A stretch of 64,000 nucleotides of DNA from the NCBI RefSeq assembly GCF_024138165.1, contig NZ_CP100002.1, forward strand, positions 124,001 through 188,000. Reading direction: 5' to 3'. This document shows, one piece after another, positions 1 to 64,000 of this stretch. A program made the translations under genes and the position numbers. Below the pieces are notes generated by a model, which had not been told where the DNA came from, did no database searches, and saw nothing but the letters and a program-made list of their open reading frames with translations. Each line of letters starts with the position of its first letter. The first letter of the stretch is position 1. Origin of the DNA: Halorussus vallis. Lineage in GTDB: Archaea; Halobacteriota; Halobacteria; Halobacteriales; Haladaptataceae.

Positions 1-53
1 CGCTTAAACGTTGGAGCCTACGAATCCCGTCGGTATCGAGCACCGGGCCGCCG

Positions 54-392
54 TCAGTATTCCGGCGGTACGTAGAGGTTCAGCGTCTCCAGGGGTTCGT
101 CGCCCGCGTTGGCGATCTCGTGAGTTTCGCCGCGTTCTATCAGCAGAAGGTCGCCCGCGTCGAGCGTCGCGGTTTCGCCGTCGACGGTCACTTCGCCCGC
201 GCCCGCCACCACGTAGAGCCACTGGTCGCTGTCCGCGTGACGGTTCTCGGGGCCGCCGGTCGACTCGCCGGGCGGCAGCGTCATCGCGGCGGCCTGAGCG
301 CGGTCGTTCTCCAGTAGCACGTCGAACCGCCCGTCACCGTCGGCGTCGGCGTCGGCGTCGGCGGTACCGAGGCCGGTGTCGATGCGTTTCAC
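54..392 (-). CDS. Small cupin-domain protein
   Basis: A 112-residue single-domain cupin. The conserved beta-barrel signatures are visible: an N-terminal half with PENRHADSDQWLYVV, followed by GAGEVTVDGE and then GDLLLIERGETHEIAN near residues 75-95. The histidines in the first motif and in GETHEI are the likely metal ligands. The length matches stand-alone cupins, which bind small molecules or sense sugars; no substrate can be read from the sequence. Residues 11-19 are an Asp-Ala repeat encoded by a slipping GTCGGC hexamer run near positions 335-361. It ends close to the left window edge and is followed upstream by the P450 gene on the same strand, 63 bases away, so the two may be co-transcribed. 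Confidence 0.85.
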   Translation of the reverse strand: MKRIDTGLGTADADADADGDGRFDVLLENDRAQAAAMTLPPGESTGGPENRHADSDQWLYVVAGAGEVTVDGETATLDAGDLLLIERGETHEIANAGDEPLETLNLYVPPEY

Positions 393-455
393 GCGCCGAG
401 AGACGCCCCCGCCGGGCAGAAGCGTTGTGGCGGAGTTCGATGGTTGCGGCGAGAC

Positions 456-1856
456 TCAGTCCTGGGCGGCCTCGCTCACCCGGCCCGAAATCGGCTCGGA
501 GGCGGCGTCGCGCTCTCTGACGCGCATCCAGACGGGGTCGCGGGGTCGGGCGGTGATGCTCGGCCGGAGGTCGAGTTTCGGTTCCGAAACCAGTTCGAGG
601 TGGTACCGCTGGAGCACCGTCGCCAGCACGAGGCGGGCCTCCAGCAGGGCGAAGCGGTCGCCGACGCACCGCCGCGGGCCGGCCGCGAACGGGAAGTACG
701 CCAGCCGCGGCAGCGAATCGCGGAACTCGTCGGTCCAGCGCTCGGGCCGGAACGCCATCGGGTCGTCGTACCACCGCGGGTCGCGGTGGACGACGTGCTG
801 GCCCATCGAAACGGTCACGCCCGCGGGAATCCGGTAGTCGCCCACCCGGTCGTCTTCGACCGGTTCGCGGACGATGCCGGGCACCGGCGGGTAGAGCCGC
901 ATCGACTCGGTGACGACCCGGTCGAGGTACGTCAGGTCGTCCAGGTCGGCCACGGTCGGCGGTTCGTCGCCGAGTTCCGCTTCGAGTTCGGCCAGCAGTT
1001 TCGCCTCGACCTCCGAGTGCTGGGCGAGCAGGAAGAAGGTGAACGTCAGCGCCAGCGCGGTCGTCTCGTGGCCGGCCAGCAGCAGCGTCATCACCTCGTC
1101 GTGGACCTGGCGCTCGCTCATGCCGACGCCCTCCTCGTCGCGGGCCGCCAGCAGTTTCGAAATCACGTCCTCGTCGGTGGGGTTCTCGCGGCGCTCGCGC
1201 ACGATGGCCGCGACCACCTCGTCGAGCGTCTCGACCGCGCGGTCGAACCGGCGGTTCTCGGGCGTCGGCACCCACCGCGGAATCAGGTCGGTCAGCGAGA
1301 ACTCCGAGGCGGCCATCACGACGTCGAGGGCGTCACCGACCCGGTCGGATTCGTCGCCTAAATCGAGGCCGAACAGGGTCCGACCGACGATTTCGAGCGT
1401 GAGTCCCGCCATGTCTTCGTGGACGTTCCGGCGCTGGCCGTCGCGCCACCGCCCGACGCGGCGGTCGGTCGTCTCGACCATCATCTCGCCGTAGGTGCCG
1501 ATGCGGTCGGGCGAGAACGCCGGTTGGATGAGGTGGCGCTGGCGTCGCCAGAACTCGCCCTCGCTGTTGAGCAGGCCGTTGCCGGTGACCGGTCCGAGCG
1601 TCTCCTGGAACGCCTCGCCCTTGACGTAGTTCTGGTTGTTGTGGACCAGCACGCGCTCGATGTGGTCGGGGTGCGCGAGGTGGTAGACCCACCCGCCGGG
1701 GACCTTCCAGCGGACCACGTCGCCGTACTCGCGGTGCATCCGTCGCTCGAACTCGAAGGGGTCGCGGGCGTAGCCGGGGAGGTTGCCGACGACCGGGAGT
1801 CCGGACGGGCCGGGCGGCAGCGCGCCGGGGCCGCGACTCGCTTGCTCGCGGTTCAT
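456..1856 (-). CDS. Cytochrome P450
   Basis: A 466-residue soluble haem-thiolate monooxygenase of normal length for archaeal and bacterial P450s. The oxygen-binding I-helix motif AGHETT is at residues 261-266, the K-helix ExxR is ESMR at 317-320, PERW is at 371-374, and the haem loop FPFAAGPRRCVG places the axial cysteine at residue 397. There is no membrane anchor, so the enzyme is cytoplasmic and would need a ferredoxin partner, which is not nearby. The closest known relatives in haloarchaea are annotated as unspecific P450s (CYP174-like); the substrate is unknown. The solo TnpB element begins immediately upstream of its start codon. Confidence 0.93.
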   Translation of the reverse strand: MNREQASRGPGALPPGPSGLPVVGNLPGYARDPFEFERRMHREYGDVVRWKVPGGWVYHLAHPDHIERVLVHNNQNYVKGEAFQETLGPVTGNGLLNSEGEFWRRQRHLIQPAFSPDRIGTYGEMMVETTDRRVGRWRDGQRRNVHEDMAGLTLEIVGRTLFGLDLGDESDRVGDALDVVMAASEFSLTDLIPRWVPTPENRRFDRAVETLDEVVAAIVRERRENPTDEDVISKLLAARDEEGVGMSERQVHDEVMTLLLAGHETTALALTFTFFLLAQHSEVEAKLLAELEAELGDEPPTVADLDDLTYLDRVVTESMRLYPPVPGIVREPVEDDRVGDYRIPAGVTVSMGQHVVHRDPRWYDDPMAFRPERWTDEFRDSLPRLAYFPFAAGPRRCVGDRFALLEARLVLATVLQRYHLELVSEPKLDLRPSITARPRDPVWMRVRERDAASEPISGRVSEAAQD

Positions 1857-1874
1857 CGTTCTACAAGCGGGAAA

Positions 1875-1896
1875 CTCCGCCGTTTACGGCGGGGAG
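1875..1896. repeat. Left-end hairpin of the tnpB element
   Basis: Inverted repeat CTCCGCCG / CGGCGGGGAG around a TTTA loop. It shares the CTCCGCC core with the hairpin after tnpB, which supports it as the left end of the element. Confidence 0.6.
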
Positions 1897-1961
1897 GACC
1901 GCGACATGGTGCGAATTTACGCCACTCTCGGTTGCTGACATACTCCCCACTACGAACGGAA

Positions 1962-1971
1962 ACGTTATAAA
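1962..1971 (+). promoter_or_regulatory. TATA box of tnpB
   Basis: GTTATAAATC lies about 27 bases before the tnpB ATG, as expected for a leaderless haloarchaeal transcript. Confidence 0.55.
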
Positions 1972-1993
1972 TCTAACCAGACGCATATGAAGT

Positions 1994-3214
1994 ATGGCGG
2001 AAGTTCGTCGCACGGTCGTCGTCAAACTCGATATGGACGACAGCGACGCAACTCTCCTCCACGAAACCGTCGAGGAGTACCTGTGGGCCTGCAACTACGT
2101 CGTCCAAGACGCATGGAAAGACGACTACAAGCCCACCTCGAAAACGAAACTCCACGACCGGACGTACTCCGACGTGCGCGAACAGACGCGCCTACAGGCA
2201 AACCTCGTTCAATCCGCACGCAACCGGGCCGCCGAAGCCATCAAGGGCGTCGTCGCCCAGTGGCAGAACGGCAAGAAGGCGTCGCAACCGCACTTCACGA
2301 CGCCATCCGTCAGGTACGACAAACGGAGTGCGACATTCCACGACGACCGCGTATCTCTCTCCACGGTGAACGGACGTATCGAAGCCGAATACGTCCTCCC
2401 ACCGGAGGGGGACAACCCGCACACCAAGTACCTCCGCGACGACGATTACGAGGTGACGGGTGCGACGCTTCAGTACCGCGACGCGACGGACACCTTTTTC
2501 CTCCACATCGGAACGAAGGCCGATGTGGAGTCTGAGATGCCGGACAAATCAGAAGGCGACGCCGAGAACAGTACAGTCCTCGGCGTGGACCTCGGTATCG
2601 AACAAATTGCCGTCACGTCAACCGGGATGTTCTGGAGCGGCGACTACCTCAACCACCGTCGCCGGGAGTACGAGCGCGTGCGTGGCGACCTTCAACGGAC
2701 AGGCACGGAGTCAGCCCATCGAACCATCGAACGGATGGGCAACCGGGAGACGCGGTGGGTCGAAGATTACCTACACCGAATCTCGAAAGCAATCGTCCAA
2801 GAAGCCGTCGCGCACGGGTGCGACCAGATAGCGTTCGAGGAGTTGACGGACATCCGCGACCGTATGCCAGGTGCGAAAAAGTTCCATGCGTGGGCGTTCC
2901 GCCGCTTGTACGATTACACGGCGTACAAGGCTGAAGCGGAGGGTATCGAAGCCACTCAGGTAGATCCGGCGTACACGTCCAAGCGTTGCTCGAAGTGCGG
3001 GACGACGCTGGACGAGAATCGTCCGTCTCAAGCGAAGTTCTGTTGTCAGAAGTGTGATTACGAGGTCAACGCGGATTACAACGCGGCGAAGAACATCGGC
3101 TTTCGGCTACTCCGTGCAGGGCAAAAGTCTCCGCATGGAGGGGCGACACGTCACCTCGCCCTAAAGTCGGGAACGCTGAACGTGAATGGCGGCTACTCGC
3201 CTGCCAACCAATAG
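1994..3214 (+). CDS. tnpB: TnpB RNA-guided endonuclease (OrfB, IS200/IS605 family)
   Basis: A 406-residue intact TnpB. The RuvC-like catalytic triad is present: Asp199 in LGVDLGIEQIA, Glu282 in the FEELTDIR strand and Asp361 in NADYNAAKN. The zinc ribbon is Cys332-x2-Cys335 with Cys351-x2-Cys354, in its usual place between the second and third catalytic residues. Known TnpB proteins cleave DNA guided by an RNA made from the element's right end, homing at the empty donor site to keep the element; solo tnpB copies depend on a TnpA elsewhere. The start is set by the TATA box about 27 bases upstream. Nothing suggests inactivation. Confidence 0.95.
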   Translation: MAEVRRTVVVKLDMDDSDATLLHETVEEYLWACNYVVQDAWKDDYKPTSKTKLHDRTYSDVREQTRLQANLVQSARNRAAEAIKGVVAQWQNGKKASQPHFTTPSVRYDKRSATFHDDRVSLSTVNGRIEAEYVLPPEGDNPHTKYLRDDDYEVTGATLQYRDATDTFFLHIGTKADVESEMPDKSEGDAENSTVLGVDLGIEQIAVTSTGMFWSGDYLNHRRREYERVRGDLQRTGTESAHRTIERMGNRETRWVEDYLHRISKAIVQEAVAHGCDQIAFEELTDIRDRMPGAKKFHAWAFRRLYDYTAYKAEAEGIEATQVDPAYTSKRCSKCGTTLDENRPSQAKFCCQKCDYEVNADYNAAKNIGFRLLRAGQKSPHGGATRHLALKSGTLNVNGGYSPANQ

Positions 3215-3270
3215 GGTTGGCCAGAACGGGAGTTCACCGACAAGCTCCGCCCTAAAGGGCGGAGAAGGTG
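3110..3270 (+). ncRNA. Putative omega/reRNA at the right end of tnpB
   Basis: In TnpB systems the guide RNA overlaps the 3' end of tnpB and runs to the right end of the element, and haloarchaeal tnpB genes are known to give sense-overlapping RNAs. Here the last part of tnpB is followed by a GC-rich stem-loop at 3245-3264 and the presumed end of the element near 3270, so the guide would lie in the flanking sequence just after it. The limits are inferred, not seen. Confidence 0.35.
3245..3264. repeat. Right-end hairpin of the tnpB element
   Basis: Perfect 9-base inverted repeat CTCCGCCCT-AA-AGGGCGGAG, 31 bases after the tnpB stop codon. It resembles the left-end hairpin. Confidence 0.6.
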
Positions 3271-3361
3271 ACCCTCTGTCCGTTCGTGTCGGAGAGCCAA
3301 GAAGGCGATGCTAGCGAGTCGAAGATAGGAGAAGTTTAACGATTCCGGTAGCGAGAAATGC

Positions 3362-3387
3362 GACGCGCCCGGCACGCCGGGCGCGTC
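3362..3387. repeat. Palindrome, 12-base arms
   Basis: GACGCGCCCGGC / GCCGGGCGCGTC with a 2-base loop. It lies in the gap between the tnpB element and the first asparagine-synthase-like gene. Confidence 0.6.
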
Positions 3388-3390
3388 CTG

Positions 3391-3616
3391 CCTCGTATCT
3401 ACCCGTTGTCGCCAAAACTACTTAAAGCGAGGCTCGAGGTTCGGTCGCTCCGAGTAATACTGTACGAAGTGCGAATGCGAAAGCGCGAGTGCAAGGTCCG
3501 AGAAACGAGATTCGAAGCCGCGCGACCGCTCGCGGTCGCGCGGCTCGAACGCCGGAAGAAGTCCCGGCGTCACCGCCTCGTATCTACCCGTTATCGCCAG
3601 AACCACTTAAACGAGG
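3391..3616 (+). repeat. Direct repeat of a promoter-like 41-42-base block
   Basis: Two copies, at 3391-3432 and 3576-3616, differ at only about five positions. Both begin CCTCGTATCTACCCGTT and end with an ACTTAAA-type element followed by CGAGG. The ACTTAAA core resembles a haloarchaeal TATA box, so the block may be a duplicated promoter or regulator site. A palindrome (AGCCGCGCGACCGC / GCGGTCGCGCGGCT, 3516-3545) sits between the copies, and a shorter one follows the second copy at about 3621-3645. Confidence 0.65.
3516..3545. repeat. Palindrome, 14-base arms
   Basis: AGCCGCGCGACCGC / GCGGTCGCGCGGCT with a 2-base loop, between the two copies of the promoter-like direct repeat. Confidence 0.6.
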
Positions 3617-3709
3617 GTGCGCGGTCGTCGACCGACGACCGCGTCGAAGCGACCCCGACTGTCGCCCGTCACGATTCGTCCGCTTCTGCGACGACGGTCG
3701 GCAAGTTGG

Positions 3710-3716
3710 TTTATCA
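3710..3716 (+). promoter_or_regulatory. TATA box of the first asparagine-synthase-like gene
   Basis: TTTATCA about 29 bases upstream of the ATG at 3742, implying a leaderless transcript. Confidence 0.45.
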
Positions 3717-3741
3717 CCTCCGACCGATTCAGTTTGGATAG

Positions 3742-5472
3742 ATGCGCGGAATACTGGTCGGCGGCGCCGGCGCGGTCGAGCGGCGCCACCTCACCGAGTT
3801 CGCCCCCGAACCGTGGTACGAGACGACGACGCTCTCGTCGGCGGCGTTCGCCGCCGCGCACGTCCACCACGGCGAACGCGCGCCCGAAACCCATCGAGTT
3901 ATCGAGACGGGGACAACCCGGTACCTCCGCCACGGCGTCGTCCGCCGGTCGCCCTACGAAGACGAGTCGGAACTCGCGGCGGCCTTGCTCGACGACCCGG
4001 GCACCGTCCTTCCCGAACTCGACGGAACCTTCCTCCTCTGTGCGTTCGACGACGAGGACATCGTCGTCGCGACCGACCGACTCGCGTCGAAGCGACTCTA
4101 CGTGTCGCGCGACCCCTTCGTGGCCGGGTCGTCGCTCGCGGCGCTCGCTCGCCACCGGACCGACCCCGAAATCGACCCCGCGACCGTCGGCGACCTGCTG
4201 ACGTTCGGCTTCGCGTGGAACGACCGCACGCTCGTGAAGGGCGTCGACGCGGCGCCGATCGCGAGCTACGTGCGAGCGTCCGACGCCGGACCGCGGCGCT
4301 ACGCGTCGTTCGTCTCCGGCCCGTCCGGCGCCTCCGACGAGCGCGGCTCGGACGGCTTCGTCGACGACGTCGCCGCCGACTACCGAAGCGCGATGCGTGA
4401 GAGCGTCGAGTGCGTCGGCGACGACGCTCGGCTCGGAACGTGGCTCTCGGGCGGTTTCGACAGTCGCGTCGCCGTCAAGGAGCTTCGCGACGCCGCGGGC
4501 GACGTGCGGACGTTCACCTACGACGGCAACCCGGCGGACGGCACCAACGTCGAACCGGCGGCCGCGCTCGCCGACGCGCTCGGCGTCCGCCACGAGGTTT
4601 GCGAGTTCACGCCGGACGGCCTCGCGGCGAACCTCGACAGGGCGGCGCTGCTGACCGACGGGATGAACACCTGGCGCAACTTCCACGGCATCGACTACGT
4701 CTTCGACCGCCTGGCGGACGAGGTCGACGTGATGGTGGACGTCTCCGGGCAGGGCGAACTGTTCGGCGACGACGTGTTCGTCGAGACGCTCGACCGCGAG
4801 AGCGAGTCCGCGCTCGCCGACGCCCTGTACGAGGACTTCGCGGCGTTCGACGCCGGTGAGGTGCTCACGACCTCGTACTCCGGCCGACGGACGACCGAAG
4901 CGGCGGTTTCGCGGGCGGCGGGCGACGGCGTCTACGCAACCGGGTCCGACGTCGTCTACGCCAACTACTTCCGAAACCACTACCGCGGCGACCTCGTCGG
5001 CTCTCAGGTCGGCGTCCGCGCGCCGCTGACGAACGCCGCGCTCCTCGAACGCGCGGGGAACCTTCCCCGGCGGTACCGCCAGCGCTACTTCCGACTGACC
5101 GGCGGAATCGTTCCGCTCCCGGTTTCGCCGCTGAAACTCGAACTGGTCCGGTCGATGGGGTCGTCGGTCGACTCGGTGAAGTACGAGCGGACGAACCTGC
5201 GGCCGAAGTGGCCCCAACCCGTGCAGTTGCTCGGGGCGGCGTACGTCAAACTCCGCCACGGCCGGTACGGAACCTACTCCGAGTGGTATCGCTCGGAACC
5301 GGCGCTCCGGCGCGCCGTCGACGACAGGTTGGCGACCGTCACCGAGCTACCGTTCGTCGACGAGCGAGCGGTGGCGGACCTCCGTCGGCGAGTGCTCGAC
5401 GGCGACGACGATGCGCTCCACCCGCTCGGCATCCTCTCGACGATGGAGAGCTGGCGTCGGCAGGTGCTCTGA
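3742..5472 (+). CDS. Asparagine-synthase-like protein, glutaminase Cys missing
   Basis: A 576-residue homologue of class II (AsnB-type) asparagine synthetases. The C-terminal half has the ATP-pyrophosphatase loop LSGGFDSR at about residues 234-241 and a later VSGQGELFGDD segment matching the family's SGxGxDExFxG region. The N-terminal half aligns with the Ntn glutaminase fold (MRGILVGGAGAVERRH, then ELDGTFLLCAFDDED), but the catalytic Cys that normally follows the initiator Met is Arg. Glutamine-dependent activity is therefore unlikely; it may use free ammonia or another amine nucleophile, as beta-lactam synthetases and lasso cyclases do. It stands alone after a duplicated promoter-like region and near glycosyltransferase genes, which suggests amidation of a surface sugar or peptide, though that is inference. 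Confidence 0.85.
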   Translation: MRGILVGGAGAVERRHLTEFAPEPWYETTTLSSAAFAAAHVHHGERAPETHRVIETGTTRYLRHGVVRRSPYEDESELAAALLDDPGTVLPELDGTFLLCAFDDEDIVVATDRLASKRLYVSRDPFVAGSSLAALARHRTDPEIDPATVGDLLTFGFAWNDRTLVKGVDAAPIASYVRASDAGPRRYASFVSGPSGASDERGSDGFVDDVAADYRSAMRESVECVGDDARLGTWLSGGFDSRVAVKELRDAAGDVRTFTYDGNPADGTNVEPAAALADALGVRHEVCEFTPDGLAANLDRAALLTDGMNTWRNFHGIDYVFDRLADEVDVMVDVSGQGELFGDDVFVETLDRESESALADALYEDFAAFDAGEVLTTSYSGRRTTEAAVSRAAGDGVYATGSDVVYANYFRNHYRGDLVGSQVGVRAPLTNAALLERAGNLPRRYRQRYFRLTGGIVPLPVSPLKLELVRSMGSSVDSVKYERTNLRPKWPQPVQLLGAAYVKLRHGRYGTYSEWYRSEPALRRAVDDRLATVTELPFVDERAVADLRRRVLDGDDDALHPLGILSTMESWRRQVL

Positions 5473-5491
5473 GCGCGGCCTCTCTCAGCCC

Positions 5492-5521
5492 CACCGGGCG
5501 ACGCGAACGCGTCGCCCGGTG
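5492..5521. repeat. Palindrome, 14-base arms, after the gene end
   Basis: CACCGGGCGACGCG / CGCGTCGCCCGGTG with an AA loop, beginning 20 bases after the stop codon at 5472. It could act in 3'-end formation or RNA stability. Confidence 0.6.
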
Positions 5522-5605
5522 CGGAAGCCGGCGCGGAGGTCGGCGAACTGGGCGAAACGCCGACGAACCGACGACGTTTTGGTCGCCGGCGGAGCCACGA
5601 ATGAT

Positions 5606-5944
5606 ATGGGGTCACACGACACGCCCGGGTACAGGTCGGCGACCGCCGAGCGGGAGTCTCGCTGGGTCGAGCGACTCCGGTCGGCGGCGACGACCCAGTC
5701 GCTGAGTTGGCGACTCGGCGAACAGGTCGTCGCCGACGAGGACGTCCGGGTATCGTTCGAACTCGAACGTTCGGACCGGCGGACCAGACTGACCGCCTAC
5801 GCCGCCAGTCCGGAGACGTACCTCGTCCGGTGGCAGTCGCCGGCCGGCCGGTGCACCTACTTCGAAGTGCTACGCTCGGAGTTCGACCGCGACCTCCGGC
5901 GGCGAATCCGGTACGGTCGCTGGCACGTCGTCGAGTCGGCGTGA
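5606..5944 (+). CDS. Conserved-looking hypothetical protein, 112 aa
   Basis: I do not recognise this family. The 112-residue product starts MGSHDTPGYRS and is soluble, with no signal or membrane segment. The central part has alternating hydrophobic residues (RVSFELERSDRRTRLTAYAAS and then YLVRWQ) typical of a small beta-sheet domain. It ends with a basic helix (FDRDLRRRIRYGRW). The ATG at 5606 is preferred over upstream starts because the sequence before it has no protein-like character and overlaps a palindrome. It lies between the asparagine-synthase-like gene and the convergent membrane-protein gene. Confidence 0.6.
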   Translation: MGSHDTPGYRSATAERESRWVERLRSAATTQSLSWRLGEQVVADEDVRVSFELERSDRRTRLTAYAASPETYLVRWQSPAGRCTYFEVLRSEFDRDLRRRIRYGRWHVVESA

Positions 5945-6031
5945 CCGGCGAAAACCGAGTAACCGGCGGGAGAAGCGAACGAGCGAACGGACGAGCGGAC
6001 GAATGAATGAGTAGGCCGACGAACGACGACG

Positions 6032-8023
6032 CTACCCTTCGACGGTTCTGGTCGCGCTGTTGTCCACGCAGAGCTGAACGTTCCCGTTGGTGTACAGCAC
6101 CGCCTGGCTCGGCCGGCACATCCGCTCGCGCTCTATCTGGGTGGTCCAGCCGATACCGGGACCGGCGTCGAACAGCGGCGCGCCGGTCGACTGGTAGCGC
6201 CGGTACACCGTGACGTTCCTGTCGACCTCCGTGCCGTTGGCCATCACCGTCGCCATGTCGGACGGATACGCCCCGCGGCGGGTGTACAGCGTCTGATAGG
6301 GCTGGTCGGTGTACAGCACCTCGCTCGGCAGGAGGTTCTCGGACTTGGGCGACCCGGTCATCCGGCCGATGGAGTCGACCGCCGCGAGTTCCGACTCCGT
6401 GTAGGAGACTCGGGTCTGGAAGTCCGGGAACGCCGGATTGTCGAGGGTGCCGTTGCTCGACATCACCATCGCGCCGGGGAACACCAGCGCGAACAGCAGG
6501 AGTCCGACCGCGAGGACCCTGGGGTTGAGTTCGGCGTCGAGGTAGCGGAAGCCGACCGCGGTCAGCACCGCCAGCGGGGCGTAGAGGAAGGCGAACCACC
6601 GCTGGGGGATGAAGTTCCGGATGCCGAACATCGGCAGGCCGAGCACGAACACCAGCATGAGCGCCGAGGCGAGCAGCAGGGTGAACACCGAGTGGCGGGC
6701 CCGCCGCCGGTGGACGACGTACAGACAGCCGACGAACGCCCCCAGCAGGAGGAGCAGGAAGCCGACGGTGTCGATGTACTTCGCGATCTGTTCGATGGTC
6801 GTGGGTTTCGGGATGGCCGCGGCCGCCGGACTGGAACTCGACGACGGCTGGGCGATGTTCATGAACCCGGCGCTCTCCTGAATCGTCTGACGGAGGTAGC
6901 TCAGCACCGTCCCCAGGAAGGTGCCCCGGTTGTAGGGGGTCAGCGACCACGTGAAGATGGCCAGCCCCACGTCGAACGTCAGCAGGCCGAAGAGGTTCGC
7001 GGGTTTCTTCGACCCGAGCGCGCCGCGGGCGTCCGGCGGGTCGAACAGCCCCAGCGTGAGCACCAGTTGGGCCACTAGCGCCGCGCCCAGGAGCACGAGC
7101 ATGATGAACGACGACACCTGGTGGGTGAACACGACGGCCACCGTCAGGAACACCAGCACCGCGAAGTCCCGAAGCCGGTAGTCGGTCTGCATCACCCGCA
7201 CCAGCATGTACAGCACCGCGAGGAAGAACACCAGCCCGTGGCTCGTCGGAATCAGGTGGATGCCCCACTCGATGAAGTAGTCGCCGAACGAGTACAGCAG
7301 CGCGGCCAGCACCGCCCACCGGGCGTCGACCAACTGGACCGTCGCCGCGTAGACCAGCAGGACCGACAGCGGCATCACGACCCCGACCGAGAGGTAGAGG
7401 CCGCTGCGCAGCGACACGTCGGCGAACATCGAGGTGGTGACGATGAGCAGGTGGTACAGCGGCGAGGCGTAGTGCTTGTTGCCCGAAATCGCCGACAGCG
7501 AGTTCGCCGCGTCGATGCGCGCCGCGAGGTCGGTGACGTGGGTCCAGATGTCGATGCCGACGAACCCGGGCGTCGTGTACAGCGCGGCGTATCTGACGAT
7601 GAACGCGAGCGCGACGATTTCGAGGAGGTACAGCCCGGTCTGGAAGTCCTCCTCGTGGGTGAACAGCACCTGCAACAGCACGACGGTGCCCGTGATGCCC
7701 GCGAGCACGTAGAACGGTCGGGTGCGCCCGGCCGTCACCGTCGCCGTCACTATCATCAGCGCCATCCCGACGAACGCGAGGCTGGGCAACAGCCGCGAAA
7801 TCGGCCGGGTCACCGTCGGCAGGCCGGTCGCGTAACTATCGGTGTAGGCCGACGCGAGGTAGAGCGCGCAGGCCAGCCCCAGCACGACAGGTACCGTCTC
7901 GATGTAGATCTGGGACGCGAGGAACCGCAGGGGGAACAGCGCGAGCGCCACGACCAGGCCGATGACCGCGGCGTCGACGTCGAAGCGGCGGTTCGCCAGC
8001 CAGCCGCCGGACCTAGTTCCCAT
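6032..8023 (-). CDS. Multi-spanning membrane protein, GT-C-like
   Basis: A 663-residue integral membrane protein with about a dozen strongly hydrophobic segments through residue ~530, then a soluble C-terminal domain of about 130 residues. An acidic/aromatic loop after an early segment (GFVGIDIWTH) and the following KHYASPLYHLL stretch resemble the catalytic loop region of GT-C fold lipid-linked-sugar glycosyltransferases. Specific acceptor and donor are unknown. The start at 8023 (MGTRSGGW) overlaps the end of the upstream GT4 gene by 11 bases, typical of this operon; an upstream Met in frame lies inside that gene and is not favoured. It is the last gene of a four-gene minus-strand surface-glycan operon. 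Confidence 0.7.
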   Translation of the reverse strand: MGTRSGGWLANRRFDVDAAVIGLVVALALFPLRFLASQIYIETVPVVLGLACALYLASAYTDSYATGLPTVTRPISRLLPSLAFVGMALMIVTATVTAGRTRPFYVLAGITGTVVLLQVLFTHEEDFQTGLYLLEIVALAFIVRYAALYTTPGFVGIDIWTHVTDLAARIDAANSLSAISGNKHYASPLYHLLIVTTSMFADVSLRSGLYLSVGVVMPLSVLLVYAATVQLVDARWAVLAALLYSFGDYFIEWGIHLIPTSHGLVFFLAVLYMLVRVMQTDYRLRDFAVLVFLTVAVVFTHQVSSFIMLVLLGAALVAQLVLTLGLFDPPDARGALGSKKPANLFGLLTFDVGLAIFTWSLTPYNRGTFLGTVLSYLRQTIQESAGFMNIAQPSSSSSPAAAAIPKPTTIEQIAKYIDTVGFLLLLLGAFVGCLYVVHRRRARHSVFTLLLASALMLVFVLGLPMFGIRNFIPQRWFAFLYAPLAVLTAVGFRYLDAELNPRVLAVGLLLFALVFPGAMVMSSNGTLDNPAFPDFQTRVSYTESELAAVDSIGRMTGSPKSENLLPSEVLYTDQPYQTLYTRRGAYPSDMATVMANGTEVDRNVTVYRRYQSTGAPLFDAGPGIGWTTQIERERMCRPSQAVLYTNGNVQLCVDNSATRTVEG

Positions 8024-9158
8024 GGCGCACCTCCCGTTCGTCGCCGACGCGCCCGCCGGCGGGCGCGTCGGCCGGACGGTCGGCCGCCGAATCGCCAAGC
8101 GTCTCGCCGTCCGCCGAATTGCCGTCCACCGGGTTGCCGTCCACCGGGTCGGCGGGCGCGCCGCCGCGGCGGCGCGTCCGCCGACCGGATTCGGAGACGC
8201 GGTCGTTCCGCTCGCGGCCGGCGCTGCGGTCGTCCCCGCGCCGGTCGAGCACGCGGTCGTACAGCCCCGCGAGTCGGTCGCCCATCGTCTCGACGCTCAG
8301 GCCGGAGACGACCTCCCGGCCGTCGGACCGACCGCCGCCGAAGGCGGCGTCGAGTCCGGCGGCCAGCGCGTCGTCGTCGTCCGAAACCGTCGAGTGGGTC
8401 ACGTCGCCGACGGCGTCGGCCGCGAACCCGACGTCGGTCGAAACCACCGGGACGTTGCAGGCCGCGGCCTCCTTGACGACCATCGGGCCGCTCTCGCGCT
8501 CGGAGGTGACCAGCAGTGCGTCGGCCGCGTTGAAGTAGTAGGGCACCTCCTCGTAGTCGACGCCCGAGATCGACCGGAGTCGAGCGTCGGCGTTCGCGAG
8601 CGAGACGACGCGCTTGGCGCGCTCGTAGTCCTTCTCCGGGCGGTCGGGGTCGTAGGGGAACAGCGCCACATTTTCCTCGTCGGGCCATCCGACGCGCTCG
8701 CGGGCCTCGTCCTTGGGAATCGGCCGGAACAGGTCGGTGTCGACGCCGAACGGAACGTAGGTGTAGTCGCCGTCGAGCGCGTCGGCCATCGCCCGACTCG
8801 GCAGGATTACCGCGTCTGCCGCGCTCGCACACGCGACGCCGAGTCGCCGGAGCCACTCGGGACCCATCAGGTCGGTCCCCCAGAAGGTGACGACCAGCGG
8901 GACGTCGGCGAGTCGGGCGGCCGCGACCGCGTAGGGCGCGACCAGGCCGTAGTTGGCGTGGACGAGGTCGTACGATTCGCCCGCGCCGACCTCGCGGAGC
9001 ACTCCCGGGAGGTACCGGACGTAGTCGGTCGGAACTCGGCCGTCCTCGCCCGTCCGCGGGACCGACAGGGTCGAACACTCGACGCCGCGTGCTTCGAGTG
9101 CCGCGACCTGCTGGTCGAAGAACGGCCGGGGCGTGGTGGTTAGCTGGAGCGCTCTCAC
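8013..9158 (-). CDS. Glycosyltransferase family 4
   Basis: A 381-residue GT-B fold transferase. The N-terminal Rossmann half includes DLVHANYGLVAP and VVTFWGTDLMG. The C-terminal donor-binding half includes VPFGVDTDLFRPI, PYDPDRPEKDYERAK and the GT4 ExxxxxxE-type helix ERESGPMVVKEAAACNVPVV. It would transfer an activated sugar to a lipid-linked or cell-surface acceptor at the inner face of the membrane. The start codon is GTG and overlaps the stop of the preceding DUF354 gene (GTGA), so translation is coupled. The last ~60 residues are a disordered, charged Gly/Asp/Arg-rich tail unusual for GT4. Confidence 0.88.
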   Translation of the reverse strand: MRALQLTTTPRPFFDQQVAALEARGVECSTLSVPRTGEDGRVPTDYVRYLPGVLREVGAGESYDLVHANYGLVAPYAVAAARLADVPLVVTFWGTDLMGPEWLRRLGVACASAADAVILPSRAMADALDGDYTYVPFGVDTDLFRPIPKDEARERVGWPDEENVALFPYDPDRPEKDYERAKRVVSLANADARLRSISGVDYEEVPYYFNAADALLVTSERESGPMVVKEAAACNVPVVSTDVGFAADAVGDVTHSTVSDDDDALAAGLDAAFGGGRSDGREVVSGLSVETMGDRLAGLYDRVLDRRGDDRSAGRERNDRVSESGRRTRRRGGAPADPVDGNPVDGNSADGETLGDSAADRPADAPAGGRVGDEREVRHGN

Positions 9159-10294
9159 GTCGGGGTCACCTCCTCGCGTCTCGTGCGGTCGTCGGGGGTC
9201 CCGGACGCCACCGCCGCGACGGCGCGCTCGACCATCCCGGGCGCGTCGGTCTTGTCGGCGAGCATCGCCTCGCGGCGCTCCGCGTACGTCTCGGGGTCGC
9301 CGTCCTCCAGTACCGCGACCGCGCGGTCGAGGCCGCGGCGGTGGCGCTCCTCACCGTCGAAGTGGTAGAGCAGGCCGTAGTCGGCGAGTTCGTCGGTGTA
9401 GCCCATCGAGAGGGTGTTGACGTACACCGCGGGCGTGCCCAGCACCGCGCTCTCGGCCGCCATCGTCGCGCCCTCGCCGACGAAGAGGTCGGCGTGAGCG
9501 AGCAGGTCGTGCATCCGCTCGGGCGCGACCGAAACCCGCCGGGATTCGAGGTCCGACGGGAGCGCGCCCTCGGCGGTGATGAGTACCTCGCCGCCGGCGG
9601 CTTCGAGGCGCTCGACCACCTCGCGGACGTCGCCGAAACCGCCGTTGCCCACGTCGTGGGACGCGCCCCAGTCGACCAGTCGCAGGACGACGAGGCGGTC
9701 GTCGGGGTCGGCGCCGAGGCCCTCTACTACCGCGGGGTCGGCGTCGAAGCGGTCCGGGTGGAGGTACGCGAGTTCGTGGTAGCCCGCGTAGCCGACGTGC
9801 GGGGCCTCGACCTCGCGGCCGAAGCAGTCGGGCGTGAAGACGGCGTCGGCGAGCGGGTACGCCAGTCTCTGGATGAGTTCGGCGTGCTCGGTGTCGTAGA
9901 AGACGACCGACTTCGCGCCGGTCGCGGCCGCCACGTGGGCGGCCGCGACCCCGCCGATGGCGGTGATGACGTCCGGATCGAGCGCGAGCGCCCGCCGGAG
10001 CAGGCGGGCCTCGTAGGTCGCCTGGACCCGAGCCAGCGAGAGCAGCGAGTCCGACGCGCCCGCCAGCACCTCGTGGTCGATGTCGTAGGCCTCCAGCAGG
10101 TCGATGGCCATCTCCTTCTCGCGGGCGAAGACGCGGACCTCGTGGCCCGCCGCCTCCCAGTTCTCGATGGCGTGCTTGAAGAAGTGGACGTGGGCGGGGT
10201 GCTGGACGGTGACGACGACGGTCATCGCGTCGCCGTCCGGCGTCGCGGTTTCTCCCGCCGCCGCGTTTCCGTTCGTCGCGCTTTCGCCCGTCAT
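9155..10294 (-). CDS. DUF354 family protein (GT-B-like)
   Basis: A 379-residue protein of the DUF354 family, which has a GT-B / UDP-GlcNAc 2-epimerase-like fold and is common in archaeal polysaccharide loci. After a low-complexity leader of ~23 residues the conserved core begins with VVVTVQHPAHVHFFKHAIE. Later motifs are GGVAAAHVAAATGAKSVVF, ALPSDLESRR and the loop GEGATMAAESAVLGTPAV, which resembles the nucleotide-sugar-binding loop of the fold. The biochemical activity of the family is not established. The start at 10294 overlaps the GT2 stop codon (ATGA) and its own stop overlaps the GT4 start (GTGA), so all are co-translated. Confidence 0.82.
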   Translation of the reverse strand: MTGESATNGNAAAGETATPDGDAMTVVVTVQHPAHVHFFKHAIENWEAAGHEVRVFAREKEMAIDLLEAYDIDHEVLAGASDSLLSLARVQATYEARLLRRALALDPDVITAIGGVAAAHVAAATGAKSVVFYDTEHAELIQRLAYPLADAVFTPDCFGREVEAPHVGYAGYHELAYLHPDRFDADPAVVEGLGADPDDRLVVLRLVDWGASHDVGNGGFGDVREVVERLEAAGGEVLITAEGALPSDLESRRVSVAPERMHDLLAHADLFVGEGATMAAESAVLGTPAVYVNTLSMGYTDELADYGLLYHFDGEERHRRGLDRAVAVLEDGDPETYAERREAMLADKTDAPGMVERAVAAVASGTPDDRTRREEVTPT

Positions 10295-11463
10295 CGCTCT
10301 CCCTCCCGGTCGGCGAACTCGTGGGCCTCGCGGCCCTCGTTCGCCCGGGCGTCGAGCGCCATCCCGGCCAGCACCGCGAGCGTGCCGGCGAAGAGCGCGC
10401 CGAGCGCGTTCCTCGCGGCCGCGGAGGCAGTGTCGCCGTCGGAGTCTTCGGTGCCATCCTCCGCGGAACCCACCGCGCTCGCGGCGGCGCGCCGCGCCGC
10501 CGCGAGCGCCGACCCCGCCGCCAGCAGGCCGCCCGCCGTGCCGGCGCCGTAGGCCAGCGAGACGGGGTCGGTCGGACCGTAGCGCTCGCGGAGTCGCCAG
10601 CAGAAGTTCCGGAACAGCATGCCCGACACCTTCGGGATGTACTCGACGTAGTCGATGCTGCTCTCCTCGTCGCCGTACTTCGCGGGCATCGACACGTCGG
10701 CGACCGTCATCCCGGCGGCGTTGAGTTTCACCAGCACGTCGTTGCAGTAGCCGTAGTACTCGTACATCCCTTCGAGGTCGATGGCCCACAGCGCTTCGAG
10801 CGAGACGGCGGTGTAGCCGTTCTGCGGGTCGGACATCCGCCAGTAGCCGCTGGCGATGCGGGTCAGGTAGGTCAGAATCCAGTTGCCGACCTGCCGGAAC
10901 CGCGGCATCTCCTCGCGGTAGGCGGGGTTGGCCAGCCGATTACCCTTCGTGTAATCGGCCTCGCCGGCCACGATGGGGTCGAGGAACCGGGGCATGATGC
11001 CGGGGTCCATCTGGCCGTCGGCGTCGATGGTGACGGTGACGTCAACGCCCTCCTCGCGCGCGCGGAGGTATCCGGTCTTGAGCGCGCCGCCTGCGCCCCG
11101 ATTCTCCTCGTGGCGAATCGGAACCACGGTCGGCCCCGACTCGGCGACGCCGCCGTCCGAGGCGACTTCCGACCCTCGCCCCGCTTCGTTCGGTTCCCCG
11201 CCGTCTGCGGCGGTCGCGGCCCCGGCCGGCGCGTCACCCTCGGACTCGTCGGCGGGCGCGCCGTCCTCGCCGGACTGCGCTCGCTCGCCCGCGTCAGCGG
11301 TTTCTGCGTACGCGCAGATCTCGTCCCACGTGCCGTCGGTCGAGGCGTCGTCGACGACGTACACCCGGTCGACGAACGCGGGAATCTCGTCGAGGACCGC
11401 GCCGACGTGGCCCTCCTCGTTGTACGCCGGCACGACGACGCCGACGGTGTGGTCGCGGTACAT
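10291..11463 (-). CDS. Glycosyltransferase family 2 with C-terminal membrane anchor
   Basis: A 390-residue GT2 enzyme, dolichyl-phosphate-sugar-synthase-like. The GT-A catalytic core shows VVPAYNEEGHVG, the aspartates of YVVDDASTDGTWDE and the metal-binding TIDADGQMDP. A ~70-residue insert rich in Asp, Glu, Gly and Ala interrupts the core between the second and third motifs (roughly residues 55-115). Two hydrophobic segments near the C terminus would anchor it with the active site in the cytoplasm. It is the first gene of the minus-strand operon with DUF354, GT4 and the large membrane protein, so it probably charges a lipid carrier or starts the glycan. Confidence 0.9.
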   Translation of the reverse strand: MYRDHTVGVVVPAYNEEGHVGAVLDEIPAFVDRVYVVDDASTDGTWDEICAYAETADAGERAQSGEDGAPADESEGDAPAGAATAADGGEPNEAGRGSEVASDGGVAESGPTVVPIRHEENRGAGGALKTGYLRAREEGVDVTVTIDADGQMDPGIMPRFLDPIVAGEADYTKGNRLANPAYREEMPRFRQVGNWILTYLTRIASGYWRMSDPQNGYTAVSLEALWAIDLEGMYEYYGYCNDVLVKLNAAGMTVADVSMPAKYGDEESSIDYVEYIPKVSGMLFRNFCWRLRERYGPTDPVSLAYGAGTAGGLLAAGSALAAARRAAASAVGSAEDGTEDSDGDTASAAARNALGALFAGTLAVLAGMALDARANEGREAHEFADREGER

Positions 11464-12256
11464 CTACGCACCTCGCTCGCCCGCGACTGTACGCGTCGTT
11501 CGTGCGTCCGCGGCCGTCCGCGCCGCGGGCGTCGATACCTCGGCTATCCGGTCGCTCGTTCGCTCCGTATCGTCCTGTAGATGGATCATGAGACGGTCCT
11601 CCGACGGATTTCCGTCGTGGTGCCCGGCACGACGGGAGAGCGCCGGGCGGTCGTTCGGTTCGTTTCGCCGAACGGTCGAGCGGGGCTTTATTATAGAGCG
11701 GATAAGCGGCTCTCGCGCGCCGAACCGGCCGTCGAGCGAGGTGTGAACGGGTGACGTGCGGGGCGGGCCGTCGAGAGCGGGCGAATCGAACAGCCGTCGA
11801 ACGGGAACTCGCTCGACGTCGGTCGGCGGTGAGCAGGGGTCGGTCGCCGACGGAGGGAACGTCGCGGACCGACGGGGAGTCCGTGTCGCGCGTCGGAACG
11901 CGCTCGTGCGCCGGTCTTCCGACATCGCGTTCGCGAACGCGGCCCGAGGTCCCGATAAGCGAGTCCGTCGCGCGGTCGACCGCTCGACGGACTCGCGACT
12001 GCTTCTGACGACCCGTGGCGACCGTGCGGTGAATCGGCGACAACCCGCAACGAACCGCGATGCGGTTCGTTCTATCTTCCTTCAATATCGTATTTGACTA
12101 CTCGATTCGGCGTCAGTTTCGACAGTTATTCGGAGTGTAGAACGTCCGACAACGGCTTACACGGGCGTTAAGCGGATTCTTATCCCGCCTATAACCAAAG
12201 GCGGTGAGTCCGTGGGTACGACCAACGCCGCGGGGACCGCCCGCGGAGGGGCCAAC
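11464..12256. other. Long intergenic gap between divergent glycan operons
   Basis: No gene is supported over about 790 bases. The gap carries the promoters of the minus-strand GT operon and the plus-strand dehydrogenase pair. It contains a short palindrome (CGACGGA-TT-TCCGTCG, around 11600-11620) and a TATA-like stretch at 11687-11696. The rest has no signal I can interpret. Confidence 0.5.
11687..11696 (-). promoter_or_regulatory. Candidate TATA box for the GT operon
   Basis: Reads CTATAATAAA on the minus strand. It is about 225 bases from the GT2 start, so if used the operon has a long 5' leader, unusual in a genome of mostly leaderless genes. Confidence 0.35.
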
Positions 12257-12420
12257 ATGAAACTACGACATCGACTCGCCTCGAAACCGGCCGCGCTCCT
12301 CGCGCTCGTCGTCGTCGGGCTCGTCGCCTACAGGCGTACGGGCGCGATAGACGCCGAGGGAGTGCCAGTCGCCGAGGAATCGGACCACGAAATCGACTTC
12401 GAGAACATCGAGGAGGAGCT

Positions 12421-12424
<4 letters not shown>
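12257..12424 (+). CDS. Small single-span membrane protein coupled to UDP-sugar dehydrogenase
   Basis: A 55-residue protein beginning MKLRHRLASKPAALLAL, with one transmembrane helix (about residues 10-24) and an acidic C-terminal tail (ESDHEIDFENIEEEL). A GGAGG ribosome-binding sequence at 12245-12249 supports this ATG. An in-frame GTG at 12212 is the alternative, since TATA-like sequences near 12175-12195 would fit a start there. The stop overlaps the dehydrogenase ATG (ATGA), so translation is coupled. I do not recognise the family; the location suggests a membrane tether or modulator of the dehydrogenase, which is inference. Confidence 0.6.
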
Positions 12425-13746
<1,322 letters not shown>

Positions 13747-13757
13747 CGCCGCATTCG

Positions 13758-13786
13758 GGTCGCCCGCCCCATCGGGGCGGGCGACC
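13758..13786. repeat. Palindrome, 13-base arms, after the gene end
   Basis: GGTCGCCCGCCCC-ATC-GGGGCGGGCGACC, beginning 12 bases after the dehydrogenase stop codon. Confidence 0.6.
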
Positions 13787-14097
13787 GGCGGCGCGCTCAT
13801 TGGCACTCTCTTTCTCGCGGTCTTCGTTCATTTTCGCGCTCTTCGTTCGTTCTCGCGGTCTTCCTTCGTCGGATACTTCGCTCGTTCTCGCACTCTTCGC
13901 CTTCCACAGTCTCGGCTCTCGACGGTCCTCGCGTGCCGCGATTTTCTCGTTTCCGGTTCGACGGACTTCGGATTACTCGGCGGTCGAAAGCCGCCAAGTC
14001 GCGGTTCGTCGCCGAGTTCCGAACGCGGGACGCCGGCGGGGTCCCGCGATTCTCACCGCCGTCTCGGCGGGCACGGTCGCCTCGAGACGACCGGTCG

Positions 14098-14128
14098 CGG
14101 ATGCCGACGCGGTCCGCGTCGGCATCCG
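14098..14128. repeat. Palindrome, 15-base arms
   Basis: CGGATGCCGACGCGG / CCGCGTCGGCATCCG with a single T between the arms. Confidence 0.65.
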
Positions 14129-14258
14129 TGACTTCCGCTCGGAGTGTCCTCCGACGTTCGAGAATCTCCGAGGCTACTCGGAGTCCGGACTGCGAAGAAC
14201 CGTGTAGAGTCACATAGACTTGCGGAGAGTACCGTAGACTCGCCGGGAGCCGCACAGA

Positions 14259-14302
14259 GCCGACCGCCCCGACACCGGATTTCCGGTGTCGGGGCGGTCG
14301 GC
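14259..14302. repeat. Palindrome, 21-base perfect arms
   Basis: The left arm is 14259-14279 and the right arm 14282-14302, separated by TT, with no mismatch. The centre reads GACACCGGA-TT-TCCGGTGTC. It contains an ACACCGG string like part of the origin repeats but lacks the rest, so it is not counted as one. Confidence 0.7.
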
Positions 14303-14542
14303 GGTCGTTCCGGGGCGGTCGGCGTTGGTGTCCGCCGGCCGGTAGCTTTGGCACTCGCTAAACGCGATTCCCAGCGATTCGAACGCGGTTTTACACACCA
14401 CAATCTGCTAAGCAACTCTGTAAGGTCCGGTTCGAGATACGTTTTGATGACTAGTAAGCTCGGCGTCTGATTTTACAACTATTCGAAATTGATGGGAGGA
14501 GCACTTCGGTTTATTGGATATTCGTGGAAAATAGTGGTAAGG

Positions 14543-15145
14543 ATGATGAACGCAGCAGAGCACCAAACCGACGGCGCGGCCGGACTCGGTTCGACCAACG
14601 ACGACGACGACATCGACGAACCGAAGGCCCTCTCGAAGGACGAAATCTTCCACCTCCTCCAGAACCAGCGCCGCCGAGACGTACTGCGATACCTCCAGGG
14701 CGTCGAGGGGCGAGTCGCGATGCGCGACTTGGCCGAGCAGGTGGCGGCGTGGGAACACGACACCACCCTCCAGGCGCTCACCTCCGACGAGTGCCAGCGC
14801 GTCTACATCGCCCTCTACCAGACCCACCTCCCCAAACTGGACGAGGAGGGCATCATCGAGTACAACCAGAGTCGCGGCATCGTCGAGCGAACGCCCCAGG
14901 CCGACCAACTCGACAAGTACCTCGAAACCGACGCCGGCGACGACGAGGACGACCGTGAGGGCGTCCCGTGGAACTCCCTCCGAATCGGCGTGTCGGCGCT
15001 CGGACTGGTGCTGTTCGTCGGGAACGCGCTCGGCCTGCCGGTGCTAGCGGCGCTCACGGGGTTCCAGGTCGGAGTGGTCGTCTTCGCGCTGTTCACCCTC
15101 GTGACCGCCGCGGAGTTCGTCACCGACGCGGGGTCCTCCGACTGA
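14543..15145 (+). CDS. Winged-helix membrane-anchored protein (DUF7344-like), copy 1
   Basis: A 200-residue protein. An acidic disordered start is followed by a winged-helix DNA-binding domain (about residues 30-125: EIFHLLQNQRRRDVLRYLQG ... MRDLAEQVAAWEHDTTLQAL ... HLPKLDEEGIIEYN). Two hydrophobic helices at the C terminus would place it in the membrane. The family is haloarchaeal and assumed to regulate transcription. A second copy at 44051-44650 shares almost the whole winged helix, including a stretch of some 55-60 identical bases. The ATG at 14543 is preferred over 14489 because the earlier codons do not match the paralogue and resemble promoter DNA. Confidence 0.82.
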   Translation: MMNAAEHQTDGAAGLGSTNDDDDIDEPKALSKDEIFHLLQNQRRRDVLRYLQGVEGRVAMRDLAEQVAAWEHDTTLQALTSDECQRVYIALYQTHLPKLDEEGIIEYNQSRGIVERTPQADQLDKYLETDAGDDEDDREGVPWNSLRIGVSALGLVLFVGNALGLPVLAALTGFQVGVVVFALFTLVTAAEFVTDAGSSD

Positions 15146-15214
15146 CCTCGTGCCGAACCGTCGACCGCGTTCGTCGATGCGGCCGCGGCCGGGTTCGGTC
15201 CGGTCGCGGCCGAG

Positions 15215-15318
15215 CCACCAACTGTGAATCGCGAACCGCAGTCCGCCCACCGCCAACTGCTAACCACCAACCGCCAACCGCGATCTGTCCGCCACCAACC
15301 GCGAACCGCCCGCCGCCC
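15215..15318. repeat. Low-complexity AACCGC-type repeats
   Basis: About 100 bases made of imperfectly repeated CCACCAACCGCGAACCGC units with one strand almost free of G in the repeated parts. It lies 3' of the winged-helix gene. The remainder of the gap to 15739 contains a pyrimidine-rich stretch and a palindrome but no gene. Confidence 0.6.
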
Positions 15319-15597
15319 TACTCTGACGTGTTCTTTCTCGACGATGCTCGCGCGGGCGCCCATGAGAGCGTCGTCGTTCTAATTCCCGCCCCTCACGTTT
15401 CCTGTCCCTCAGTTTCTCGTCCTTCTCACTTCTCGTTTCTCACGTCCTACATTGTTTCGAGTCGCGGGCGCACGCGAGCGGTGAGGACGCAGGACGGAGC
15501 GGTGAAGACGTAACACAGCGGCGGGTGCGCCGAGCGAGATGCTCGTAGACGGGAGTGAAGGAATCAGCGTTGGGCGCATCGACTCCGAAGCGAATCT

Positions 15598-15634
15598 GAG
15601 TCGGCGAGCAGACGACTCGTCTGCTCGCCGACTC
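15598..15634. repeat. Palindrome, 18-base arms
   Basis: GAGTCGGCGAGCAGACGA / TCGTCTGCTCGCCGACTC with a single C between the arms; perfect. Confidence 0.65.
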
Positions 15635-15739
15635 GGGGTCGGTCCGCGTCAGACGCGCGTCAGCGGCCCTCTCAGTCTCTCACGCACTTTCGTCCGTTAT
15701 CGGGGGGCTAACCGAACCATCTCACTTCGTTCGAACATT

Positions 15740-15767
15740 GTTCTACGACTTAGTTTAGCGGTAGAAC
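15740..15767 (+). promoter_or_regulatory. Inverted repeat upstream of glmS, candidate operator
   Basis: GTTCTAC and GTAGAAC are perfect 7-base arms 14 bases apart, just upstream of the presumed TATA box of the glmS operon. The arrangement suits a dimeric repressor or activator. Confidence 0.35.
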
Positions 15768-15778
15768 ATCCTTAGAAT

Positions 15779-15787
15779 GCCTATAGT
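15779..15787 (+). promoter_or_regulatory. TATA box of the glmS operon
   Basis: CCTATAGTA is about 33 bases before the first ATG (15816), so the transcript would start almost exactly at the leader ORF. Confidence 0.4.
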
Positions 15788-15815
15788 AAGGGACGAAGCG
15801 GCGCACACGACGAGT

Positions 15816-15902
15816 ATGGTCAAAATCAACGTCGCGACCACGACGCGCTCCGAACCGTCTGGTCGAACCGCCCGAAGCGGCGCTCGCGGGGTGAGCCACT
15901 GA
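15816..15902 (+). CDS. 28-codon leader ORF coupled to glmS
   Basis: A tiny ORF (MVKINVATTTRSEPSG, then a basic tail ending GARGVSH) whose TGA stop overlaps the glmS ATG as TGATG. It is the first ATG after the presumed TATA box, so ribosomes on a near-leaderless transcript would meet it before glmS, which has no clear ribosome-binding site of its own. A role as translational leader or attenuator is inference; it may instead be untranslated leader. Confidence 0.4.
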   Translation: MVKINVATTTRSEPSGRTARSGARGVSH

Positions 15903-17740
15903 TGTGCGGCATCATCGCCCGGGTCGGGCGCGGCGACTCCGTCGACACGCTGCTGACCGGCCTCGAGAACCTCGAATACCGCGGCTACGACTCGGCGGGC
16001 GTCGCGGTACAGAACGGCCACGGCATCAAGATCCACAAGCAGTCCGGCCAGGTTTCGGAGCTCAAGCACGACCTCCGTCACAAGTCCCCGAAGGGTAACG
16101 TCGGCATCGGTCACACCCGCTGGAGCACCCACGGTCCGCCGACCGACGAGAACGCCCACCCGCACACGACCTCCACGACCGACGTCGCCGTCGTCCATAA
16201 CGGCGTCATCGAGAACTACGACGAACTCCGCGAGGAACTGAAGGCGAAGGGTCGGGAGTTCACCAGCGACACCGACACCGAGGTCATCCCGCACCTCGTC
16301 GAGGAGCACCTGGAGGAGGTCGGCGACAGCGAGGTCGCGTTCCGCCGCGCGGTCCGCGAACTCGAAGGGAGCTACGCCATCGCCGCGCTCGTCGACGACG
16401 AGGACGTGGTGTACGCCGCCCGGCAGGGTTCGCCGCTCGTGTTCGGCCTCGACGAGAACGACGAGGGCGACGACGAGTACTTCCTCGCCAGCGACGTCCC
16501 CGCGTTCCTCGAGTACACCGACCAGGTGATGTTCCTCGAAGACGGCGACGTCGCCGTCGTTCGCCCCGATGGCGTCGAGTTGACCGACCTCGACGGCAAC
16601 GCGGTGAACCGCGAAATCGAGACGATCGACTGGGACCCCGAGGAAACCGGCAAGGGTCGCTACGACCACTACATGCTCAAGGAGATAGACACCCAGCCGA
16701 CCGCGCTCTCGAACACCATCGACGGGCGCATCGACCCCGACGAGGGCGCGGTCGACCTGGAGGACTTCCCCGAGGGCACCTTCGAGGACGTGCGGGACGT
16801 CCAGTTGGTCGCCTGCGGCACCAGCTACCACGCCGCGCTGTACGGCGGTCAGCTCCTGAAGCAGGCGGGCGTCCGAACCGAAGTCCACCGGGCGAACGAG
16901 TACGAACTCTCCTCCGGCCCGGTCGACGACGGTACGCTTGTCATCGCGGTCACCCAGAGCGGCGAAACCGCGGACACTCTCGCGGCGCTCCGACGCGCCA
17001 AGCGCAAGGGTGCCAAGACCGTCACGGTGACCAACGTGGTCGGGTCGACCGCGGCCCGCGAGGCCGACGAGGCGCTGTTCATCCGCGCCGGCCCCGAAAT
17101 CGGCGTGGCCGCGACCAAGACGTTCTCCTCGCAGGCGGTGTCGCTGTCGCTGCTCGCCCAGCGACTCGCCGACGACGTTCCGACCGCGCAACCCCGAGAT
17201 GACGCCGCCGAGTTCCTCTCGGAGCTACGCGCGCTGCCCGACGGCATCCGAACGGTCCTCGACCGGCACGGAGCCGACGACCTCGCCCGGCGCTACCGCG
17301 ACAGCGATGCCTACTTCTTCATCGGCCGGGGGCTCGGTAACTCGGTCGCCAAGGAGGGCGCGCTCAAGTTCAAGGAGATCACCTACGAGCACGCCGAGGG
17401 CTTCGCGTCGGGCGAACTCAAACACGGTCCGCTCGCGCTGGTTACGCCCGATACCCCCGTGTTCGCCGTCTTCACGGGCGACGAGGAGCAGGACAGGAAG
17501 ACCCGCAAGAACGCCGAGGAGGCCCAGGCGCGCGGCGCGCCGCTGGTGGTCGTCGCACCCGAGGACCACGACGCCGCGAAAATCGCCGACGACCACCTCG
17601 TGGTGCCGGAAACCCACCCCGTCTGGGCGGGGCTGCTGGCGAACGTCCAGCTCCAACTCGTCGCCTACTACGCGGCCGACCAACTGAGTCGGCCCATCGA
17701 CAAACCGCGGAACCTCGCGAAGAGCGTGACGGTCGAGTAG
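15902..17740 (+). CDS. glmS: Glutamine--fructose-6-phosphate aminotransferase (isomerizing)
   Basis: A 612-residue enzyme of usual length that makes glucosamine-6-phosphate from fructose-6-phosphate and glutamine, the first step to UDP-GlcNAc. The Ntn glutaminase domain begins MCGIIARVGRGDSV with the nucleophile Cys2, and NLEYRGYDSAGV and GIGHTRWSTHGPP follow. Two SIS sugar-isomerase domains come next, marked by ACGTSYHAALYG, TQSGETADTLAALRRAK and GLGNSVAKEGALKFKE. The C terminus LAKSVTVE is the conserved catalytic tail. Its start codon overlaps the stop of the 28-codon leader ORF. With the GlmU-like protein (22.3 kb) and GlmM (24.0 kb) it completes the route to UDP-GlcNAc. Confidence 0.97.
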   Translation: MCGIIARVGRGDSVDTLLTGLENLEYRGYDSAGVAVQNGHGIKIHKQSGQVSELKHDLRHKSPKGNVGIGHTRWSTHGPPTDENAHPHTTSTTDVAVVHNGVIENYDELREELKAKGREFTSDTDTEVIPHLVEEHLEEVGDSEVAFRRAVRELEGSYAIAALVDDEDVVYAARQGSPLVFGLDENDEGDDEYFLASDVPAFLEYTDQVMFLEDGDVAVVRPDGVELTDLDGNAVNREIETIDWDPEETGKGRYDHYMLKEIDTQPTALSNTIDGRIDPDEGAVDLEDFPEGTFEDVRDVQLVACGTSYHAALYGGQLLKQAGVRTEVHRANEYELSSGPVDDGTLVIAVTQSGETADTLAALRRAKRKGAKTVTVTNVVGSTAAREADEALFIRAGPEIGVAATKTFSSQAVSLSLLAQRLADDVPTAQPRDDAAEFLSELRALPDGIRTVLDRHGADDLARRYRDSDAYFFIGRGLGNSVAKEGALKFKEITYEHAEGFASGELKHGPLALVTPDTPVFAVFTGDEEQDRKTRKNAEEAQARGAPLVVVAPEDHDAAKIADDHLVVPETHPVWAGLLANVQLQLVAYYAADQLSRPIDKPRNLAKSVTVE

Positions 17741-18041
17741 CGGAACTCCGCGGGGCGATGCGGATCGAACGTCCACGTTCGGGTGCTGCCTGAATCGCGG
17801 ACGTTCGCTCGCGTAAATCGCAGATGTCCGGTCGCGTGCCAATCGCTGTGCCATTCTCACTTTCTCGGTTCTCTTTCCGCTTCTCCGACGTTCTCGTGTC
17901 GTTCCTCCGTCGGTTTCGTATCGTTCTTGCGTCTTCCTGCGTGCTTGCGTTTCTCGGCGTGTCACCTCTCTTCCTGTCATCATCGGTGGAGACATAGAGA
18001 GCCTCGTACGGCTATTAGAGACACCTACGGCCTTACGGACA
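17741..18041. other. Pyrimidine-rich gap left of the origin
   Basis: No gene is seen. The plus strand is rich in C and T (CTTTCTCGGTTCTCTTTCCG and similar), leading into the first origin repeat at 18042. Confidence 0.45.
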
Positions 18042-18130
18042 CACACCGGGTTTCCAGTGAAATGCGGTCGAGTGGAGTCGGAGGAAATTGGTCGAACTGG
18101 GACGTGGACACACACCGGGTTTCCAGTGAA
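18042..18130 (-). repeat. Two inverted origin repeats, left of the AT-rich element
   Basis: Exact CACACCGGGTTTCCAGTGAA at 18042-18061 and at 18111-18130, both facing away from orc1/cdc6. They are 69 bases apart (start to start). Confidence 0.85.
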
Positions 18131-18230
18131 ACGTGGTGTGAAGGTGGGTAGAGTCCGGGAGATCCGGCAGTTTTTGCCGGTAAGGCGTGGATGACAAGTC
18201 GCAGTTTTCGAGGGTGTCGTTACCTCGCCC

Positions 18231-18295
18231 ACCATACTTTTATGTAGTATGGTTACGTAAAAGTCCATTAAGTTAGTAAAAAGCAAGAAAGAAAG
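18231..18295. other. AT-rich duplex unwinding element
   Basis: About 65 bases containing ACTTTTATGTAGTATGG, AAAAGTCCATTAAGTTAG and AAAAAGCAAGAAAGAAA, in a GC-rich genome. It lies between inverted and direct origin repeats. A short hairpin (AGCCGTGAC-TT-GTCACGGCT, 18294-18313) borders its right side. Confidence 0.7.
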
Positions 18296-18472
18296 CCGTG
18301 ACTTGTCACGGCTGATTCCACGAGAAGCCGTGGCTCGTCCGTCCGGCGACGGCTCTTCGGCATGCTTCTAGTACGTGGTTGCTTCGTGCGAACTGACTTC
18401 GTTCGAATACGACCTTAACTAACTGCACTCTCGTTTCTCCTTCGCGGAACCCTCCCTACCTTCGAAACCGAT

Positions 18473-18584
18473 TTCACTGGAAACCCGGTGTGTGTGTCTC
18501 GCTCTGAGTCGAACTGCACCATCGACACAGTTCACCGGAAACGTACTGCGATTTTACGATCTCGTTCACTGGAAATCCGGTGTG
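18473..18584 (+). repeat. Direct origin repeats, right of the AT-rich element
   Basis: An exact copy at 18473-18492 and a copy with one change (AAATCCGG) at 18565-18584. A degenerate copy, TTCACCGGAAACGTACTGCG, is at 18531-18550. Confidence 0.8.
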
Positions 18585-18717
18585 CCAAACCGTCCAAAAC
18601 ATCCGTGTGAGTACCGCTACTGCTCAAAACGGCGAAACGGCTCTTATTCGGGAATGTGGGCTCAGGAACCGGGTCAGTTCGAGGAACTCCACTTTCGGCT
18701 CGCAGGGCAGCGCCTCG

Positions 18718-18737
18718 CACACCGGGTTTCCAGTGAA
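18718..18737 (-). repeat. Inverted origin repeat
   Basis: Exact CACACCGGGTTTCCAGTGAA, the only inverted copy right of the AT-rich element. Confidence 0.8.
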
Positions 18738-19000
18738 ACGTCTGCGTCCCTGAACGACACGGTGACTCCATCGCCGAGTGATTGGTGGAAGTATTGGATA
18801 ACAGATGACGGCGCCGTACCCGCCTTCGAGCGTGTCGGACTGCGACCATCCACCGTTTTTCCGTGCGTCGAAGCGATGCGTCGAATCGTTTCGCGGGACG
18901 CTAAATCGTTTCTCCGGACGCCGAATCGCCGACACCGACCGCCTTTCCGATGCGGCGAACCCTCGTTTCAACTGCACCGCCACACCCTCTCGCGACCGCT

Positions 19001-19066
19001 TTCACTGGAAACCCGGTGTGTCTGTCTTCCCCAACACTAAAGCCATTTCACTGGAAACGTGGTGTC
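19001..19066 (+). repeat. Direct origin repeats abutting orc1/cdc6
   Basis: An exact copy at 19001-19020 and TTCACTGGAAACGTGGTGTC at 19047-19066. The second ends exactly at the base before the orc1/cdc6 ATG, where initiator binding should block its own transcription. Confidence 0.85.
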
Positions 19067-20257
19067 ATGGCCGACTCCAGCGAACTTTTCTCCCGGGAGG
19101 ACCCCATCTTCGCCGACAAGGAGTTACTCGAAATCAACCACCTGCCCGACGACGGCCGCATCGTCGGGCGCGACGAGGAACTGCAGTCGCTGGCGAGCGC
19201 GCTCAATCCGGCGCTGTTCGGCCAGAGTCCGAGCAACGTCCTGGTCTACGGCAAGACCGGGACCGGAAAGTCCCTCTGCGCCAAGCACGTCTCGCGCCAG
19301 CTCGTCACCGAAGCCGAGAAGGAGGGCGTCACCGTCGGCATCGCCTACGTCGACTGCGCCCAGGACGACACCGAGACGCAGACGGTCCAGACCATCGCGA
19401 GCGCGCTGAACACGCCCGAAACCGACGTGAGCGTCCCCGACAAGGGCATCTCGACGTCGACGTACTACAAGCGGCTCTGGCGCATCCTCGACGCCGAGTA
19501 CGCCGTCGTGGTGGTCATCCTGGACGAGATCGACAAACTCGAAGACGACGCCATCCTGATGCAACTCTCGCGGGCGGGCGAGGCCGGGAAACTCCAGAAC
19601 TGCAAGCTCGGCACCATCGGCATCAGCAACAAGATAAAGTACAAAGACCGGATGGACGAGCGCGTCAAGTCGAGCCTTTGCGAGCGCGAGTTCGTCTTCC
19701 CGCCGTACGACGCCAATCAGCTCCGGGCCATCATGGACGCCCGCAGTGACGCCTTCAAAGAGGGCGTGCTGGAGGACGGCACGATTCCCAAGGCGGCCGC
19801 GCTCGCGGCGCGCGAGCACGGCGACGCCCGCAAGGCCATCGACATCCTGCGGTACGCCGGCGAGATCGCCCAGTCGCGCGAGGAGAACCTCGTCCGCGAA
19901 GACTACGTCGAGCAGGCCCGCGACCGGGCGGAGAACGACCGCTTCCGGGAACTCATCCGCGGCGCGACGCCCCACTCGAAGCACGCCCTGCGCGCGCTGG
20001 CGGTGCTCTCGCTCAACCACGACGGCGAGCAGGCGTTCCGGACGACGGCCATCTACGAGACATACGAGGTCATCTGCGACCGCGAGGGCGTCGACCCGCT
20101 GTCGACCCGCCGGGTGCGAGACCTCCTGCGCGAGCACGCCTTCCTCGACGTCATCGAGCAGGCCCGCCAGAGCGGCGGGAGCGCCGAGGGGAGCTACACC
20201 GAACACCGACTGCTGGAGGACCCCGCGGTCGTGAAGAACGTCCTCACCGAGGAGTGA
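19067..20257 (+). CDS. orc1/cdc6: Orc1/Cdc6 replication initiator
   Basis: A 396-residue AAA+ initiator that binds origin recognition boxes and loads the MCM helicase. Near the N terminus, DDGRIVGRDEELQSL is followed by Walker A VYGKTGTGKSLC (about residues 59-70) and Walker B VVVILDEIDKLED. A sensor region (IGISNKIKYKDRMD) and a C-terminal winged helix (SLNHDGEQAF ... STRRVRDLLREHAFLDVI) complete the usual architecture. The start at 19067 is chosen because codons upstream are origin repeats. The adjacent repeat touches the start codon, implying autoregulation. Confidence 0.96.
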   Translation: MADSSELFSREDPIFADKELLEINHLPDDGRIVGRDEELQSLASALNPALFGQSPSNVLVYGKTGTGKSLCAKHVSRQLVTEAEKEGVTVGIAYVDCAQDDTETQTVQTIASALNTPETDVSVPDKGISTSTYYKRLWRILDAEYAVVVVILDEIDKLEDDAILMQLSRAGEAGKLQNCKLGTIGISNKIKYKDRMDERVKSSLCEREFVFPPYDANQLRAIMDARSDAFKEGVLEDGTIPKAAALAAREHGDARKAIDILRYAGEIAQSREENLVREDYVEQARDRAENDRFRELIRGATPHSKHALRALAVLSLNHDGEQAFRTTAIYETYEVICDREGVDPLSTRRVRDLLREHAFLDVIEQARQSGGSAEGSYTEHRLLEDPAVVKNVLTEE

Positions 20258-20269
20258 CGACCCCTCGAC

Positions 20270-20323
20270 TTCACTGGAAACGCGGTGTGGTTTCGCCGTC
20301 CCGTTCACTGGAAACCCGGTGTC
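20270..20323 (+). repeat. Two origin repeats downstream of orc1/cdc6
   Basis: TTCACTGGAAACGCGGTGTG at 20270-20289 and TTCACTGGAAACCCGGTGTC at 20304-20323, in direct orientation just after the stop codon. The initiator gene is thus flanked on both sides. No gene is seen from here to 20499. Confidence 0.8.
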
Positions 20324-20499
20324 CTTTCAGGACCGTTTGCCGCCGGAGTTTCCGGCGAACGCGCCCGACACGTCTACGACTGTAAGGTGTAGGCGTAAGG
20401 CGCCAACCTGCCGGCCGAGGCGACGGTCCCGTCTTCGTCCGACCTGCGGAGCGAGCGTTGCGAAAAGAAGCACTCGTTCTCCACCGATTCCGTTCGTTC

Positions 20500-21561
20500 C
20501 TACGAACCTGCGTCGCTCTCGGCCGCGATTCGGACGTGGTCGCCGTCCTTCAGCAGGTACTCGCCGGGGTCGACCGGTTCGCCGTTGACCAGTATCTTCA
20601 CCGTCGTCCCCGCCTCGTCGTCGGCGTAGGTCGTCCCGTTGTAGGTCACCGTTCCATCGCTGACGTTGATTCCCTGAAGGGTCGACATCGCGTACTTCAG
20701 CGTCACCGACCACGAATGGGCGTGCCAGGGGTCGGCGTGGCCGCCCTCGAAGTGGAAGTATCGGCTGTGGCTGTCGACCTGGTACCTGTCCCTGCTGAAG
20801 TCGACCTCGTGGCCGTTCACGACGAAGTCGATGGTGCCGTGGACGTGGGAGTTGTCGTGGTGGATGTGGTCGCCGGGCACCGAGACGTTCATCCCGGGCG
20901 TCTCGACGGTGACCCACACCTCGTCGCCGCTCCGGAGGACGTACTCGGTCGGCTTCACTGGTTCGCCGTTCACCCGGTAGTTCAGCGAGACGCCCGAATC
21001 GCTTTCGGCGTACGTCTCGCCCCCGTAGCGCAGTGACTCCGCGGTGGCCTCGACGCCGAACGCCGAAAGAGCCCGCGCGAGCGTTGGTCGCTCGCCCTCG
21101 GCGGCGTGCCAGACCTTGTACTCGCTCCCGCTCTCATCGCCGAACCAGAAACCCGCCGACTGCGAGCCGACACCCTCGGCCGAGAGCTGCGTCCCGGCGA
21201 CCACGACGGTCATCTCGCCCTCCAGCGCGGCGTCCGACGAGTTCGAACCACCCGCTGAGTCGGTCGATTCACCGTGGCTGTGGTCGTGGCCGTGACCGTC
21301 GGACGTCGTGGTCGTTCCGTTCGTCGTCGCTGTCGAGGTTGCGGTCGGAGTACCGTCGATGCCGCTCGTCTCCGCCCCGGCGCCGTCGTCGGGCGTCGAA
21401 CTCGACGGTGCGGTCCGGACGCTCCCGCCGAGCCCCGAACAGCCGGCGGCGGCGACGAGCAGACCGACGAGGACCAGCGCGGCCGCGCGCCGCCACCGAC
21501 CGGTCGCGGTCGCACTCGGGGCCTTCGACGCTCTCGGCGCTCCGTCTGATGTGTCGTTCAT
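20500..21561 (-). CDS. His-rich secreted lipoprotein with duplicated domain
   Basis: A 353-residue protein with an N-terminal hydrophobic segment ending in a lipobox (AAAGCSG, Cys about residue 41), a Thr/Ser/Gly-rich linker, and a histidine cluster GHGHDHSHG. The exported part holds two related halves, each with a GxTYA...VNGEPV(K/D)P.EY(V/L)L..GD motif, at about residues 205-245 and 310-345. Between them are more His pairs (GDHIHHDNSHVHG and FHFEGGHADPWHAHSW). The repeated unit resembles small ubiquitin-like or DUF4430-like modules. The His content suggests metal binding at the cell surface. I cannot name the family. Confidence 0.65.
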   Translation of the reverse strand: MNDTSDGAPRASKAPSATATGRWRRAAALVLVGLLVAAAGCSGLGGSVRTAPSSSTPDDGAGAETSGIDGTPTATSTATTNGTTTTSDGHGHDHSHGESTDSAGGSNSSDAALEGEMTVVVAGTQLSAEGVGSQSAGFWFGDESGSEYKVWHAAEGERPTLARALSAFGVEATAESLRYGGETYAESDSGVSLNYRVNGEPVKPTEYVLRSGDEVWVTVETPGMNVSVPGDHIHHDNSHVHGTIDFVVNGHEVDFSRDRYQVDSHSRYFHFEGGHADPWHAHSWSVTLKYAMSTLQGINVSDGTVTYNGTTYADDEAGTTVKILVNGEPVDPGEYLLKDGDHVRIAAESDAGS

Positions 21562-21589
21562 CTCGGCCCGAGGTTCGGCCGGCGAGTCC

Positions 21590-21599
21590 TTTATTATCG
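21590..21599 (-). promoter_or_regulatory. TATA box of the His-rich lipoprotein gene
   Basis: Reads CGATAATAAA on the minus strand, about 30 bases upstream of the ATG at 21561. Confidence 0.45.
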
Positions 21600-21667
21600 A
21601 TTCCCAAATGTGTCTCCTCGGTCGACTTACGCCGGAGATAAGCCCAGAATCGGCGGACGCCGACCGC

Positions 21668-21717
21668 CATCCTGGACGCGTACCGCCGACCGCAGTCGGC
21701 GGTACGCGTCCAGGATG
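21668..21717. repeat. Palindrome, 23-base perfect arms
   Basis: The left arm is 21668-21690, the loop CGCA is 21691-21694 and the right arm is 21695-21717. It lies between two minus-strand genes, about 60 bases past the stop of the Thr-rich protein gene. Confidence 0.7.
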
Positions 21718-21779
21718 ACCGTGTGCCGCCGATGTCCACCGACCGAAAATCCCGGTATCTGCGTCCTCGCGGCAGGCGA

Positions 21780-22301
21780 CTAGAACGCGATGCCGTCAGT
21801 CGTCGTAGTCGTGCTGTTCGTCGTAGTCGTCTCAGTGGTGGTCGTCTCCGTCGTGGTTGTCTCCGTCGTGGTTGTCTCCGTCGTGGTCGTCGCAGTCGTC
21901 GAGGTGGTAGTCGTCGTGGTCGTGTTCGCGGTGGTCGTCTCCGTCTCGTCCGACGGGTCGTCGTCAAACGGTTCGTCGTCGGCCGTGGTGGTTTCGTTCG
22001 TCGTAGTGGTTTCGTTCGTCGTCGTCGTCCCGTTCGCCATGGTCGTTCCACCGGTGGAGTTGTTCGTCGCCGCGGTCGTCTTCGCGGGCGTGGTGGTCGG
22101 GACGGTCGTGGGTTCCTCGGTGGTTTCGGCCGTGGTCGCCGTCTCCGGCGGCGTCTCGGTCGTGGCGGCGCTCGTGGTCGTCTCGTCGGTCATCGGGACG
22201 GAGGTCGGACTGAGTCCGGCGCCGAGGAACGACACCGCTAGCCCCGTCGCGAGCAGACCGATTCCGGCGAGCGCGAGTACCGCGTGCATCCTTTGGCTCA
22301 C
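21780..22301 (-). CDS. Thr-rich mucin-like exported protein
   Basis: A 173-residue protein with an N-terminal membrane helix (AVLALAGIGLLATGLAVSFLG) followed by ~130 residues of almost only Thr, Glu, Ala, Asn and Asp, including runs of TTTTE repeats. It looks like an O-glycosylated stalk or spacer with no folded domain and no lipobox. The start lies just after the GlmU-like gene on the same strand, six bases from that gene's stop, so they probably form an operon. The repeat-rich DNA invites length variation by slippage. Confidence 0.65.
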   Translation of the reverse strand: MSQRMHAVLALAGIGLLATGLAVSFLGAGLSPTSVPMTDETTTSAATTETPPETATTAETTEEPTTVPTTTPAKTTAATNNSTGGTTMANGTTTTNETTTTNETTTADDEPFDDDPSDETETTTANTTTTTTTSTTATTTTETTTTETTTTETTTTETTTTNSTTTTTDGIAF

Positions 22302-22307
22302 GGGTCA

Positions 22308-23489
22308 TCACCTGTCCCGCGTGACGGCCTCGCCGGGCCCCGTCCTCGCGCCGGCCGAGAGTTTGACACCGGCGTTCAGGCTGGTGTTGATACCGGTCTT
22401 CGCGCCGTCGCCCGCGACCACGCCGAACTTCCGGCGGCCGGTCGAGACGCGCTCGCCCTTTACCGTGAACTTCACCGCCTCGTCGTCGTGGCGGAGGTTC
22501 GCGACGTTCGTACCCGCCCCGAAGTTGACCTCGCGGCCCAGCACGCTGTCGCCGACGTAGCTCAGGTGGGCGACGTGGGTCCCTTCGCCGAGTACGCTGT
22601 TCTTGACCTCGACGCCGTGGCCGACCTTCGCGTCTTCGCCGACGAGCGTGGCGCCGCGAACGTAGGCGTTCGGCCCGACGTTCGCACCCGACCGAATCAG
22701 CGCGGGGCCTTCGACCACCACGCCGGCATCGACGCTGGCGCCCTCCTCGACGACGACGGGTCCGCGCAACTCGGCGTCTTCGTGGACCTCGCCGCGAATC
22801 TCGCGGTCGAGTTCGCCCAACTTCCACTCGTTGGCCTCCAGCAGTTCCCACGGCCGGCCCACGTCGAGCCACTGGTCCATCTCGGCGAAACTCACGTCGT
22901 ACTCGTCGACGACGCGCGCGAGCACGTCGGTAATCTCGTACTCGCCGCGCTCGCTCTCGGCGACGTCGAGCCACTCGCGGGCTTCCGCTGGGAAGGCGTA
23001 GGCGCCCGCGTTGGCCAGGTTCGTCGGCGGGTCGGCGGGTTTCTCGACGATGTCGGTGACGACGTCGCCGTCGGTCGAGAGCACGCCGTAGTTCGACGGC
23101 GCCTCGACCCGGACCGCGCCGATGGCGGGGCCGTCGGCGAACAGGTCGGCGACCGCTTCGGGTTCGTAGAGGTTGTCGCCGTTGAGCACGGCGAACGCGC
23201 CGTCGAGGTGTTCGCGGGCGGCCCGAACCGCGTCGGCGGTGCCGGCCTGCCGCTCCTGGACCGCGTACTCGACTGGAATGCCGGCGTACTCCGCGCCGAA
23301 GAACTCGCGCACCGCGTCGGCCTCGTAGCCGACGACCAGCACCAGTTCGTCGGCGCCCGCCGCCACCGCGGCGTCGGCGGTGTGGGCGGCCAGCGGTCGG
23401 TCGGCGACCGGGAGCATCGGCTTGGGGAGCGACCCGGACAGGGGACGGATTCGGGTCCCTTCACCCGCGGCGAGAATCACTGCTTGCAT
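22308..23489 (-). CDS. glmU: GlmU-like bifunctional sugar-1-phosphate nucleotidyltransferase
   Basis: A 393-residue protein. The N-terminal nucleotidyltransferase has the signature LAAGEGTRIRPLSGSLPKPM at residues 5-24, then NGDNLY. From about residue 230 a left-handed beta-helix follows, built of hexapeptide repeats (IRGEVHEDAELRGPVVVEEG onward). The archaeal ST0452-type enzymes of this layout make UDP-GlcNAc by acetyl- and uridylyl-transfer; some homologues are glucose- or dTDP-sugar-specific, so the substrate is likely but not proven. The start MQAVILAAGE is supported by a TATA box ~29 bases upstream. It sits between glmS and glmM. Confidence 0.85.
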   Translation of the reverse strand: MQAVILAAGEGTRIRPLSGSLPKPMLPVADRPLAAHTADAAVAAGADELVLVVGYEADAVREFFGAEYAGIPVEYAVQERQAGTADAVRAAREHLDGAFAVLNGDNLYEPEAVADLFADGPAIGAVRVEAPSNYGVLSTDGDVVTDIVEKPADPPTNLANAGAYAFPAEAREWLDVAESERGEYEITDVLARVVDEYDVSFAEMDQWLDVGRPWELLEANEWKLGELDREIRGEVHEDAELRGPVVVEEGASVDAGVVVEGPALIRSGANVGPNAYVRGATLVGEDAKVGHGVEVKNSVLGEGTHVAHLSYVGDSVLGREVNFGAGTNVANLRHDDEAVKFTVKGERVSTGRRKFGVVAGDGAKTGINTSLNAGVKLSAGARTGPGEAVTRDR

Positions 23490-23513
23490 GAGCGGCAGTT
23501 CGTATTGCAACTG

Positions 23514-23521
23514 TTTTATTA
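23514..23521 (-). promoter_or_regulatory. TATA box of the GlmU-like gene
   Basis: Reads TAATAAAA on the minus strand, centred about 29 bases from the ATG at 23489. This supports a leaderless transcript and fixes the start codon. Confidence 0.55.
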
Positions 23522-23640
23522 TCTCGGGGTTAAGCCGGTTCCACTCGGTCCCACGCTCGCCCTACCGTCTCCCAAAACGACCCTGTAGACCGTTACGTGG
23601 TTAATAGTAAACCGTGAACGCCACGATAGCTATCGACGTA

Positions 23641-23829
23641 ATGAGCGGAACGCAGAACGTCTGGACGCCGACGGAGACCCAGAAGACGACGAGACGCTGC
23701 ACGAACTGCGGCGAACACGTCACGCGGCAGTTCGCCCGCGTGTTCGGCGACAACGCCGATACGGTGAAGGCGTGTCCCAACTGCGCGACCTACCGCGAAC
23801 TCGACAGCGCCGACCACCACACCGGATAG
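23641..23829 (+). CDS. Small zinc-ribbon protein (DUF7563-like), 62 aa
   Basis: A 62-residue protein (start MSGTQNVW) with two CxxC knuckles, CTNCGEH and CPNCATYRE, about 29 residues apart, forming one zinc ribbon. Such haloarchaeal micro-zinc-finger proteins are common; their partners are unknown. The ATG at 23641 is preferred over GTG 23614 because a TTAATAGT element near 23600 would place the transcript start between the two. It is divergent from the GlmU-like gene. Confidence 0.7.
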   Translation: MSGTQNVWTPTETQKTTRRCTNCGEHVTRQFARVFGDNADTVKACPNCATYRELDSADHHTG

Positions 23830-24008
23830 CGCCGCTCGGCCGCCGGTAGTTTCTCGCTTTTCTCTCTCGCCGGGAGTCGCGTCGTTCCCCGCAGCCCGCC
23901 GTTTTCGCGGTGCCCGTCTCCGTCGCGCCCGCAGTAGACATGGGTGGAATCCCGTGGATCTGCGCTCGGTCGGTTTGCGCTTGGTCGGTTCGCACCCTGG
24001 CGCGCCGC

Positions 24009-25346
24009 TCAGTCGTTCGACGCGGCCGCGTTCGCGGCCGCGTCCTCGACGATGTCGGTCGCCTCCTCGAACAGTTCGGCCGCGCGCGCCTCGCTGCGAG
24101 CCTCGGCGGTCACGCGCACCAGCGGCTGGGTACCGCTGGCGCGCACGAGCAGCCAACCGTCGTCGGTTTCGACCCGGACGCCGTCGTCGGTCGTCACGTC
24201 GCGGTAGCGGTCGGCGACCTCGGCCGCCACTCGCTCCATCACCGCCGCCTTCTCGTCGGTCCGGACGCTCGTGCGCTCGATGGGGTAGCTGGGCACTTCC
24301 GCCACGAGGTCGGCGAGCGGGCCGCGGTCGGCGACCAGTTCCGCGAGCCGACACGCCGCCAGCGGGCCGTCGGGACAGAGGACCTGGCTCGGCCAGATCC
24401 ACGCGCCGCTCTCCTCGCCGCCGAAGGCGACGTCGGGTTCGGCGGCCCGCTCGGCGACGTACACGTCGCCAACGCGGGTCCGTGTCAGCGACGCGCCCAC
24501 CTCCGCGAGCGCGTCGTCGACCGCGAGGCTGACGTTCAGCGGCGCGGCGACGGCGTCGCCGTCGCCCGCCGCCTCCCGGCCGAACAGCGCGAGGAGCGCG
24601 TCGCCGGGGACGAACTCGCCGTCGGCGGTCACCGCCTGCATCCTGTCGGTGTCGCCGTCGTGGGCGATACCGAGGTCGGCGTCGGTCGCCGCGACGGTCT
24701 GGCAGAGTCGCTCGCAGGCCTCCGGGGTCGGCTCGCTCGGTCGCGCGGGGAACCGGCCGTCTGGCTGGGCGTTCAGCGTCGTCACCGTACAGCCGAGTCG
24801 CTGGAGCGCCTCGGCGGTCACGCCGCCGGCGCCGTTGCCCACGTCGACGACTACGGTGAGGTCGCCGTCGACGTCCACCGCGTCCGCCAGCGCCGCGGCG
24901 TGGCGGTCGGCGGCGTCCTCCCACCGGCGCTGGCTTCCGAGTTCGTCCCACGCGCGCAGGTCGAAATCCTCCTGGCGGATTCGGTCGGCGATGGCCTCGC
25001 GCTGGCTCTCGTCGAACGCCTGGCCCGAGGGGTTCCAGAGTTTGAGTCCGTTGTCCTTCGCGGGGTTGTGGCTCGCGGTGACCGCCACCCCGGCGTCGGC
25101 GTCGCGCCAACTCACGCTCCGGGCGACGGTGGGGGTCGCCGCCATCCCGAGGCGGACGACGTCGGCGCCCGACTCGCGCAGGCCGGCCGACACCGCGTCG
25201 GCGAGCATCTCGCCGCTCTCACGGGGGTCGCGGCCGACGACCACGCGGTCGTACCCCTCGGCGGCGAGCGCGCGTCCCGCCGCGAGCGCGAGGTCGCAGG
25301 TGACGTCCGTCCCCACCTCTCCGCGGATACCGCTCGTTCCGAACAT
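24009..25346 (-). CDS. glmM: Phosphoglucosamine mutase-type phosphohexomutase
   Basis: A 445-residue alpha-D-phosphohexomutase converting glucosamine-6-phosphate to glucosamine-1-phosphate (or related hexose phosphates). It begins MFGTSGIRGEVG. The phosphoserine loop is TASHNPAKDNG with Ser92, the metal loop is HDGDTDRM, the sugar-binding loop is GGEESGAWI, and the C-terminal phosphate loop is VRASGTQPLVRV. The start is set at MFGTSGIRG, the family N terminus, rather than the GTG seven codons upstream. With glmS and the GlmU-like gene it provides UDP-GlcNAc for the glycan loci nearby. Confidence 0.93.
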   Translation of the reverse strand: MFGTSGIRGEVGTDVTCDLALAAGRALAAEGYDRVVVGRDPRESGEMLADAVSAGLRESGADVVRLGMAATPTVARSVSWRDADAGVAVTASHNPAKDNGLKLWNPSGQAFDESQREAIADRIRQEDFDLRAWDELGSQRRWEDAADRHAAALADAVDVDGDLTVVVDVGNGAGGVTAEALQRLGCTVTTLNAQPDGRFPARPSEPTPEACERLCQTVAATDADLGIAHDGDTDRMQAVTADGEFVPGDALLALFGREAAGDGDAVAAPLNVSLAVDDALAEVGASLTRTRVGDVYVAERAAEPDVAFGGEESGAWIWPSQVLCPDGPLAACRLAELVADRGPLADLVAEVPSYPIERTSVRTDEKAAVMERVAAEVADRYRDVTTDDGVRVETDDGWLLVRASGTQPLVRVTAEARSEARAAELFEEATDIVEDAAANAAASND

Positions 25347-25573
25347 GCTAGAATTATGGACTACCAACGCCGTTACTATGGAGGTGCTAACATCCTTTGC
25401 CGGTACTTGCGTCGGGGGGTTTCGCCTCGGCGCCGGCCGGAGGTGAACCGACTGGAATCGAGCCGGCCGAAATCGAGCCGGTCGGAGTCAGCCGGCCAGA
25501 AGCGAACCCGCTCGGAGGAGAGCCGACGTCGACTCGGTCGGCGTCGACGTGACGCTTGCGTCGGAGCGGGACT

Positions 25574-25610
25574 GAGTCGAGGTCGCAGCGATTCTCTGCG
25601 ACCTCGACTC
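25574..25610. repeat. Palindrome, 15-base arms
   Basis: GAGTCGAGGTCGCAG / CTGCGACCTCGACTC with a 7-base loop; perfect arms. Confidence 0.6.
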
Positions 25611-25715
25611 GCAGTACTCCGCCGTCGGCTGGACGACCTCGGCCAAGGAACGTCGACCTGGAACCACTCTCGCTGTCTCCTCCTATCACGGGCTGTCGTA
25701 CGCGATGACGATGAC

Positions 25716-25757
25716 GACGGCCGAGCGCGGCGGTCGAAACCGCCGCGCTCGGCCGTC
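25716..25757. repeat. Palindrome, 19-base arms
   Basis: GACGGCCGAGCGCGGCGGT / ACCGCCGCGCTCGGCCGTC with a CGAA loop; perfect arms. Confidence 0.65.
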
Positions 25758-26049
25758 TCGATGGCGGATGCTCGTCGATTCGGCGGAACGCAGAAGTCCG
25801 GGTGTGTCGCCACCGAACTGGGTTGGCAGGTGGGTGGGATATGGGGGAATTAGTCGGACGGCGACACGGGTACTGCTACGCTCGCCAGCCACGTTATTAT
25901 GAGCCATTTAAGCCCGGCAGCGCCGCCGAAATCTGGAGGTTGACGGGTGAATAACTGCTCGCCCCGTCGACTTACAGAAGTACTATCTTCTACAACGGTC
26001 GTCGGGTGATTTATACGGGTCCGTACATGGTGGCGGTAGAGGGGTTCCG

Positions 26050-26334
26050 ATGCACGACTACACAGGCTTCCAACGCGACCTCCTGTTCGTTCTCAACGGA
26101 CTCGAGGCGCCGAACGGACAGGACATCAAACACGAACTCGAACAGTCGCAGGGCCGGAGCGTCCAGCACGGCCGACTGTACACGAATCTCAACACGCTGG
26201 TCGAGGAGGGGTTCGTCGAGAAGGGCAAGCACGACGGCCGGACGAACCGCTACACGCTGACCGAGAAGGGTCGAGAGGTGCTGCGCGACCGCTGGCAGTG
26301 GCAGAGCGAGTACATGCCCAAAGAGCGGGTCTGA
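26050..26334 (+). CDS. PadR-family transcriptional regulator
   Basis: A 94-residue winged-helix protein of the short PadR type: FQRDLLFVLNGLEAPNGQDI, then the recognition-helix region GRLYTNLNTLVEEGFVEKGK and the wing GRTNRYTLTEKGREVL. Short PadR proteins dimerise and repress targets in response to small molecules or redox state. An AGAGGGG ribosome-binding sequence precedes the ATG, and a TATA-like element lies about 40 bases upstream. The nearest downstream gene, a VOC protein, is convergent, so the target is not obvious; autoregulation is likely. Confidence 0.9.
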   Translation: MHDYTGFQRDLLFVLNGLEAPNGQDIKHELEQSQGRSVQHGRLYTNLNTLVEEGFVEKGKHDGRTNRYTLTEKGREVLRDRWQWQSEYMPKERV

Positions 26335-26489
26335 TCGGCCGAGCGGCTACCGACGAGTACCGGTCGCGCGTACTGACCGCGAACCGCCGCACCGACCGGC
26401 GGGCGGAGGCGATTCTCGAACCGACGAGCGGACGCCGAGCTAACGGTACGTCTCTCGTTTCTCCGGTCCGTCGTCGGAGAGCACCGACG

Positions 26490-26891
26490 TCACTCGTCGT
26501 CCAGTTCCGGATACGCCACCTCCCAGAGGTGACCGTCCGGGTCGGCGAAGTACCCCGAGTACCCGCCCCAGAACGTGTCCTGAGCCGGCTTGACGACGCG
26601 ACCGCCGGCGGCTTCCGCCTGTTCGAGGACCGCATCGACTTCGTCTTCGCGCGGGACGTTGTGCGCCAAGGTGATGCCCGAAAAGCCGGTCCCGTCGTCG
26701 GGGACCGTAGCGTCTTCGGCGAGAAAGTCTCTCGGATAGAGCGAGAGCCACGTCCCTTCGAGGGTGAAGAAGGCGACGTCACTGTCCTCCTCGCGGTCGC
26801 GCATCGGAAACTTCAGGCCGTCCCGGTAGAATCGCACCGATTCGTCCACGTCGTCGACGCCGAGGGTCACGAGCGTGATTCTGGGGTCCAT
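26490..26891 (-). CDS. VOC-family (glyoxalase/bleomycin-resistance fold) protein
   Basis: A 133-residue protein made of two beta-alpha-beta-beta-beta units of the vicinal-oxygen-chelate fold. The start, ITLVTLGVDDVDESVRFYRDG, and the end, GGYSGYFADPDGHLWEVAY, are typical and provide the metal-binding Glu in the last strand. VOC proteins are dioxygenases, lyases, isomerases or drug-binding proteins; nothing here decides which. It is convergent with the PadR gene. Confidence 0.88.
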   Translation of the reverse strand: MDPRITLVTLGVDDVDESVRFYRDGLKFPMRDREEDSDVAFFTLEGTWLSLYPRDFLAEDATVPDDGTGFSGITLAHNVPREDEVDAVLEQAEAAGGRVVKPAQDTFWGGYSGYFADPDGHLWEVAYPELDDE

Positions 26892-27049
26892 CGGGCGAAA
26901 GAAGACGCGTTGAACGATAAGTTCCGGCGCTGTATCCTGTCTTCTCCTGTCCTATCCTATCTTCTCCTATTCCGTCTCTCGGTCGGACTGCGGAATCGGA
27001 ACGCAGCACAAACTCGCGGCGGCATCAGCCGCCGAGTCTGCGACGGCGC

Positions 27050-28729
27050 TCAGTCGAGGTAGCCCAGGTCGGCCAATCTATCTTCGACGCCCTGTCCGGC
27101 CTCGGTTTCGACCGTCGAACTCGCACCGTCGAGGTACTCGCGGTAGGCCTGCGCGCCCGCGTCCCTGACGATAGGCAGCGGCTCGCCGTCGGTGCGGTCG
27201 CTGTAGGGGACGCCCATCGCCGACAGCACCGTCGGCGCGACGTCGAAGATGTGGGGGTGGTCGGGCATCGCGTCGACGTCGACCGCTCGGCCGGTCGCGG
27301 CGAACACGCCGTCGCGCTTGTGGTTCCAGACGTCGGTCCTGACGAACTGCTCGCCCCGTAGCTGGTCGGAGAGGAAGTGTCGGAAGTCGTTCGGAACTAG
27401 GACGATGTCCGGGGCGTCCTCCTCGTGGGGACCGTGGAAGTACTCCTCGCGGGGCGCGACCGTCTCGAACAGCGGTTCGCCGTCGGGGGTCTCGACCGCG
27501 CGGAGCTTCTCGATGAGTTCGGCGCGTACGTCGTCGTACGCGCTCGGGAGAACGACGCCGTTCGGCTCGCGGTCTTCGAGGTTGATGCGGACGCCGAGTT
27601 CGGTCCGCGAGCGCAGGTACGCCATCGAGTTCTCGAAGTCGACCTGCTTGTTGCCGGTCCTGGTGACGTTCTTGGGCGCGTACTGCTTGGCGACGTCGGC
27701 GAGGTTCACCGCCTCGAGCGCCCGCCGGACTCGGCTGGCGGTGACGCCGAACTCGGCGGCCTTCGCGGCGAGTCGCTCGGCGACGTTCGGCTCCCAGGAC
27801 TCGACGTCCTCGCCCTCCTTCAGGTCGTCGCGGATGGGCGCCCAGCCGGGCATCCCCTTGCCGCCCATCGTGGTTTCGACGTACCCCTCGTCGGCGAGGA
27901 ACTCGTTGACCCGGAACTCGTACTCGTCGTAGTGGCCCATGCCGTGGTCGCTGACGAGGAAGACGGTGTCGGGGTCGCAGTGCTCCAGGACCGCGCCGAT
28001 CTGGCGGTCGGTTTCGTCGTAGACCGCCTCGACCATCTCGGGGTCGCCGTTGAACTCGTGGAAGACGGTGTCGGTCCGCTGGAACTGGAGGAACCCGAAG
28101 TCGGGGTCGTGGACGTCGCAGAGGTAGCGGAACGCCTCGCCGCGCATCCGGGCGAGGGTGCGGTACTCCCGGCGCTTCTCGGCGGGGGTCGCGTCGTCGC
28201 CGTCGCGGGTGTAGTTGGGGTACACCCGGTACTCGCCGATGGCGTCTCGAATTTCTTCGAGGGTGCCCGGCGGGTGACAGGCAGGGTCCTCCGGGCCGAT
28301 GAAGCCGGGGACGATGGCGCCGTCGATCTCGTCGGGCGGGTGGGTGACCGGCGCGTTCACGACGACGCTGGTGTAGCCCCGCTCGTCCAGGATGTTCCAG
28401 ATGGCGTGTTCGGTCACGTCGTTGGCCGTGACGACCGACCAGTCGTAGCCGTCGAACTCCACGAAGCCGGTCGCGCCGTGCTTGCCGGGGTTGACCCCGG
28501 TGTAGATGGATGGCCACGCGCTCGGCGTCCACGGCGGAATCTGGGACTGGAGCGGCGCGGCCGCGCCCTCGGCCGGTACCGCGGGTTCGGCGTCGGCGGC
28601 GTCCGCGCCGCCGCCCGCGCCCCGGATGGCGTCGATGTTCGGGATGGCGCCCTTCTCGGAGAGTCGCTCGAACACCGGCAGACAGCCGGCGTCGATACCC
28701 ACGACCAGGACGTCCATGCCGTCGCTCAT
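27050..28729 (-). CDS. Alkaline-phosphatase-superfamily phosphodiesterase
   Basis: A 559-residue type I phosphodiesterase/nucleotide-pyrophosphatase-like enzyme without signal or membrane segment. Metal-binding motifs are MDVLVVGIDAG at the start, the nucleophile region WPSIYTGVNPGKHGATGFVE, and VFLVSDHGMGHYDE. A C-terminal part includes FHGPHEEDAPDIVLVPN. Similar haloarchaeal genes lie in surface-glycan loci, where the enzyme might act on sugar-phosphate or nucleotide-sugar diesters; this is inference. The ATG at 28729 follows a GAGGTGA ribosome-binding sequence and overlaps the stop of a 21-codon upstream ORF (ATGA). Confidence 0.88.
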   Translation of the reverse strand: MSDGMDVLVVGIDAGCLPVFERLSEKGAIPNIDAIRGAGGGADAADAEPAVPAEGAAAPLQSQIPPWTPSAWPSIYTGVNPGKHGATGFVEFDGYDWSVVTANDVTEHAIWNILDERGYTSVVVNAPVTHPPDEIDGAIVPGFIGPEDPACHPPGTLEEIRDAIGEYRVYPNYTRDGDDATPAEKRREYRTLARMRGEAFRYLCDVHDPDFGFLQFQRTDTVFHEFNGDPEMVEAVYDETDRQIGAVLEHCDPDTVFLVSDHGMGHYDEYEFRVNEFLADEGYVETTMGGKGMPGWAPIRDDLKEGEDVESWEPNVAERLAAKAAEFGVTASRVRRALEAVNLADVAKQYAPKNVTRTGNKQVDFENSMAYLRSRTELGVRINLEDREPNGVVLPSAYDDVRAELIEKLRAVETPDGEPLFETVAPREEYFHGPHEEDAPDIVLVPNDFRHFLSDQLRGEQFVRTDVWNHKRDGVFAATGRAVDVDAMPDHPHIFDVAPTVLSAMGVPYSDRTDGEPLPIVRDAGAQAYREYLDGASSTVETEAGQGVEDRLADLGYLD

Positions 28730-28791
28730 GACCACTCACCTCGCGCTCGGGCGGTCGCTTCCGAGTCGTCGCTCACGTTACTCGTATCCAT
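28726..28791 (-). CDS. 21-codon leader ORF coupled to the phosphodiesterase gene
   Basis: The first ATG after the promoter-like element encodes MDTSNVSDDSEATARARGEW and a final Ser, and its TGA overlaps the ATG of the phosphodiesterase gene. The acidic, Ser-rich beginning looks like normal haloarchaeal coding sequence. It could be a translated leader coupled to the main gene, or merely untranslated leader; the main gene has its own ribosome-binding sequence inside this ORF. Confidence 0.35.
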   Translation of the reverse strand: MDTSNVSDDSEATARARGEWS

Positions 28792-28814
28792 TAGTTTGAG
28801 CAAGGGAGTCGATT

Positions 28815-28829
28815 CATTTGTTTATGATT
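28815..28829 (-). promoter_or_regulatory. TATA region of the phosphodiesterase gene
   Basis: Reads AATCATAAACAAATG on the minus strand. Its centre is about 31 bases before the leader ATG at 28791. Confidence 0.4.
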
Positions 28830-29024
28830 CGGATAAACGTCGTCTCCCCGCCTCGAACGCGAGGCGGAGGCGACCGACCGCGCTGGTCGGTGTCACGTCG
28901 CACGGTTCGAAGACTGCGGGAGAACGGTCGGTTCGAAATTGGGTCGGAAAGGATTCGAAGGGCCGGCCGAGCCCAACTTCGGGTCGGTCGACCGGTCGAC
29001 CGCCACGCTCGAACGCGACTCCGG

Positions 29025-29297
29025 TCAGACCGCCGATTCGGTCGTGGTCGCGTTGGTGGTGGTCGCGTTCGTCGTCTCGGCGGCCGTCGTGGTCATCTGG
29101 CCGGTGGTCGTCGCACCGGTCGTCGTGGCCATGCCGCCCTCGGCGGTCGTGGTCATCCCGCCTTCGGCCGTCGTGGTCGCGTCTTCGGTCGTCTCGATGC
29201 TGCTCGTCGTTCCGTCGCCGCTACCACCGGGGCCCGAACAGCCGGCGAACACCAGCAACAGGGCCATCGCGGCGGCGGCTACCTTGAGTCGAGTCAT
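29025..29297 (-). CDS. Small Thr-rich lipoprotein
   Basis: A 90-residue protein with a signal segment (MTRLKVAAAAMALLLVFAGC) ending in a lipobox with Cys at residue 20, then a Gly/Ser linker and Thr-rich repeats (TTTAEGGM twice, ATTT several times). There is no folded domain. It is probably lipid-anchored outside the membrane as a glycosylated stalk. A GATTTATACC element lies 35-40 bases upstream on the minus strand. Unlike the other Thr-rich protein (21.8 kb) it has a lipobox. Confidence 0.6.
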   Translation of the reverse strand: MTRLKVAAAAMALLLVFAGCSGPGGSGDGTTSSIETTEDATTTAEGGMTTTAEGGMATTTGATTTGQMTTTAAETTNATTTNATTTESAV

Positions 29298-29597
29298 GGT
29301 CGTCTCCGAATCGGGCGTAGCACGAATCGCGGTATAAATCGGGACGCCCGTTCTCACGGTTCAGCGACCTTAGCATCCCTCAAAGGTGCTCTCGTTCGAC
29401 CCCCGACTCGGGGAATCGCCCGCGCTCGACCGCGAAGCGCGTCGACGCGCCGGTCTCCGCACCGGCGTCGGCGACCGGCCGCGGTCGCCGATTCTCGCAC
29501 CGTTTACGCGAATTCGCGCGTGCAACGGACGGAACGGTCGGGAAGGGCGACGCCATTTTTCTACCGTGGCGCTCTTTCGGTCAATCGAGTAACCAGA

Positions 29598-29801
29598 ATG
29601 AGTCTCGCCGACAGCATCTCCGAGGAAGTGACCGCCGAGGGATACCAGCCGAACACCGACGACTTCGAGGCCGCGCTCGAACAACTCCTGCGGGCCGCCG
29701 ACGCCAACGACGTCGACATCGAGCGGCCGTGGGACTTCCGCGCCGACGGCGACGCGCCCGACCTCACGGTCGAGATCTCTCGGCTCCGCAAGCGTCGATA
29801 G
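29598..29801 (+). CDS. Small paired protein A (67 aa), shared C-terminal motif
   Basis: A 67-residue acidic protein with an N-terminal helix (DDFEAALEQLLRAADAND) and a C-terminal beta-type segment ERPWDFRADGDAPDLTVEIS ending in LRKRR. The same layout, W-x-FR-x(3-4)-GD-x-PDL-x-VEI-x2-LRK, is in the 88-residue protein at 30436-30702. The helix plus strand pattern ending in VEI recalls amphi-Trp-like small domains, but I do not recognise the family. It is 900 bases upstream of the tandem asparagine-synthase-like genes, on the same strand. Confidence 0.6.
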   Translation: MSLADSISEEVTAEGYQPNTDDFEAALEQLLRAADANDVDIERPWDFRADGDAPDLTVEISRLRKRR

Positions 29802-29975
29802 CGCCGCGGCCCCATCCCGGTCGGACCGGGCGACCTCGGCGTCTCCGCGCGTCCCGGTCGCTCGGAGTGAACGCTCCCCGCCGTGTTTCTGGACGGACCC
29901 TCTTTCGAGGTTGACCCTCCTTCGGCGCGAACGTCCTTTCGACGTCGACCATCCTTCGGAGCGTCAATGCTCCTC

Positions 29976-30025
29976 GGGCGCGCGCCGTGGTCGTCGCCCG
30001 CGGGCGACGACCACGGCGCGCGCCC
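29976..30025. repeat. 50-base perfect palindrome without loop
   Basis: Both 25-base arms match perfectly with no spacer. The centre is GTCGTCGCCCGCGGGCGACGAC-like and the ends are GGGCGCGCGCCG / CGGCGCGCGCCC. Confidence 0.75.
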
Positions 30026-30132
30026 GTGACCACCGAGTCGACGCCGACCGCCGGACGGCCGTCTCTCACCCTCTCCGTGTCAGATTTCTGGGACCGCGCG
30101 GAAGCTCTCGCGCGCTCGATGCGTCTCCGTCA

Positions 30133-30183
30133 ACGCGGGCGCGTCGTCCGGCGGTCGGCGACCGCCGGACGACGCGCCCGCGT
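30133..30183. repeat. Palindrome, 24-base perfect arms
   Basis: The left arm is 30133-30156, the loop GGC is 30157-30159, and the right arm is 30160-30183. The ends are ACGCGGGCGCG / CGCGCCCGCGT. Confidence 0.75.
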
Positions 30184-30435
30184 CCGAGCGTTTCTCCGTC
30201 ACGGCGGCCGACGTCGCGCGCCCGGTCGTCGAACGTGCCGCCGAAATGGCCGACAGTATTTAATAACTGGATATAGGAAAGGAAAAGCTTTGCCGGGGAT
30301 GGTTCGATGTTCCGGCATGGTCCGGACGCGACGACGCCCGAGCGGTCGGCGAGACGCCGGCACGGCCGACCGGAACGCGAGTGGCGTCGCACGGCGCGAG
30401 TATCGAGAACGTAGAGACGCGCAGGCGGCCTGACG

Positions 30436-30702
30436 ATGGACGAGAGCGACGAACGGGTCGGCGACGACGACCAGTCCGGCGGAACAGAGACGGATGCGGC
30501 GGAAACGGACGCGGCGGAAAGCGACGAGCAGTCCGACGAGGCGCTGCGAGCGGAGGAGTTCCGCGCTCGCCTGGCGGAACTCCTCCGGCGGGCCCACCGC
30601 GGCGAGGTGACCTTCGACCGGGCGTGGACCTTCCGCGACCGGGACGGCGATTCCCCCGATTTGATGGTCGAGATAACCGAACTGCGAAAACCCGACGACT
30701 GA
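30436..30702 (+). CDS. Small paired protein B (88 aa), shared C-terminal motif
   Basis: An 88-residue acidic protein. A low-complexity acidic N-terminal part with DAAETDAAESDE repeats is followed by a helix (AEEFRARLAELLRRAHRGEV) and the segment FDRAWTFRDRDGDSPDLMVE that ends in ITELRKPDD. The helix and C-terminal motif match the 67-residue protein at 29598-29801, so the two are paralogues with different N-terminal lengths. It ends about 130 bases before the asparagine-synthase-like pair. Function unknown. Confidence 0.65.
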   Translation: MDESDERVGDDDQSGGTETDAAETDAAESDEQSDEALRAEEFRARLAELLRRAHRGEVTFDRAWTFRDRDGDSPDLMVEITELRKPDD

Positions 30703-30795
30703 CGGCTCCCGGTCGGGATTCCGCCGCGAGCGATTCTCCCCGGAGACGGCGGCCTACGCCCCGGCGAACCGAGGTCCGCGGTCGGTTATCCACTC

Positions 30796-30805
30796 GATAA
30801 TAAAG
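30796..30805 (+). promoter_or_regulatory. TATA box of the asparagine-synthase-like pair
   Basis: GATAATAAAG, about 36 bases before the ATG at 30837. Confidence 0.45.
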
Positions 30806-30836
30806 GGTCGGGTCGCCGTCGTGACCAACAGTATCC

Positions 30837-32816
30837 ATGGTTGGCATCAGCGGCGTCGTCGGCGCTCGGGACGGTCCCTCCGACCGAGTGGCCGAGGCGC
30901 TGGTCCACCGAGACGCGGAAGTGCAGACGAGGTACGCCGACGACCGGTTCGGCTTCGTCGGGTCGTTCCACCGACTGCTCGCGGGCGACCAGCCGATGGA
31001 GGTCGACGGCGGCGACGCGCTCCTGTGGGTCTGGGGCGACGTCTACGGCGAGGGACCGACCGACGACTACTCGCCCCGCGAGGGTCCGCCCGACGGGAGC
31101 GCCCGCTACTGCGCCGAGCGCTACGAGGCCGAGGGGATGGAGTTCGTGACCCACCTCAACGGCGACTTCGCGGCGGTGGTGTACGACCGGGACGCGGGCA
31201 CCGTCTCGTTCGCGACGAACCGGGTCGCGAGCAAACCGATATTCTACGCCCGCGCGACCGACGGGTCGCTGGTCTTCGCCTCGAACGTCCAGGCGCTGGT
31301 CCGCCACCCCCGAATCGAGGTCGGCTTCGAGAAACCCTACCTCTACGAGTACCTCCAACTCCGCCGAGTGTTCGGGGTCAAGACTCCGATCGTAGGCGTC
31401 GAGGAGATGCAACCGGCCGCGGTGACCACCGTGGACGTCGACGACTTCGACGCCGAGGCCGGCCGCGGCCGAGTCCGGACCGCCGACGGCGTCCCCGCCG
31501 ACTTAACGAGGGTCGAACGCTACTGGACGCCGACCTACCGGCCAGTCGACGAATCGGCGTCGCACTACGTGGACCGACTCGCAGACACCGTCCAGCGGGT
31601 GCTCGGCGAGTGGACCCGGCCGGACCTCGACTACGGCCTGTTCCTGTCGGGCGGGAGTGACTCGCGGTTCGTCCAGGCCGCGATGGACGTGCCGGTCGAG
31701 ACGTTCCACGTCACCGACTGGCGGAGCCGCGAAACCAGAATCGCAGAACAGGTCGCCGAGACCGCCGGCGACGAGTTCCACATGCTCGAACGCGGCGGCG
31801 ACTACGACGACCACCTGCTGTCGCGCACGCCCGAACTGTCGAACTTCAGCGGCTGGTTCGACCAGGCGTACTTCGACGGCTTCGCCGACGAGATCTCGGC
31901 CGAGGCCGACGTGCTGGTGTCGGGGCTGTACGCCGACATGCTGTTCGCCGGCGGTCCGCTCCGCAAGCGCTCGCTCGACCTCGGGCCGCTCGGCAAACTC
32001 TCGCTGCCGGTCCAGGACCCCATCGAGTCGCTGGACGAATACGTCGCCCACCAGACCACCGAGGCGGTCGAACCGCTAACCTACGCGCCCGACGCGCCCC
32101 ACATCGACGCGGTGGTCCGGGACAACCTCCGACTGGAGGACGACGGGAGCGTCGTCAGCCACGGCGTGCGCTTCGAGTCGCTGACCGACTTGGTGATGTA
32201 CGGCGACTACTTCCCGATGGGCGGGGACACCGACGCGCTGTTCTCCCGGAGTCTGGCCCGGACCCTGCCGTACCGGACGCCGTTCCTCGACAACCGGGTC
32301 ATCGACCTCCACCGGGAGGTGCCGATACGTCACTTCTTCCGGTGCAACCTGGTCAACCGGGCGCTCGACCACATCGCGCCCGAACTCGCGGCGATTCCCC
32401 ACGCCGCCACCGGCGTCCCGCTGGAGTACCCGTTCCCCGTCGAGTTCGTCGGGGGTAACTTGAACGCCTTCCGGTGGAAGCACTTCGGCGAGGAGGACCC
32501 GCCAGAGCCGTACTACGACCACCGGCCGTGGCCCGACCGGCGGGCGCTCCTGCGGGTCAAGGAGTTCGCCCCGAAGACGCTGGCGGCCCGCGAGGACCGC
32601 CTGGAGGCGCTCCCGGTCGTGGACCGCGACGGCGCCTTCGAGTGCTACCGCGACCACTGCGAGGGCGAGGACAACATGACGGCGCTGTACTCGCTTCTGA
32701 CCCTGCTGGAGATGCCGGTCGTCGAGCGGCTCGGGGAGACCGACGCCGAGGGCCGAACCGCCGACGACGGTCGCCGGAAACCCTACGCGGCCGACGGTTT
32801 GGGGGGAGCCGAATGA
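30837..32816 (+). CDS. Asparagine-synthase-like protein, glutaminase Cys missing
   Basis: A 659-residue AsnB-type homologue. The glutaminase-like half (MVGISGVVGARDG, then HLNGDFAAVVYDRDAGTVSF and ATNRVASKPIFYA) has Val where the catalytic Cys2 should be. The synthetase half has the ATP-pyrophosphatase loop FLSGGSDSRF (about residues 268-277) and SGLYADMLFAGG in place of SGxGADExFxG. It should still bind ATP and adenylate a carboxylate, but with a nucleophile other than glutamine-derived ammonia. Its stop codon overlaps the start of the next, related gene (ATGA). The pair may form a heteromer acting on a surface glycan or peptide; this is inference. Confidence 0.85.
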   Translation: MVGISGVVGARDGPSDRVAEALVHRDAEVQTRYADDRFGFVGSFHRLLAGDQPMEVDGGDALLWVWGDVYGEGPTDDYSPREGPPDGSARYCAERYEAEGMEFVTHLNGDFAAVVYDRDAGTVSFATNRVASKPIFYARATDGSLVFASNVQALVRHPRIEVGFEKPYLYEYLQLRRVFGVKTPIVGVEEMQPAAVTTVDVDDFDAEAGRGRVRTADGVPADLTRVERYWTPTYRPVDESASHYVDRLADTVQRVLGEWTRPDLDYGLFLSGGSDSRFVQAAMDVPVETFHVTDWRSRETRIAEQVAETAGDEFHMLERGGDYDDHLLSRTPELSNFSGWFDQAYFDGFADEISAEADVLVSGLYADMLFAGGPLRKRSLDLGPLGKLSLPVQDPIESLDEYVAHQTTEAVEPLTYAPDAPHIDAVVRDNLRLEDDGSVVSHGVRFESLTDLVMYGDYFPMGGDTDALFSRSLARTLPYRTPFLDNRVIDLHREVPIRHFFRCNLVNRALDHIAPELAAIPHAATGVPLEYPFPVEFVGGNLNAFRWKHFGEEDPPEPYYDHRPWPDRRALLRVKEFAPKTLAAREDRLEALPVVDRDGAFECYRDHCEGEDNMTALYSLLTLLEMPVVERLGETDAEGRTADDGRRKPYAADGLGGAE

Positions 32817-34834
32817 GTCAGGGCGACGCCCCCGAGTCGACCGCCGACAGCGGCGGCCGGGGGAGTCGCGGGGGTCGCGGGAGTCGCGGCGACCCCGACG
32901 GCGAGGGCGGCGTCGAGCGAGACGCCGCGTCCGACCTCGAATCGGGCGGCGCCCGCGACGGGACGGGTCGCCGCGACTCGCGCGTCCGGTTCGACCCGAC
33001 CGACCGAATCGGACGCGGCGGCGACGGCGGCGCCGTCGGCGACGACGCGACCGGTGCTGGCGAGGTCGCTTCCGGGGACCTCGCCGGCGAGACGGTCGCG
33101 GGGACGATGAACAAGGAGCTGTTCGGGGTCTTCGGCGACTCGCCCGACGTGACCGAGTTCCGCGCCGCGGAGACGTTCGACGCGGTGGTGTCGGGCGAGT
33201 CGCTGTCGGTCGGCGTCCGCGACTCGGCGCTCGGCATCGCGGGGCGGACGTCGACCTACGAGGACGAGCGTGGCTGCTGCGTCGTCTGGGGTGAGGCGTT
33301 CCCCGCCGCGAACGCCGACGACTCGGACGCGAGCGACGGACCGTCCTCGGCGTCGGCCGGCGGTTCGACGGCCGAGGCGACCGGCGACACCGCCCGGTGG
33401 CTGTTCGAGCGCGTCGCGGCCGTCGGCCGCGACGCGTTCGCCGACCTCAACGGGTCGTACCTGGCGGCGGTCGACTACGAGGGCGAGGCGATGGTCGCGA
33501 CCGACCCCATCCGGTCGTGGGAGTGCTTCTACACCGACGCGCCGGGCGTCCGGGCGTTCGGCTCGGACGTCGGGTCGCTCGCCGCGCTGGTCGAGGAACC
33601 GACCGTCCGCCGGGACGCGCTGTTGGAGTTCCTCCACCTCGGCACCGTGCTCGGCGAGAAGACGCCGTTCCAGGAGGTGCGCCGGGCGCCGTTCGACGGC
33701 TTCCTCGAAGCCGACGACGCCGGGGAGTTCGACCGGTTCGTCTACTCGCCGCGGTCGTTCGACCACGTCGGCGCGCTCGCGGCCCGACTCCGGCGCGCCA
33801 TCGACCGCCGCGCCCACTACCCCGGTTCGAAGGGCCTGCTACTGTCGGCCGGCCAGGACTCCCGGACCATCCTCTCGGAGGTGCCCGACGTCCGGACGTG
33901 CTACACGGTCGGCCGGCCGGGGTCCCAGGAGGTCGCGGTCGCCCGGAAGATCGCCGCCCAGTACGGCGCCGACCACCGGACCCTGAAACCGCGGGGCGAC
34001 TACTTGCTGGCCGACGGCGAGAAGATCCGCTACTCCCAGGCCATCAAGGAGTCGCTGCACGTCCACCACGCCGCTCACGCCGACGACATCGGCGCCGACA
34101 CGATGTACCACGGTCTGCTGTACGACACCCTGTTCAAGGGCTACTTCCTCGAACGCGACGGCGTGGAGGTCCTCGGCAAGGACATCCCCTTCGAGGGGCT
34201 GGCCGCCGACCCTCAGCCAGTCGAGACGCTGCTCGACACCCTCGGATTCCTCCCGCGGGGGAGCGAGCGCCTCGCCGACCGGGTCGGGGACTCGCTCGGT
34301 GACCTCGACTTTGACCTCGACGTGTCCGACCCCGAGCAGTTCCTGCGCGAGCAGTTGCACGCCGAACTCGAGAAGTGCTGGCCCCGGACCGACTCGCTCC
34401 ACAACGCGACCGACCTACTGGTCATCCGTAACCAGCCGGCCCTGCCGTTCCGGACCCACCTGGCCGACAACTACGTCGAGGCGTTCGTCACCGTCGACGC
34501 CGAACTGCTGGAGTGGCACCTCCGGACGCCGCCGAGCGAGCGCAACCGCGAGACGGTGCGGGCAGCCATCCGGCGGCTCGACGACGACATCCTGCGCCAC
34601 CGGCCGCCGGACAAACCCCACGATTCGCACCACCTGAACCAGGTCGAACGGTTTGCCCGCCGGAAGCTCCCCTTCGTGGAGGGCTTCGAACCGGCGTGGC
34701 CCGACCGCCGGGAACTCTACCGCGACAACGACGTGGCCCGGCGGCTGTTCCCCGACGACCCGGGCGTCCGCGACCTCCCCCCGCGGTACCAGCTTCGGGT
34801 CAACGACGCGCGGTGGTGGCTCGACGAGTCCTGA
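32813..34834 (+). CDS. Divergent asparagine-synthase-like protein
   Basis: A 673-residue protein. The first ~98 residues are a disordered Gly/Arg/Asp-rich extension; an internal Met (MNKELFGVFGDSPDV) marks where family homology starts. The degenerate glutaminase half lacks the catalytic Cys. The ATP loop is LLSAGQDSRT (about residues 343-352), with Ala replacing the first Gly of the usual SGGxDS, so activity may be altered. The C-terminal part (LFKGYFLERDGVEVLGKDIP onward) is family-like but divergent. The ATG overlaps the previous stop codon, so the two are translated together. A start at the internal Met cannot be excluded. Confidence 0.8.
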   Translation: MSQGDAPESTADSGGRGSRGGRGSRGDPDGEGGVERDAASDLESGGARDGTGRRDSRVRFDPTDRIGRGGDGGAVGDDATGAGEVASGDLAGETVAGTMNKELFGVFGDSPDVTEFRAAETFDAVVSGESLSVGVRDSALGIAGRTSTYEDERGCCVVWGEAFPAANADDSDASDGPSSASAGGSTAEATGDTARWLFERVAAVGRDAFADLNGSYLAAVDYEGEAMVATDPIRSWECFYTDAPGVRAFGSDVGSLAALVEEPTVRRDALLEFLHLGTVLGEKTPFQEVRRAPFDGFLEADDAGEFDRFVYSPRSFDHVGALAARLRRAIDRRAHYPGSKGLLLSAGQDSRTILSEVPDVRTCYTVGRPGSQEVAVARKIAAQYGADHRTLKPRGDYLLADGEKIRYSQAIKESLHVHHAAHADDIGADTMYHGLLYDTLFKGYFLERDGVEVLGKDIPFEGLAADPQPVETLLDTLGFLPRGSERLADRVGDSLGDLDFDLDVSDPEQFLREQLHAELEKCWPRTDSLHNATDLLVIRNQPALPFRTHLADNYVEAFVTVDAELLEWHLRTPPSERNRETVRAAIRRLDDDILRHRPPDKPHDSHHLNQVERFARRKLPFVEGFEPAWPDRRELYRDNDVARRLFPDDPGVRDLPPRYQLRVNDARWWLDES

Positions 34835-34837
34835 ACC

Positions 34838-34874
34838 CGGTCGGCGACCGTCGGACTCCGACGGTCGCCGACCG
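34838..34874. repeat. Palindrome, 18-base arms, at the gene end
   Basis: CGGTCGGCGACCGTCGGA / TCCGACGGTCGCCGACCG with one base between the arms, beginning 3 bases after the stop codon. Confidence 0.65.
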
Positions 34875-34961
34875 TTCTCGTCCGGCACTCGCCCGCTCCC
34901 TCTTAAGGTCCCTAATCTGTCCCGCCGTGGCTTTTTGTCGTCGGACTGAGTACGTAATTCC

Positions 34962-36110
34962 ATGCACGACGTGGGTGTCGAGGACCGGGAGCTTCGCGCA
35001 ACGGCCCTCGACTCGCTGTTGACGACCGTCGCCGTTCTCGACGGCGACGGCACCATCCTGACGACGAACGAGGCGTGGCGGGAGTTCGGTCGCACCGCCG
35101 AGCGCGCGACCGAACTCCCCGCGCCGGTCGGCGACGTCGGCGAGAACTACCTCGAGGCCTGCGACGCCGCCGACGGGTACGCCGGCCGGGCGGCCGACGG
35201 GATTCGCTCGGTCCTCGACGGCGACCGCGACCGGTTCGCCCTGGAGGTTCCGGCCCACTCTCCGCGCCGGAAGCGGTGGCTCGCGTTCCAGGTTCGACCG
35301 CTCGACGGCGGGCGGGACGAGGACGACGCGGGCGGCCCCGACGGAACCGCCGACGCTCGCGCGGTCGTCTCGTTCGACGACGTCACCGAGCGCAAACTCG
35401 CCGAACGCGAGGTCGAGGAGCAGGCCGCGGAACTCGACGAGAAACGCCGAAACCTCACGATGCTGAATCAGGTCGTCCGCCACGACATCAGAAATGAGAT
35501 GAACGTCGTCCTGACGTGGGCGAAGATGCTCGACGACCACGTCGACGAGGCGGGCCGCGAGGGCGTCGACTACGTCCTCGACGCCGGCGAGAACGTGGTG
35601 GACCTGACCCAGACCATCGGCGACCTCACCGAGATGCTCGCGGAGGGCGAGGACATCCCGCTGGAACCGGTGGCGCTCGCGCCGGCGCTCCGCTCGGAGA
35701 TCGAAACCCTCCGGGCGAAGGACGCCGCCCGCGAGTCGGCGGTCACCGTGACCGGCGACGAGGACCTCCCGGAGGTGTCGGTGCTGGCCGACGAGATGCT
35801 CTCGTCGGTGCTGGTCAACCTCCTGAACAACGCGGCGCTGCACAGCGACGCCGAGAACCCCCGCGTCGACGTCTCGGTGACCGTCACCGACGAGTCGGCG
35901 GTGGTCGAAATCGCCGACGACGGGCCGGGTATCCCCGACGAGCGCAAGGAGTCGGTGTTCGAACGGGGCGAGCGGGGTGCGGACAGCGACGGCACGGGCC
36001 TCGGCCTCTACCTCGTCGAGAAGACCGTCGACCGCTACGGCGGCGACGTTCGGGTCGAGGACAACGACCCGCGAGGTGCGGTGTTCCGGGTCGAACTGCC
36101 GCGGGCGTGA
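34962..36110 (+). CDS. Soluble PAS-domain histidine kinase
   Basis: A 382-residue sensor kinase without membrane segments. A PAS/PAC module occupies about residues 10-145 (LLTTVAVLDGDGTILTTNEA, then AVVSFDDVTERKLAE). A coiled helix leads to the H-box MLNQVVRHDIRNEMN with the phosphorylated His at about residue 175. The ATPase domain has the N-box VLVNLLNNAALHSD, G1 EIADDGPGIPDERKESVF and G2 GTGLGLYLVEK. The HDIRNEMN sequence is typical of haloarchaeal kinases. No partner response regulator is adjacent; the nearest is the HalX regulator at 40.2 kb. A convergent KaiC-like gene follows. Confidence 0.92.
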   Translation: MHDVGVEDRELRATALDSLLTTVAVLDGDGTILTTNEAWREFGRTAERATELPAPVGDVGENYLEACDAADGYAGRAADGIRSVLDGDRDRFALEVPAHSPRRKRWLAFQVRPLDGGRDEDDAGGPDGTADARAVVSFDDVTERKLAEREVEEQAAELDEKRRNLTMLNQVVRHDIRNEMNVVLTWAKMLDDHVDEAGREGVDYVLDAGENVVDLTQTIGDLTEMLAEGEDIPLEPVALAPALRSEIETLRAKDAARESAVTVTGDEDLPEVSVLADEMLSSVLVNLLNNAALHSDAENPRVDVSVTVTDESAVVEIADDGPGIPDERKESVFERGERGADSDGTGLGLYLVEKTVDRYGGDVRVEDNDPRGAVFRVELPRA

Positions 36111-36225
36111 GCGACCGAGGCGAAACTCGTTCCGTGCGGTCGAGGCGTCCCGGAGGTTTCCGGTCGACCGGGTGCGCCGCGACTCCGATTCCTCAGGGTA
36201 ACTCCGATTTTTCGGGTCCCGTCAC

Positions 36226-36259
36226 GCGCAGACGCGACGCGTTTGCGTCGCGTCTGCGC
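36226..36259. repeat. Palindrome, 15-base arms, between convergent genes
   Basis: GCGCAGACGCGACGC-GTTT-GCGTCGCGTCTGCGC, between the 3' ends of the histidine kinase gene and the convergent KaiC-like gene, where it could end transcription from both sides. Confidence 0.6.
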
Positions 36260-36347
36260 ACAGAAACAAAATCCATCTCATCGAGTTCCTCTCGCCGAAT
36301 CCTCTCGAATTCCTTCCGCCGAACTCCTCGTGGTCGCCGAGCGCCCC

Positions 36348-37826
36348 TCAGTCGCCGAACGTCTCGCGCTCCTCGTCGTCGCCGACCCACTCGGGGGTCC
36401 CGCTGAGGATGCCCCGAAGTTCGGTCAGCGGTTCGCCGACCCGGACGCCGTGGCTCGTGATGTCGAACTTCCGGAGCGTCCGCTCGAAGTCGCTGGTCCG
36501 CTTCTTGATGACGCCGACGGCCTTGTGGAGTTCGCCCTGGACCTCGACGTGCTGGAAGACGACGATGTTGTCGGCCAGGTAGCTGATGTCGGACTCGGTG
36601 GCCTGGAACTCCCCGGTGACTCCCGACACCTCGTCGACGAACACGACCGTGACGCCCATGTTCTTGAGGTAGCGCCCGAGCATGTGGAGTTTGCGCACGA
36701 GGTCGTCCTCGCTCCCACGGAGCGCGAGTTTGTACCCCTGGATGCCGTCGAGCATCACGATGGAGGCGTCGCGCTCTTCGACCTCCGTCCGGACCTTGTC
36801 GGCGAACTCCTCGGCGGAGTGGTTCAGGGGTTCGACCTGCTCGACGTTCAGCGCCTCCTGGTCGAGCATCGCCTCGACGGGGACGTCGATGGCCTCGCTC
36901 CGCTCAAGCAGCGTCTTCTTCGACTCCTCGAACAGGTACAGCACCGAGCGCTCGCCCCGGCCCGCCGCCTCCTTGATGAACTGCGTGCCGACGGTGGTCT
37001 TGCCGACGCCGGTCGGACCGCTGATTATCGTGACCGTCCCGCGTTCGATGCCGCCGTGGAGCAGTTCGTCGAACTGGGGCACGCCCGACGAGAGCGGTTC
37101 GGAGACGTACTCGCGGTCGTGGTCGTCCGGGCGGAGTTCCGGGTACACCGACAGTCCGTCCGAGGAGATGCGCACCGCGTGAGTACCCTGCTGGACGTCC
37201 GACCCGCGGAACTTCGGGACCGAGAGCGTTCGACCGCCCTCGCCGCGGGCGAGTTCGATGGTGCCGTCGCTCAGGAACTGGAGGTCCTCGTCCGGGGAGT
37301 CGGCGGTGTCCTGGGAGGTGAAGAGCACCGTCGCGTCCCGTTCGCGGAGGTACCGCATGAACGAGACGACCTGCTTGCGGAACTGGTACTCGTCGCCGGT
37401 CAGGTACCGGAGTTTCGTCAGGGGGTCGATGAACACCCGGTCGGGTTCGAGTTCCTCGACGCGGTCGGTTATCTCGCCGGCCAGCGGGTCCTGTTCGACC
37501 TCGTCGGGGGCGAAGATGTCGTAGGACTGGTCCTCGGCGAACACGCTCGACTCCGGCGAGAGGTCGAGAAACGACACGTCGCCCAGGTCGATGCCGACCG
37601 ACCGGGCGTTCATCCGGATGTCGTCCTCGGCCTCCTCCAGGTTGATGTACAGCGCGGTCTCGTCGTTCTCGACGCCCTCGGTCAGAAACGTCATCCCGAG
37701 GATGGTCTTGCCGGTGCCGGGGTCACCCCGTACCAGGTAGCTCCGATTCCGAACGAGTCCGCCGTACAGAATCTCGTCGAGTCCCGCCGTACCCGTCGAG
37801 ATTCGGGGTGGAGAGCGTTTGGTCAT
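36348..37826 (-). CDS. KaiC-like double RecA-domain ATPase, copy 1
   Basis: A 492-residue protein with two KaiC/RadA-like ATPase domains. Walker A motifs are RGDPGTGKTILGM (residue ~33) and ISGPTGVGKTTVGTQF (residue ~265). The GLDEILYGGLVRN and FDELLHGGIERGTVT regions precede them, and RVFIDPLTKLRYL and SIVMLDGIQGYKLA resemble Walker B strands. KaiC-like proteins in archaea without kaiA/kaiB are presumed ATP-dependent signalling scaffolds; KaiC itself autophosphorylates. It is closely similar to the copy at 40906-42372 along its whole length. It is convergent with a PAS histidine kinase gene. Confidence 0.9.
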   Translation of the reverse strand: MTKRSPPRISTGTAGLDEILYGGLVRNRSYLVRGDPGTGKTILGMTFLTEGVENDETALYINLEEAEDDIRMNARSVGIDLGDVSFLDLSPESSVFAEDQSYDIFAPDEVEQDPLAGEITDRVEELEPDRVFIDPLTKLRYLTGDEYQFRKQVVSFMRYLRERDATVLFTSQDTADSPDEDLQFLSDGTIELARGEGGRTLSVPKFRGSDVQQGTHAVRISSDGLSVYPELRPDDHDREYVSEPLSSGVPQFDELLHGGIERGTVTIISGPTGVGKTTVGTQFIKEAAGRGERSVLYLFEESKKTLLERSEAIDVPVEAMLDQEALNVEQVEPLNHSAEEFADKVRTEVEERDASIVMLDGIQGYKLALRGSEDDLVRKLHMLGRYLKNMGVTVVFVDEVSGVTGEFQATESDISYLADNIVVFQHVEVQGELHKAVGVIKKRTSDFERTLRKFDITSHGVRVGEPLTELRGILSGTPEWVGDDEERETFGD

Positions 37827-38043
37827 GCTACGAAGCGTATCCGGTTGGACTTGTTCAGGTCCGAGTAATAAATCCCCTCGTCTCGGTTGCTGTCACTTTT
37901 ATCCCGTATCTATTCGGAACAGGTCGCCGTCGGGAGCAATCGGGTTCGTCGGCCTAGGCGGTTTCTAATCTCGAAATCGTCGAGAACGGAGCGCGAATGG
38001 TCCCGTCGTTTATTCTATCGTCGCGTCGTACCGCCGAGCGCAC

Positions 38044-38745
38044 ATGAGCATCCTCGCGGAGTTCACCGTCTCGGTCGAGGAGTTCCTCCTCGGGGACGCG
38101 CTTGGACGCGTCCCCGAAGTCGGCGTCGTGATTGAACGCGTGGTCGCCGAGGACCGCCGGGTGACCCCGTACTTCTGGGCCGACGGCGAGCGCTTCGAGG
38201 CGTTCGAGGCGGCGATGGAGTCCGACCCGACGGTCGACGACGTCCGGACGCTCGAAACCCACGACCGCAAGCGCTTCTACCGCGCGTCGTGGAGCGACAA
38301 GAACGAGGGCATCGCCTACGCCGTCTCGGAAACCGACGCGACGGTCCTCCGGGCAGAGGGGACCGCTTCGGGGTGGAGCCTGCGGGCGCTGTTCCCCGAG
38401 GAGGGGTCGCTCTCTTCGTTCCACGAGTTCTGCTCGTCGCACGGCCTCGACTTCGAACTCTCCCGACTCTACGAGTCGCGCAACCCCGAGGCGCTGGGCA
38501 AGTACGACGTGACCGAAAAACAACGCGAGGCGCTGACCGCCGCCGTCGAGTCGGAGTACTTCTCGGTTCCTCGCGGCGTCACGCTGAAGGAACTCGCGGG
38601 GGACCTCGACATCTCGCCGAACGCGCTCTCGACCCGCCTGCGGCGCGGTCATCAGAATCTCATCACCAACACGCTCTGCCACGACGCGAAACGGGGCGGG
38701 GAGGCCGTCTCCGACCGCGAGACGGCGACGCCGACTCGCCGCTGA
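38044..38745 (+). CDS. Bacterio-opsin-activator-type HTH regulator
   Basis: A 233-residue protein with an N-terminal sensor-like region of ~150 residues (MSILAEFTVSVEEFLLGDAL onward). The C-terminal HTH_10 domain is: TEKQREALTAAVESEYFSVP, then GVTLKELAGDLDISPNALST and RLRRGHQNLI. This is the Bat family layout of haloarchaeal transcription activators. A TTTATTCTATC element about 30 bases upstream supports the start. It is located between two KaiC-like genes, suggesting an output role for that signalling block, which is inference. Confidence 0.9.
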   Translation: MSILAEFTVSVEEFLLGDALGRVPEVGVVIERVVAEDRRVTPYFWADGERFEAFEAAMESDPTVDDVRTLETHDRKRFYRASWSDKNEGIAYAVSETDATVLRAEGTASGWSLRALFPEEGSLSSFHEFCSSHGLDFELSRLYESRNPEALGKYDVTEKQREALTAAVESEYFSVPRGVTLKELAGDLDISPNALSTRLRRGHQNLITNTLCHDAKRGGEAVSDRETATPTRR

Positions 38746-39069
38746 TGCGGCGACTACTTAATAGTCGTGATTACTACTGCCGCGCCTTTATAAGCACACG
38801 GTTGCTTCTTCGTAGTGAAAGCAACGTGGAGGGTGAGGGGTGACGGTCCGAAGGCAGGAACGCCGCCGCAGACGTCCCGCTTCTTCCGCAGACGGGACGA
38901 GACGTCCCACATCGTCCGGTCGTCTCCTCCGATACGGACGAGACGGGCCGACTTTCCGAACAACAATAGATTAATACGTCCGATGACTACATATCGTAAC
39001 ACACGACGGAAATTTCGGTATCACGTCACAGAGACGGGGAACGAACCCACGAAACATGTACGATAACGA
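38746..39069. other. Gap with promoter-like AT-rich stretches
   Basis: No gene is supported. The plus strand carries imperfect GCAGACGTCCC / GACGAGACGTCCCAC repeats around 38868-38912 and AT-rich parts at 38756-38820 and 38960-39065, the latter presumably the promoter of the following gene. Confidence 0.4.
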
Positions 39070-40191
39070 ATGAATATCGACACATCGGACAGGAGGCAGC
39101 TCGAGCGAGCCTCGAACGTCCTCCTGCTGGCGCCGCTGACGCCCACCGGCAACCGGGCGTGTCTGGAGTTGCTGACCGCGACGTCGTCGCCGGAGAACAC
39201 GAACGTCGCGGCGGTGACCTACACGCCTCCCCCGGAAACGTGGGTTTCCGACTGGAAGTCCCACATTCGAACGCTCCCGGCCGAACTCGCGTTCATCCAC
39301 GCCAACCAGGTCGAGACGAACGCGGAACCGGGCGACGAATCGGGGATTCCGAGCGGAACCACCGTCGCACGGGTCGATCCCAACCAGCCGATGGACATCG
39401 TCGCGCCGCTGAGCGAACAGCTCACGCGGTGGGAGAACAACGGGAACCAGACGGTCATCTCGGTCCAGACGCTGACCATCCTGCTGGAGTACGTCGACTT
39501 CGACACGGCGTTCCGCTACCTGCACATCCTGACTCACCGCGTGCAGGCGGCCGACGCCATCGGCTACTACCACATGGACCCCGACATCCACGACGAGGAG
39601 ACGGTCAACACGCTGAAGACCCTCTTCGACGCGGTCGTGGAGGTTTCGACCGACGGCGACGAGTGGTCGGTCGCCGAAACCTACGGCGACCGCACCGCCA
39701 CCAGCGACCACTCCCAGACCCACGATACCGACGTCTCGGTGGACGAGTCGGACGGCGGCCTCTTCTCCGCGGTCCGAAACTCCCTGTCGGGGCTGTTTTC
39801 GGATTCGGACGGCGGGCCGAACGGTTCGACCCCCGAACCGGAGTCGCCGGATCCGACCGCGGCGACTGGAACCGGCGACGGCGCCGCACCCCGGGACGGC
39901 GACGTGGCCAGCACCGGTACCGGCGGCGGTGTGGGCGATTTCCCCGAGGACGCGATGCTCACCGACGAGGACCGCATCAGGGAACTGCTCACCCAGTACG
40001 GCGGCCGGATGAAGCAGACCGACGTGACCGAGGAGACGGACTGGTCGAAGTCGACGGTGAGCCGCAAGCTCTCGAAGATGGAGGAGAAGGGTCTCATCAC
40101 CCGCGTGCAGGTCGGTCGCGGCAATCTCGTCTTCTTGAGCGGCTACGAACCGGAGTCGACCAAATCCCCTTTCGAGAAGGAGTCGGACTGA
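39070..40191 (+). CDS. RecA-like (DUF7504-type) protein with C-terminal winged helix
   Basis: A 373-residue protein. Residues ~1-190 resemble a RecA/KaiC-like core that has lost its Walker A motif (ASNVLLLAPLTPTGNRACLELL, then ISVQTLTILLEYVDFDTAFRYLH). After ~85 residues of acidic, Gly/Ser-rich linker, residues ~295-360 form a winged helix (DRIRELLTQYGGRMKQTDVT and KSTVSRKLSKMEEKGLITRV). Such proteins are haloarchaea-specific and often lie beside HalX regulators and KaiC-like ATPases. It probably links the ATPase signalling state to DNA binding. It opens the co-directional set that runs to 43793. Confidence 0.78.
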   Translation: MNIDTSDRRQLERASNVLLLAPLTPTGNRACLELLTATSSPENTNVAAVTYTPPPETWVSDWKSHIRTLPAELAFIHANQVETNAEPGDESGIPSGTTVARVDPNQPMDIVAPLSEQLTRWENNGNQTVISVQTLTILLEYVDFDTAFRYLHILTHRVQAADAIGYYHMDPDIHDEETVNTLKTLFDAVVEVSTDGDEWSVAETYGDRTATSDHSQTHDTDVSVDESDGGLFSAVRNSLSGLFSDSDGGPNGSTPEPESPDPTAATGTGDGAAPRDGDVASTGTGGGVGDFPEDAMLTDEDRIRELLTQYGGRMKQTDVTEETDWSKSTVSRKLSKMEEKGLITRVQVGRGNLVFLSGYEPESTKSPFEKESD

Positions 40192-40193
40192 CG

Positions 40194-40247
40194 ATGACGG
40201 TGACCGAATCCAACGACCCGCGACGGGACAAGTTCCAGCATGAGTGA
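40194..40247 (+). other. 17-codon mini-ORF bridging to the HalX gene
   Basis: MTVTESNDPRRDKFQHE starts two bases after the previous stop codon, and its stop lies just inside the HalX gene, overlapping its ATG at 40240. There is no ribosome-binding sequence before the HalX ATG, so re-initiation after this mini-ORF is possible. It may be chance. Confidence 0.25.
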
Positions 40248-40845
40248 ATCAGTTCAAAGCGATAGCGAAATCGGAGCGACGCCCGACGATGCGACGGTGT
40301 TGATCGTCGACGACGAACAGCCCATCACCGACGCGTATGCACAGTGGTTAGAGAACGACTACGAGGTTCGGACCGCCTACAGCGGTTCGGAGGCCCTCGA
40401 GGAACTCGACGAGGCCGTCGACGTGGTCCTGCTCGACCGCCGGATGCCCGACCTCTCGGGCGAGGACGTCCTCGCGGAGATTCACGAGCAGGGACTCACC
40501 TGTCGCGTCGCGCTCGTGTCGGCGGTCGAACCCGACTTCGACATCCTCGAACTCGGCTTCGACGCCTACCTCGAGAAGCCGGTTTCTGAGGCCAGGGAAC
40601 TGCGCGAAACCGTCGAGACGCTACTTCGGCGCTCGACGTACGACGCCCAGATGCAGCAGTTCCTCTCGCTGGCGACCAAGAAGGCCGCCCTCGAGTCGAA
40701 GAAGAGCCAGGAGGATCTCGAGGCCAACGACGAGTACGCGGCGATGCAGTCGAAACTCGCCGACCTCCGCGAACAACTGTCGACCACCGCGACCCAGATG
40801 GACGACGAGGACCTCCGCGCGGAGTTCTACGACCCCGACGAGTAA
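40240..40845 (+). CDS. HalX-type response regulator
   Basis: A 201-residue protein. The receiver domain (residues ~20-135) has the acidic pair LIVDDEQP, the phosphoacceptor Asp in VVLLDRRMPDLSG at about residue 66, the conserved Ser/Thr region ALVSAV and the Lys of AYLEKPV. The C-terminal HalX domain is helical and coiled-coil-like (KKAALESKKSQEDLEANDEY to the end). HalX regulators are haloarchaeal and have no DNA-binding domain. The neighbours, a KaiC-like ATPase and a histidine kinase, are likely partners. Confidence 0.93.
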   Translation: MSESVQSDSEIGATPDDATVLIVDDEQPITDAYAQWLENDYEVRTAYSGSEALEELDEAVDVVLLDRRMPDLSGEDVLAEIHEQGLTCRVALVSAVEPDFDILELGFDAYLEKPVSEARELRETVETLLRRSTYDAQMQQFLSLATKKAALESKKSQEDLEANDEYAAMQSKLADLREQLSTTATQMDDEDLRAEFYDPDE

Positions 40846-40905
40846 CTCGTCCCGAACCGCTCCCCCGAACGCCTCACCTGATACGAACCAAGGAAATCCA
40901 CGACG

Positions 40906-42372
40906 ATGCAAGAAGGTTCGCCGACGCGAATATCGGCTGGCACAGACGGACTCGACGACGTTCTCCGCGGCGGACTCATCCCCGGGAGAGGCTATCTCGT
41001 CCGCGGGGCACCGGGAACCGGAAAGACGCTGCTGGGCATCAATTACCTGCTCGCCGGCGTCGAGAACGACGAGACGGTGTTGTACGTCAATCTGGAAGAG
41101 AGCGCGGAGGAGATTCGCCGCAACGCCCGGTCGGTCGGCGTCGACCTCTCGGGCGTCGACTTTCTCGACCTGAGCCCGAACTCCGACGCGTTCGCCGAGG
41201 GCCAGACGTACGACATCTTCGCCCCCGACGAGGTCGAGGGCGAACCCATCACCGAAGAGATCACCGCCCGGGTCGAGGAGTTGAATCCCGACCGGGTGTT
41301 CATCGACCCGGTGACTCAGCTCCGTCATCTCACGGCCGACGAGTACCAGTTCCGCAAGCAGGTCATCTCGCTCGTCCGCTACCTCCGCGAGCAGGGCGCG
41401 ACGGTGCTCTTCACCTCCCAGGACATGGAGGACGCCCCCGACGAGGACCTCCAGTTCCTGAGCGACGGCACCATCGAACTCGCCCGCGACGAGGACGGCC
41501 GGACGCTCTCGGTCCCGAAGTTCCGCGGGTCGGGCGCCCGCGAAGGCACCCACGCGGTGAGCATCACCGACGAGGGAATCCAGGTGTATCCGTCGCTCTC
41601 GCTCGACGGGGACGGCGGCGACTTCGAACTGGAGACCATCTCCTCGGGCGTGCCGGCGGTCGACGCGCTGTTGGGCGGCGGCTTAGAACGCGGCACGGTC
41701 ACGGTCATCAGCGGCCCGACCGGCGTCGGGAAGACGACGGCGGGTACCCAGTTCATCAAGGAGGCGGCGGGTCGGGGCGAGCGCTCGGTCATGTACATGT
41801 TCGAGGAGTCGAAGACCACGTTTCTCGAACGGAGTTCGGCAGTCAACATCCCCGTCGAGGCGATGCTCGACCACGACGCGCTCGCGGTCGAGGAGATAGA
41901 GCCGCTCAACCACTCCGCCCAGGAGTTCGCCAACCGGGTGAAGGAGGAAGTCGAGGAGCGCAACGCCTCCATCGTGATGCTCGACGGCATCAACGGCTAC
42001 CAGCTCTCGTTGCCGGGCGACAACGAGGGTCTCGTGCACCAGCTTCACACCCTGTGTCGGTATCTCAAGGACCGGGGCGTGACCGTCATCCTCATCGAGG
42101 AGGTCGGCGGCGTCACCGGCGACTTCCAGGCGACCGACGTCGGCATCAGCTACCTGGCCGACAACATCGTCTTCCTGCGCCACCTCGAACTCGACGGCGA
42201 GATGCGCAAGGCCATCGGCGTCCTCAAAAAACGGACGAGCGACTTCGAGCGGATGCTTCGAGAGTTCCGCATCACCGAACACGGACTCCGGGTGGGCGAA
42301 CCACTCGAAGGACTCAAGGGAATCATGAGCGGCCAGCCGGAAGTCCAAAGACGTGACGTCGACGAACGATGA
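40906..42372 (+). CDS. KaiC-like double RecA-domain ATPase, copy 2
   Basis: A 488-residue paralogue of the protein at 36348-37826, with both ATPase domains intact: GAPGTGKTLLGIN (residue ~35) and ISGPTGVGKTTAGTQF (residue ~265). DILRGG-type loops (GLDDVLRGGLIPGRGYLVRG) and the acidic VFIDPVTQLRHL and SIVMLDGINGYQLS strands are also present. Its stop overlaps the start of the next kinase gene (ATGA), so KaiC-like ATPase and kinase are made together. A role as ATP-driven switch or scaffold upstream of the kinase is inference; no KaiA or KaiB is present. Confidence 0.92.
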   Translation: MQEGSPTRISAGTDGLDDVLRGGLIPGRGYLVRGAPGTGKTLLGINYLLAGVENDETVLYVNLEESAEEIRRNARSVGVDLSGVDFLDLSPNSDAFAEGQTYDIFAPDEVEGEPITEEITARVEELNPDRVFIDPVTQLRHLTADEYQFRKQVISLVRYLREQGATVLFTSQDMEDAPDEDLQFLSDGTIELARDEDGRTLSVPKFRGSGAREGTHAVSITDEGIQVYPSLSLDGDGGDFELETISSGVPAVDALLGGGLERGTVTVISGPTGVGKTTAGTQFIKEAAGRGERSVMYMFEESKTTFLERSSAVNIPVEAMLDHDALAVEEIEPLNHSAQEFANRVKEEVEERNASIVMLDGINGYQLSLPGDNEGLVHQLHTLCRYLKDRGVTVILIEEVGGVTGDFQATDVGISYLADNIVFLRHLELDGEMRKAIGVLKKRTSDFERMLREFRITEHGLRVGEPLEGLKGIMSGQPEVQRRDVDER

Positions 42373-43793
42373 CCGTCGGTCCGGCGCCACTCGGTAACGG
42401 TGCGTCCGGAGAATCGGCCGACCGAATCCTCCTGCTCGTGGACCACGACCAGAACCGGCGGTTGCTGGCGAACTGGCTCGCGCCGACCTACTCGGTGCTG
42501 ACGCCCGACCCGGACGGGGAACCGCTCGCGAACGATTTCGACCTCTGTCTCGTCGACGAGTCGTCGTTCAGCCGGCACGTCGACGCCCTCCAGGAGCGGA
42601 AGGCGTCGGCGAGCCCCCGATTTCTCCCCTACTTGCTGGTCACGCAGGCGCCCTCGCCGGCGCGCAACCCCGAGATGTGGGAGTACGTCGACGAGGTCAT
42701 CACCAGCCCGGTCGAGAAGGCGATCCTCCGGGCGCGCATCGACGGCCTCCTCGAACGCCGTCGGCTCTCGCTCGAACTCTACCGCGAGAAAGAACAGAGC
42801 GAAGAGCGGTTTCGGACGCTGTTCGACACCGCTCCCGACCCCGTCTTCGTCTTCGACGCCGACGGTCGGATTCGGTCGGTCAACGACGCGTTCCGACGCC
42901 TGACCGGGGTCGACGACGTCGACATCCACGGTCGGCCGATCTCGGAGGTGGAGGTGTTCTCCGAGAGCGCGGTCAAGGCGCTGACCGCCGACCTCCACGC
43001 CAGGACCGACGCCGAGGCCGCGGTCGACGAGACGTACACGGTCACCTACACCACCCAAGACGGCGAGACGCGTCACGCGGAGGTCAACACGGCGTCGGTG
43101 CCGGGCGACGGCGCGACCGAGATCGTCGGCGTGCTCCGGGACGTGACCGAGCGCAAGGAGCGCGAGGACGAACTCGAACGGAAGAACGAACGCCTCGACG
43201 AGTTCGCCAGCATGCTCGCCCACGAACTCCGCAACCCGCTCGGCATCGCCCAGGTCTACCTCGGCATGGCGGAGGAGGGCGACGACGACTCGTTCGGCCA
43301 GATAAACGACGCGCTCCAGCGGATGGACCGGATGATAGACCGCCTGCTCGGACTCGCCCGCCGGGGCGAAACCGTCGGCGAGTCCGAGTCCGTCGAACTG
43401 TCGTCCGTGGCCGCCGACGCGTGGTCGCAGGTCGTCGCGCCCGAGGCGACGCTCACCATCGAGTCGGACGCGACGGTCCGGGCCGACCCCGAGCGCCTCC
43501 TGGAGGTGTTCGAGAACCTCTTTCAGAACGCGGTCGAACACGGCGGCGACGACGTGTCGGTCCGAGTTCGGACCGACGACGACTCCATCTACGTCGAGGA
43601 CGACGGCCCGGGCATCCCCGAGGAGAAGCGCGCGGCCATCTTCGAACGGGGGTACAGCGCGGCCGAGAGCGGCGTCGGCCTCGGCCTGACCATCGTCAAG
43701 CGCGTGGTCGAGGCCCACGGCTGGGAGGTGGCGGTGCCCGAGGCCGACGGGGTCGGCGCCCGCTTCGAGATTTCGAACGTCGAGTTCGAGTGA
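42369..43793 (+). CDS. Histidine kinase with degenerate receiver and PAS domains
   Basis: A 474-residue soluble kinase. Residues ~18-135 look like a receiver domain (RILLLVDHDQNRRLLANWLA) in which the phosphoacceptor position reads CLVDESSF, so Asp is present but the surrounding motif is atypical. A coiled linker is followed by a PAS domain (RFRTLFDTAPDPVFVFDADG, then VLRDVTERKERE), the H-box EFASMLAHELRNPLG (His ~ residue 284), N-box FENLFQNAVEHGG, G1 VEDDGPGIPEEKRAAIFERG and G2 GVGLGLTIVKR. It is translationally coupled to the KaiC-like ATPase and ends the signalling set. Confidence 0.92.
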   Translation: MTVGPAPLGNGASGESADRILLLVDHDQNRRLLANWLAPTYSVLTPDPDGEPLANDFDLCLVDESSFSRHVDALQERKASASPRFLPYLLVTQAPSPARNPEMWEYVDEVITSPVEKAILRARIDGLLERRRLSLELYREKEQSEERFRTLFDTAPDPVFVFDADGRIRSVNDAFRRLTGVDDVDIHGRPISEVEVFSESAVKALTADLHARTDAEAAVDETYTVTYTTQDGETRHAEVNTASVPGDGATEIVGVLRDVTERKEREDELERKNERLDEFASMLAHELRNPLGIAQVYLGMAEEGDDDSFGQINDALQRMDRMIDRLLGLARRGETVGESESVELSSVAADAWSQVVAPEATLTIESDATVRADPERLLEVFENLFQNAVEHGGDDVSVRVRTDDDSIYVEDDGPGIPEEKRAAIFERGYSAAESGVGLGLTIVKRVVEAHGWEVAVPEADGVGARFEISNVEFE

Positions 43794-43817
43794 ACGAGTC
43801 GAACACGCCCAAATTTG

Positions 43818-43834
43818 AACCGTTACAAACGGTT
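43818..43834. repeat. Short hairpin after the signalling operon
   Basis: AACCGTT-ACA-AACGGTT, 25 bases past the stop codon. The surrounding sequence is unusually AT-rich. It may mark the end of the operon transcript. Confidence 0.35.
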
Positions 43835-44050
43835 TAAACGGAGCGAAAACTGTTCTGAACGGAGTCCGCAACGCTTTGGGACTGCGTAATCCCGAGATAC
43901 TGTTAGCTGGGTTACTCTAAAATGGTGTATTATGGGCTTTGAGGCCTCCTACCGTCGAAATCCGGCAGTTCGGGTCCTCGAAACGATGTGCAATTCTCGA
44001 GACGGCGTTACGGCTTTATTACTTTCAGGTGGATAGACTATCTCAGGCCA

Positions 44051-44650
44051 ATGAGCACGACTGAAACTCCCCAGACCCCGGCGACGACCGAACTCGCCGG
44101 ACAGGACGACGACGAACGCGACGCGGAAGCCGAACCGCTGGAGAAGGACGACATCTTCCACCTCCTCCAGAACCAGCGCCGGCGCGACTCGCTGCGCTAC
44201 CTCAAGACCGCGGACGACCCCGTACGCATGCGCGACCTGGCCGAGCAGGTCGCGGCGTGGGAACACGACACCACCCTCCAGGCGCTCACCTCCGACCAGC
44301 GCCAGCGCGTCTACATCGCCCTTTACCAGTCTCACCTCCCCAAACTGGACGAGGAGGGCATCATCGAGTACAACCAGAGTCGCGGCATCGTCGAGCGCAC
44401 CGCGCGCGCGAGTCAACTCGACCCGTACCTCGAAACCGACGACGGCGACGAGGACGACCGGACCGAGTCCCGCGACGTCTTCGACAAGCGCGGGGGTTAC
44501 TACGGCGGCGTCCTCGGACTCACCACGCTGCTGCTGGGCGGCACCGCGCTCAACCTCTCGCTCGCGTCGCTGCTGACCGTCGTCGCGGTCGGCGTCGTCG
44601 CCCTGACCGCGTTCACCCTGCTGGCGATGGACCTCGGCTCCGACGAGTAA
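44051..44650 (+). CDS. Winged-helix membrane-anchored protein (DUF7344-like), copy 2
   Basis: A 199-residue paralogue of the protein at 14543-15145. The winged helix (DDIFHLLQNQRRRDSLRYLK, MRDLAEQVAAWEHDTTLQAL, and HLPKLDEEGIIEYNQSRGIV) is nearly identical in both, while the acidic N terminus and the two C-terminal membrane helices have diverged. A CTTTATTACTTT element about 35 bases before the ATG looks like its promoter. Family knowledge suggests a membrane-bound regulator; target genes are unknown. Confidence 0.85.
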   Translation: MSTTETPQTPATTELAGQDDDERDAEAEPLEKDDIFHLLQNQRRRDSLRYLKTADDPVRMRDLAEQVAAWEHDTTLQALTSDQRQRVYIALYQSHLPKLDEEGIIEYNQSRGIVERTARASQLDPYLETDDGDEDDRTESRDVFDKRGGYYGGVLGLTTLLLGGTALNLSLASLLTVVAVGVVALTAFTLLAMDLGSDE

Positions 44651-44972
44651 TCCCGCGAACTCCCGCAAACTCCCCCGAATCGGCGGAAACGAACGACCGG
44701 CGCCGTCGTCTGGTCTGTCCCGAACACCTACGTGACCGACGCGAACGACGGCTAGTCGGAAACCGAGTCTCTCAGACGATGAGACTATCGAGCAGTTATG
44801 CACGAATTGCAAGTAGAGTTTAGTGCGATAGAAAACTCATTTGTCTTCTGCCGGAATACCTTCGACATTCCACGTCTCTCCGTCGCGGAGTCCTCGGCGA
44901 TGGCGAAGAGTTGAGTATGGGGTTCGAGAGCGACCGCGTTGTCTTGACCGCGAGGTCCTAACGGTCTTGACT
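44651..44972. other. Gap at the boundary of the lower-GC island
   Basis: No gene is supported over 320 bases. Base composition changes from GC-rich (CCCGCGAACTCCCGCAAAC) to clearly more AT-rich towards the right, which fits the left edge of inserted DNA. Confidence 0.4.
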
Positions 44973-45479
44973 TTAATCGCTTGAGCGTGTTGTCACCCCT
45001 GCGCTAGCATTACCACCAGAGCCGCTCTTAGTGGAGTTCACTGTCGCAACGACTGTCCCGTTGTGCTTGATTTCTATTGCTGATATTTCGGAGTCTGTAT
45101 CTGGAATTTTGATCACTGCCGTGTAGGCAACCTCGGTTCGACAGCTTTCGTTGATTGCGGCCGTATTTGAGATTTCGAGACTCAAATTCCCGCCACTTCT
45201 GGTGAGCGTTCTTGTCAGCGAGACGTTTCGAGATTCCGTGATGAAACTTTCACTGATTGTTATTTTCCTCCCTTCCGCAGTCCTCTCGTTGGTGATATTC
45301 GCCGGGTTATTCTCCATCTCGGGGTTGTAACAGCCGACCACAGTACTGTCGAACGAAGCCAGCGTCACGTTCGCTTCATTGGTTTGGTCAGGGTTAGATT
45401 GCATTACTCCTGAGAGACATCCACTAGTCAGGAGTATCCCGACAAATGCCAATGACAACCCAATTCGTCTCATATTCAT
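44973..45479 (-). CDS. Secreted lipoprotein, low-GC island
   Basis: A 168-residue lipoprotein. The signal MRRIGLSLAFVGILLTSGC gives a lipobox Cys at about residue 21 (counted from MNMRR). The exported part has several N-glycosylation sequons (NVT, NIT, NVS, NES, NGT, NST, NAS), two further cysteines (VGCYNPE and ESCRTEV) and an all-beta look. The family is not recognised. It is the second gene after the Tat-secreted protein on the same strand, 42 bases apart; it might be a partner or immunity factor, which is speculation. Codon use is less GC-biased than in the rest of the window. Confidence 0.6.
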   Translation of the reverse strand: MNMRRIGLSLAFVGILLTSGCLSGVMQSNPDQTNEANVTLASFDSTVVGCYNPEMENNPANITNERTAEGRKITISESFITESRNVSLTRTLTRSGGNLSLEISNTAAINESCRTEVAYTAVIKIPDTDSEISAIEIKHNGTVVATVNSTKSGSGGNASAGVTTRSSD

Positions 45480-45521
45480 GCTGTATCTAATCACGGTATT
45501 GAAAAACAAAAAGGGAATGGC

Positions 45522-46616
45522 TCAGCAGTTGTAACCGAAGTGAGCGGCCTGCCACAGATAGTGGTTTTTGAGGTTGATATCCTCAAAGTGCCCCGTCGAT
45601 TTGACACGACAGACCGAATGAACACCGTCGGTACAGGTACTCGACGTGTCATCCATCTGTGCGCGACTACCAGGCTTCATCGAGATCGTATTTTGGCGTC
45701 GATTTGCATTGCCAAAGATGCAGTTCATGTCCCAGTGGACAGAGGGGTCTGCTGAGTTGTAGTAGGGTTCGATACATCCTGCGTTCTCGAAACTCCATGA
45801 CAGGCCTCCTCCCGAGGGGTAACCAACCGAGACACCGACATCTGAGCTATCGGTCGGCGATGAAGGGTCCCACGTTTCAACTTTTGGATTCGAGTAGTCG
45901 CGGTTCCAGAATGTGTCCGCTTCCAACCACTCATTGTGCCACTGACTGTCGAAAATCTTCGTTCCCGGAGTCATTGCGGCATGGGTCTGGACGGAATGAA
46001 TCATGCGGCCGCTAGGCTCCTCAGCCGAATTGAGACGCCACCAGACGTAACTCACGAATGCCTCGCCGTACGGGTCCTTTCGATATGTGTAGGAATTCGA
46101 GAGAACTCGATTCCAATCACTGCTGACCGACGCTTGAGTGGTGAAATCGCCGCCAGCACTTTGCGTGCTAAGGTTGTCGTCAGAACCAGTCGTTTTCAAC
46201 TGGGATTCTAGCTCCGACATCTGTTCTCGTCCCCGTTCGAGAGACACCGATGAGTTGTCCCCTGCTAAATCGACGTGTTCGACAGGATGACCGTTTGGAC
46301 CGATTGTGACGATGTAGTCTATGATCCGTGCATCATCAGGAACACTGAACTCAGACACGGGGGTCCGTCCGTCTGAGGTCGTTTTGTTCCTAGCCTGCCC
46401 CGAAACACGTTGCTTGAGTGACTGAATCTCATCCATTGAGACTGGGTTCTTGTATGTCCCAGTAAGCCGCTTCACTGGAACACTTGGGTTCGCAGTGGCC
46501 TGTCCTAAAAGAGTGGGCGCACCGCCAAGAGTAAGCCCTGCCGCTCCAAGGGCTTTGAGTGTTTTTCGACGACTTATTCCCGACTCTGCATTATTTGTGG
46601 AGGTATTATCTTCCAT
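45522..46616 (-). CDS. Tat-secreted Cys-containing protein of unknown function
   Basis: A 364-residue exported protein. A twin-arginine signal (SRRKTLKALGAAGLTLGGAP) is followed by a prodomain-like part to about residue 175 and a C-terminal part rich in Trp and Tyr with five cysteines (AGCIEPYY, DMNCIFGN, SSTCTDGV, HSVCRVK, GYNC at the very end). The layout of Tat signal, long pro-region and Cys-containing C terminus resembles halocin-C8-type precursors and other secreted haloarchaeal proteins of unknown role, but I see no real sequence match to them. Base composition is lower in GC than its surroundings, so transfer is likely. Confidence 0.6.
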   Translation of the reverse strand: MEDNTSTNNAESGISRRKTLKALGAAGLTLGGAPTLLGQATANPSVPVKRLTGTYKNPVSMDEIQSLKQRVSGQARNKTTSDGRTPVSEFSVPDDARIIDYIVTIGPNGHPVEHVDLAGDNSSVSLERGREQMSELESQLKTTGSDDNLSTQSAGGDFTTQASVSSDWNRVLSNSYTYRKDPYGEAFVSYVWWRLNSAEEPSGRMIHSVQTHAAMTPGTKIFDSQWHNEWLEADTFWNRDYSNPKVETWDPSSPTDSSDVGVSVGYPSGGGLSWSFENAGCIEPYYNSADPSVHWDMNCIFGNANRRQNTISMKPGSRAQMDDTSSTCTDGVHSVCRVKSTGHFEDINLKNHYLWQAAHFGYNC

Positions 46617-46725
46617 TTATTTTCAACCGTATTACAACCTCAACACCGCTACAACTTATATTTTTCTAACAATAATAAAAATTGAAATATACTGGGTCTG
46701 GGAGATCCTATTAGAAGCGTATTGA

Positions 46726-46929
46726 GTAGAATCCACCCAAGACATACTCGCTGATGAACGCGAAGTCAGCCGCTCGTACTGGCTGTCGCAGGCTACTCGG
46801 TCGCAGGTCACTCTCTTTGATTGGGAAGTAGACAAGCTAAACGAGGAATGGCATGCAAACGCGCTGGTCCTTGTTTCACGACAATCTCTACGACCTCAAG
46901 AGATGGACCAAGCGCAAGAAGATGAGTAG
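46726..46929 (+). pseudogene. Gene remnant, C-terminal part
   Basis: A 67-codon open stretch without a proper start reads like real protein: SYWLSQATRSQVTLFDWEVD, then KLNEEWHANALVLVSRQSL, with an acidic end EMDQAQEDE. It follows a stop codon and lies between the island and the transposase, so it is probably the tail of a gene cut by insertion. The family is not recognised. Confidence 0.35.
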
Positions 46930-47015
46930 GCACGTTTTCTTACTCAGTTGTATTTAACTGTTATCCGCGAACGTTTATATACGAACACTGGGATAAACAA
47001 CCATGAACCTACGCA

Positions 47016-48820
47016 GTGCCGTCGAAACCTCCCACCGACGCGGATTCGCTCGCATCAATAGCGAGCGACGGCACTAACTCGGTATCTCTCCTCCCCGAAC
47101 TCTACCGCGCGTCAGCTCGCACGACTCTCGATACTGAAGGCGACGTGGGTGTCGGCGAGGTCGTCGCGGCTCTTCCAGTTCCTACTGGTCTCGAAGACCG
47201 CTATCCGCAGTGGCATTCGTCCTACGATTTCGAGTCCATCCTTCGAGCGGTCATGCTGAAGCACGTCCTCGGACTCGACTCGGTTTCGACGCTCCGCCGA
47301 CGGCTACGCTCCGACCCCTATCTACTGGGTCGGCTTGGATTCAATAGCGTCCCCAACCAGTCTACTCTGTGGCGCGCTCAGAATCGTCGATTCTCCAGCG
47401 AGCTACGAGAGTCGCTTCGGGACGCGTCCCGCGAAATTTCTGACGTTGCTCGAACGCACGGCCTCGATGCGCCCGGTCCGGTCGGACACGACGACCGCGA
47501 CGACGGCGACTGCCGCGACGGGCGGCTCGCAGAACAGTCTCCCGTCACGGGAGAGGCCGAGAAGGTTGCTACTGAAGCGAAGCGTCTTGTGTATCCGAAC
47601 CTCTCGCTGGACCGCGCGCCGAACCACTGCATCCCCGAATCTGCGTTCTGGAGCCTGCAAACCTTCTGCGGGCTTCGAGAGAACTTGCACGTCAACGAGG
47701 GCGCACGCGCGTTCGCAGTAGAGACGACGAGAGACGTGACGCCGGGCGGCCACAACCACCGCGAACAGCTACGCTCGTTCGATACCGAGCGAGTTCGTGA
47801 GATGTTCCAGTCGGCAGTGGCGGAGTTGGTCGCAGAAGCGAAGACCAGCAGGGAACTCGACAGAAAGGTTTCTGTGGGCATAGACCTGACGACTAAAGCT
47901 TTCCTCGGTCAGACGGACGACCTCGAAGCCGACGTGTTCGGCGCGAAGGACGCTGAAGCCGCCTACCATTACGCAACTGTGCAGGTCATCGACGGCGGGC
48001 CGCCGCTCGTCCTCGATGCTCGTCCAGTGAGGAAAGGGGAGTCGCGGGCCGAAATCGTCGCCGACTTGCTCGATAACGCACTCCGACACGTCGGTATCGA
48101 GATGGTGCAGATGGACCGCGAGTTCGATTCTGGCGGCGTCAAGACCGCCTGCGAGACGCGCGGCTTGACGTACCTAAATCCGAAACGAAAGTTCGCGTCG
48201 GAGAAGGCGACGTGTCGGCGGCTCTCGCGGAGCGGCAAGACCGTCCACGTCGAAGAGCAACAGACCGTGACCGGAGGACCATCGCGCAAGAAACTCTACG
48301 TCCCAAGTCGTCGCGGTGGCCGCCGCGACGACCACGACGGGGACGTGGACGACGACCGCCGCGAGTACCGACAACAGCTCTGGGACGACCTCGCTGACGA
48401 ACTGGGCCTCGAACTCGCGGAAGATAGCGAGGACCGAATGTTCTCCGGTGTCGGTAGCTGGTTCTCGTCTTCCCCGATTCTGACGAGTCGCCGCAGTACG
48501 TCGTCTTCGAGACGAACGCGAGTATCGACTGCTCGGAGAGTGGAAGCGAACTGCTCCACGAAGTCGCGTCCGTCGTCAGACAGTATCGTGACCGCTGGAC
48601 GGTGGAGAACTCGTTCAAATCCATCAAGCAGTTCACGGTTCCCACGACGAGTCGGTCGCCAACGCTCCGGTTCTTCAACTTCGCATTCGCCTGCTTACTC
48701 TTCGACGTGTGGCGAATCGTGGACTTGCTCGTTCGGCAGGTTCTTGGCGTCAAGGACGGGCCGGTCGTGCCGTTCTCTCGCGTTCTCCAGTTCGTGCGCC
48801 GCGAGAGCGGCATCGGATAG
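47016..48820 (+). pseudogene. DDE transposase (IS4-like), frameshifted
   Basis: The reading frame is transposase-like from 47016 to about 48460 (N-terminal helical domain SILRAVMLKHVLGLDSVSTL; first Asp in SVGIDLTTKAFLG; second Asp in VQMDREFDSGGV). It then continues in the -1 frame (FPDSDESPQYVVF, then QYRDRWTVENSFKSIKQF with the catalytic Glu) to the TAG at 48818-48820. The Y-x2-R-x3-E-x6-K pattern points to an IS4-like group. A TTTATATACG box at 46973-46982 precedes it. A one- or two-base indel near 48455-48465 has broken the gene, unless it is programmed frameshifting. I could not find terminal inverted repeats. Confidence 0.75.
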
Positions 48821-49051
48821 TCTCTCCTTCAGAGCCGACCGAGACAGCCGTTCGGTAGCCGCATCTCTTTTTCGACCCCGGACTTCCAACGTTCTCGCTC
48901 ACTTCTGGTGGCTATTCCACGTCCGAAGTGAAATCTAATCCCCGGATTTCTCGGTCGAAACAGTCCGAAACGTCGGTTCATCTCATTCAAAGTTTCATCA
49001 CCAGAGAGTCTCTTTCTCCGTATAGCGCCACACCATTTATCCGGCGGTCGA

Positions 49052-49068
49052 ACGGCGGTTTCCGCCGT
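49052..49068 (-). terminator. Hairpin after the integrase gene
   Basis: ACGGCGG-TTT-CCGCCGT, about 40 bases beyond the minus-strand integrase stop codon. Suggested only by position. Confidence 0.3.
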
Positions 49069-49110
49069 CCGATCCTCACGAGCCGACGCCTCGACCCGAA
49101 CGTGTCCCCG

Positions 49111-50370
49111 TCAGAGGTACTCGTCGAAAATCTCCGCGAGTTCGTCCCGCACCAAGTCCCGCATCGCGTCGGCGCGGGCCCGCCGGCGGGTGCGCTCGTC
49201 GAGGTAGTTCCGTTCGGAAACCGAGGCGTCCCGGCTCCCCTGCGAAGCGGCGACGGCGGCCGTCCCCGCCCGGATGTTCGGGCGCTGGCGCCGGTAGAGC
49301 CGATACCAGGTGCGTCGCCCCATCTTCGGGAGCGGGTGGCCGCCCGCGATTTCGACGTCGGCCCGCGCTCCGAGTCGGCGGAACCACCGTCTGGCCGTCT
49401 CCGTCGACATCGGCGCTCCGGCCGACCGGCCGGGCAGGAGGTAGCCCGCCCAGTCATCGGCCGCGGCGAGCGCGTCGAGGCGGTCGCGGACCGCGTCGAC
49501 GCCGACGAGAATCTCCACGGTGTTGCGGGTCCGGCGGGCGTTCTTGCGCTGACCCGCTTCGAACTCGACGTACGGAACGTCGCCGTCGTCGGGGTCGAGG
49601 ACGAGTTGGTCGACGTGGAGTTCGCACGCTTCCACGGGGCGAAGTCCCCACCCCGCGAGCGCCAGCAGGAGGAAGCGCTCGTCGTCGTCGCCGGCGGCGA
49701 GCAGGGCCGCGAGGTCGTCGCGGCCGAGGGCGGGATGGTCGTATAGGGGTTCTTCGTCCCACCCGAACCGGTTCAGCAGGTTCTCGGCCGGATTGTAGAG
49801 GCCCCGACCCATCTCTTCGAGGAACGTGTACCAGTTCTTGACCGCCGAGACGTACTTCTTCTTCGAGGCGAGCGTGCCGAGTTCGTCGTCGAGGACGCGG
49901 AACGCGTCCCGAACGCGCGCGATCTCGTCGGGCTTGGCGGTTTCGTCGAGTAACGGCGTGAGGAGGTCGCCCGTCCCGTTGACGTCCCGGTAGGTCGTGA
50001 CGTAGGTCTTCAGTCTGGACCGGCGGGGACCGACCGTGGTTTCGGCGCGCCCCCGGTCGCGTTCGAGTTCTTCGAGGTAATCCTCGAGTCCGCGGGCGGT
50101 CGGTTCGTGGTCGATTCCCCAGGGGTCTTCGCCGTCGTCGGGCCTCGGCGGGAGCCCCACCGTCTCGTAGAACTCGCCGGGCGAGCGGTCGTGGTCGCGC
50201 CGCAGGCGCTCGACGAATCCCGAATAATTGCGCTTGAGCCAGGCGTAACTGGGGGTTTTGTGGTCGGGGTCGACGTCGACATCCGGGTCGGCCCGAAGCG
50301 CGGGCGCGATCTCCTCGCGGTAGAACGTCTCGAAGTCGTCGAGGCCGTCGAAGCGTGCGTAGTTCGGCAT
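49111..50370 (-). CDS. Tyrosine recombinase / integrase
   Basis: A 419-residue protein with an N-terminal SAM-like DNA-binding half (about residues 95-190: TARGLEDYLEELERDRGRAE, VSAVKNWYTFLEEMGR) and a C-terminal catalytic domain. The first catalytic Arg is in GWGLRPVEACELHVDQL (R244). Box II appears as PKMGRRTWYRLYRRQ followed by AASQGSRDASVSERNY, with the nucleophilic Tyr at 389. The enzyme would catalyse site-specific integration or dimer resolution of a mobile replicon. No flanking att repeat or tRNA is seen. The HEPN/MNT pair lies just upstream on the same strand, two bases away from its start. Confidence 0.85.
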   Translation of the reverse strand: MPNYARFDGLDDFETFYREEIAPALRADPDVDVDPDHKTPSYAWLKRNYSGFVERLRRDHDRSPGEFYETVGLPPRPDDGEDPWGIDHEPTARGLEDYLEELERDRGRAETTVGPRRSRLKTYVTTYRDVNGTGDLLTPLLDETAKPDEIARVRDAFRVLDDELGTLASKKKYVSAVKNWYTFLEEMGRGLYNPAENLLNRFGWDEEPLYDHPALGRDDLAALLAAGDDDERFLLLALAGWGLRPVEACELHVDQLVLDPDDGDVPYVEFEAGQRKNARRTRNTVEILVGVDAVRDRLDALAAADDWAGYLLPGRSAGAPMSTETARRWFRRLGARADVEIAGGHPLPKMGRRTWYRLYRRQRPNIRAGTAAVAASQGSRDASVSERNYLDERTRRRARADAMRDLVRDELAEIFDEYL

Positions 50371-50372
50371 AG

Positions 50373-50771
50373 TCAGTCGGCGGAGTTGCAGAGGGCTTCC
50401 ATGTCGGTGACGAGTTCGCGGGTTCGGGAGTGGAGCGCGTCGACGTTCTCATCGAGTTCGTCGTAGCCGTAGTCGGCTTGCTGCCGAAGCTCGGAGAGCT
50501 GGCTGAAGAAGCGCCCGTCCCGTCGGGGGGCGTCTCCGGCAGCGATGATCTCGGAGCCGAACAGGGACAGCACGCCGCCGTGGGAGGTGGGATCGAACCC
50601 GCGGTCGTAGAGGGCCGCCTGGACGGCGTGGAACGCGGCGTAGTAGAGGCGATTTATCACCGCGGCGTCGGAAATATTGGCCTCTCGCGCTTTCTTCGCG
50701 TCGTCGAGCGCCTGCCGCGCTTTCTGGAGTTCCCGCTCGACCGAAGGGGCCGTGTCGTCGTTTTCAGGCAT
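50373..50771 (-). CDS. HEPN-domain toxin (HepT-like)
   Basis: A 132-residue helical protein with the HEPN ribonuclease motif R-x6-H, seen as NRLYYAAFHAV with Arg41 and His48. In known HEPN/MNT modules HepT is an RNase toxin that its MNT partner neutralises by adding AMP units to a Tyr near this motif. That Tyr (RX4HXY) is replaced here by Val, so the mechanism may differ. The start overlaps the end of the MNT gene by eight bases, confirming a pair. The integrase starts two bases after its stop. Confidence 0.88.
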   Translation of the reverse strand: MPENDDTAPSVERELQKARQALDDAKKAREANISDAAVINRLYYAAFHAVQAALYDRGFDPTSHGGVLSLFGSEIIAAGDAPRRDGRFFSQLSELRQQADYGYDELDENVDALHSRTRELVTDMEALCNSAD

Positions 50772-51129
50772 ACGACCGTCCCTCGGTGACGACGTTGCGG
50801 ATGAACGGGTTCCCTTCTCGCCGGTGGCGCTCGAACGTGGATTCGGAGAGGATGTGGAGTTCGACGACGGGGCCGTACTCGATCATCGCGTCGAGGGCGA
50901 TGTCGCGGAGGGAGTCGGCGGTGGCGTCGCGGTCGGCGTCGTCGTCGAGGACGACGAGAACGTCGACGTCGCTCGCGCGTCCGCGGGCCTCTCCCCGGAC
51001 GGTGGAGCCGAAGACGTACAGCTCCGCAAGTTCGTCGCCGTGTCGGGACCGCGCGCGCTCGACGAACGCCGCCGCTGCATCGGCGTGGGCGTCCTCCGGG
51101 AGGGACTCGTGCGCGGTTTCGTCGCTCAT
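50764..51129 (-). CDS. Minimal nucleotidyltransferase antitoxin (MntA-like)
   Basis: A 121-residue MNT-fold protein with the signature VFGSTVRGEARGRASDVDVL: GS at 41-42 and the metal aspartates 54 and 56. A third acidic residue lies in VVELHI. It is the antitoxin of the overlapping HEPN gene and probably adenylylates it. The start at 51129 is preferred over a GTG-type start upstream because a TATA box (51156-51164) would put transcription right at this ATG. Confidence 0.88.
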   Translation of the reverse strand: MSDETAHESLPEDAHADAAAAFVERARSRHGDELAELYVFGSTVRGEARGRASDVDVLVVLDDDADRDATADSLRDIALDAMIEYGPVVELHILSESTFERHRREGNPFIRNVVTEGRSYA

Positions 51130-51155
51130 GGGCGGGAGTAGGGGCTTCGGCGTCA

Positions 51156-51164
51156 TTTATATTT
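51156..51164 (-). promoter_or_regulatory. TATA box of the MNT/HEPN/integrase operon
   Basis: Reads AAATATAAA on the minus strand, about 30 bases before the MNT start codon. Confidence 0.5.
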
Positions 51165-51477
51165 CCCCGGCGGAGTGGTGTCGGAGCGACGAGAGCGGGT
51201 GAAGAAAGCCGCTCGCCGTGTCCGGTGACGATTTCAAGACCATGGTTCTCGGTGGATAGCGCGATTCGGTCAAATCACTTATCGGTTGTGGTGTGGGGTT
51301 GTCTCGTCTGGACAACCATACAACACGGAATCCCCTCGGTTTCTCCGCCGAACACGATAAATCGTATAACGGTATACCAAATCTGACGGCGGTCCGTCGG
51401 GCAGCGAACGGCGACGAATCTGCGAAAAACTCGACGAGCGCCGTCAACTACGCCTCTTCCGGCGGTCGCTCGAACGG
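51165..51477. other. Gap between MNT and ParA operons
   Basis: No gene is supported. It contains a 7-base inverted repeat (GGTTGTC..GACAACC, 51297-51317) and a smaller one (GTATA..TATAC near 51370), possible regulator sites, in AT-richer DNA. Confidence 0.4.
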
Positions 51478-51918
51478 CTAGTCGTACTCGCAGCCCCACT
51501 CGTCCAACAGTTCGGCGACCTCGTCGGGATGGTCCATCGCGACGAGGTACGCGGCCTCGCGCACGTCGGTCAAGTACGTGTCGTAACCCGTCTTCGACTC
51601 GACTTCGCGCTGGAACCGCGACTCCCGTTCCTGCACGAAGCCCCGGAGGTAGAACTGCACCATCTCCCGCTCGCTCTTCACGCTGTTGCGCTCGACCGCC
51701 CACGGCAGGCCGTCATCGCCACCCTCGGCCGCGCCGCCCCCATCCTCGGCGTCCTCTCCGCCGGACTCGACGGCTACCTGCGCGTCGCCGGACTCCGCCT
51801 GCGTCGACGACGAATCTTCTCCTCCTTGGGATTCGTCTTCGGTGTCGCTCGCGTCGTCCTGGCCGTCTGCGACCGGGTCGTCGTCGCCGAACGGGTCGCC
51901 GCCGGTCCCTTGCTTCAT
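51478..51918 (-). CDS. ParA-coupled acidic protein, likely partition adaptor
   Basis: A 146-residue protein whose start overlaps the parA stop codon (ATGA). The first ~85 residues are a disordered acidic/Ser/Gly stretch. The C-terminal ~60 residues (VKSEREMVQFYLRGFVQERE, then DVREAAYLVAMDHPDEVAEL) are helical and would form a small folded domain. There is no ParB HTH motif. Haloarchaeal plasmids often have such a small gene after parA; it may be the centromere-binding partner, here of the 13-base array upstream, which is inference. Confidence 0.65.
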   Translation of the reverse strand: MKQGTGGDPFGDDDPVADGQDDASDTEDESQGGEDSSSTQAESGDAQVAVESGGEDAEDGGGAAEGGDDGLPWAVERNSVKSEREMVQFYLRGFVQERESRFQREVESKTGYDTYLTDVREAAYLVAMDHPDEVAELLDEWGCEYD

Positions 51919-52745
51919 AGGCCACCACGCTCCTCGAGGTGGGCCGCGAGTTCGTCGAGTTTGTCGAGCGTCTGTCGCTCGTGGTCCCGCTCGCGGTCGC
52001 GGTATTCGTCGACGTACCGGAACGCGCTGCATTGCTTGGCCCAGCACCCCTCGAAGAGGCTCGAGCGCTTCCGGAGCGTGATGGGATTCGAGTACGGCAT
52101 GTCGGTGACCTCGTCGAGGACCGCCCGCTGGTCGTTCGTCCCCTCGAACCGGTTCACCACGGTCGCCAGCACGCCGACGTCGATGTCGAGGTTCGATTCG
52201 ATGCCGGCGACGACCGACTCCAGTCCGGTGATGGACTCGCCGCCCTTGCCGCTGGGCTCGACGGGGATGACCAGACTCCGGGTCGCGTGGATGGCGTTGT
52301 AGAGGTGGGGACCGCTCGTCGCCGGTGGGTCGACGATGAGCACGTCGTAGTTCTCGGGAACGTCGTTGGCGGCGAGGACGTGTCGGAGGCGGCCGTACTT
52401 CGAGAACGACTCGCCGGTCTGTTCGGCGATGGACGCGGCCTTCTCCAGGAGGTCGCCGAGTCGTTCGAGCATGTTGTGGCTCGGGACGACGTCGATGCCC
52501 TCGGTCGTCCGGACGAGACCGTCGAAGTCGTCCCCGCGGTCGATCATGTGGTGGACGATGGTGTCGGCGTCGCCGTCGCTCCGGTCACCGTCGACGCCGA
52601 GGAGGTAGGAGAGACAACCGTCTTGGGGGTCGAGGTCGACGACGAGGACCCGGTGGCCGTGGTCGGCGTGGGCGCGCGCGAGGTTCGCCGAGAGCGTAGT
52701 CTTGCCGACCCCGCCCGCCTCGCTGTACGTCGTGTACGTTAGCAT
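51915..52745 (-). CDS. parA: ParA-family partition ATPase
   Basis: A 276-residue ParA/Soj-type ATPase. The deviant Walker A is EAGGVGKTTLSANLARA (residues 9-25, Lys15). Walker A' is VLVVDLDPQDGCLSYLLG and Walker B is YDVLIVDPPATSGPHLY. A C-terminal part with the VVNRFEGTNDQRAVLDEVTD region follows. It lacks the N-terminal HTH of long ParA proteins, so it does not bind its own promoter by that route. It segregates a low-copy replicon together with the coupled downstream gene and a centromere. A TATA box about 27 bases upstream sets the start. Confidence 0.92.
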   Translation of the reverse strand: MLTYTTYSEAGGVGKTTLSANLARAHADHGHRVLVVDLDPQDGCLSYLLGVDGDRSDGDADTIVHHMIDRGDDFDGLVRTTEGIDVVPSHNMLERLGDLLEKAASIAEQTGESFSKYGRLRHVLAANDVPENYDVLIVDPPATSGPHLYNAIHATRSLVIPVEPSGKGGESITGLESVVAGIESNLDIDVGVLATVVNRFEGTNDQRAVLDEVTDMPYSNPITLRKRSSLFEGCWAKQCSAFRYVDEYRDRERDHERQTLDKLDELAAHLEERGGL

Positions 52746-52768
52746 AGCAGGCTAATCAGAGAGGATGG

Positions 52769-52776
52769 CTATAAAT
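52769..52776 (-). promoter_or_regulatory. TATA box of parA
   Basis: Reads ATTTATAG on the minus strand, about 27 bases before the parA start codon, between the gene and the 13-base array. Confidence 0.5.
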
Positions 52777-52793
52777 CCTCGTCAGACGAACTC

Positions 52794-53079
52794 GTTACAC
52801 TCCTTGGTTAGTCAGTTCAGTTAGGTCGCCTAGTTAGGCTAGTCAGTTAGTCTGTTTGGCTATTCTTCTTGGATAGTCTTGGCAGATAGGTTAATCAGCT
52901 AGTCTGGTTGGTTGGTCCATGTGAATAGGTTGTTCAGTTAGGAACTCTGGTTAGGTTGTATGATATCTCCGTTTGGTTAATCCGTACAGTTAGGCTGTAC
53001 GGTTAGGTCGTGTGTGGGATCTACGGGGTTAGTCTAGAACGTTCGGCTGCGTGGCAAAACTCCGCAAATAGGCTGTCTC
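52794..53079. repeat. parS: 22-unit degenerate tandem array, 13-base period (candidate centromere)
   Basis: Cut into consecutive 13-base units from 52794, the sequence gives 22 units with a consensus near GTTAGGCTGTNTG. GTTAG(G/T) occurs in register at 52807, 52820, 52833, 52846, 52937, 52950, 52989, 53002 and 53028. Degenerate units such as GCTATTCTTCTTG, GATAGTCTTGGCA, GATAGGTTAATCA, GCTAGTCTGGTTG, AATAGGTTGTTCA and AATAGGCTGTCTC fill the spaces. The period stays at 13 for 286 bases. The array sits directly upstream of parA, where many plasmids carry centromeres made of short repeats. Origin iterons are the alternative. Confidence 0.8.
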
Positions 53080-53161
53080 ACCCGACTTCCAAGGAGAGCC
53101 GTCTGGCTGAGCGCACGTAGATGTCCATCGTTGGTTCTACGAAACGTGGCTGCGTCGTGCG

Positions 53162-53187
53162 GTTAGGCCGAACTGTTAGGCCGAACG
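53162..53187. repeat. Two detached 13-base units
   Basis: GTTAGGCCGAACT and GTTAGGCCGAACG, again 13 bases apart but out of register with the main array (134 bases from its last clear unit). Confidence 0.6.
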
Positions 53188-53552
53188 GACGGCTACGTCA
53201 ACAGGGCGGACGCCGCGTCGCTCACTCTGTCGTATCGACAAATACCGACCGACGATGTACGCAACGGCTTCTGCTTCGACCTCCCGTTTTGCCCGTTCGG
53301 GTTCATCCTCAACATCAAAGTATATCACCAGTAGGAGCGTTGGAAGCGACGTATCACTGAACCGACGTCTCTCCGACCGCCCGTTTCAGTGCAGTCGCGT
53401 CCTCGACTGCTACTTCACTCTGGCGAGACGCTTCTCTCGCCGTTCTCCGAAATTTTAATCGTGAGCACGGGTGTTGACGAGAGGGTCACGACCTTTTGTG
53501 AGACACTCCCGAGCATATTACGCATTGTATCATTTCCATGTGACACATCACT
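53188..53552. other. Gap between the array and the nirK remnant
   Basis: About 360 bases without a supportable gene. AT-richer than average, with no clear repeat. Confidence 0.4.
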
Positions 53553-54706
53553 ATGAGATCTGCGCTGCATTCGTCGGCCACGGCGAGGATTTCATCCGCG
53601 GGACTCCCCTATCGGATCTCGGTCACGAGCGATCCGAACAACTCGATGCCCCACAACATCGACTTACACGCGGTGCGCGGGCCCGGAGACGGCGCAGAGG
53701 CCTCGCTCGTCGCGCCCGGTGAGTCGAAGACCTTCGCGTTCACGGCGACCTACCCGGGCCTGTTCGCCTACCACTGTGCCATCCCGAATATGGACTACCA
53801 CATTAGCTCGGGATGTTCGGCGCGATTCTGATCGAGCCCGAGGCGGGGCTCCCGGCAGTCGATCACGAGTTCTATCTGGGCCAGCACGAACTCTATACCA
53901 CGAAGGCCGTCGGCGAGAAAGGCCACCACGAATTCGACCTCGATGCGTGTACTCGCGAAGACCCAACCTACGTCCTCGTCAACGGCGAGAAGTACGCCAT
54001 TGGACCTGACGGCTACGATGAGATGCAAATGAAGACCGGGGAAACCGCCCGCGTCTTCTTCGTGGTCGGCGGGCCGAATAAATCCAGTTCGCTTCACTCG
54101 ATCGGATCGGTCTTCGACGAGGTCTGGGAGCAGGGCGCTATCCTCGGCGAACCGACCCGGTACGTTCAGACGACGTCGGTTCTCCCAGGATTGACCGTGA
54201 TGGCGACGATCTCGGCACCGGTGCCCGGTCCGATCAAACTGGTTGACCACTCCCTCAGCCGCGTGACCCGAAAAGGAATGTTGGCGGCGATCAGCGTCGA
54301 CGGTGCCGCGAACAAGCAAATCTTCGACGCCGGGGAAGCGGCGACTGCGAGGAAGCCAGCAGACCGTGACGGCTTTGACGGCTGGTTCGACGACGTCGAC
54401 AACTACGACGGCGTGGTCGACCGGACGGGCAAATCGACGGTCCGCATTCAGGTTGGTTCGCAGGGCAACGGCGGTGCGTTCGGCTTCAGCCCCGCGGCCG
54501 TCAAGGTATCGCCTGGAACCGAGGTCGTCTGGGAGTGGGTCGACGGGATGCACAACGACGAAGCCGAGGACGGTTCGTTCAAGAGCGAATTGGTCGGCGA
54601 GACGGGACACACCTTTGCCCACACGTTCGCCATGACGGGGACGACCAAGTACTTCTGTCTGCTCCACAAGGCGATGGGGATGAAGGGGGTCATCGTCGTC
54701 GAGTGA
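53553..54706 (+). pseudogene. nirK: Copper nitrite reductase (NirK)-halocyanin fusion, truncated and frameshifted
   Basis: Frame 1 covers the end of the first cupredoxin domain: SMPHNIDLHAVRGPG with the type 1 and type 2 copper His, then YHCAIPNMDYHISSG. Then one base is missing around 53811-53813 and the reading moves to the frame starting MFGAILIEPEAGLPAVDHEF (53813). That frame holds the second domain with the type 2 His in SLHSIGSVFDEV and an added C-terminal halocyanin-like cupredoxin (Cys in KYFCLLHKAMGM). The N-terminal signal and ~100 residues expected before SMPHN are absent. All copper ligands seen are intact, so decay is recent, or the base deletion is a sequence error. Confidence 0.82.
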
Positions 54707-54840
54707 GCGATGTGCCTCGCGAACTCTTTGTCACGCAGTTTTCTCCACTGCCGATGTATGTGCTCCGGACTTTCTAGAGCACATCTCTTAATTCTGTGGG
54801 CATAATCCACTTGTTTATCCCTGGCGAATCCGTTTGTGCA

Positions 54841-55206
54841 ATGAGTGACGACGAAACCGTGTTCGATCGGCTCGGCGGCCAGGATGCGGTCAAAAATGTC
54901 GTCAACGATTTCTACGACCGCGTACTGACCGACGAACGGGTCGTCCACCACTTCGAGGACAGCGATACGACCGAACTACGCGCCCATCAGGTACAGTTCA
55001 TCTCGGCGGTGACCGGCGGCCCGGTCCAGTACACCGGTGACGACATGGAGGAGGCCCACGAAGGGATGGGTATTACGGACGGAGAGTTTGATGTAATCGC
55101 AAAGCATCTGGATACCGCCCTCGACGAGAACGAGATCGCTGACGAGGACCGCGAGCAGGTACTCAACGAGGTCAAGGCACTACAACCCGAGATCGTCGAA
55201 GCGTAG
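54841..55206 (+). CDS. Truncated haemoglobin, group I
   Basis: A 121-residue two-over-two globin: FDRLGGQDAVKNVVNDFYDR (helices A-B), YDRVLTDERVVHHFED, then TGGPVQYTGDDMEEAHEGMG with the proximal His in EAHEGM. Group I proteins bind oxygen and detoxify nitric oxide by dioxygenation. The position after nirK, a nitric-oxide-producing enzyme, fits NO scavenging. The ATG at 54841 begins MSDDETVF, the normal N terminus; 15 codons upstream in frame are not family-like. Confidence 0.92.
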   Translation: MSDDETVFDRLGGQDAVKNVVNDFYDRVLTDERVVHHFEDSDTTELRAHQVQFISAVTGGPVQYTGDDMEEAHEGMGITDGEFDVIAKHLDTALDENEIADEDREQVLNEVKALQPEIVEA

Positions 55207-55315
55207 CAGACGGTGCTTGGGTTACTGGGGGACTACGTCGCTAGACTCCTCGAATGCTCTCCGGCGATGACATTCATGTGGGCTTGAGTCGACACGTGAA
55301 TGCGTAGTGATTCCA

Positions 55316-55876
55316 ATGAGTAACACACGTACTCACGAGAACGAGTTTCGTTCGACAATCGCCGGTGTCACCGTCGAGGGACGCGCTCACTCGCTGAGCG
55401 CGTGGTTCGTCCTCGCGTTGCGCCTCGTCATTGGCTTCGCGTTCCTGTATTCGGGGGTCGAAAAAATCCTGGCCGGCTTTGATGCGGGGGGCTATCTCAG
55501 GAACGTCGCCGCGACCAATGGGAATCCATTTGAAGGACTGTTCCTCTGGATGGGTCAGACGTCGTGGTTCGTCGACTTCGTGAATATTGCCGTTCCGTGG
55601 GGCGAGGCAGCGATCGGCCTCAGTCTCATGGTCGGCCTGCTCACTCGCCTGGCGGCGTTCTTCGGCGCACTCATGATGTTGCTGTTCTACTTCGGCAATT
55701 GGGATATCACCCATGGCTTCATCAATGCGGACTTCATGTACATGCTGGTGTTCCTCTCTGTCGCTGCCTTCGGCGCAGGTCGGATTCTCGGTTTCGACGC
55801 GATCGTTGAACAGTACGAGATTGATGGACAGCCTCTTATCGAGAGGTATCCCGTACTCGAATACGTCTTGGGGTGA
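55316..55876 (+). CDS. DoxX-family membrane protein, copy 1
   Basis: A 186-residue protein with four transmembrane helices (SAWFVLALRLVIGFAFLYSG, IAVPWGEAAIGLSLMVGLLT, AFFGALMMLLFYFG, YMLVFLSVAAFGAGRIL). It is of the DoxX/DoxD type, linked in archaea to thiosulfate:quinone oxidoreductase subunits and sulfur metabolism. A paralogue follows at 56092. The first ~30 residues (ITIAGVTVEGRAHSLS-like) are shared. No thiosulfate-binding partner (DoxA) is nearby, so electron transfer from reduced sulfur is likely but unproven. Confidence 0.85.
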   Translation: MSNTRTHENEFRSTIAGVTVEGRAHSLSAWFVLALRLVIGFAFLYSGVEKILAGFDAGGYLRNVAATNGNPFEGLFLWMGQTSWFVDFVNIAVPWGEAAIGLSLMVGLLTRLAAFFGALMMLLFYFGNWDITHGFINADFMYMLVFLSVAAFGAGRILGFDAIVEQYEIDGQPLIERYPVLEYVLG

Positions 55877-56091
55877 ATCGCGTCCATCTCGTGGTTCAAT
55901 TCGTAACTGTGCTCGTTGAACCCTTCAGGACACGAAAGCACTGGCCATCGTTATCTATGACAGACAACACGGCAGTGACGCAGATATGGAGGTGAGATGG
56001 CGACTCCCTTACTCGGTTCTCACGCCGTAAGAACCAGCTTCCATGTATATGGGTTCAGCAGTCCATTATCTACGTGTAGGAGAGATTAACG

Positions 56092-56658
56092 ATGGCAACC
56101 GACATCCAAACTAGCGTGAACGAGTTCGAGAGCAAGATTGGCGGCGTGACCGTCCACGGGCGGGCCCACAGCCTGAGCGCGTGGTTCGTGCTTGCACTCC
56201 GACTCATGATGGGCTACGCATTCGCCTACTCGGGCTGGGCCAAGCTCACTGAGGGTGGCTTCAGCGCACAGGGCTATCTGGTGGGTGCCGCCGCGACCAA
56301 CGGCAACCCCTTGGCGGGTATGTTCCTCTGGATGGGCCAGACGCCCTGGTTCGCCGAGTTCGTGAACGTCGCGGTGCCGGTCGGCGAACTCGCGATCGGG
56401 CTTGGGCTACTCGTCGGCCTCATGACTCGCCTCGCAGCGTTCTTCGGCGCACTCATGATGCTCCTGTTCTACTTCGGGAACTGGAGCGTCGAACACGGCC
56501 TGATCAACGGCGACTTCGCGTACATGCTCGTGTTCCTGGCCGTCGCGGCGTTCGGTGCAGGCCGGATCCTCGGCCTCGACGCGCTCGTCGAGCGCTACGA
56601 AGTCGGTGGCCAGACGCTCATCGAGAAGTATCCCGCTCTCGAGTACATCCTCGGCTGA
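56092..56658 (+). CDS. DoxX-family membrane protein, copy 2
   Basis: A 188-residue paralogue of the preceding protein with the same four helices and the shared segments GRAHSLSAWFVLALRL, MTRLAAFFGALMMLLFYFGN and YPALEYILG. About 215 non-coding bases separate the two, so the second may have its own promoter. Codon usage is more GC-rich than in copy 1, suggesting separate histories rather than a very recent tandem duplication. Confidence 0.87.
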   Translation: MATDIQTSVNEFESKIGGVTVHGRAHSLSAWFVLALRLMMGYAFAYSGWAKLTEGGFSAQGYLVGAAATNGNPLAGMFLWMGQTPWFAEFVNVAVPVGELAIGLGLLVGLMTRLAAFFGALMMLLFYFGNWSVEHGLINGDFAYMLVFLAVAAFGAGRILGLDALVERYEVGGQTLIEKYPALEYILG

Positions 56659-56811
56659 ACGACCCATTTTGGGACGGGCTCTCCGTCGTTCTCGAAGAGC
56701 AACTGTCCAGCGGCCTGTTCACCAGTGAGTGTTCGCTAATTCTCCGTCACATCCGTGAACAGACCCGACTGATTGTGATTCCTCGATTCTTTACATACCC
56801 GTCATGTAGGG

Positions 56812-58107
56812 TTAGCGCAATTCATCAGTCATCGGTTGGGTTGGTATTTCTGTAGTTGGGGCTGGAGGTTCATGAGTGCCAAAGTCGGGATGCGTCTCTT
56901 CCATCCACAGATACACGACTGTACCGGAGAGAAACATCAAAATCGCAATCATGTAGAAGGCGGCCACTGCGTTCACGAACTCCATTGAGGACCCAATTAG
57001 AATTGCGCCAACACCATAGCCTGCGTCGCGCCACATCCGATACACGCCCATTCCTGCCGACCGCCACGTCGGATGGGCCGCGTCACTGGGAACCGTCATC
57101 AAGTTCGGATAGAGCAACGCCATTCCCAGTCCAGAGATTGCCGCGAGGAGTGTCCAGAGGAGGTAACTATCGACGAGTACCATCCCGAGAACACCACCCC
57201 CGGCTACGAACATTCCTGTGACGATGGGTGGACGACGACCGATTCGGTCCGCGAGTCCACCAGTGGCAATCTGGAGGAAGTACATCGCGCTGTGGACACC
57301 GACGACGACCCCGACTGCTGCAATCCCGAGTCCCTGACTCGTGAGATACAACGGGACTGCGAGCCAGTATAGCGTATCGACGAACTTCTCGACGTGGCCC
57401 GCTTGTGCCGCGGCGAACAGCGTCTTATCGCCGTAGGTCGCCCGCTTCAGCACCTCGCTGAACGGGAGGTTCGCATCGTGGTGGTCATCGTCGGCCTCCA
57501 CCGCTGCGTACTGGACCGTCTCCTCGATCAGGAAGATCGAGACGAGGAACGCCAAGACGACGACGGCGGCGAGGAAGTAGAACGGCTCGGGTCGGAGACT
57601 CGTCCGGGTGGCGACGACGCCCGTGATCCAGGCACCGACGGCGACGCCAGTGTAGCCGAACGCCTCGTCGATACCGACGGCGACCCCTCGCTGTTCGGGG
57701 CCTGCGAGATCGATCTTGGCGTTGATCGCCATACTCCAGGTCAGCGCCTGGTTGATACCCAGCAGGATATTTCCGACCGTGATCCAGCCCCAACTCGGCG
57801 CAAAGATGAGGACGATTGGGAGTGGGAGGGCGGTCGCCCATCCGAGGATAAGCACCGGCTTGCGACCGTATTCGCCGCCCCACTTGCCGGCGTAGAGGTT
57901 GAGAAGCGCCTTGACGAAGCCGAACGAGACGACGAACGAACCGACGACGAGTAGCGATTCGACGCCGAATACGTCACGACCCAGGACGGGGACGACGGCC
58001 CGCTCGGACCCGATGGTCAGGCCTGTAGCGAACACAAGCAGGATGTGTAGCGAGAACTGCCCGAGGTGTTCGCGAATCCCTTGCTCGAGTGTGGGTGACT
58101 CACGCAT
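56812..58107 (-). CDS. MFS transporter
   Basis: A 431-residue carrier with about twelve transmembrane helices. The loop 2-3 motif appears as AGKWGGEYGRKPVLILG and its second-half repeat as GGLADRIGRRPPIVTG. A central hydrophilic loop (VQYAAVEADDDHHDANLPFS) contains a His/Asp cluster. The substrate is not evident. In the neighbourhood, a sulfur-related anion or drug would be reasonable guesses. It is followed on the same strand by the rhodanese/metallo-beta-lactamase gene upstream at 58146, only 38 bases away, so it may be part of that operon. Confidence 0.9.
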   Translation of the reverse strand: MRESPTLEQGIREHLGQFSLHILLVFATGLTIGSERAVVPVLGRDVFGVESLLVVGSFVVSFGFVKALLNLYAGKWGGEYGRKPVLILGWATALPLPIVLIFAPSWGWITVGNILLGINQALTWSMAINAKIDLAGPEQRGVAVGIDEAFGYTGVAVGAWITGVVATRTSLRPEPFYFLAAVVVLAFLVSIFLIEETVQYAAVEADDDHHDANLPFSEVLKRATYGDKTLFAAAQAGHVEKFVDTLYWLAVPLYLTSQGLGIAAVGVVVGVHSAMYFLQIATGGLADRIGRRPPIVTGMFVAGGGVLGMVLVDSYLLWTLLAAISGLGMALLYPNLMTVPSDAAHPTWRSAGMGVYRMWRDAGYGVGAILIGSSMEFVNAVAAFYMIAILMFLSGTVVYLWMEETHPDFGTHEPPAPTTEIPTQPMTDELR

Positions 58108-58145
58108 GATTCGTTCTTGAAAGAGCAGTGATGGGGATGACCGCT

Positions 58146-59270
58146 TTAGTTAGCGGCGCAGTTGTTGGGGCCGAGTTCGAGCGCTTCGGCGTCACCGCCG
58201 GGCTGTTCTTTCCCCCAGTTGATTTGCTTGATCTCGTTGTAGTTGGCAGGTTCGTCCGAGAGGCTCTCGACGATGGTCTCGGTGAACGCCTTTTGGTCGC
58301 CGTCTTCGACGTAGCCGACGAGTTCGTTGTCGGTTTCTTCCTGAAGCGCGCCGAGTTCGGTCGCGAGTGGCCGAACCTCCTCGTCGCTGAAGTGCCCTGG
58401 GAGGACGACCGTGTTGTCGCTCAGTTCATTCACGCGGTCGAGGCTATCGAACAGCTGACCCGCGGCCTCTCGGACAGCGTCTTCGGAACTATCTTCGAGG
58501 TCGGGCCGACCGACGCTGCGGAGGAACAGCGTGTCCCCCGAGAGGAGTGCATCGCCGAATCGGAACGAAACGCTGCCGGGCGTGTGGCCGGGGGTGTAGA
58601 GCACGTCGAGGTCTCGGTTGCCGACGGTCAGTGTCTCACCTTCTTCGATCTCGGTGACCTCGTCGAGTTCGCCAGTGTCTTCCTCGTGGAGGAAGTACGG
58701 CACATCGAGTTCACCGGCGAGGCGCCGCGCTCCCGAGACGTGGTCGGCATGGGCGTGGGTGTCCGCGACCCCGACGATTTCCAGGTCGCGCTCGTCAGCC
58801 GCACCCAGATACTGGTCGATGTACTGGCTCGGGTCGACGACTAGGGCCTCGTCGCCGTCGTGGATGAGATACGAGATACACCCCGTCCCCGGCCGAACGA
58901 TCTGGACGACGCCGTCCGCGTCTTCGATGTCGTACTGACGGTGAACGCGGCCCCAGCCGTTCATGCCGCCATCGATGGACTTCGCGTCGAAACCGTGATC
59001 GCGGAGGAACTCCGCGGCGCGGGCCGACGTGACGCCGCCAACGCAGACGACCGCGATTTCCTCGTTCTCCGGGAGCGCATCGAGGTGCTGCTCTAATTCG
59101 GAGTAGTCGTACTCGAGGAGTTCGTCGTAGACGGGAACGTTCGTACTTCCGTCGATCTGCCACTCCTCGTAGTCGTCTTCGTTTCTGACGTCGAGGACGA
59201 ACAAGTCTTCAGCGTCGTCGTCTCGCACACGTCGGGCGACGTCAGTTGCGTCGATCATAGTATTGCTCAT
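58146..59270 (-). CDS. Rhodanese plus metallo-beta-lactamase protein 1
   Basis: A 374-residue fusion. The N-terminal rhodanese domain (FVLDVRNEDDYEEWQI, then VVCVGGVTSARAAEFL with the catalytic Cys) precedes a metallo-beta-lactamase domain of the persulfide-dioxygenase/glyoxalase II type (ADTHAHADHVSGARRLAG, LYTPGHTPGSVSFRFG, LLSGDTLFL, LPGHFSDEE). It would move sulfane sulfur and oxidise or hydrolyse a glutathione-like persulfide. The C terminus is ELGPNNCAAN. The same LGPNNCAA tail with Cys occurs in the second copy (61871-63046). The start MSNTMIDATDV is 8 codons inside the longest frame. Confidence 0.88.
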   Translation of the reverse strand: MSNTMIDATDVARRVRDDDAEDLFVLDVRNEDDYEEWQIDGSTNVPVYDELLEYDYSELEQHLDALPENEEIAVVCVGGVTSARAAEFLRDHGFDAKSIDGGMNGWGRVHRQYDIEDADGVVQIVRPGTGCISYLIHDGDEALVVDPSQYIDQYLGAADERDLEIVGVADTHAHADHVSGARRLAGELDVPYFLHEEDTGELDEVTEIEEGETLTVGNRDLDVLYTPGHTPGSVSFRFGDALLSGDTLFLRSVGRPDLEDSSEDAVREAAGQLFDSLDRVNELSDNTVVLPGHFSDEEVRPLATELGALQEETDNELVGYVEDGDQKAFTETIVESLSDEPANYNEIKQINWGKEQPGGDAEALELGPNNCAAN

Positions 59271-59372
59271 TACACCCAATTCTATACAATGCACTCTATT
59301 AAATCCGTCGGCTACCCTGATGGGCTCTCAGGGAGAATCAAGACCCGGGCGGCAATCGACTACATTGCTTGG

Positions 59373-60356
59373 TCATCGACCGATGTCGGTCCGCGATTGC
59401 TCGCGTAGTTCCCTCAGGGCACTGTAGACGACTGCGCCAGATACCACGATGGCCGCGCCGAAGATGAGCGCTATGCTCACTGTCTGCAACATCTCGATAC
59501 CGTACCCCGTACTGAGCTTCTTCGCTGCGACTGCGCCACTCCCGGCTAGCAACATCGCGGCGAAGTAGCCCTTTATATCGTCCTCGTCGACGAGTTTCGT
59601 CGCGCTCGCACCGATACGGGCTCCGAGAGCACTCCCAGCGAGTAGCGAAATGACGACTGGTAATGCAATCGAGCCTGCTCGCGCATACGTGAAGGCACCG
59701 AACGCTCCGGAGATAGTGATCTGGAGAACGTCGGTCCCGACAGCGACTGTCGCGGGCACGCCGAACCCGTACATCATTGCAGGCATCAAGAGGAACCCTC
59801 CGCCGACGCCGAGGAACCCCGAAAGGACGCCGATAGCTAGCCCGACGGCGAAGACGATGACAGCAGCGACGCGGACACCGCCCGTGAATTCGACCATCGG
59901 CCAAATCTCGATAGACTGTATCGTCCCAGACAGGTCGAAGCTAGCGGACTCGTCAACTTCGGAGCGAGCGTCCCGCAGGGTCATCAGACCGACGGTAGCG
60001 AGTAGTCCCACGTAAGCTACGCTGATGACCAGATCTGAGATTCCCGCTTCTTCGAGGAAGAACACGACGTGCTTCCCGCCCTCGATGCCGAGCGTCATCG
60101 CGACCGTCATGATGAGGGCGAGCGTGTAGTCGACCTGTCCGTGGTCGCGGTGGCGCAGTGCGCCGATAACGCTCGTCCCGAAGACGAACGCAAGCCCACT
60201 GCCCACAGCGACTTTCGGTTCGTAGCCCATTACGAGGAGGGCCGGCGTGACGAGAAACGAACCACCCATCCCGAAGAATCCGAAGAGGATTCCGATGAGG
60301 AGTCCGAATCCGACGAACAGCGCGACCGTCACCGCACTCAATCCGAGTATCGCCAT
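59373..60356 (-). CDS. TSUP/TauE-SafE family sulfur-anion transporter
   Basis: A 327-residue membrane protein with about eight helices. Two similar halves each start with a Gly-rich helix (IGILFGFFGMGGSFLVTPAL; LSGFLGVGGGFLLMPAMMYG). TSUP proteins export or import sulfite, sulfoacetate or thiosulfate. The product is encoded with a 49-residue membrane protein whose gene ends 2 bases before its start codon. Neighbouring rhodanese, YeeE and TusA genes point to sulfite or thiosulfate. Confidence 0.9.
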   Translation of the reverse strand: MAILGLSAVTVALFVGFGLLIGILFGFFGMGGSFLVTPALLVMGYEPKVAVGSGLAFVFGTSVIGALRHRDHGQVDYTLALIMTVAMTLGIEGGKHVVFFLEEAGISDLVISVAYVGLLATVGLMTLRDARSEVDESASFDLSGTIQSIEIWPMVEFTGGVRVAAVIVFAVGLAIGVLSGFLGVGGGFLLMPAMMYGFGVPATVAVGTDVLQITISGAFGAFTYARAGSIALPVVISLLAGSALGARIGASATKLVDEDDIKGYFAAMLLAGSGAVAAKKLSTGYGIEMLQTVSIALIFGAAIVVSGAVVYSALRELREQSRTDIGR

Positions 60357-60358
60357 GA

Positions 60359-60508
60359 CTACTTGCCCTGAACCGCGGTAGTAATTCGATCGCCAACGGC
60401 AGAAGTCAGTCCACCGTAGACGACGTACAGCACCATGGCTTCGGCCAAGACGAAGCCGACCTGGGCAACGGCCCTTGCCGACCCCTGTAGCGTTTCGATT
60501 CCGAACAT
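60359..60508 (-). CDS. 49-residue membrane protein (DUF7512-like)
   Basis: A short gene (MFGIETLQGSARAVAQVGFV at the start, TTAVQGK at the end) with one transmembrane helix (QVGFVLAEAMVLYVVYGGL). It ends 2 bases before the transporter start codon. Similar single-helix proteins next to TSUP transporters and rhodaneses are known in haloarchaea; the function is unknown, perhaps an accessory subunit. Confidence 0.75.
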   Translation of the reverse strand: MFGIETLQGSARAVAQVGFVLAEAMVLYVVYGGLTSAVGDRITTAVQGK

Positions 60509-60710
60509 CACTGGATCCCCGCTTCTAATCTTGTACGGATTTCTGATTTCTGCACACGACCCGCTAACCGTCGGGGCGTAATAATGGTTTTGAACGAACT
60601 ACACAATACTATGTTCGCGTGACCAACGGATGGCAATGCGTAAGTTATGGATAACTACGGTCGTTCGTCGACGGAGAGTTGCTTGCCCCGCCCCGAGAGC
60701 GAGTGTACCC

Positions 60711-60911
60711 ATGGTCACCATTGTGATGGAAGCGGACGAAAGCGAACACTACCGCCCGACGCATGATTACGTAGAGATGGAAGTAACGGTTCAGACACTA
60801 GAATTTTTGTCCTATCGCTGCGCTGTCGTTACAGAAGATGGCATTTTCACGTATGCCGAAACGAGAGACGTCTCCAAGCGCCAACAGAGATGTGTCGAAA
60901 ACAGTAGCTAG
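60711..60911 (+). CDS. Possible small protein
   Basis: A 66-codon frame (MVTIVMEADESEHYRPTHDY at the start) with acidic, protein-like composition and no recognised family. It has no convincing promoter or ribosome-binding sequence and overlaps the end of the convergent YeeE gene by four bases. Several in-frame Met codons make the start uncertain. Confidence 0.3.
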   Translation: MVTIVMEADESEHYRPTHDYVEMEVTVQTLEFLSYRCAVVTEDGIFTYAETRDVSKRQQRCVENSS

Positions 60912-61378
60912 CTCGAAGTAGCGTCGGTCACGTCACCCGCATCATCTGCGCGAAGTGCGCGCCAGTATCCCTGCGCATACGCACCGAGGAACATCCCGGC
61001 GATGGCGAATAGAATCGGGTAGTTCCCAATACCGACGCTGGCGTACGCGGCGCCGGGACAGATCCCCGACAGTCCCCACCCGACGCCGAAGATGGTGCCG
61101 CCGATGACGACGTTCCGGTCGAACTCCTTGAGCCGACGCGTATACTCCCGCGCCGTCAACGGCGCGCGCTCAAGGTACCGCGTTGCAACGGCGAACGTAA
61201 CGCCGGTCACGAGTGCGGCACTGCCCATCACGAAGAGCAGGCCGAAATCCTCGAACTGGAGGAAGTCCAACACGACCTCCGGGCGGGCCATCCCGCTGAT
61301 GGCGAGTCCGAAGCCGAAGATGAGCCCGCCGACGTAGATGACGGGCAAGAACAACGGACTCCGCTCCTGCCCGCTCAC
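60908..61378 (-). CDS. YeeE/YedE-family protein, C-terminal half type
   Basis: A 156-residue membrane protein with about four helices (FLPVIYVGGLIFGFGLAISG, LLFVMGSAALVTGVTFAVAT, VIGGTIFGVGWGLSGICPGA, PILFAIAGMFLGAYAQGYW). The Cys in GLSGICPGA corresponds to the thiosulfate-binding Cys of YeeE transporters. The start is a GTG that overlaps the stop of the partner gene (GTGA), so the two halves of a split YeeE-like transporter are made together. Confidence 0.87.
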   Translation of the reverse strand: MSGQERSPLFLPVIYVGGLIFGFGLAISGMARPEVVLDFLQFEDFGLLFVMGSAALVTGVTFAVATRYLERAPLTAREYTRRLKEFDRNVVIGGTIFGVGWGLSGICPGAAYASVGIGNYPILFAIAGMFLGAYAQGYWRALRADDAGDVTDATSS

Positions 61379-61869
61379 GGTGCCACCCCCAACGCCTGGA
61401 CCAGCTGAGCAGTTCCGATAGCGACGGTGAGGAACGTCGCGACGTTCACGAGTGACGTAGGTGAGAGCGATCCGGTGCCACAGACGCCGTGGCCCGAGGT
61501 ACATCCCTTACCCAGGCGGGTACCCACTCCGACGAGGAACCCACCACCGAGCAGCCGCCACCACTGGACGTCGGTCGTCCAGATACCGGGATTCAACACG
61601 AGTCCGTAGACGGCTGCGCCGGTGACGATGCCCGCAGTGAACACGAGTCGCCAGTCGCGCGACTGGCGATACGTGAAGCGGTTGAACCGCGGCACGTCCG
61701 AGACGTACGACAACGTCGACTCGAGGAACGTGCTGGCCCCGGCGATGATGCCCGTCGCCAGATAGATGACCGCGGCCCCGAGTCCGACGAGGAAACCGCC
61801 GAGAAGGTACGGCAGAATCTCCCGCGGGAAGAGCTCATTGGCGGTGAGTAGCGGTACGAGACTGTTCAT
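61375..61869 (-). CDS. YeeE/YedE-family protein, N-terminal half type
   Basis: A 164-residue membrane protein with four helices and the conserved Cys pair in RLGKGCTSGHGVCGTGSLS. With the downstream 156-residue partner it makes the thiosulfate/sulfur uptake channel known from YeeE proteins, which pass thiosulfate along Cys residues. It starts one base after the end of the second rhodanese protein gene, so transporter and enzyme are one operon. Confidence 0.87.
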   Translation of the reverse strand: MNSLVPLLTANELFPREILPYLLGGFLVGLGAAVIYLATGIIAGASTFLESTLSYVSDVPRFNRFTYRQSRDWRLVFTAGIVTGAAVYGLVLNPGIWTTDVQWWRLLGGGFLVGVGTRLGKGCTSGHGVCGTGSLSPTSLVNVATFLTVAIGTAQLVQALGVAP

Positions 61870-61870
61870 C

Positions 61871-63046
61871 TTAGTCCGTTAGCGCCTCCTCGCTGGCCGC
61901 GCAGTTGTTGGGGCCAAGTTCCAGTTCGAACGCGCTCTCGTCGTCGGGCGACTCACGTCCCGTGTTGGTAGCGATGATGTCCTCGTAATTGGCCGGACGC
62001 GGGGGCATATCAGTGACGATGAATTCGACGAACTCGTCTTCGTCCATCGTCAGTGCGTCCATCGTCTCCTCCAGCGCGCCGAGTTTGGCCGTGTATGTCC
62101 CGTCGTCGTTCGGCGTCGCCGAGTCGCTAAAGTGCGCAGGTGCGACGACCGTGTCGTCAGGTAAGGTCAGCATGCGCTGGGTGAGACTTGTGTAGAGGGT
62201 CTTTGCCGCGTTCTTCGCAGCTTCGGGGTCTTCGAGGTCCGGCCGAGCCACGCTCTCTGTGAACAGGCCGTCGCCGGTGAACAGCACGTCGCCGACCTTG
62301 TAGGAGGTCATCCCGGTCGTGTGGCCGGGCGTGTGAACAACCTCGATATCCACGTTGCCGACGCCGAGAGTGTCACCGTCCGAAACGGTTTCGTAGGGCC
62401 GGTCGTACTCGACGCCGCGCTCCACGGCGGGGTCGGGTAGAACCGCCGTCGCGTCGGTCTCGTCGGCCAGGTTACGAATTCCGGAGATGTGGTCTGCGTG
62501 GACGTGCGTGTCGAGCACGTACTCGAGTTCGGCATCGAGAGCGTTCACGTCTCGCAGGTAGTCGTCCGTGAACGCTCGCAAGGGGTCGACGACCGCGGCC
62601 TCGCCGTCGGAAACGACGAGGTACGCGAGACAGCCGCTGGAGGGCCGGCGGTACTGTGCGATCGTGGCGTCCGCGTCGGTGTCCAGTTCCGTGTACTCGT
62701 AGATACGCGCCCAACCCTTCATTCCGCGCTCGAGGTGGTTGACGTCGTACTCCTCGTCTTCGAGGTGGTCGGCGACCATTTCGCTAGAGCCGCCTTTCCC
62801 GCAAAGGACGGTGATCTGCTGGTCCTCGGGAAGGTTCGCGAGCAACTCCCCCGGGATGCCATCCAGAAGCTCGAAGTACGGGTAGTTCACGACGTCGACG
62901 TTCTCAGCGTCAATGCGCCATTCTTCGAAGTCGTCTTCTGCGCGTACGTCGAGGAGGAAGACGTCCTCACCGCTGTCGATGTGCTCTTTCAACTCGTCGG
63001 GCGTGATCGATTCGACTGTTCTCCCGGAAGGGCTCGATTCGGTCAT
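61871..63046 (-). CDS. Rhodanese plus metallo-beta-lactamase protein 2
   Basis: A 391-residue paralogue of the protein at 58146-59270: rhodanese domain (FLLDVRAEDDFEEWRIDAEN, then ITVLCGKGGSSEMVADHL with the active-site Cys) and metallo-beta-lactamase domain (LDTHVHADHISGIRNLAD, VHTPGHTTGMTSYKVG, LFTGDGLF, APAHFSDSA). It ends ELGPNNCAASEEALTD, sharing the LGPNNCAA tail with copy 1. Expected to act on persulfides inside the cell. An AT-rich TATA-like element about 30 bases upstream supports the ATG at 63046. Confidence 0.88.
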   Translation of the reverse strand: MTESSPSGRTVESITPDELKEHIDSGEDVFLLDVRAEDDFEEWRIDAENVDVVNYPYFELLDGIPGELLANLPEDQQITVLCGKGGSSEMVADHLEDEEYDVNHLERGMKGWARIYEYTELDTDADATIAQYRRPSSGCLAYLVVSDGEAAVVDPLRAFTDDYLRDVNALDAELEYVLDTHVHADHISGIRNLADETDATAVLPDPAVERGVEYDRPYETVSDGDTLGVGNVDIEVVHTPGHTTGMTSYKVGDVLFTGDGLFTESVARPDLEDPEAAKNAAKTLYTSLTQRMLTLPDDTVVAPAHFSDSATPNDDGTYTAKLGALEETMDALTMDEDEFVEFIVTDMPPRPANYEDIIATNTGRESPDDESAFELELGPNNCAASEEALTD

Positions 63047-63072
63047 CGTCACTCGTGTCTCTCTTCGGCGCC

Positions 63073-63080
63073 CAAATAAG
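63073..63080 (-). promoter_or_regulatory. TATA box of the rhodanese-YeeE operon
   Basis: Reads CTTATTTG on the minus strand, about 30 bases from the start codon of the rhodanese/metallo-beta-lactamase gene. Confidence 0.4.
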
Positions 63081-63249
63081 ACTTTGCATAGTAATCCAAA
63101 GACAGTACAATATTGATTCGGCGTTCGGGGGCCGTAACGCCGTTTTCGTGCCGGTACGCTATAATCGCATTTTGATTGTGCGCGAACTCCGAACCACTAC
63201 CGACACGCTTTTACTACCCGGAGCAATATTGGGCAGTGAAGTCAATACC

Positions 63250-63492
63250 ATGACTGAATACGAGATTACCGAGACGCTCGACGTGAAAGGACAGAACTGC
63301 CCGATGCCCGTCGTGAAGACGAAGCAGTCCATCGACGAACTCGACGAGGGAGACGTCCTCGAGGTCCTCGCAACCGACCCAGGAAGCACGAGTGATCTCG
63401 GCGGATGGGCAGAAACGACCAACGGTGTCGAACTGATCGAACAGGAGGAGGGAGACAACCTCTACAAGCACTACGTCCGGAAGACGGAGTAA
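63250..63492 (+). CDS. tusA: TusA-family sulfur carrier
   Basis: An 80-residue TusA/SirA-type protein with the sulfur-carrying Cys in the conserved CPMP motif (VKGQNCPMPVVKTKQSID). TusA proteins receive persulfide from rhodaneses and DsrE and pass it to acceptors. It is divergent from the rhodanese-YeeE operon and is followed after 2 bases by the DsrE-like gene on the same strand, so these two are an operon. Confidence 0.93.
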   Translation: MTEYEITETLDVKGQNCPMPVVKTKQSIDELDEGDVLEVLATDPGSTSDLGGWAETTNGVELIEQEEGDNLYKHYVRKTE

Positions 63493-63494
63493 AC

Positions 63495-64000
63495 ATGAGT
63501 ACGGATACTCCCTCCACGTCAGCCGACGCCGCGACCGAGACGGACGTAGCCGCGCTCGAATCCCGCATCGAGGAACTGGAGTCAGAACTCGCCGACCTCG
63601 AAAGCAAGACCGACGAGGGTGCTGAGAAGATGTCGATCATTGCAACGAAGGGGACGTTGGACATGGCGTACCCGCCGCTCATCCTCGCGAGCACGGCGGC
63701 CGCGTTCGGGTGGGAGGTGACGGTCTTCCACACCTTCTGGGGACTGGATATCCTCCACGAGGAGCGCTCGAAGAATCTCAAGCTGAGTTCGGTCGGTAAT
63801 CCTAACATGCCACTTCTCAATGCGATTGCGGCGCTTCCCGGAATGGATCGCGTGACGACCAGGATGATGGAGCGACAGATCGAGGACAACGACACCGCGA
63901 CTATCGAGGAACTCGTCGAAACGTCGTTGGACATGGGTGTGGAGTTTCAGGCGTGTCAGATGACGATCGACCTGATGGACTACGACGAAGACGACTTCTA
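63495..64000 (+). CDS. DsrE/DsrF-like protein, cut by window edge
   Basis: The first 168 codons of a DsrE2-type protein. A coiled-coil N-terminal stretch (AALESRIEELESELADLESK) is followed by the DsrE core (MSIIATKGTLDMAYPPLILA, FGWEVTVFHTFWGLDI) and the Cys region GVEFQACQMTIDLMDYDE. These proteins carry sulfane sulfur and work with TusA and rhodaneses. The 3' end lies beyond the window. Confidence 0.85.
   Translation, partial: MSTDTPSTSADAATETDVAALESRIEELESELADLESKTDEGAEKMSIIATKGTLDMAYPPLILASTAAAFGWEVTVFHTFWGLDILHEERSKNLKLSSVGNPNMPLLNAIAALPGMDRVTTRMMERQIEDNDTATIEELVETSLDMGVEFQACQMTIDLMDYDEDDF

Follow-up and report, generated by a model that had tools for sequence, protein, structure and literature searches.

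Replication origins adjacent to orc/cdc6 genes are a known kind in haloarchaea. In those surveyed by Wu et al. (2012; PMC3528665), as the survey's passages on origin structure describe them, the orc1 gene lies beside inverted origin recognition boxes (ORBs) placed around an AT-rich element, the boxes are specific to the neighbouring Orc family, and such origins are common on extrachromosomal replicons. The locus described here shares these features. In the passages on box sequence of that survey and of a second one (PMC4595724), a G-string is the halophile-specific end of the ORB and serves as a filter, and at Haloarcula hispanica oriC1 the G-string is essential for ORB function (PMC3936714); the boxes of the present locus have none. 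The H. hispanica oriC2-cdc6E origin with its oriC2D cluster carries boxes both 5' and 3' of the initiator gene (PMC3936714), as does the present locus. The origin is thus of a known kind, while its box variant is real and under-described; a text search of the literature with the box sequence turned up nothing relevant.

The window, that is, the whole stretch of 64,000 nucleotides that was analyzed, lies on contig C3 (239,549 bp), a secondary replicon of Halorussus vallis (genome of 5.05 Mb), and the locus occupies 142–144 kb of this contig. The window contains exactly nine copies of the repeat at three or fewer mismatches, against 0.01 expected by chance, and nine was reached by no shuffle. 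The features of the locus are as follows.

18042–18061, minus strand: ORB 1, outer left, tail GGTGTGTGTCC (mismatch scan)
18111–18130, minus strand: ORB 2, innermost left of the AT-rich element, tail GGTGTGTGTCC (mismatch scan)
18234–18293, no strand: AT-rich putative duplex-unwinding element, 27% GC (composition; also in relatives)
18473–18492, plus strand: ORB 3, innermost right of the AT-rich element, tail GGTGTGTGTGTCT (mismatch scan)
18531–18550, plus strand: degenerate tenth ORB TTCACCGGAAACGTACTGCG, 5' half and core only (sequence reading)
18565–18584, plus strand: ORB 4, one mismatch (mismatch scan)
18718–18737, minus strand: ORB 5, opposite direction (mismatch scan)
19001–19020, plus strand: ORB 6, 46 bp 5' of the start-codon box, with similar spacing in many relatives
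19032–19042, plus strand: BRE/TATA-like promoter element CAACACTAAAG of orc1 (conserved in 79 aligned loci)
19047–19066, plus strand: ORB 7, between the TATA-like element and the ATG, tail GGTGTC (scan, relatives)
19067–20257, plus strand: orc1/cdc6 initiator gene, 396 aa (profile matches, PDB match by sequence)
20270–20289, plus strand: ORB 8, 3' of orc1 (mismatch scan)
20304–20323, plus strand: ORB 9, 3' of orc1 (mismatch scan)

This arrangement agrees with the preliminary description, which had reported nine good copies on both sides of orc1/cdc6, inverted to the left of an AT-rich element and mainly direct to its right: the left-hand copies (18042 and 18111) are inverted and, right of the element, all but the one at 18718 are direct. 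The likeness of the TGGAAAC core to known origin recognition boxes, also proposed there, is supported. ORB 7 adjoins the orc1 ATG, and two copies follow the stop codon. With boxes in mutually inverted orientation on its two flanks, the AT-rich 60-mer belongs to the lowest 0.015% of the replicon in GC content; the AT-richest 60-mer of the whole window, at 46630–46689 (23% GC), lies away from the origin. Dispersal of the repeat over the genome, which had been named as an argument against an origin, was rejected, because the four weaker matches elsewhere consist of one on contig C5, within an ORF, and three that belong to copies of a single repeated chromosomal sequence. The orc1 locus on C3 is the sole such box cluster in the genome.

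The initiator gene encodes a protein with AAA+, lid and winged-helix domains, matching TIGR02928 (E = 6e-132), the Cdc6_C winged helix (E = 4e-18) and Cdc6_lid, with 2qby_A (Cdc6 homolog 1) as top PDB match by sequence. A start at 18950, giving a longer ORF, was rejected, as the conserved start is at 19067. The initiator search of the genome's contigs covered orc1 genes and returned 20 matches, part of them duplicates or halves of a single gene, and only one orc1 on C3. On contig C4, two orc1 genes (at approximately 30–40 kb and 151–161 kb) repeat at an equal spacing of approximately 121.28 kb; given this equal spacing, C4 is possibly a replicon of approximately 121 kb that was assembled twice.

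Relatives were represented by 80 fetched loci from across haloarchaeal families, with Orc1 proteins 73–84% identical to that of the window, giving 81 loci with the window included and a family box consensus of TTCACYGGAAACNNGGTGTG. A first scan, allowing three or fewer mismatches to a degenerate consensus whose pattern takes in the tail, located 593 sites: 490 upstream, 103 downstream and none within the orc1 gene. The architecture recurs in most of the 80 relatives, with boxes pointing outward from the AT-rich element: left of the AT-richest 60-mer, 252 boxes are on the minus strand and 12 on the plus strand, and to its right 49 are minus and 162 plus. As the relatives are not independent, a Fisher P value overstates the evidence for this polarity, and the stronger argument is the range of haloarchaeal families covered. 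In a first test, the AT-richest 60-mer fell within the widest adjacent minus/plus pair in only 27 of 74 loci (10.3 expected), since many relatives carry an additional inverted pair close to the gene; in a second test, it fell within the largest inter-box gap in 62 of 74 (33.6 expected). A few loci (e.g., L033, L037, and L090) have a single upstream box. In the nearest relative, Halorussus halophilus plasmid unnamed3 (2178–7833), the glmS-orc1 order is common with the window, and a second orc1 lies directly 3' of the first, where the window has an unrelated gene.

Box set and architecture support the orc1-associated origin of the preliminary description, and we conclude that the locus very probably serves as an Orc1-dependent replication origin, and most likely as the main one of C3, in which the cognate initiator gene is embedded. 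Since the architecture fits and a G-string was looked for and not found, we classify it as an archaeal Orc1-dependent origin and not as a G-string ORB origin. Orc1 would contact the TCACYGGAAAC half of the box with its winged helix and the GGTGTG(TG)n tail with its AAA+/initiator-specific motif (ISM) domain. Bound to the outward-pointing pair at 18111–18130 and 18473–18492, it would then open the AT-rich element and load MCM.

Passages in both surveys note that predicted origins of haloarchaea may be dormant (PMC4595724; PMC3528665), and Haloferax mediterranei indeed has dormant orc-adjacent origins with inverted ORBs (PMC4595724). The boxes and initiator studied here could likewise be intact while C3 normally uses a non-orc origin, the locus firing only once the main one is lost. 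We regard this as improbable, in view of the single orc1 on C3, the architecture conserved in relatives, and the observation that an orc of the window family is the only orc-like place on 14 of the 38 complete plasmids with family members. Among these 14 are pNMAG01 and pHALXA01, with one orc each; both were counted as origin-associated in PMC3528665, although its text describes ORBs as carrying a G-string. The family is present in 14 of 28 genomes of the host's taxonomic family and in 4 of 17 congeners (own genome excluded), a patchy distribution that fits plasmid carriage. Haloferax volcanii is not among the matches listed for the family. A GC-skew check, suggested in the preliminary description, gave a divided answer: all four walks along C3 turn near 134–144 kb, close to the origin, but the GC range is not significant (P = 0.61), and GC skew was rejected as proof of an origin. 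For AT the range is borderline (P = 0.057), and for purines it is significant (P = 0.0075). As the purine walk, the sole significant one, has its maximum approximately 8 kb from the origin, the skew of C3 is at most suggestive of initiation at this position.

The position of the start-codon box is strongly conserved. It lies 20–42 bp 5' of the start codon in 80 of 81 loci; among 79 aligned cases, 77 have 0–8 nt between the box and the ATG. An AAAC..T.AAG element is conserved 5–15 nt 5' of the box (79 aligned loci). In haloarchaeal promoters, the BRE and TATA box of a leaderless or short-leader gene would sit at the position of this element. Since the box is located 3' of the TATA-like element, bound Orc1 would cover the start region, and the position of ORB 7 (19047–19066) within the initiator gene's own promoter predicts that Orc1 represses its own expression. 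The retention of this box in relatives supports the autoregulation that the preliminary description had read from it.

Such a box, kept between TATA-like element and ATG in all loci but one, could also mean that the cluster is primarily autoregulatory, with the Orc1 paralogue acting as a regulator and not at an origin. A precedent is Sulfolobus Orc1-2, which is known as a regulator rather than an initiator and has a DNA element of its own (PMC9738581). We consider this explanation very unlikely here: the boxes are arranged polarly about the AT-rich element, many of them are far from the promoter, many plasmids have a family member as their only orc, and the genome offers no further box cluster as a target. 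An origin whose initiator gene may be autorepressed thus remains our preferred reading.

The promoter box also distinguishes the window family from other Orc families. In most of those sampled, a degenerate-tail box is found just 5' of the orc TATA-like element, whereas in the window family it is 3' of it; boxes of the former kind lie about −55 to −69 relative to the start of orc in L010, L012, L015, L016, L134–L136, and L143–L144. Promoter boxes may therefore be general, in two layouts. One of these loci is the canonical oriC1 of the host genome (L015, on contig C1). Like the window locus, it has two outward inverted boxes around a central region and a box near the initiator promoter, but its box is ATTCAGCGGAACGATGGGGTGGGGG, with a long G-string, and its promoter box is further from the ATG (about −55 to −64). 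The window locus does not belong to the oriC1 family, its Orc1 falling in a different clade.

Copies after the gene had been regarded as less usual. This does not hold, as one or more downstream boxes occur in 40 of 81 loci and such boxes are known for H. hispanica oriC2 and, according to the passages of the survey that deal with them, for other origins (PMC3936714; PMC3528665). The two boxes at 20270 and 20304 have an oriC2D-type placing 3' of the initiator gene, although oriC2D has eleven downstream boxes and the window two. In H. hispanica, the eleven-box cluster 3' of cdc6E lowers oriC2 activity, probably by titration (PMC3936714); by analogy, the downstream pair and the spare upstream boxes of the window may titrate Orc1. 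With just two copies in the window, and half of the relatives without any, a separate function such as regulation of the next gene is conceivable, if somewhat doubtful: the box sequence is the same, and within 500 bp of orc1 the downstream boxes of relatives mostly take the direction of the gene (85 plus, 12 minus), besides the precedent of oriC2D. We therefore favour titration as the candidate role of the pair.

The absence of a G-string is borne out in the window and beyond. None of the window copies ends in a run of Gs, the mark of an ORB in the surveys' passages on this point (PMC3528665; PMC4595724). Because the pattern of the first scan includes the tail, that scan is biased on this question; a second scan had the 5' half TCAYYGGAAAY as sole anchor, with the tail left out of the pattern. 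NNGGTGT comes next in 480 of 513 sites so found, and a run of at least four Gs occurs within the following 14 bases in 20 of 513. The extended tail GGTGTGTGTGT is found in 81% of the right innermost boxes, 46% of the left innermost boxes and 10–21% of other boxes. In place of the GGGGTGGGGG of canonical oriC1, the window family thus tends to have GGTGTGTGTGT at the two boxes that bracket its AT-rich element. The oriC1 boxes were read by hand; the de novo motif search did not recover them. The CC of CCGGTGTG is not conserved among relatives.

Comparison with the box sets of other Orc families confirmed the missing G-string but did not uphold the further proposal that the tail defines a separate specificity class. 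In the de novo motif search, GGGGTG tails were found in other Orc families (ACGACGGAAACGTGGGGTGG, TTTCACTGAAAACGAGGGGTGT, and TTTCACTCGGTTCGAGGGGTGGGG), and the GGTGTG tail is not unique to the window family: it recurs with different cores in fam2 (TTACATCCGCGACGGTGGTGTG; ..CGCGA..GGTGTG) and in L187 (TTACACTTGCGAGACGGTGTG; ..TTGCGA..GGTGTG). Because these families share the tail while their cores are unrelated, the tail marks no specificity class. The family closest by identity, a sister Orc family on plasmids (Halobellus limi, Haloarcula CBA1115, Halorussus limi, and others) whose Orc1 is 54–60% identical, resembles the window family in the layout of its boxes and also has one close to the start codon, but its box, TTACAGCGGCAACGNGGGGTG, differs in its core (CGGCAAC) and its GGGG tail (GGGGTG). 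On the Orc1 tree, the GGTGTG label requires two changes, and one change sufficed in no bootstrap tree. A first tree had placed L155, on a long branch, inside the window family; once L155 was replaced by six further sister proteins, the sister family is separate, although support for the window family against it is low (60/83). Judging from these box sequences, the core plus the 5' half is a more likely carrier of specificity than the tail. L138 belongs to another Orc family (fam4); in the flank 3' of its orc1, CGTATTGTTCTCC units form a short tandem array, and the de novo search recognized no ORB set at this locus.

In the Aeropyrum pernix structure, the G-tract is contacted by the ISM (PMC9738581), and by analogy the ISM of the window family may dock on the TG tract. 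A residue diagnostic of the GGTGTG tail was sought in the ISM. Directly before the invariant glycine, all three families with this tail have K or R, and T is the usual residue in fam8, fam3 and oriC1; two GGGGTG families (fam5 and fam6) have K at this position as well. We tentatively propose, as a possibility slightly below even, that at origin-opening boxes the AAA+/ISM docking site has changed from the G-string to the TG tract GGTGTGTGTGT, at least twice independently, in haloarchaeal Orc1 families.

The window family supplies a natural set of matched Orc1 and box variants from which the contacts between initiator and box could be assigned part by part. Its promoter box, kept in 80 of 81 loci, makes it possible to test directly whether archaeal initiators repress themselves in the manner of DnaA. 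That plasmid and second-replicon origins of a broad family lack a G-string means that both the filter and the rule need revision. If the proposed replacement by the TG tract is true, the G-string would be no general requirement of haloarchaeal initiators, and surveys demanding it would undercount origins.
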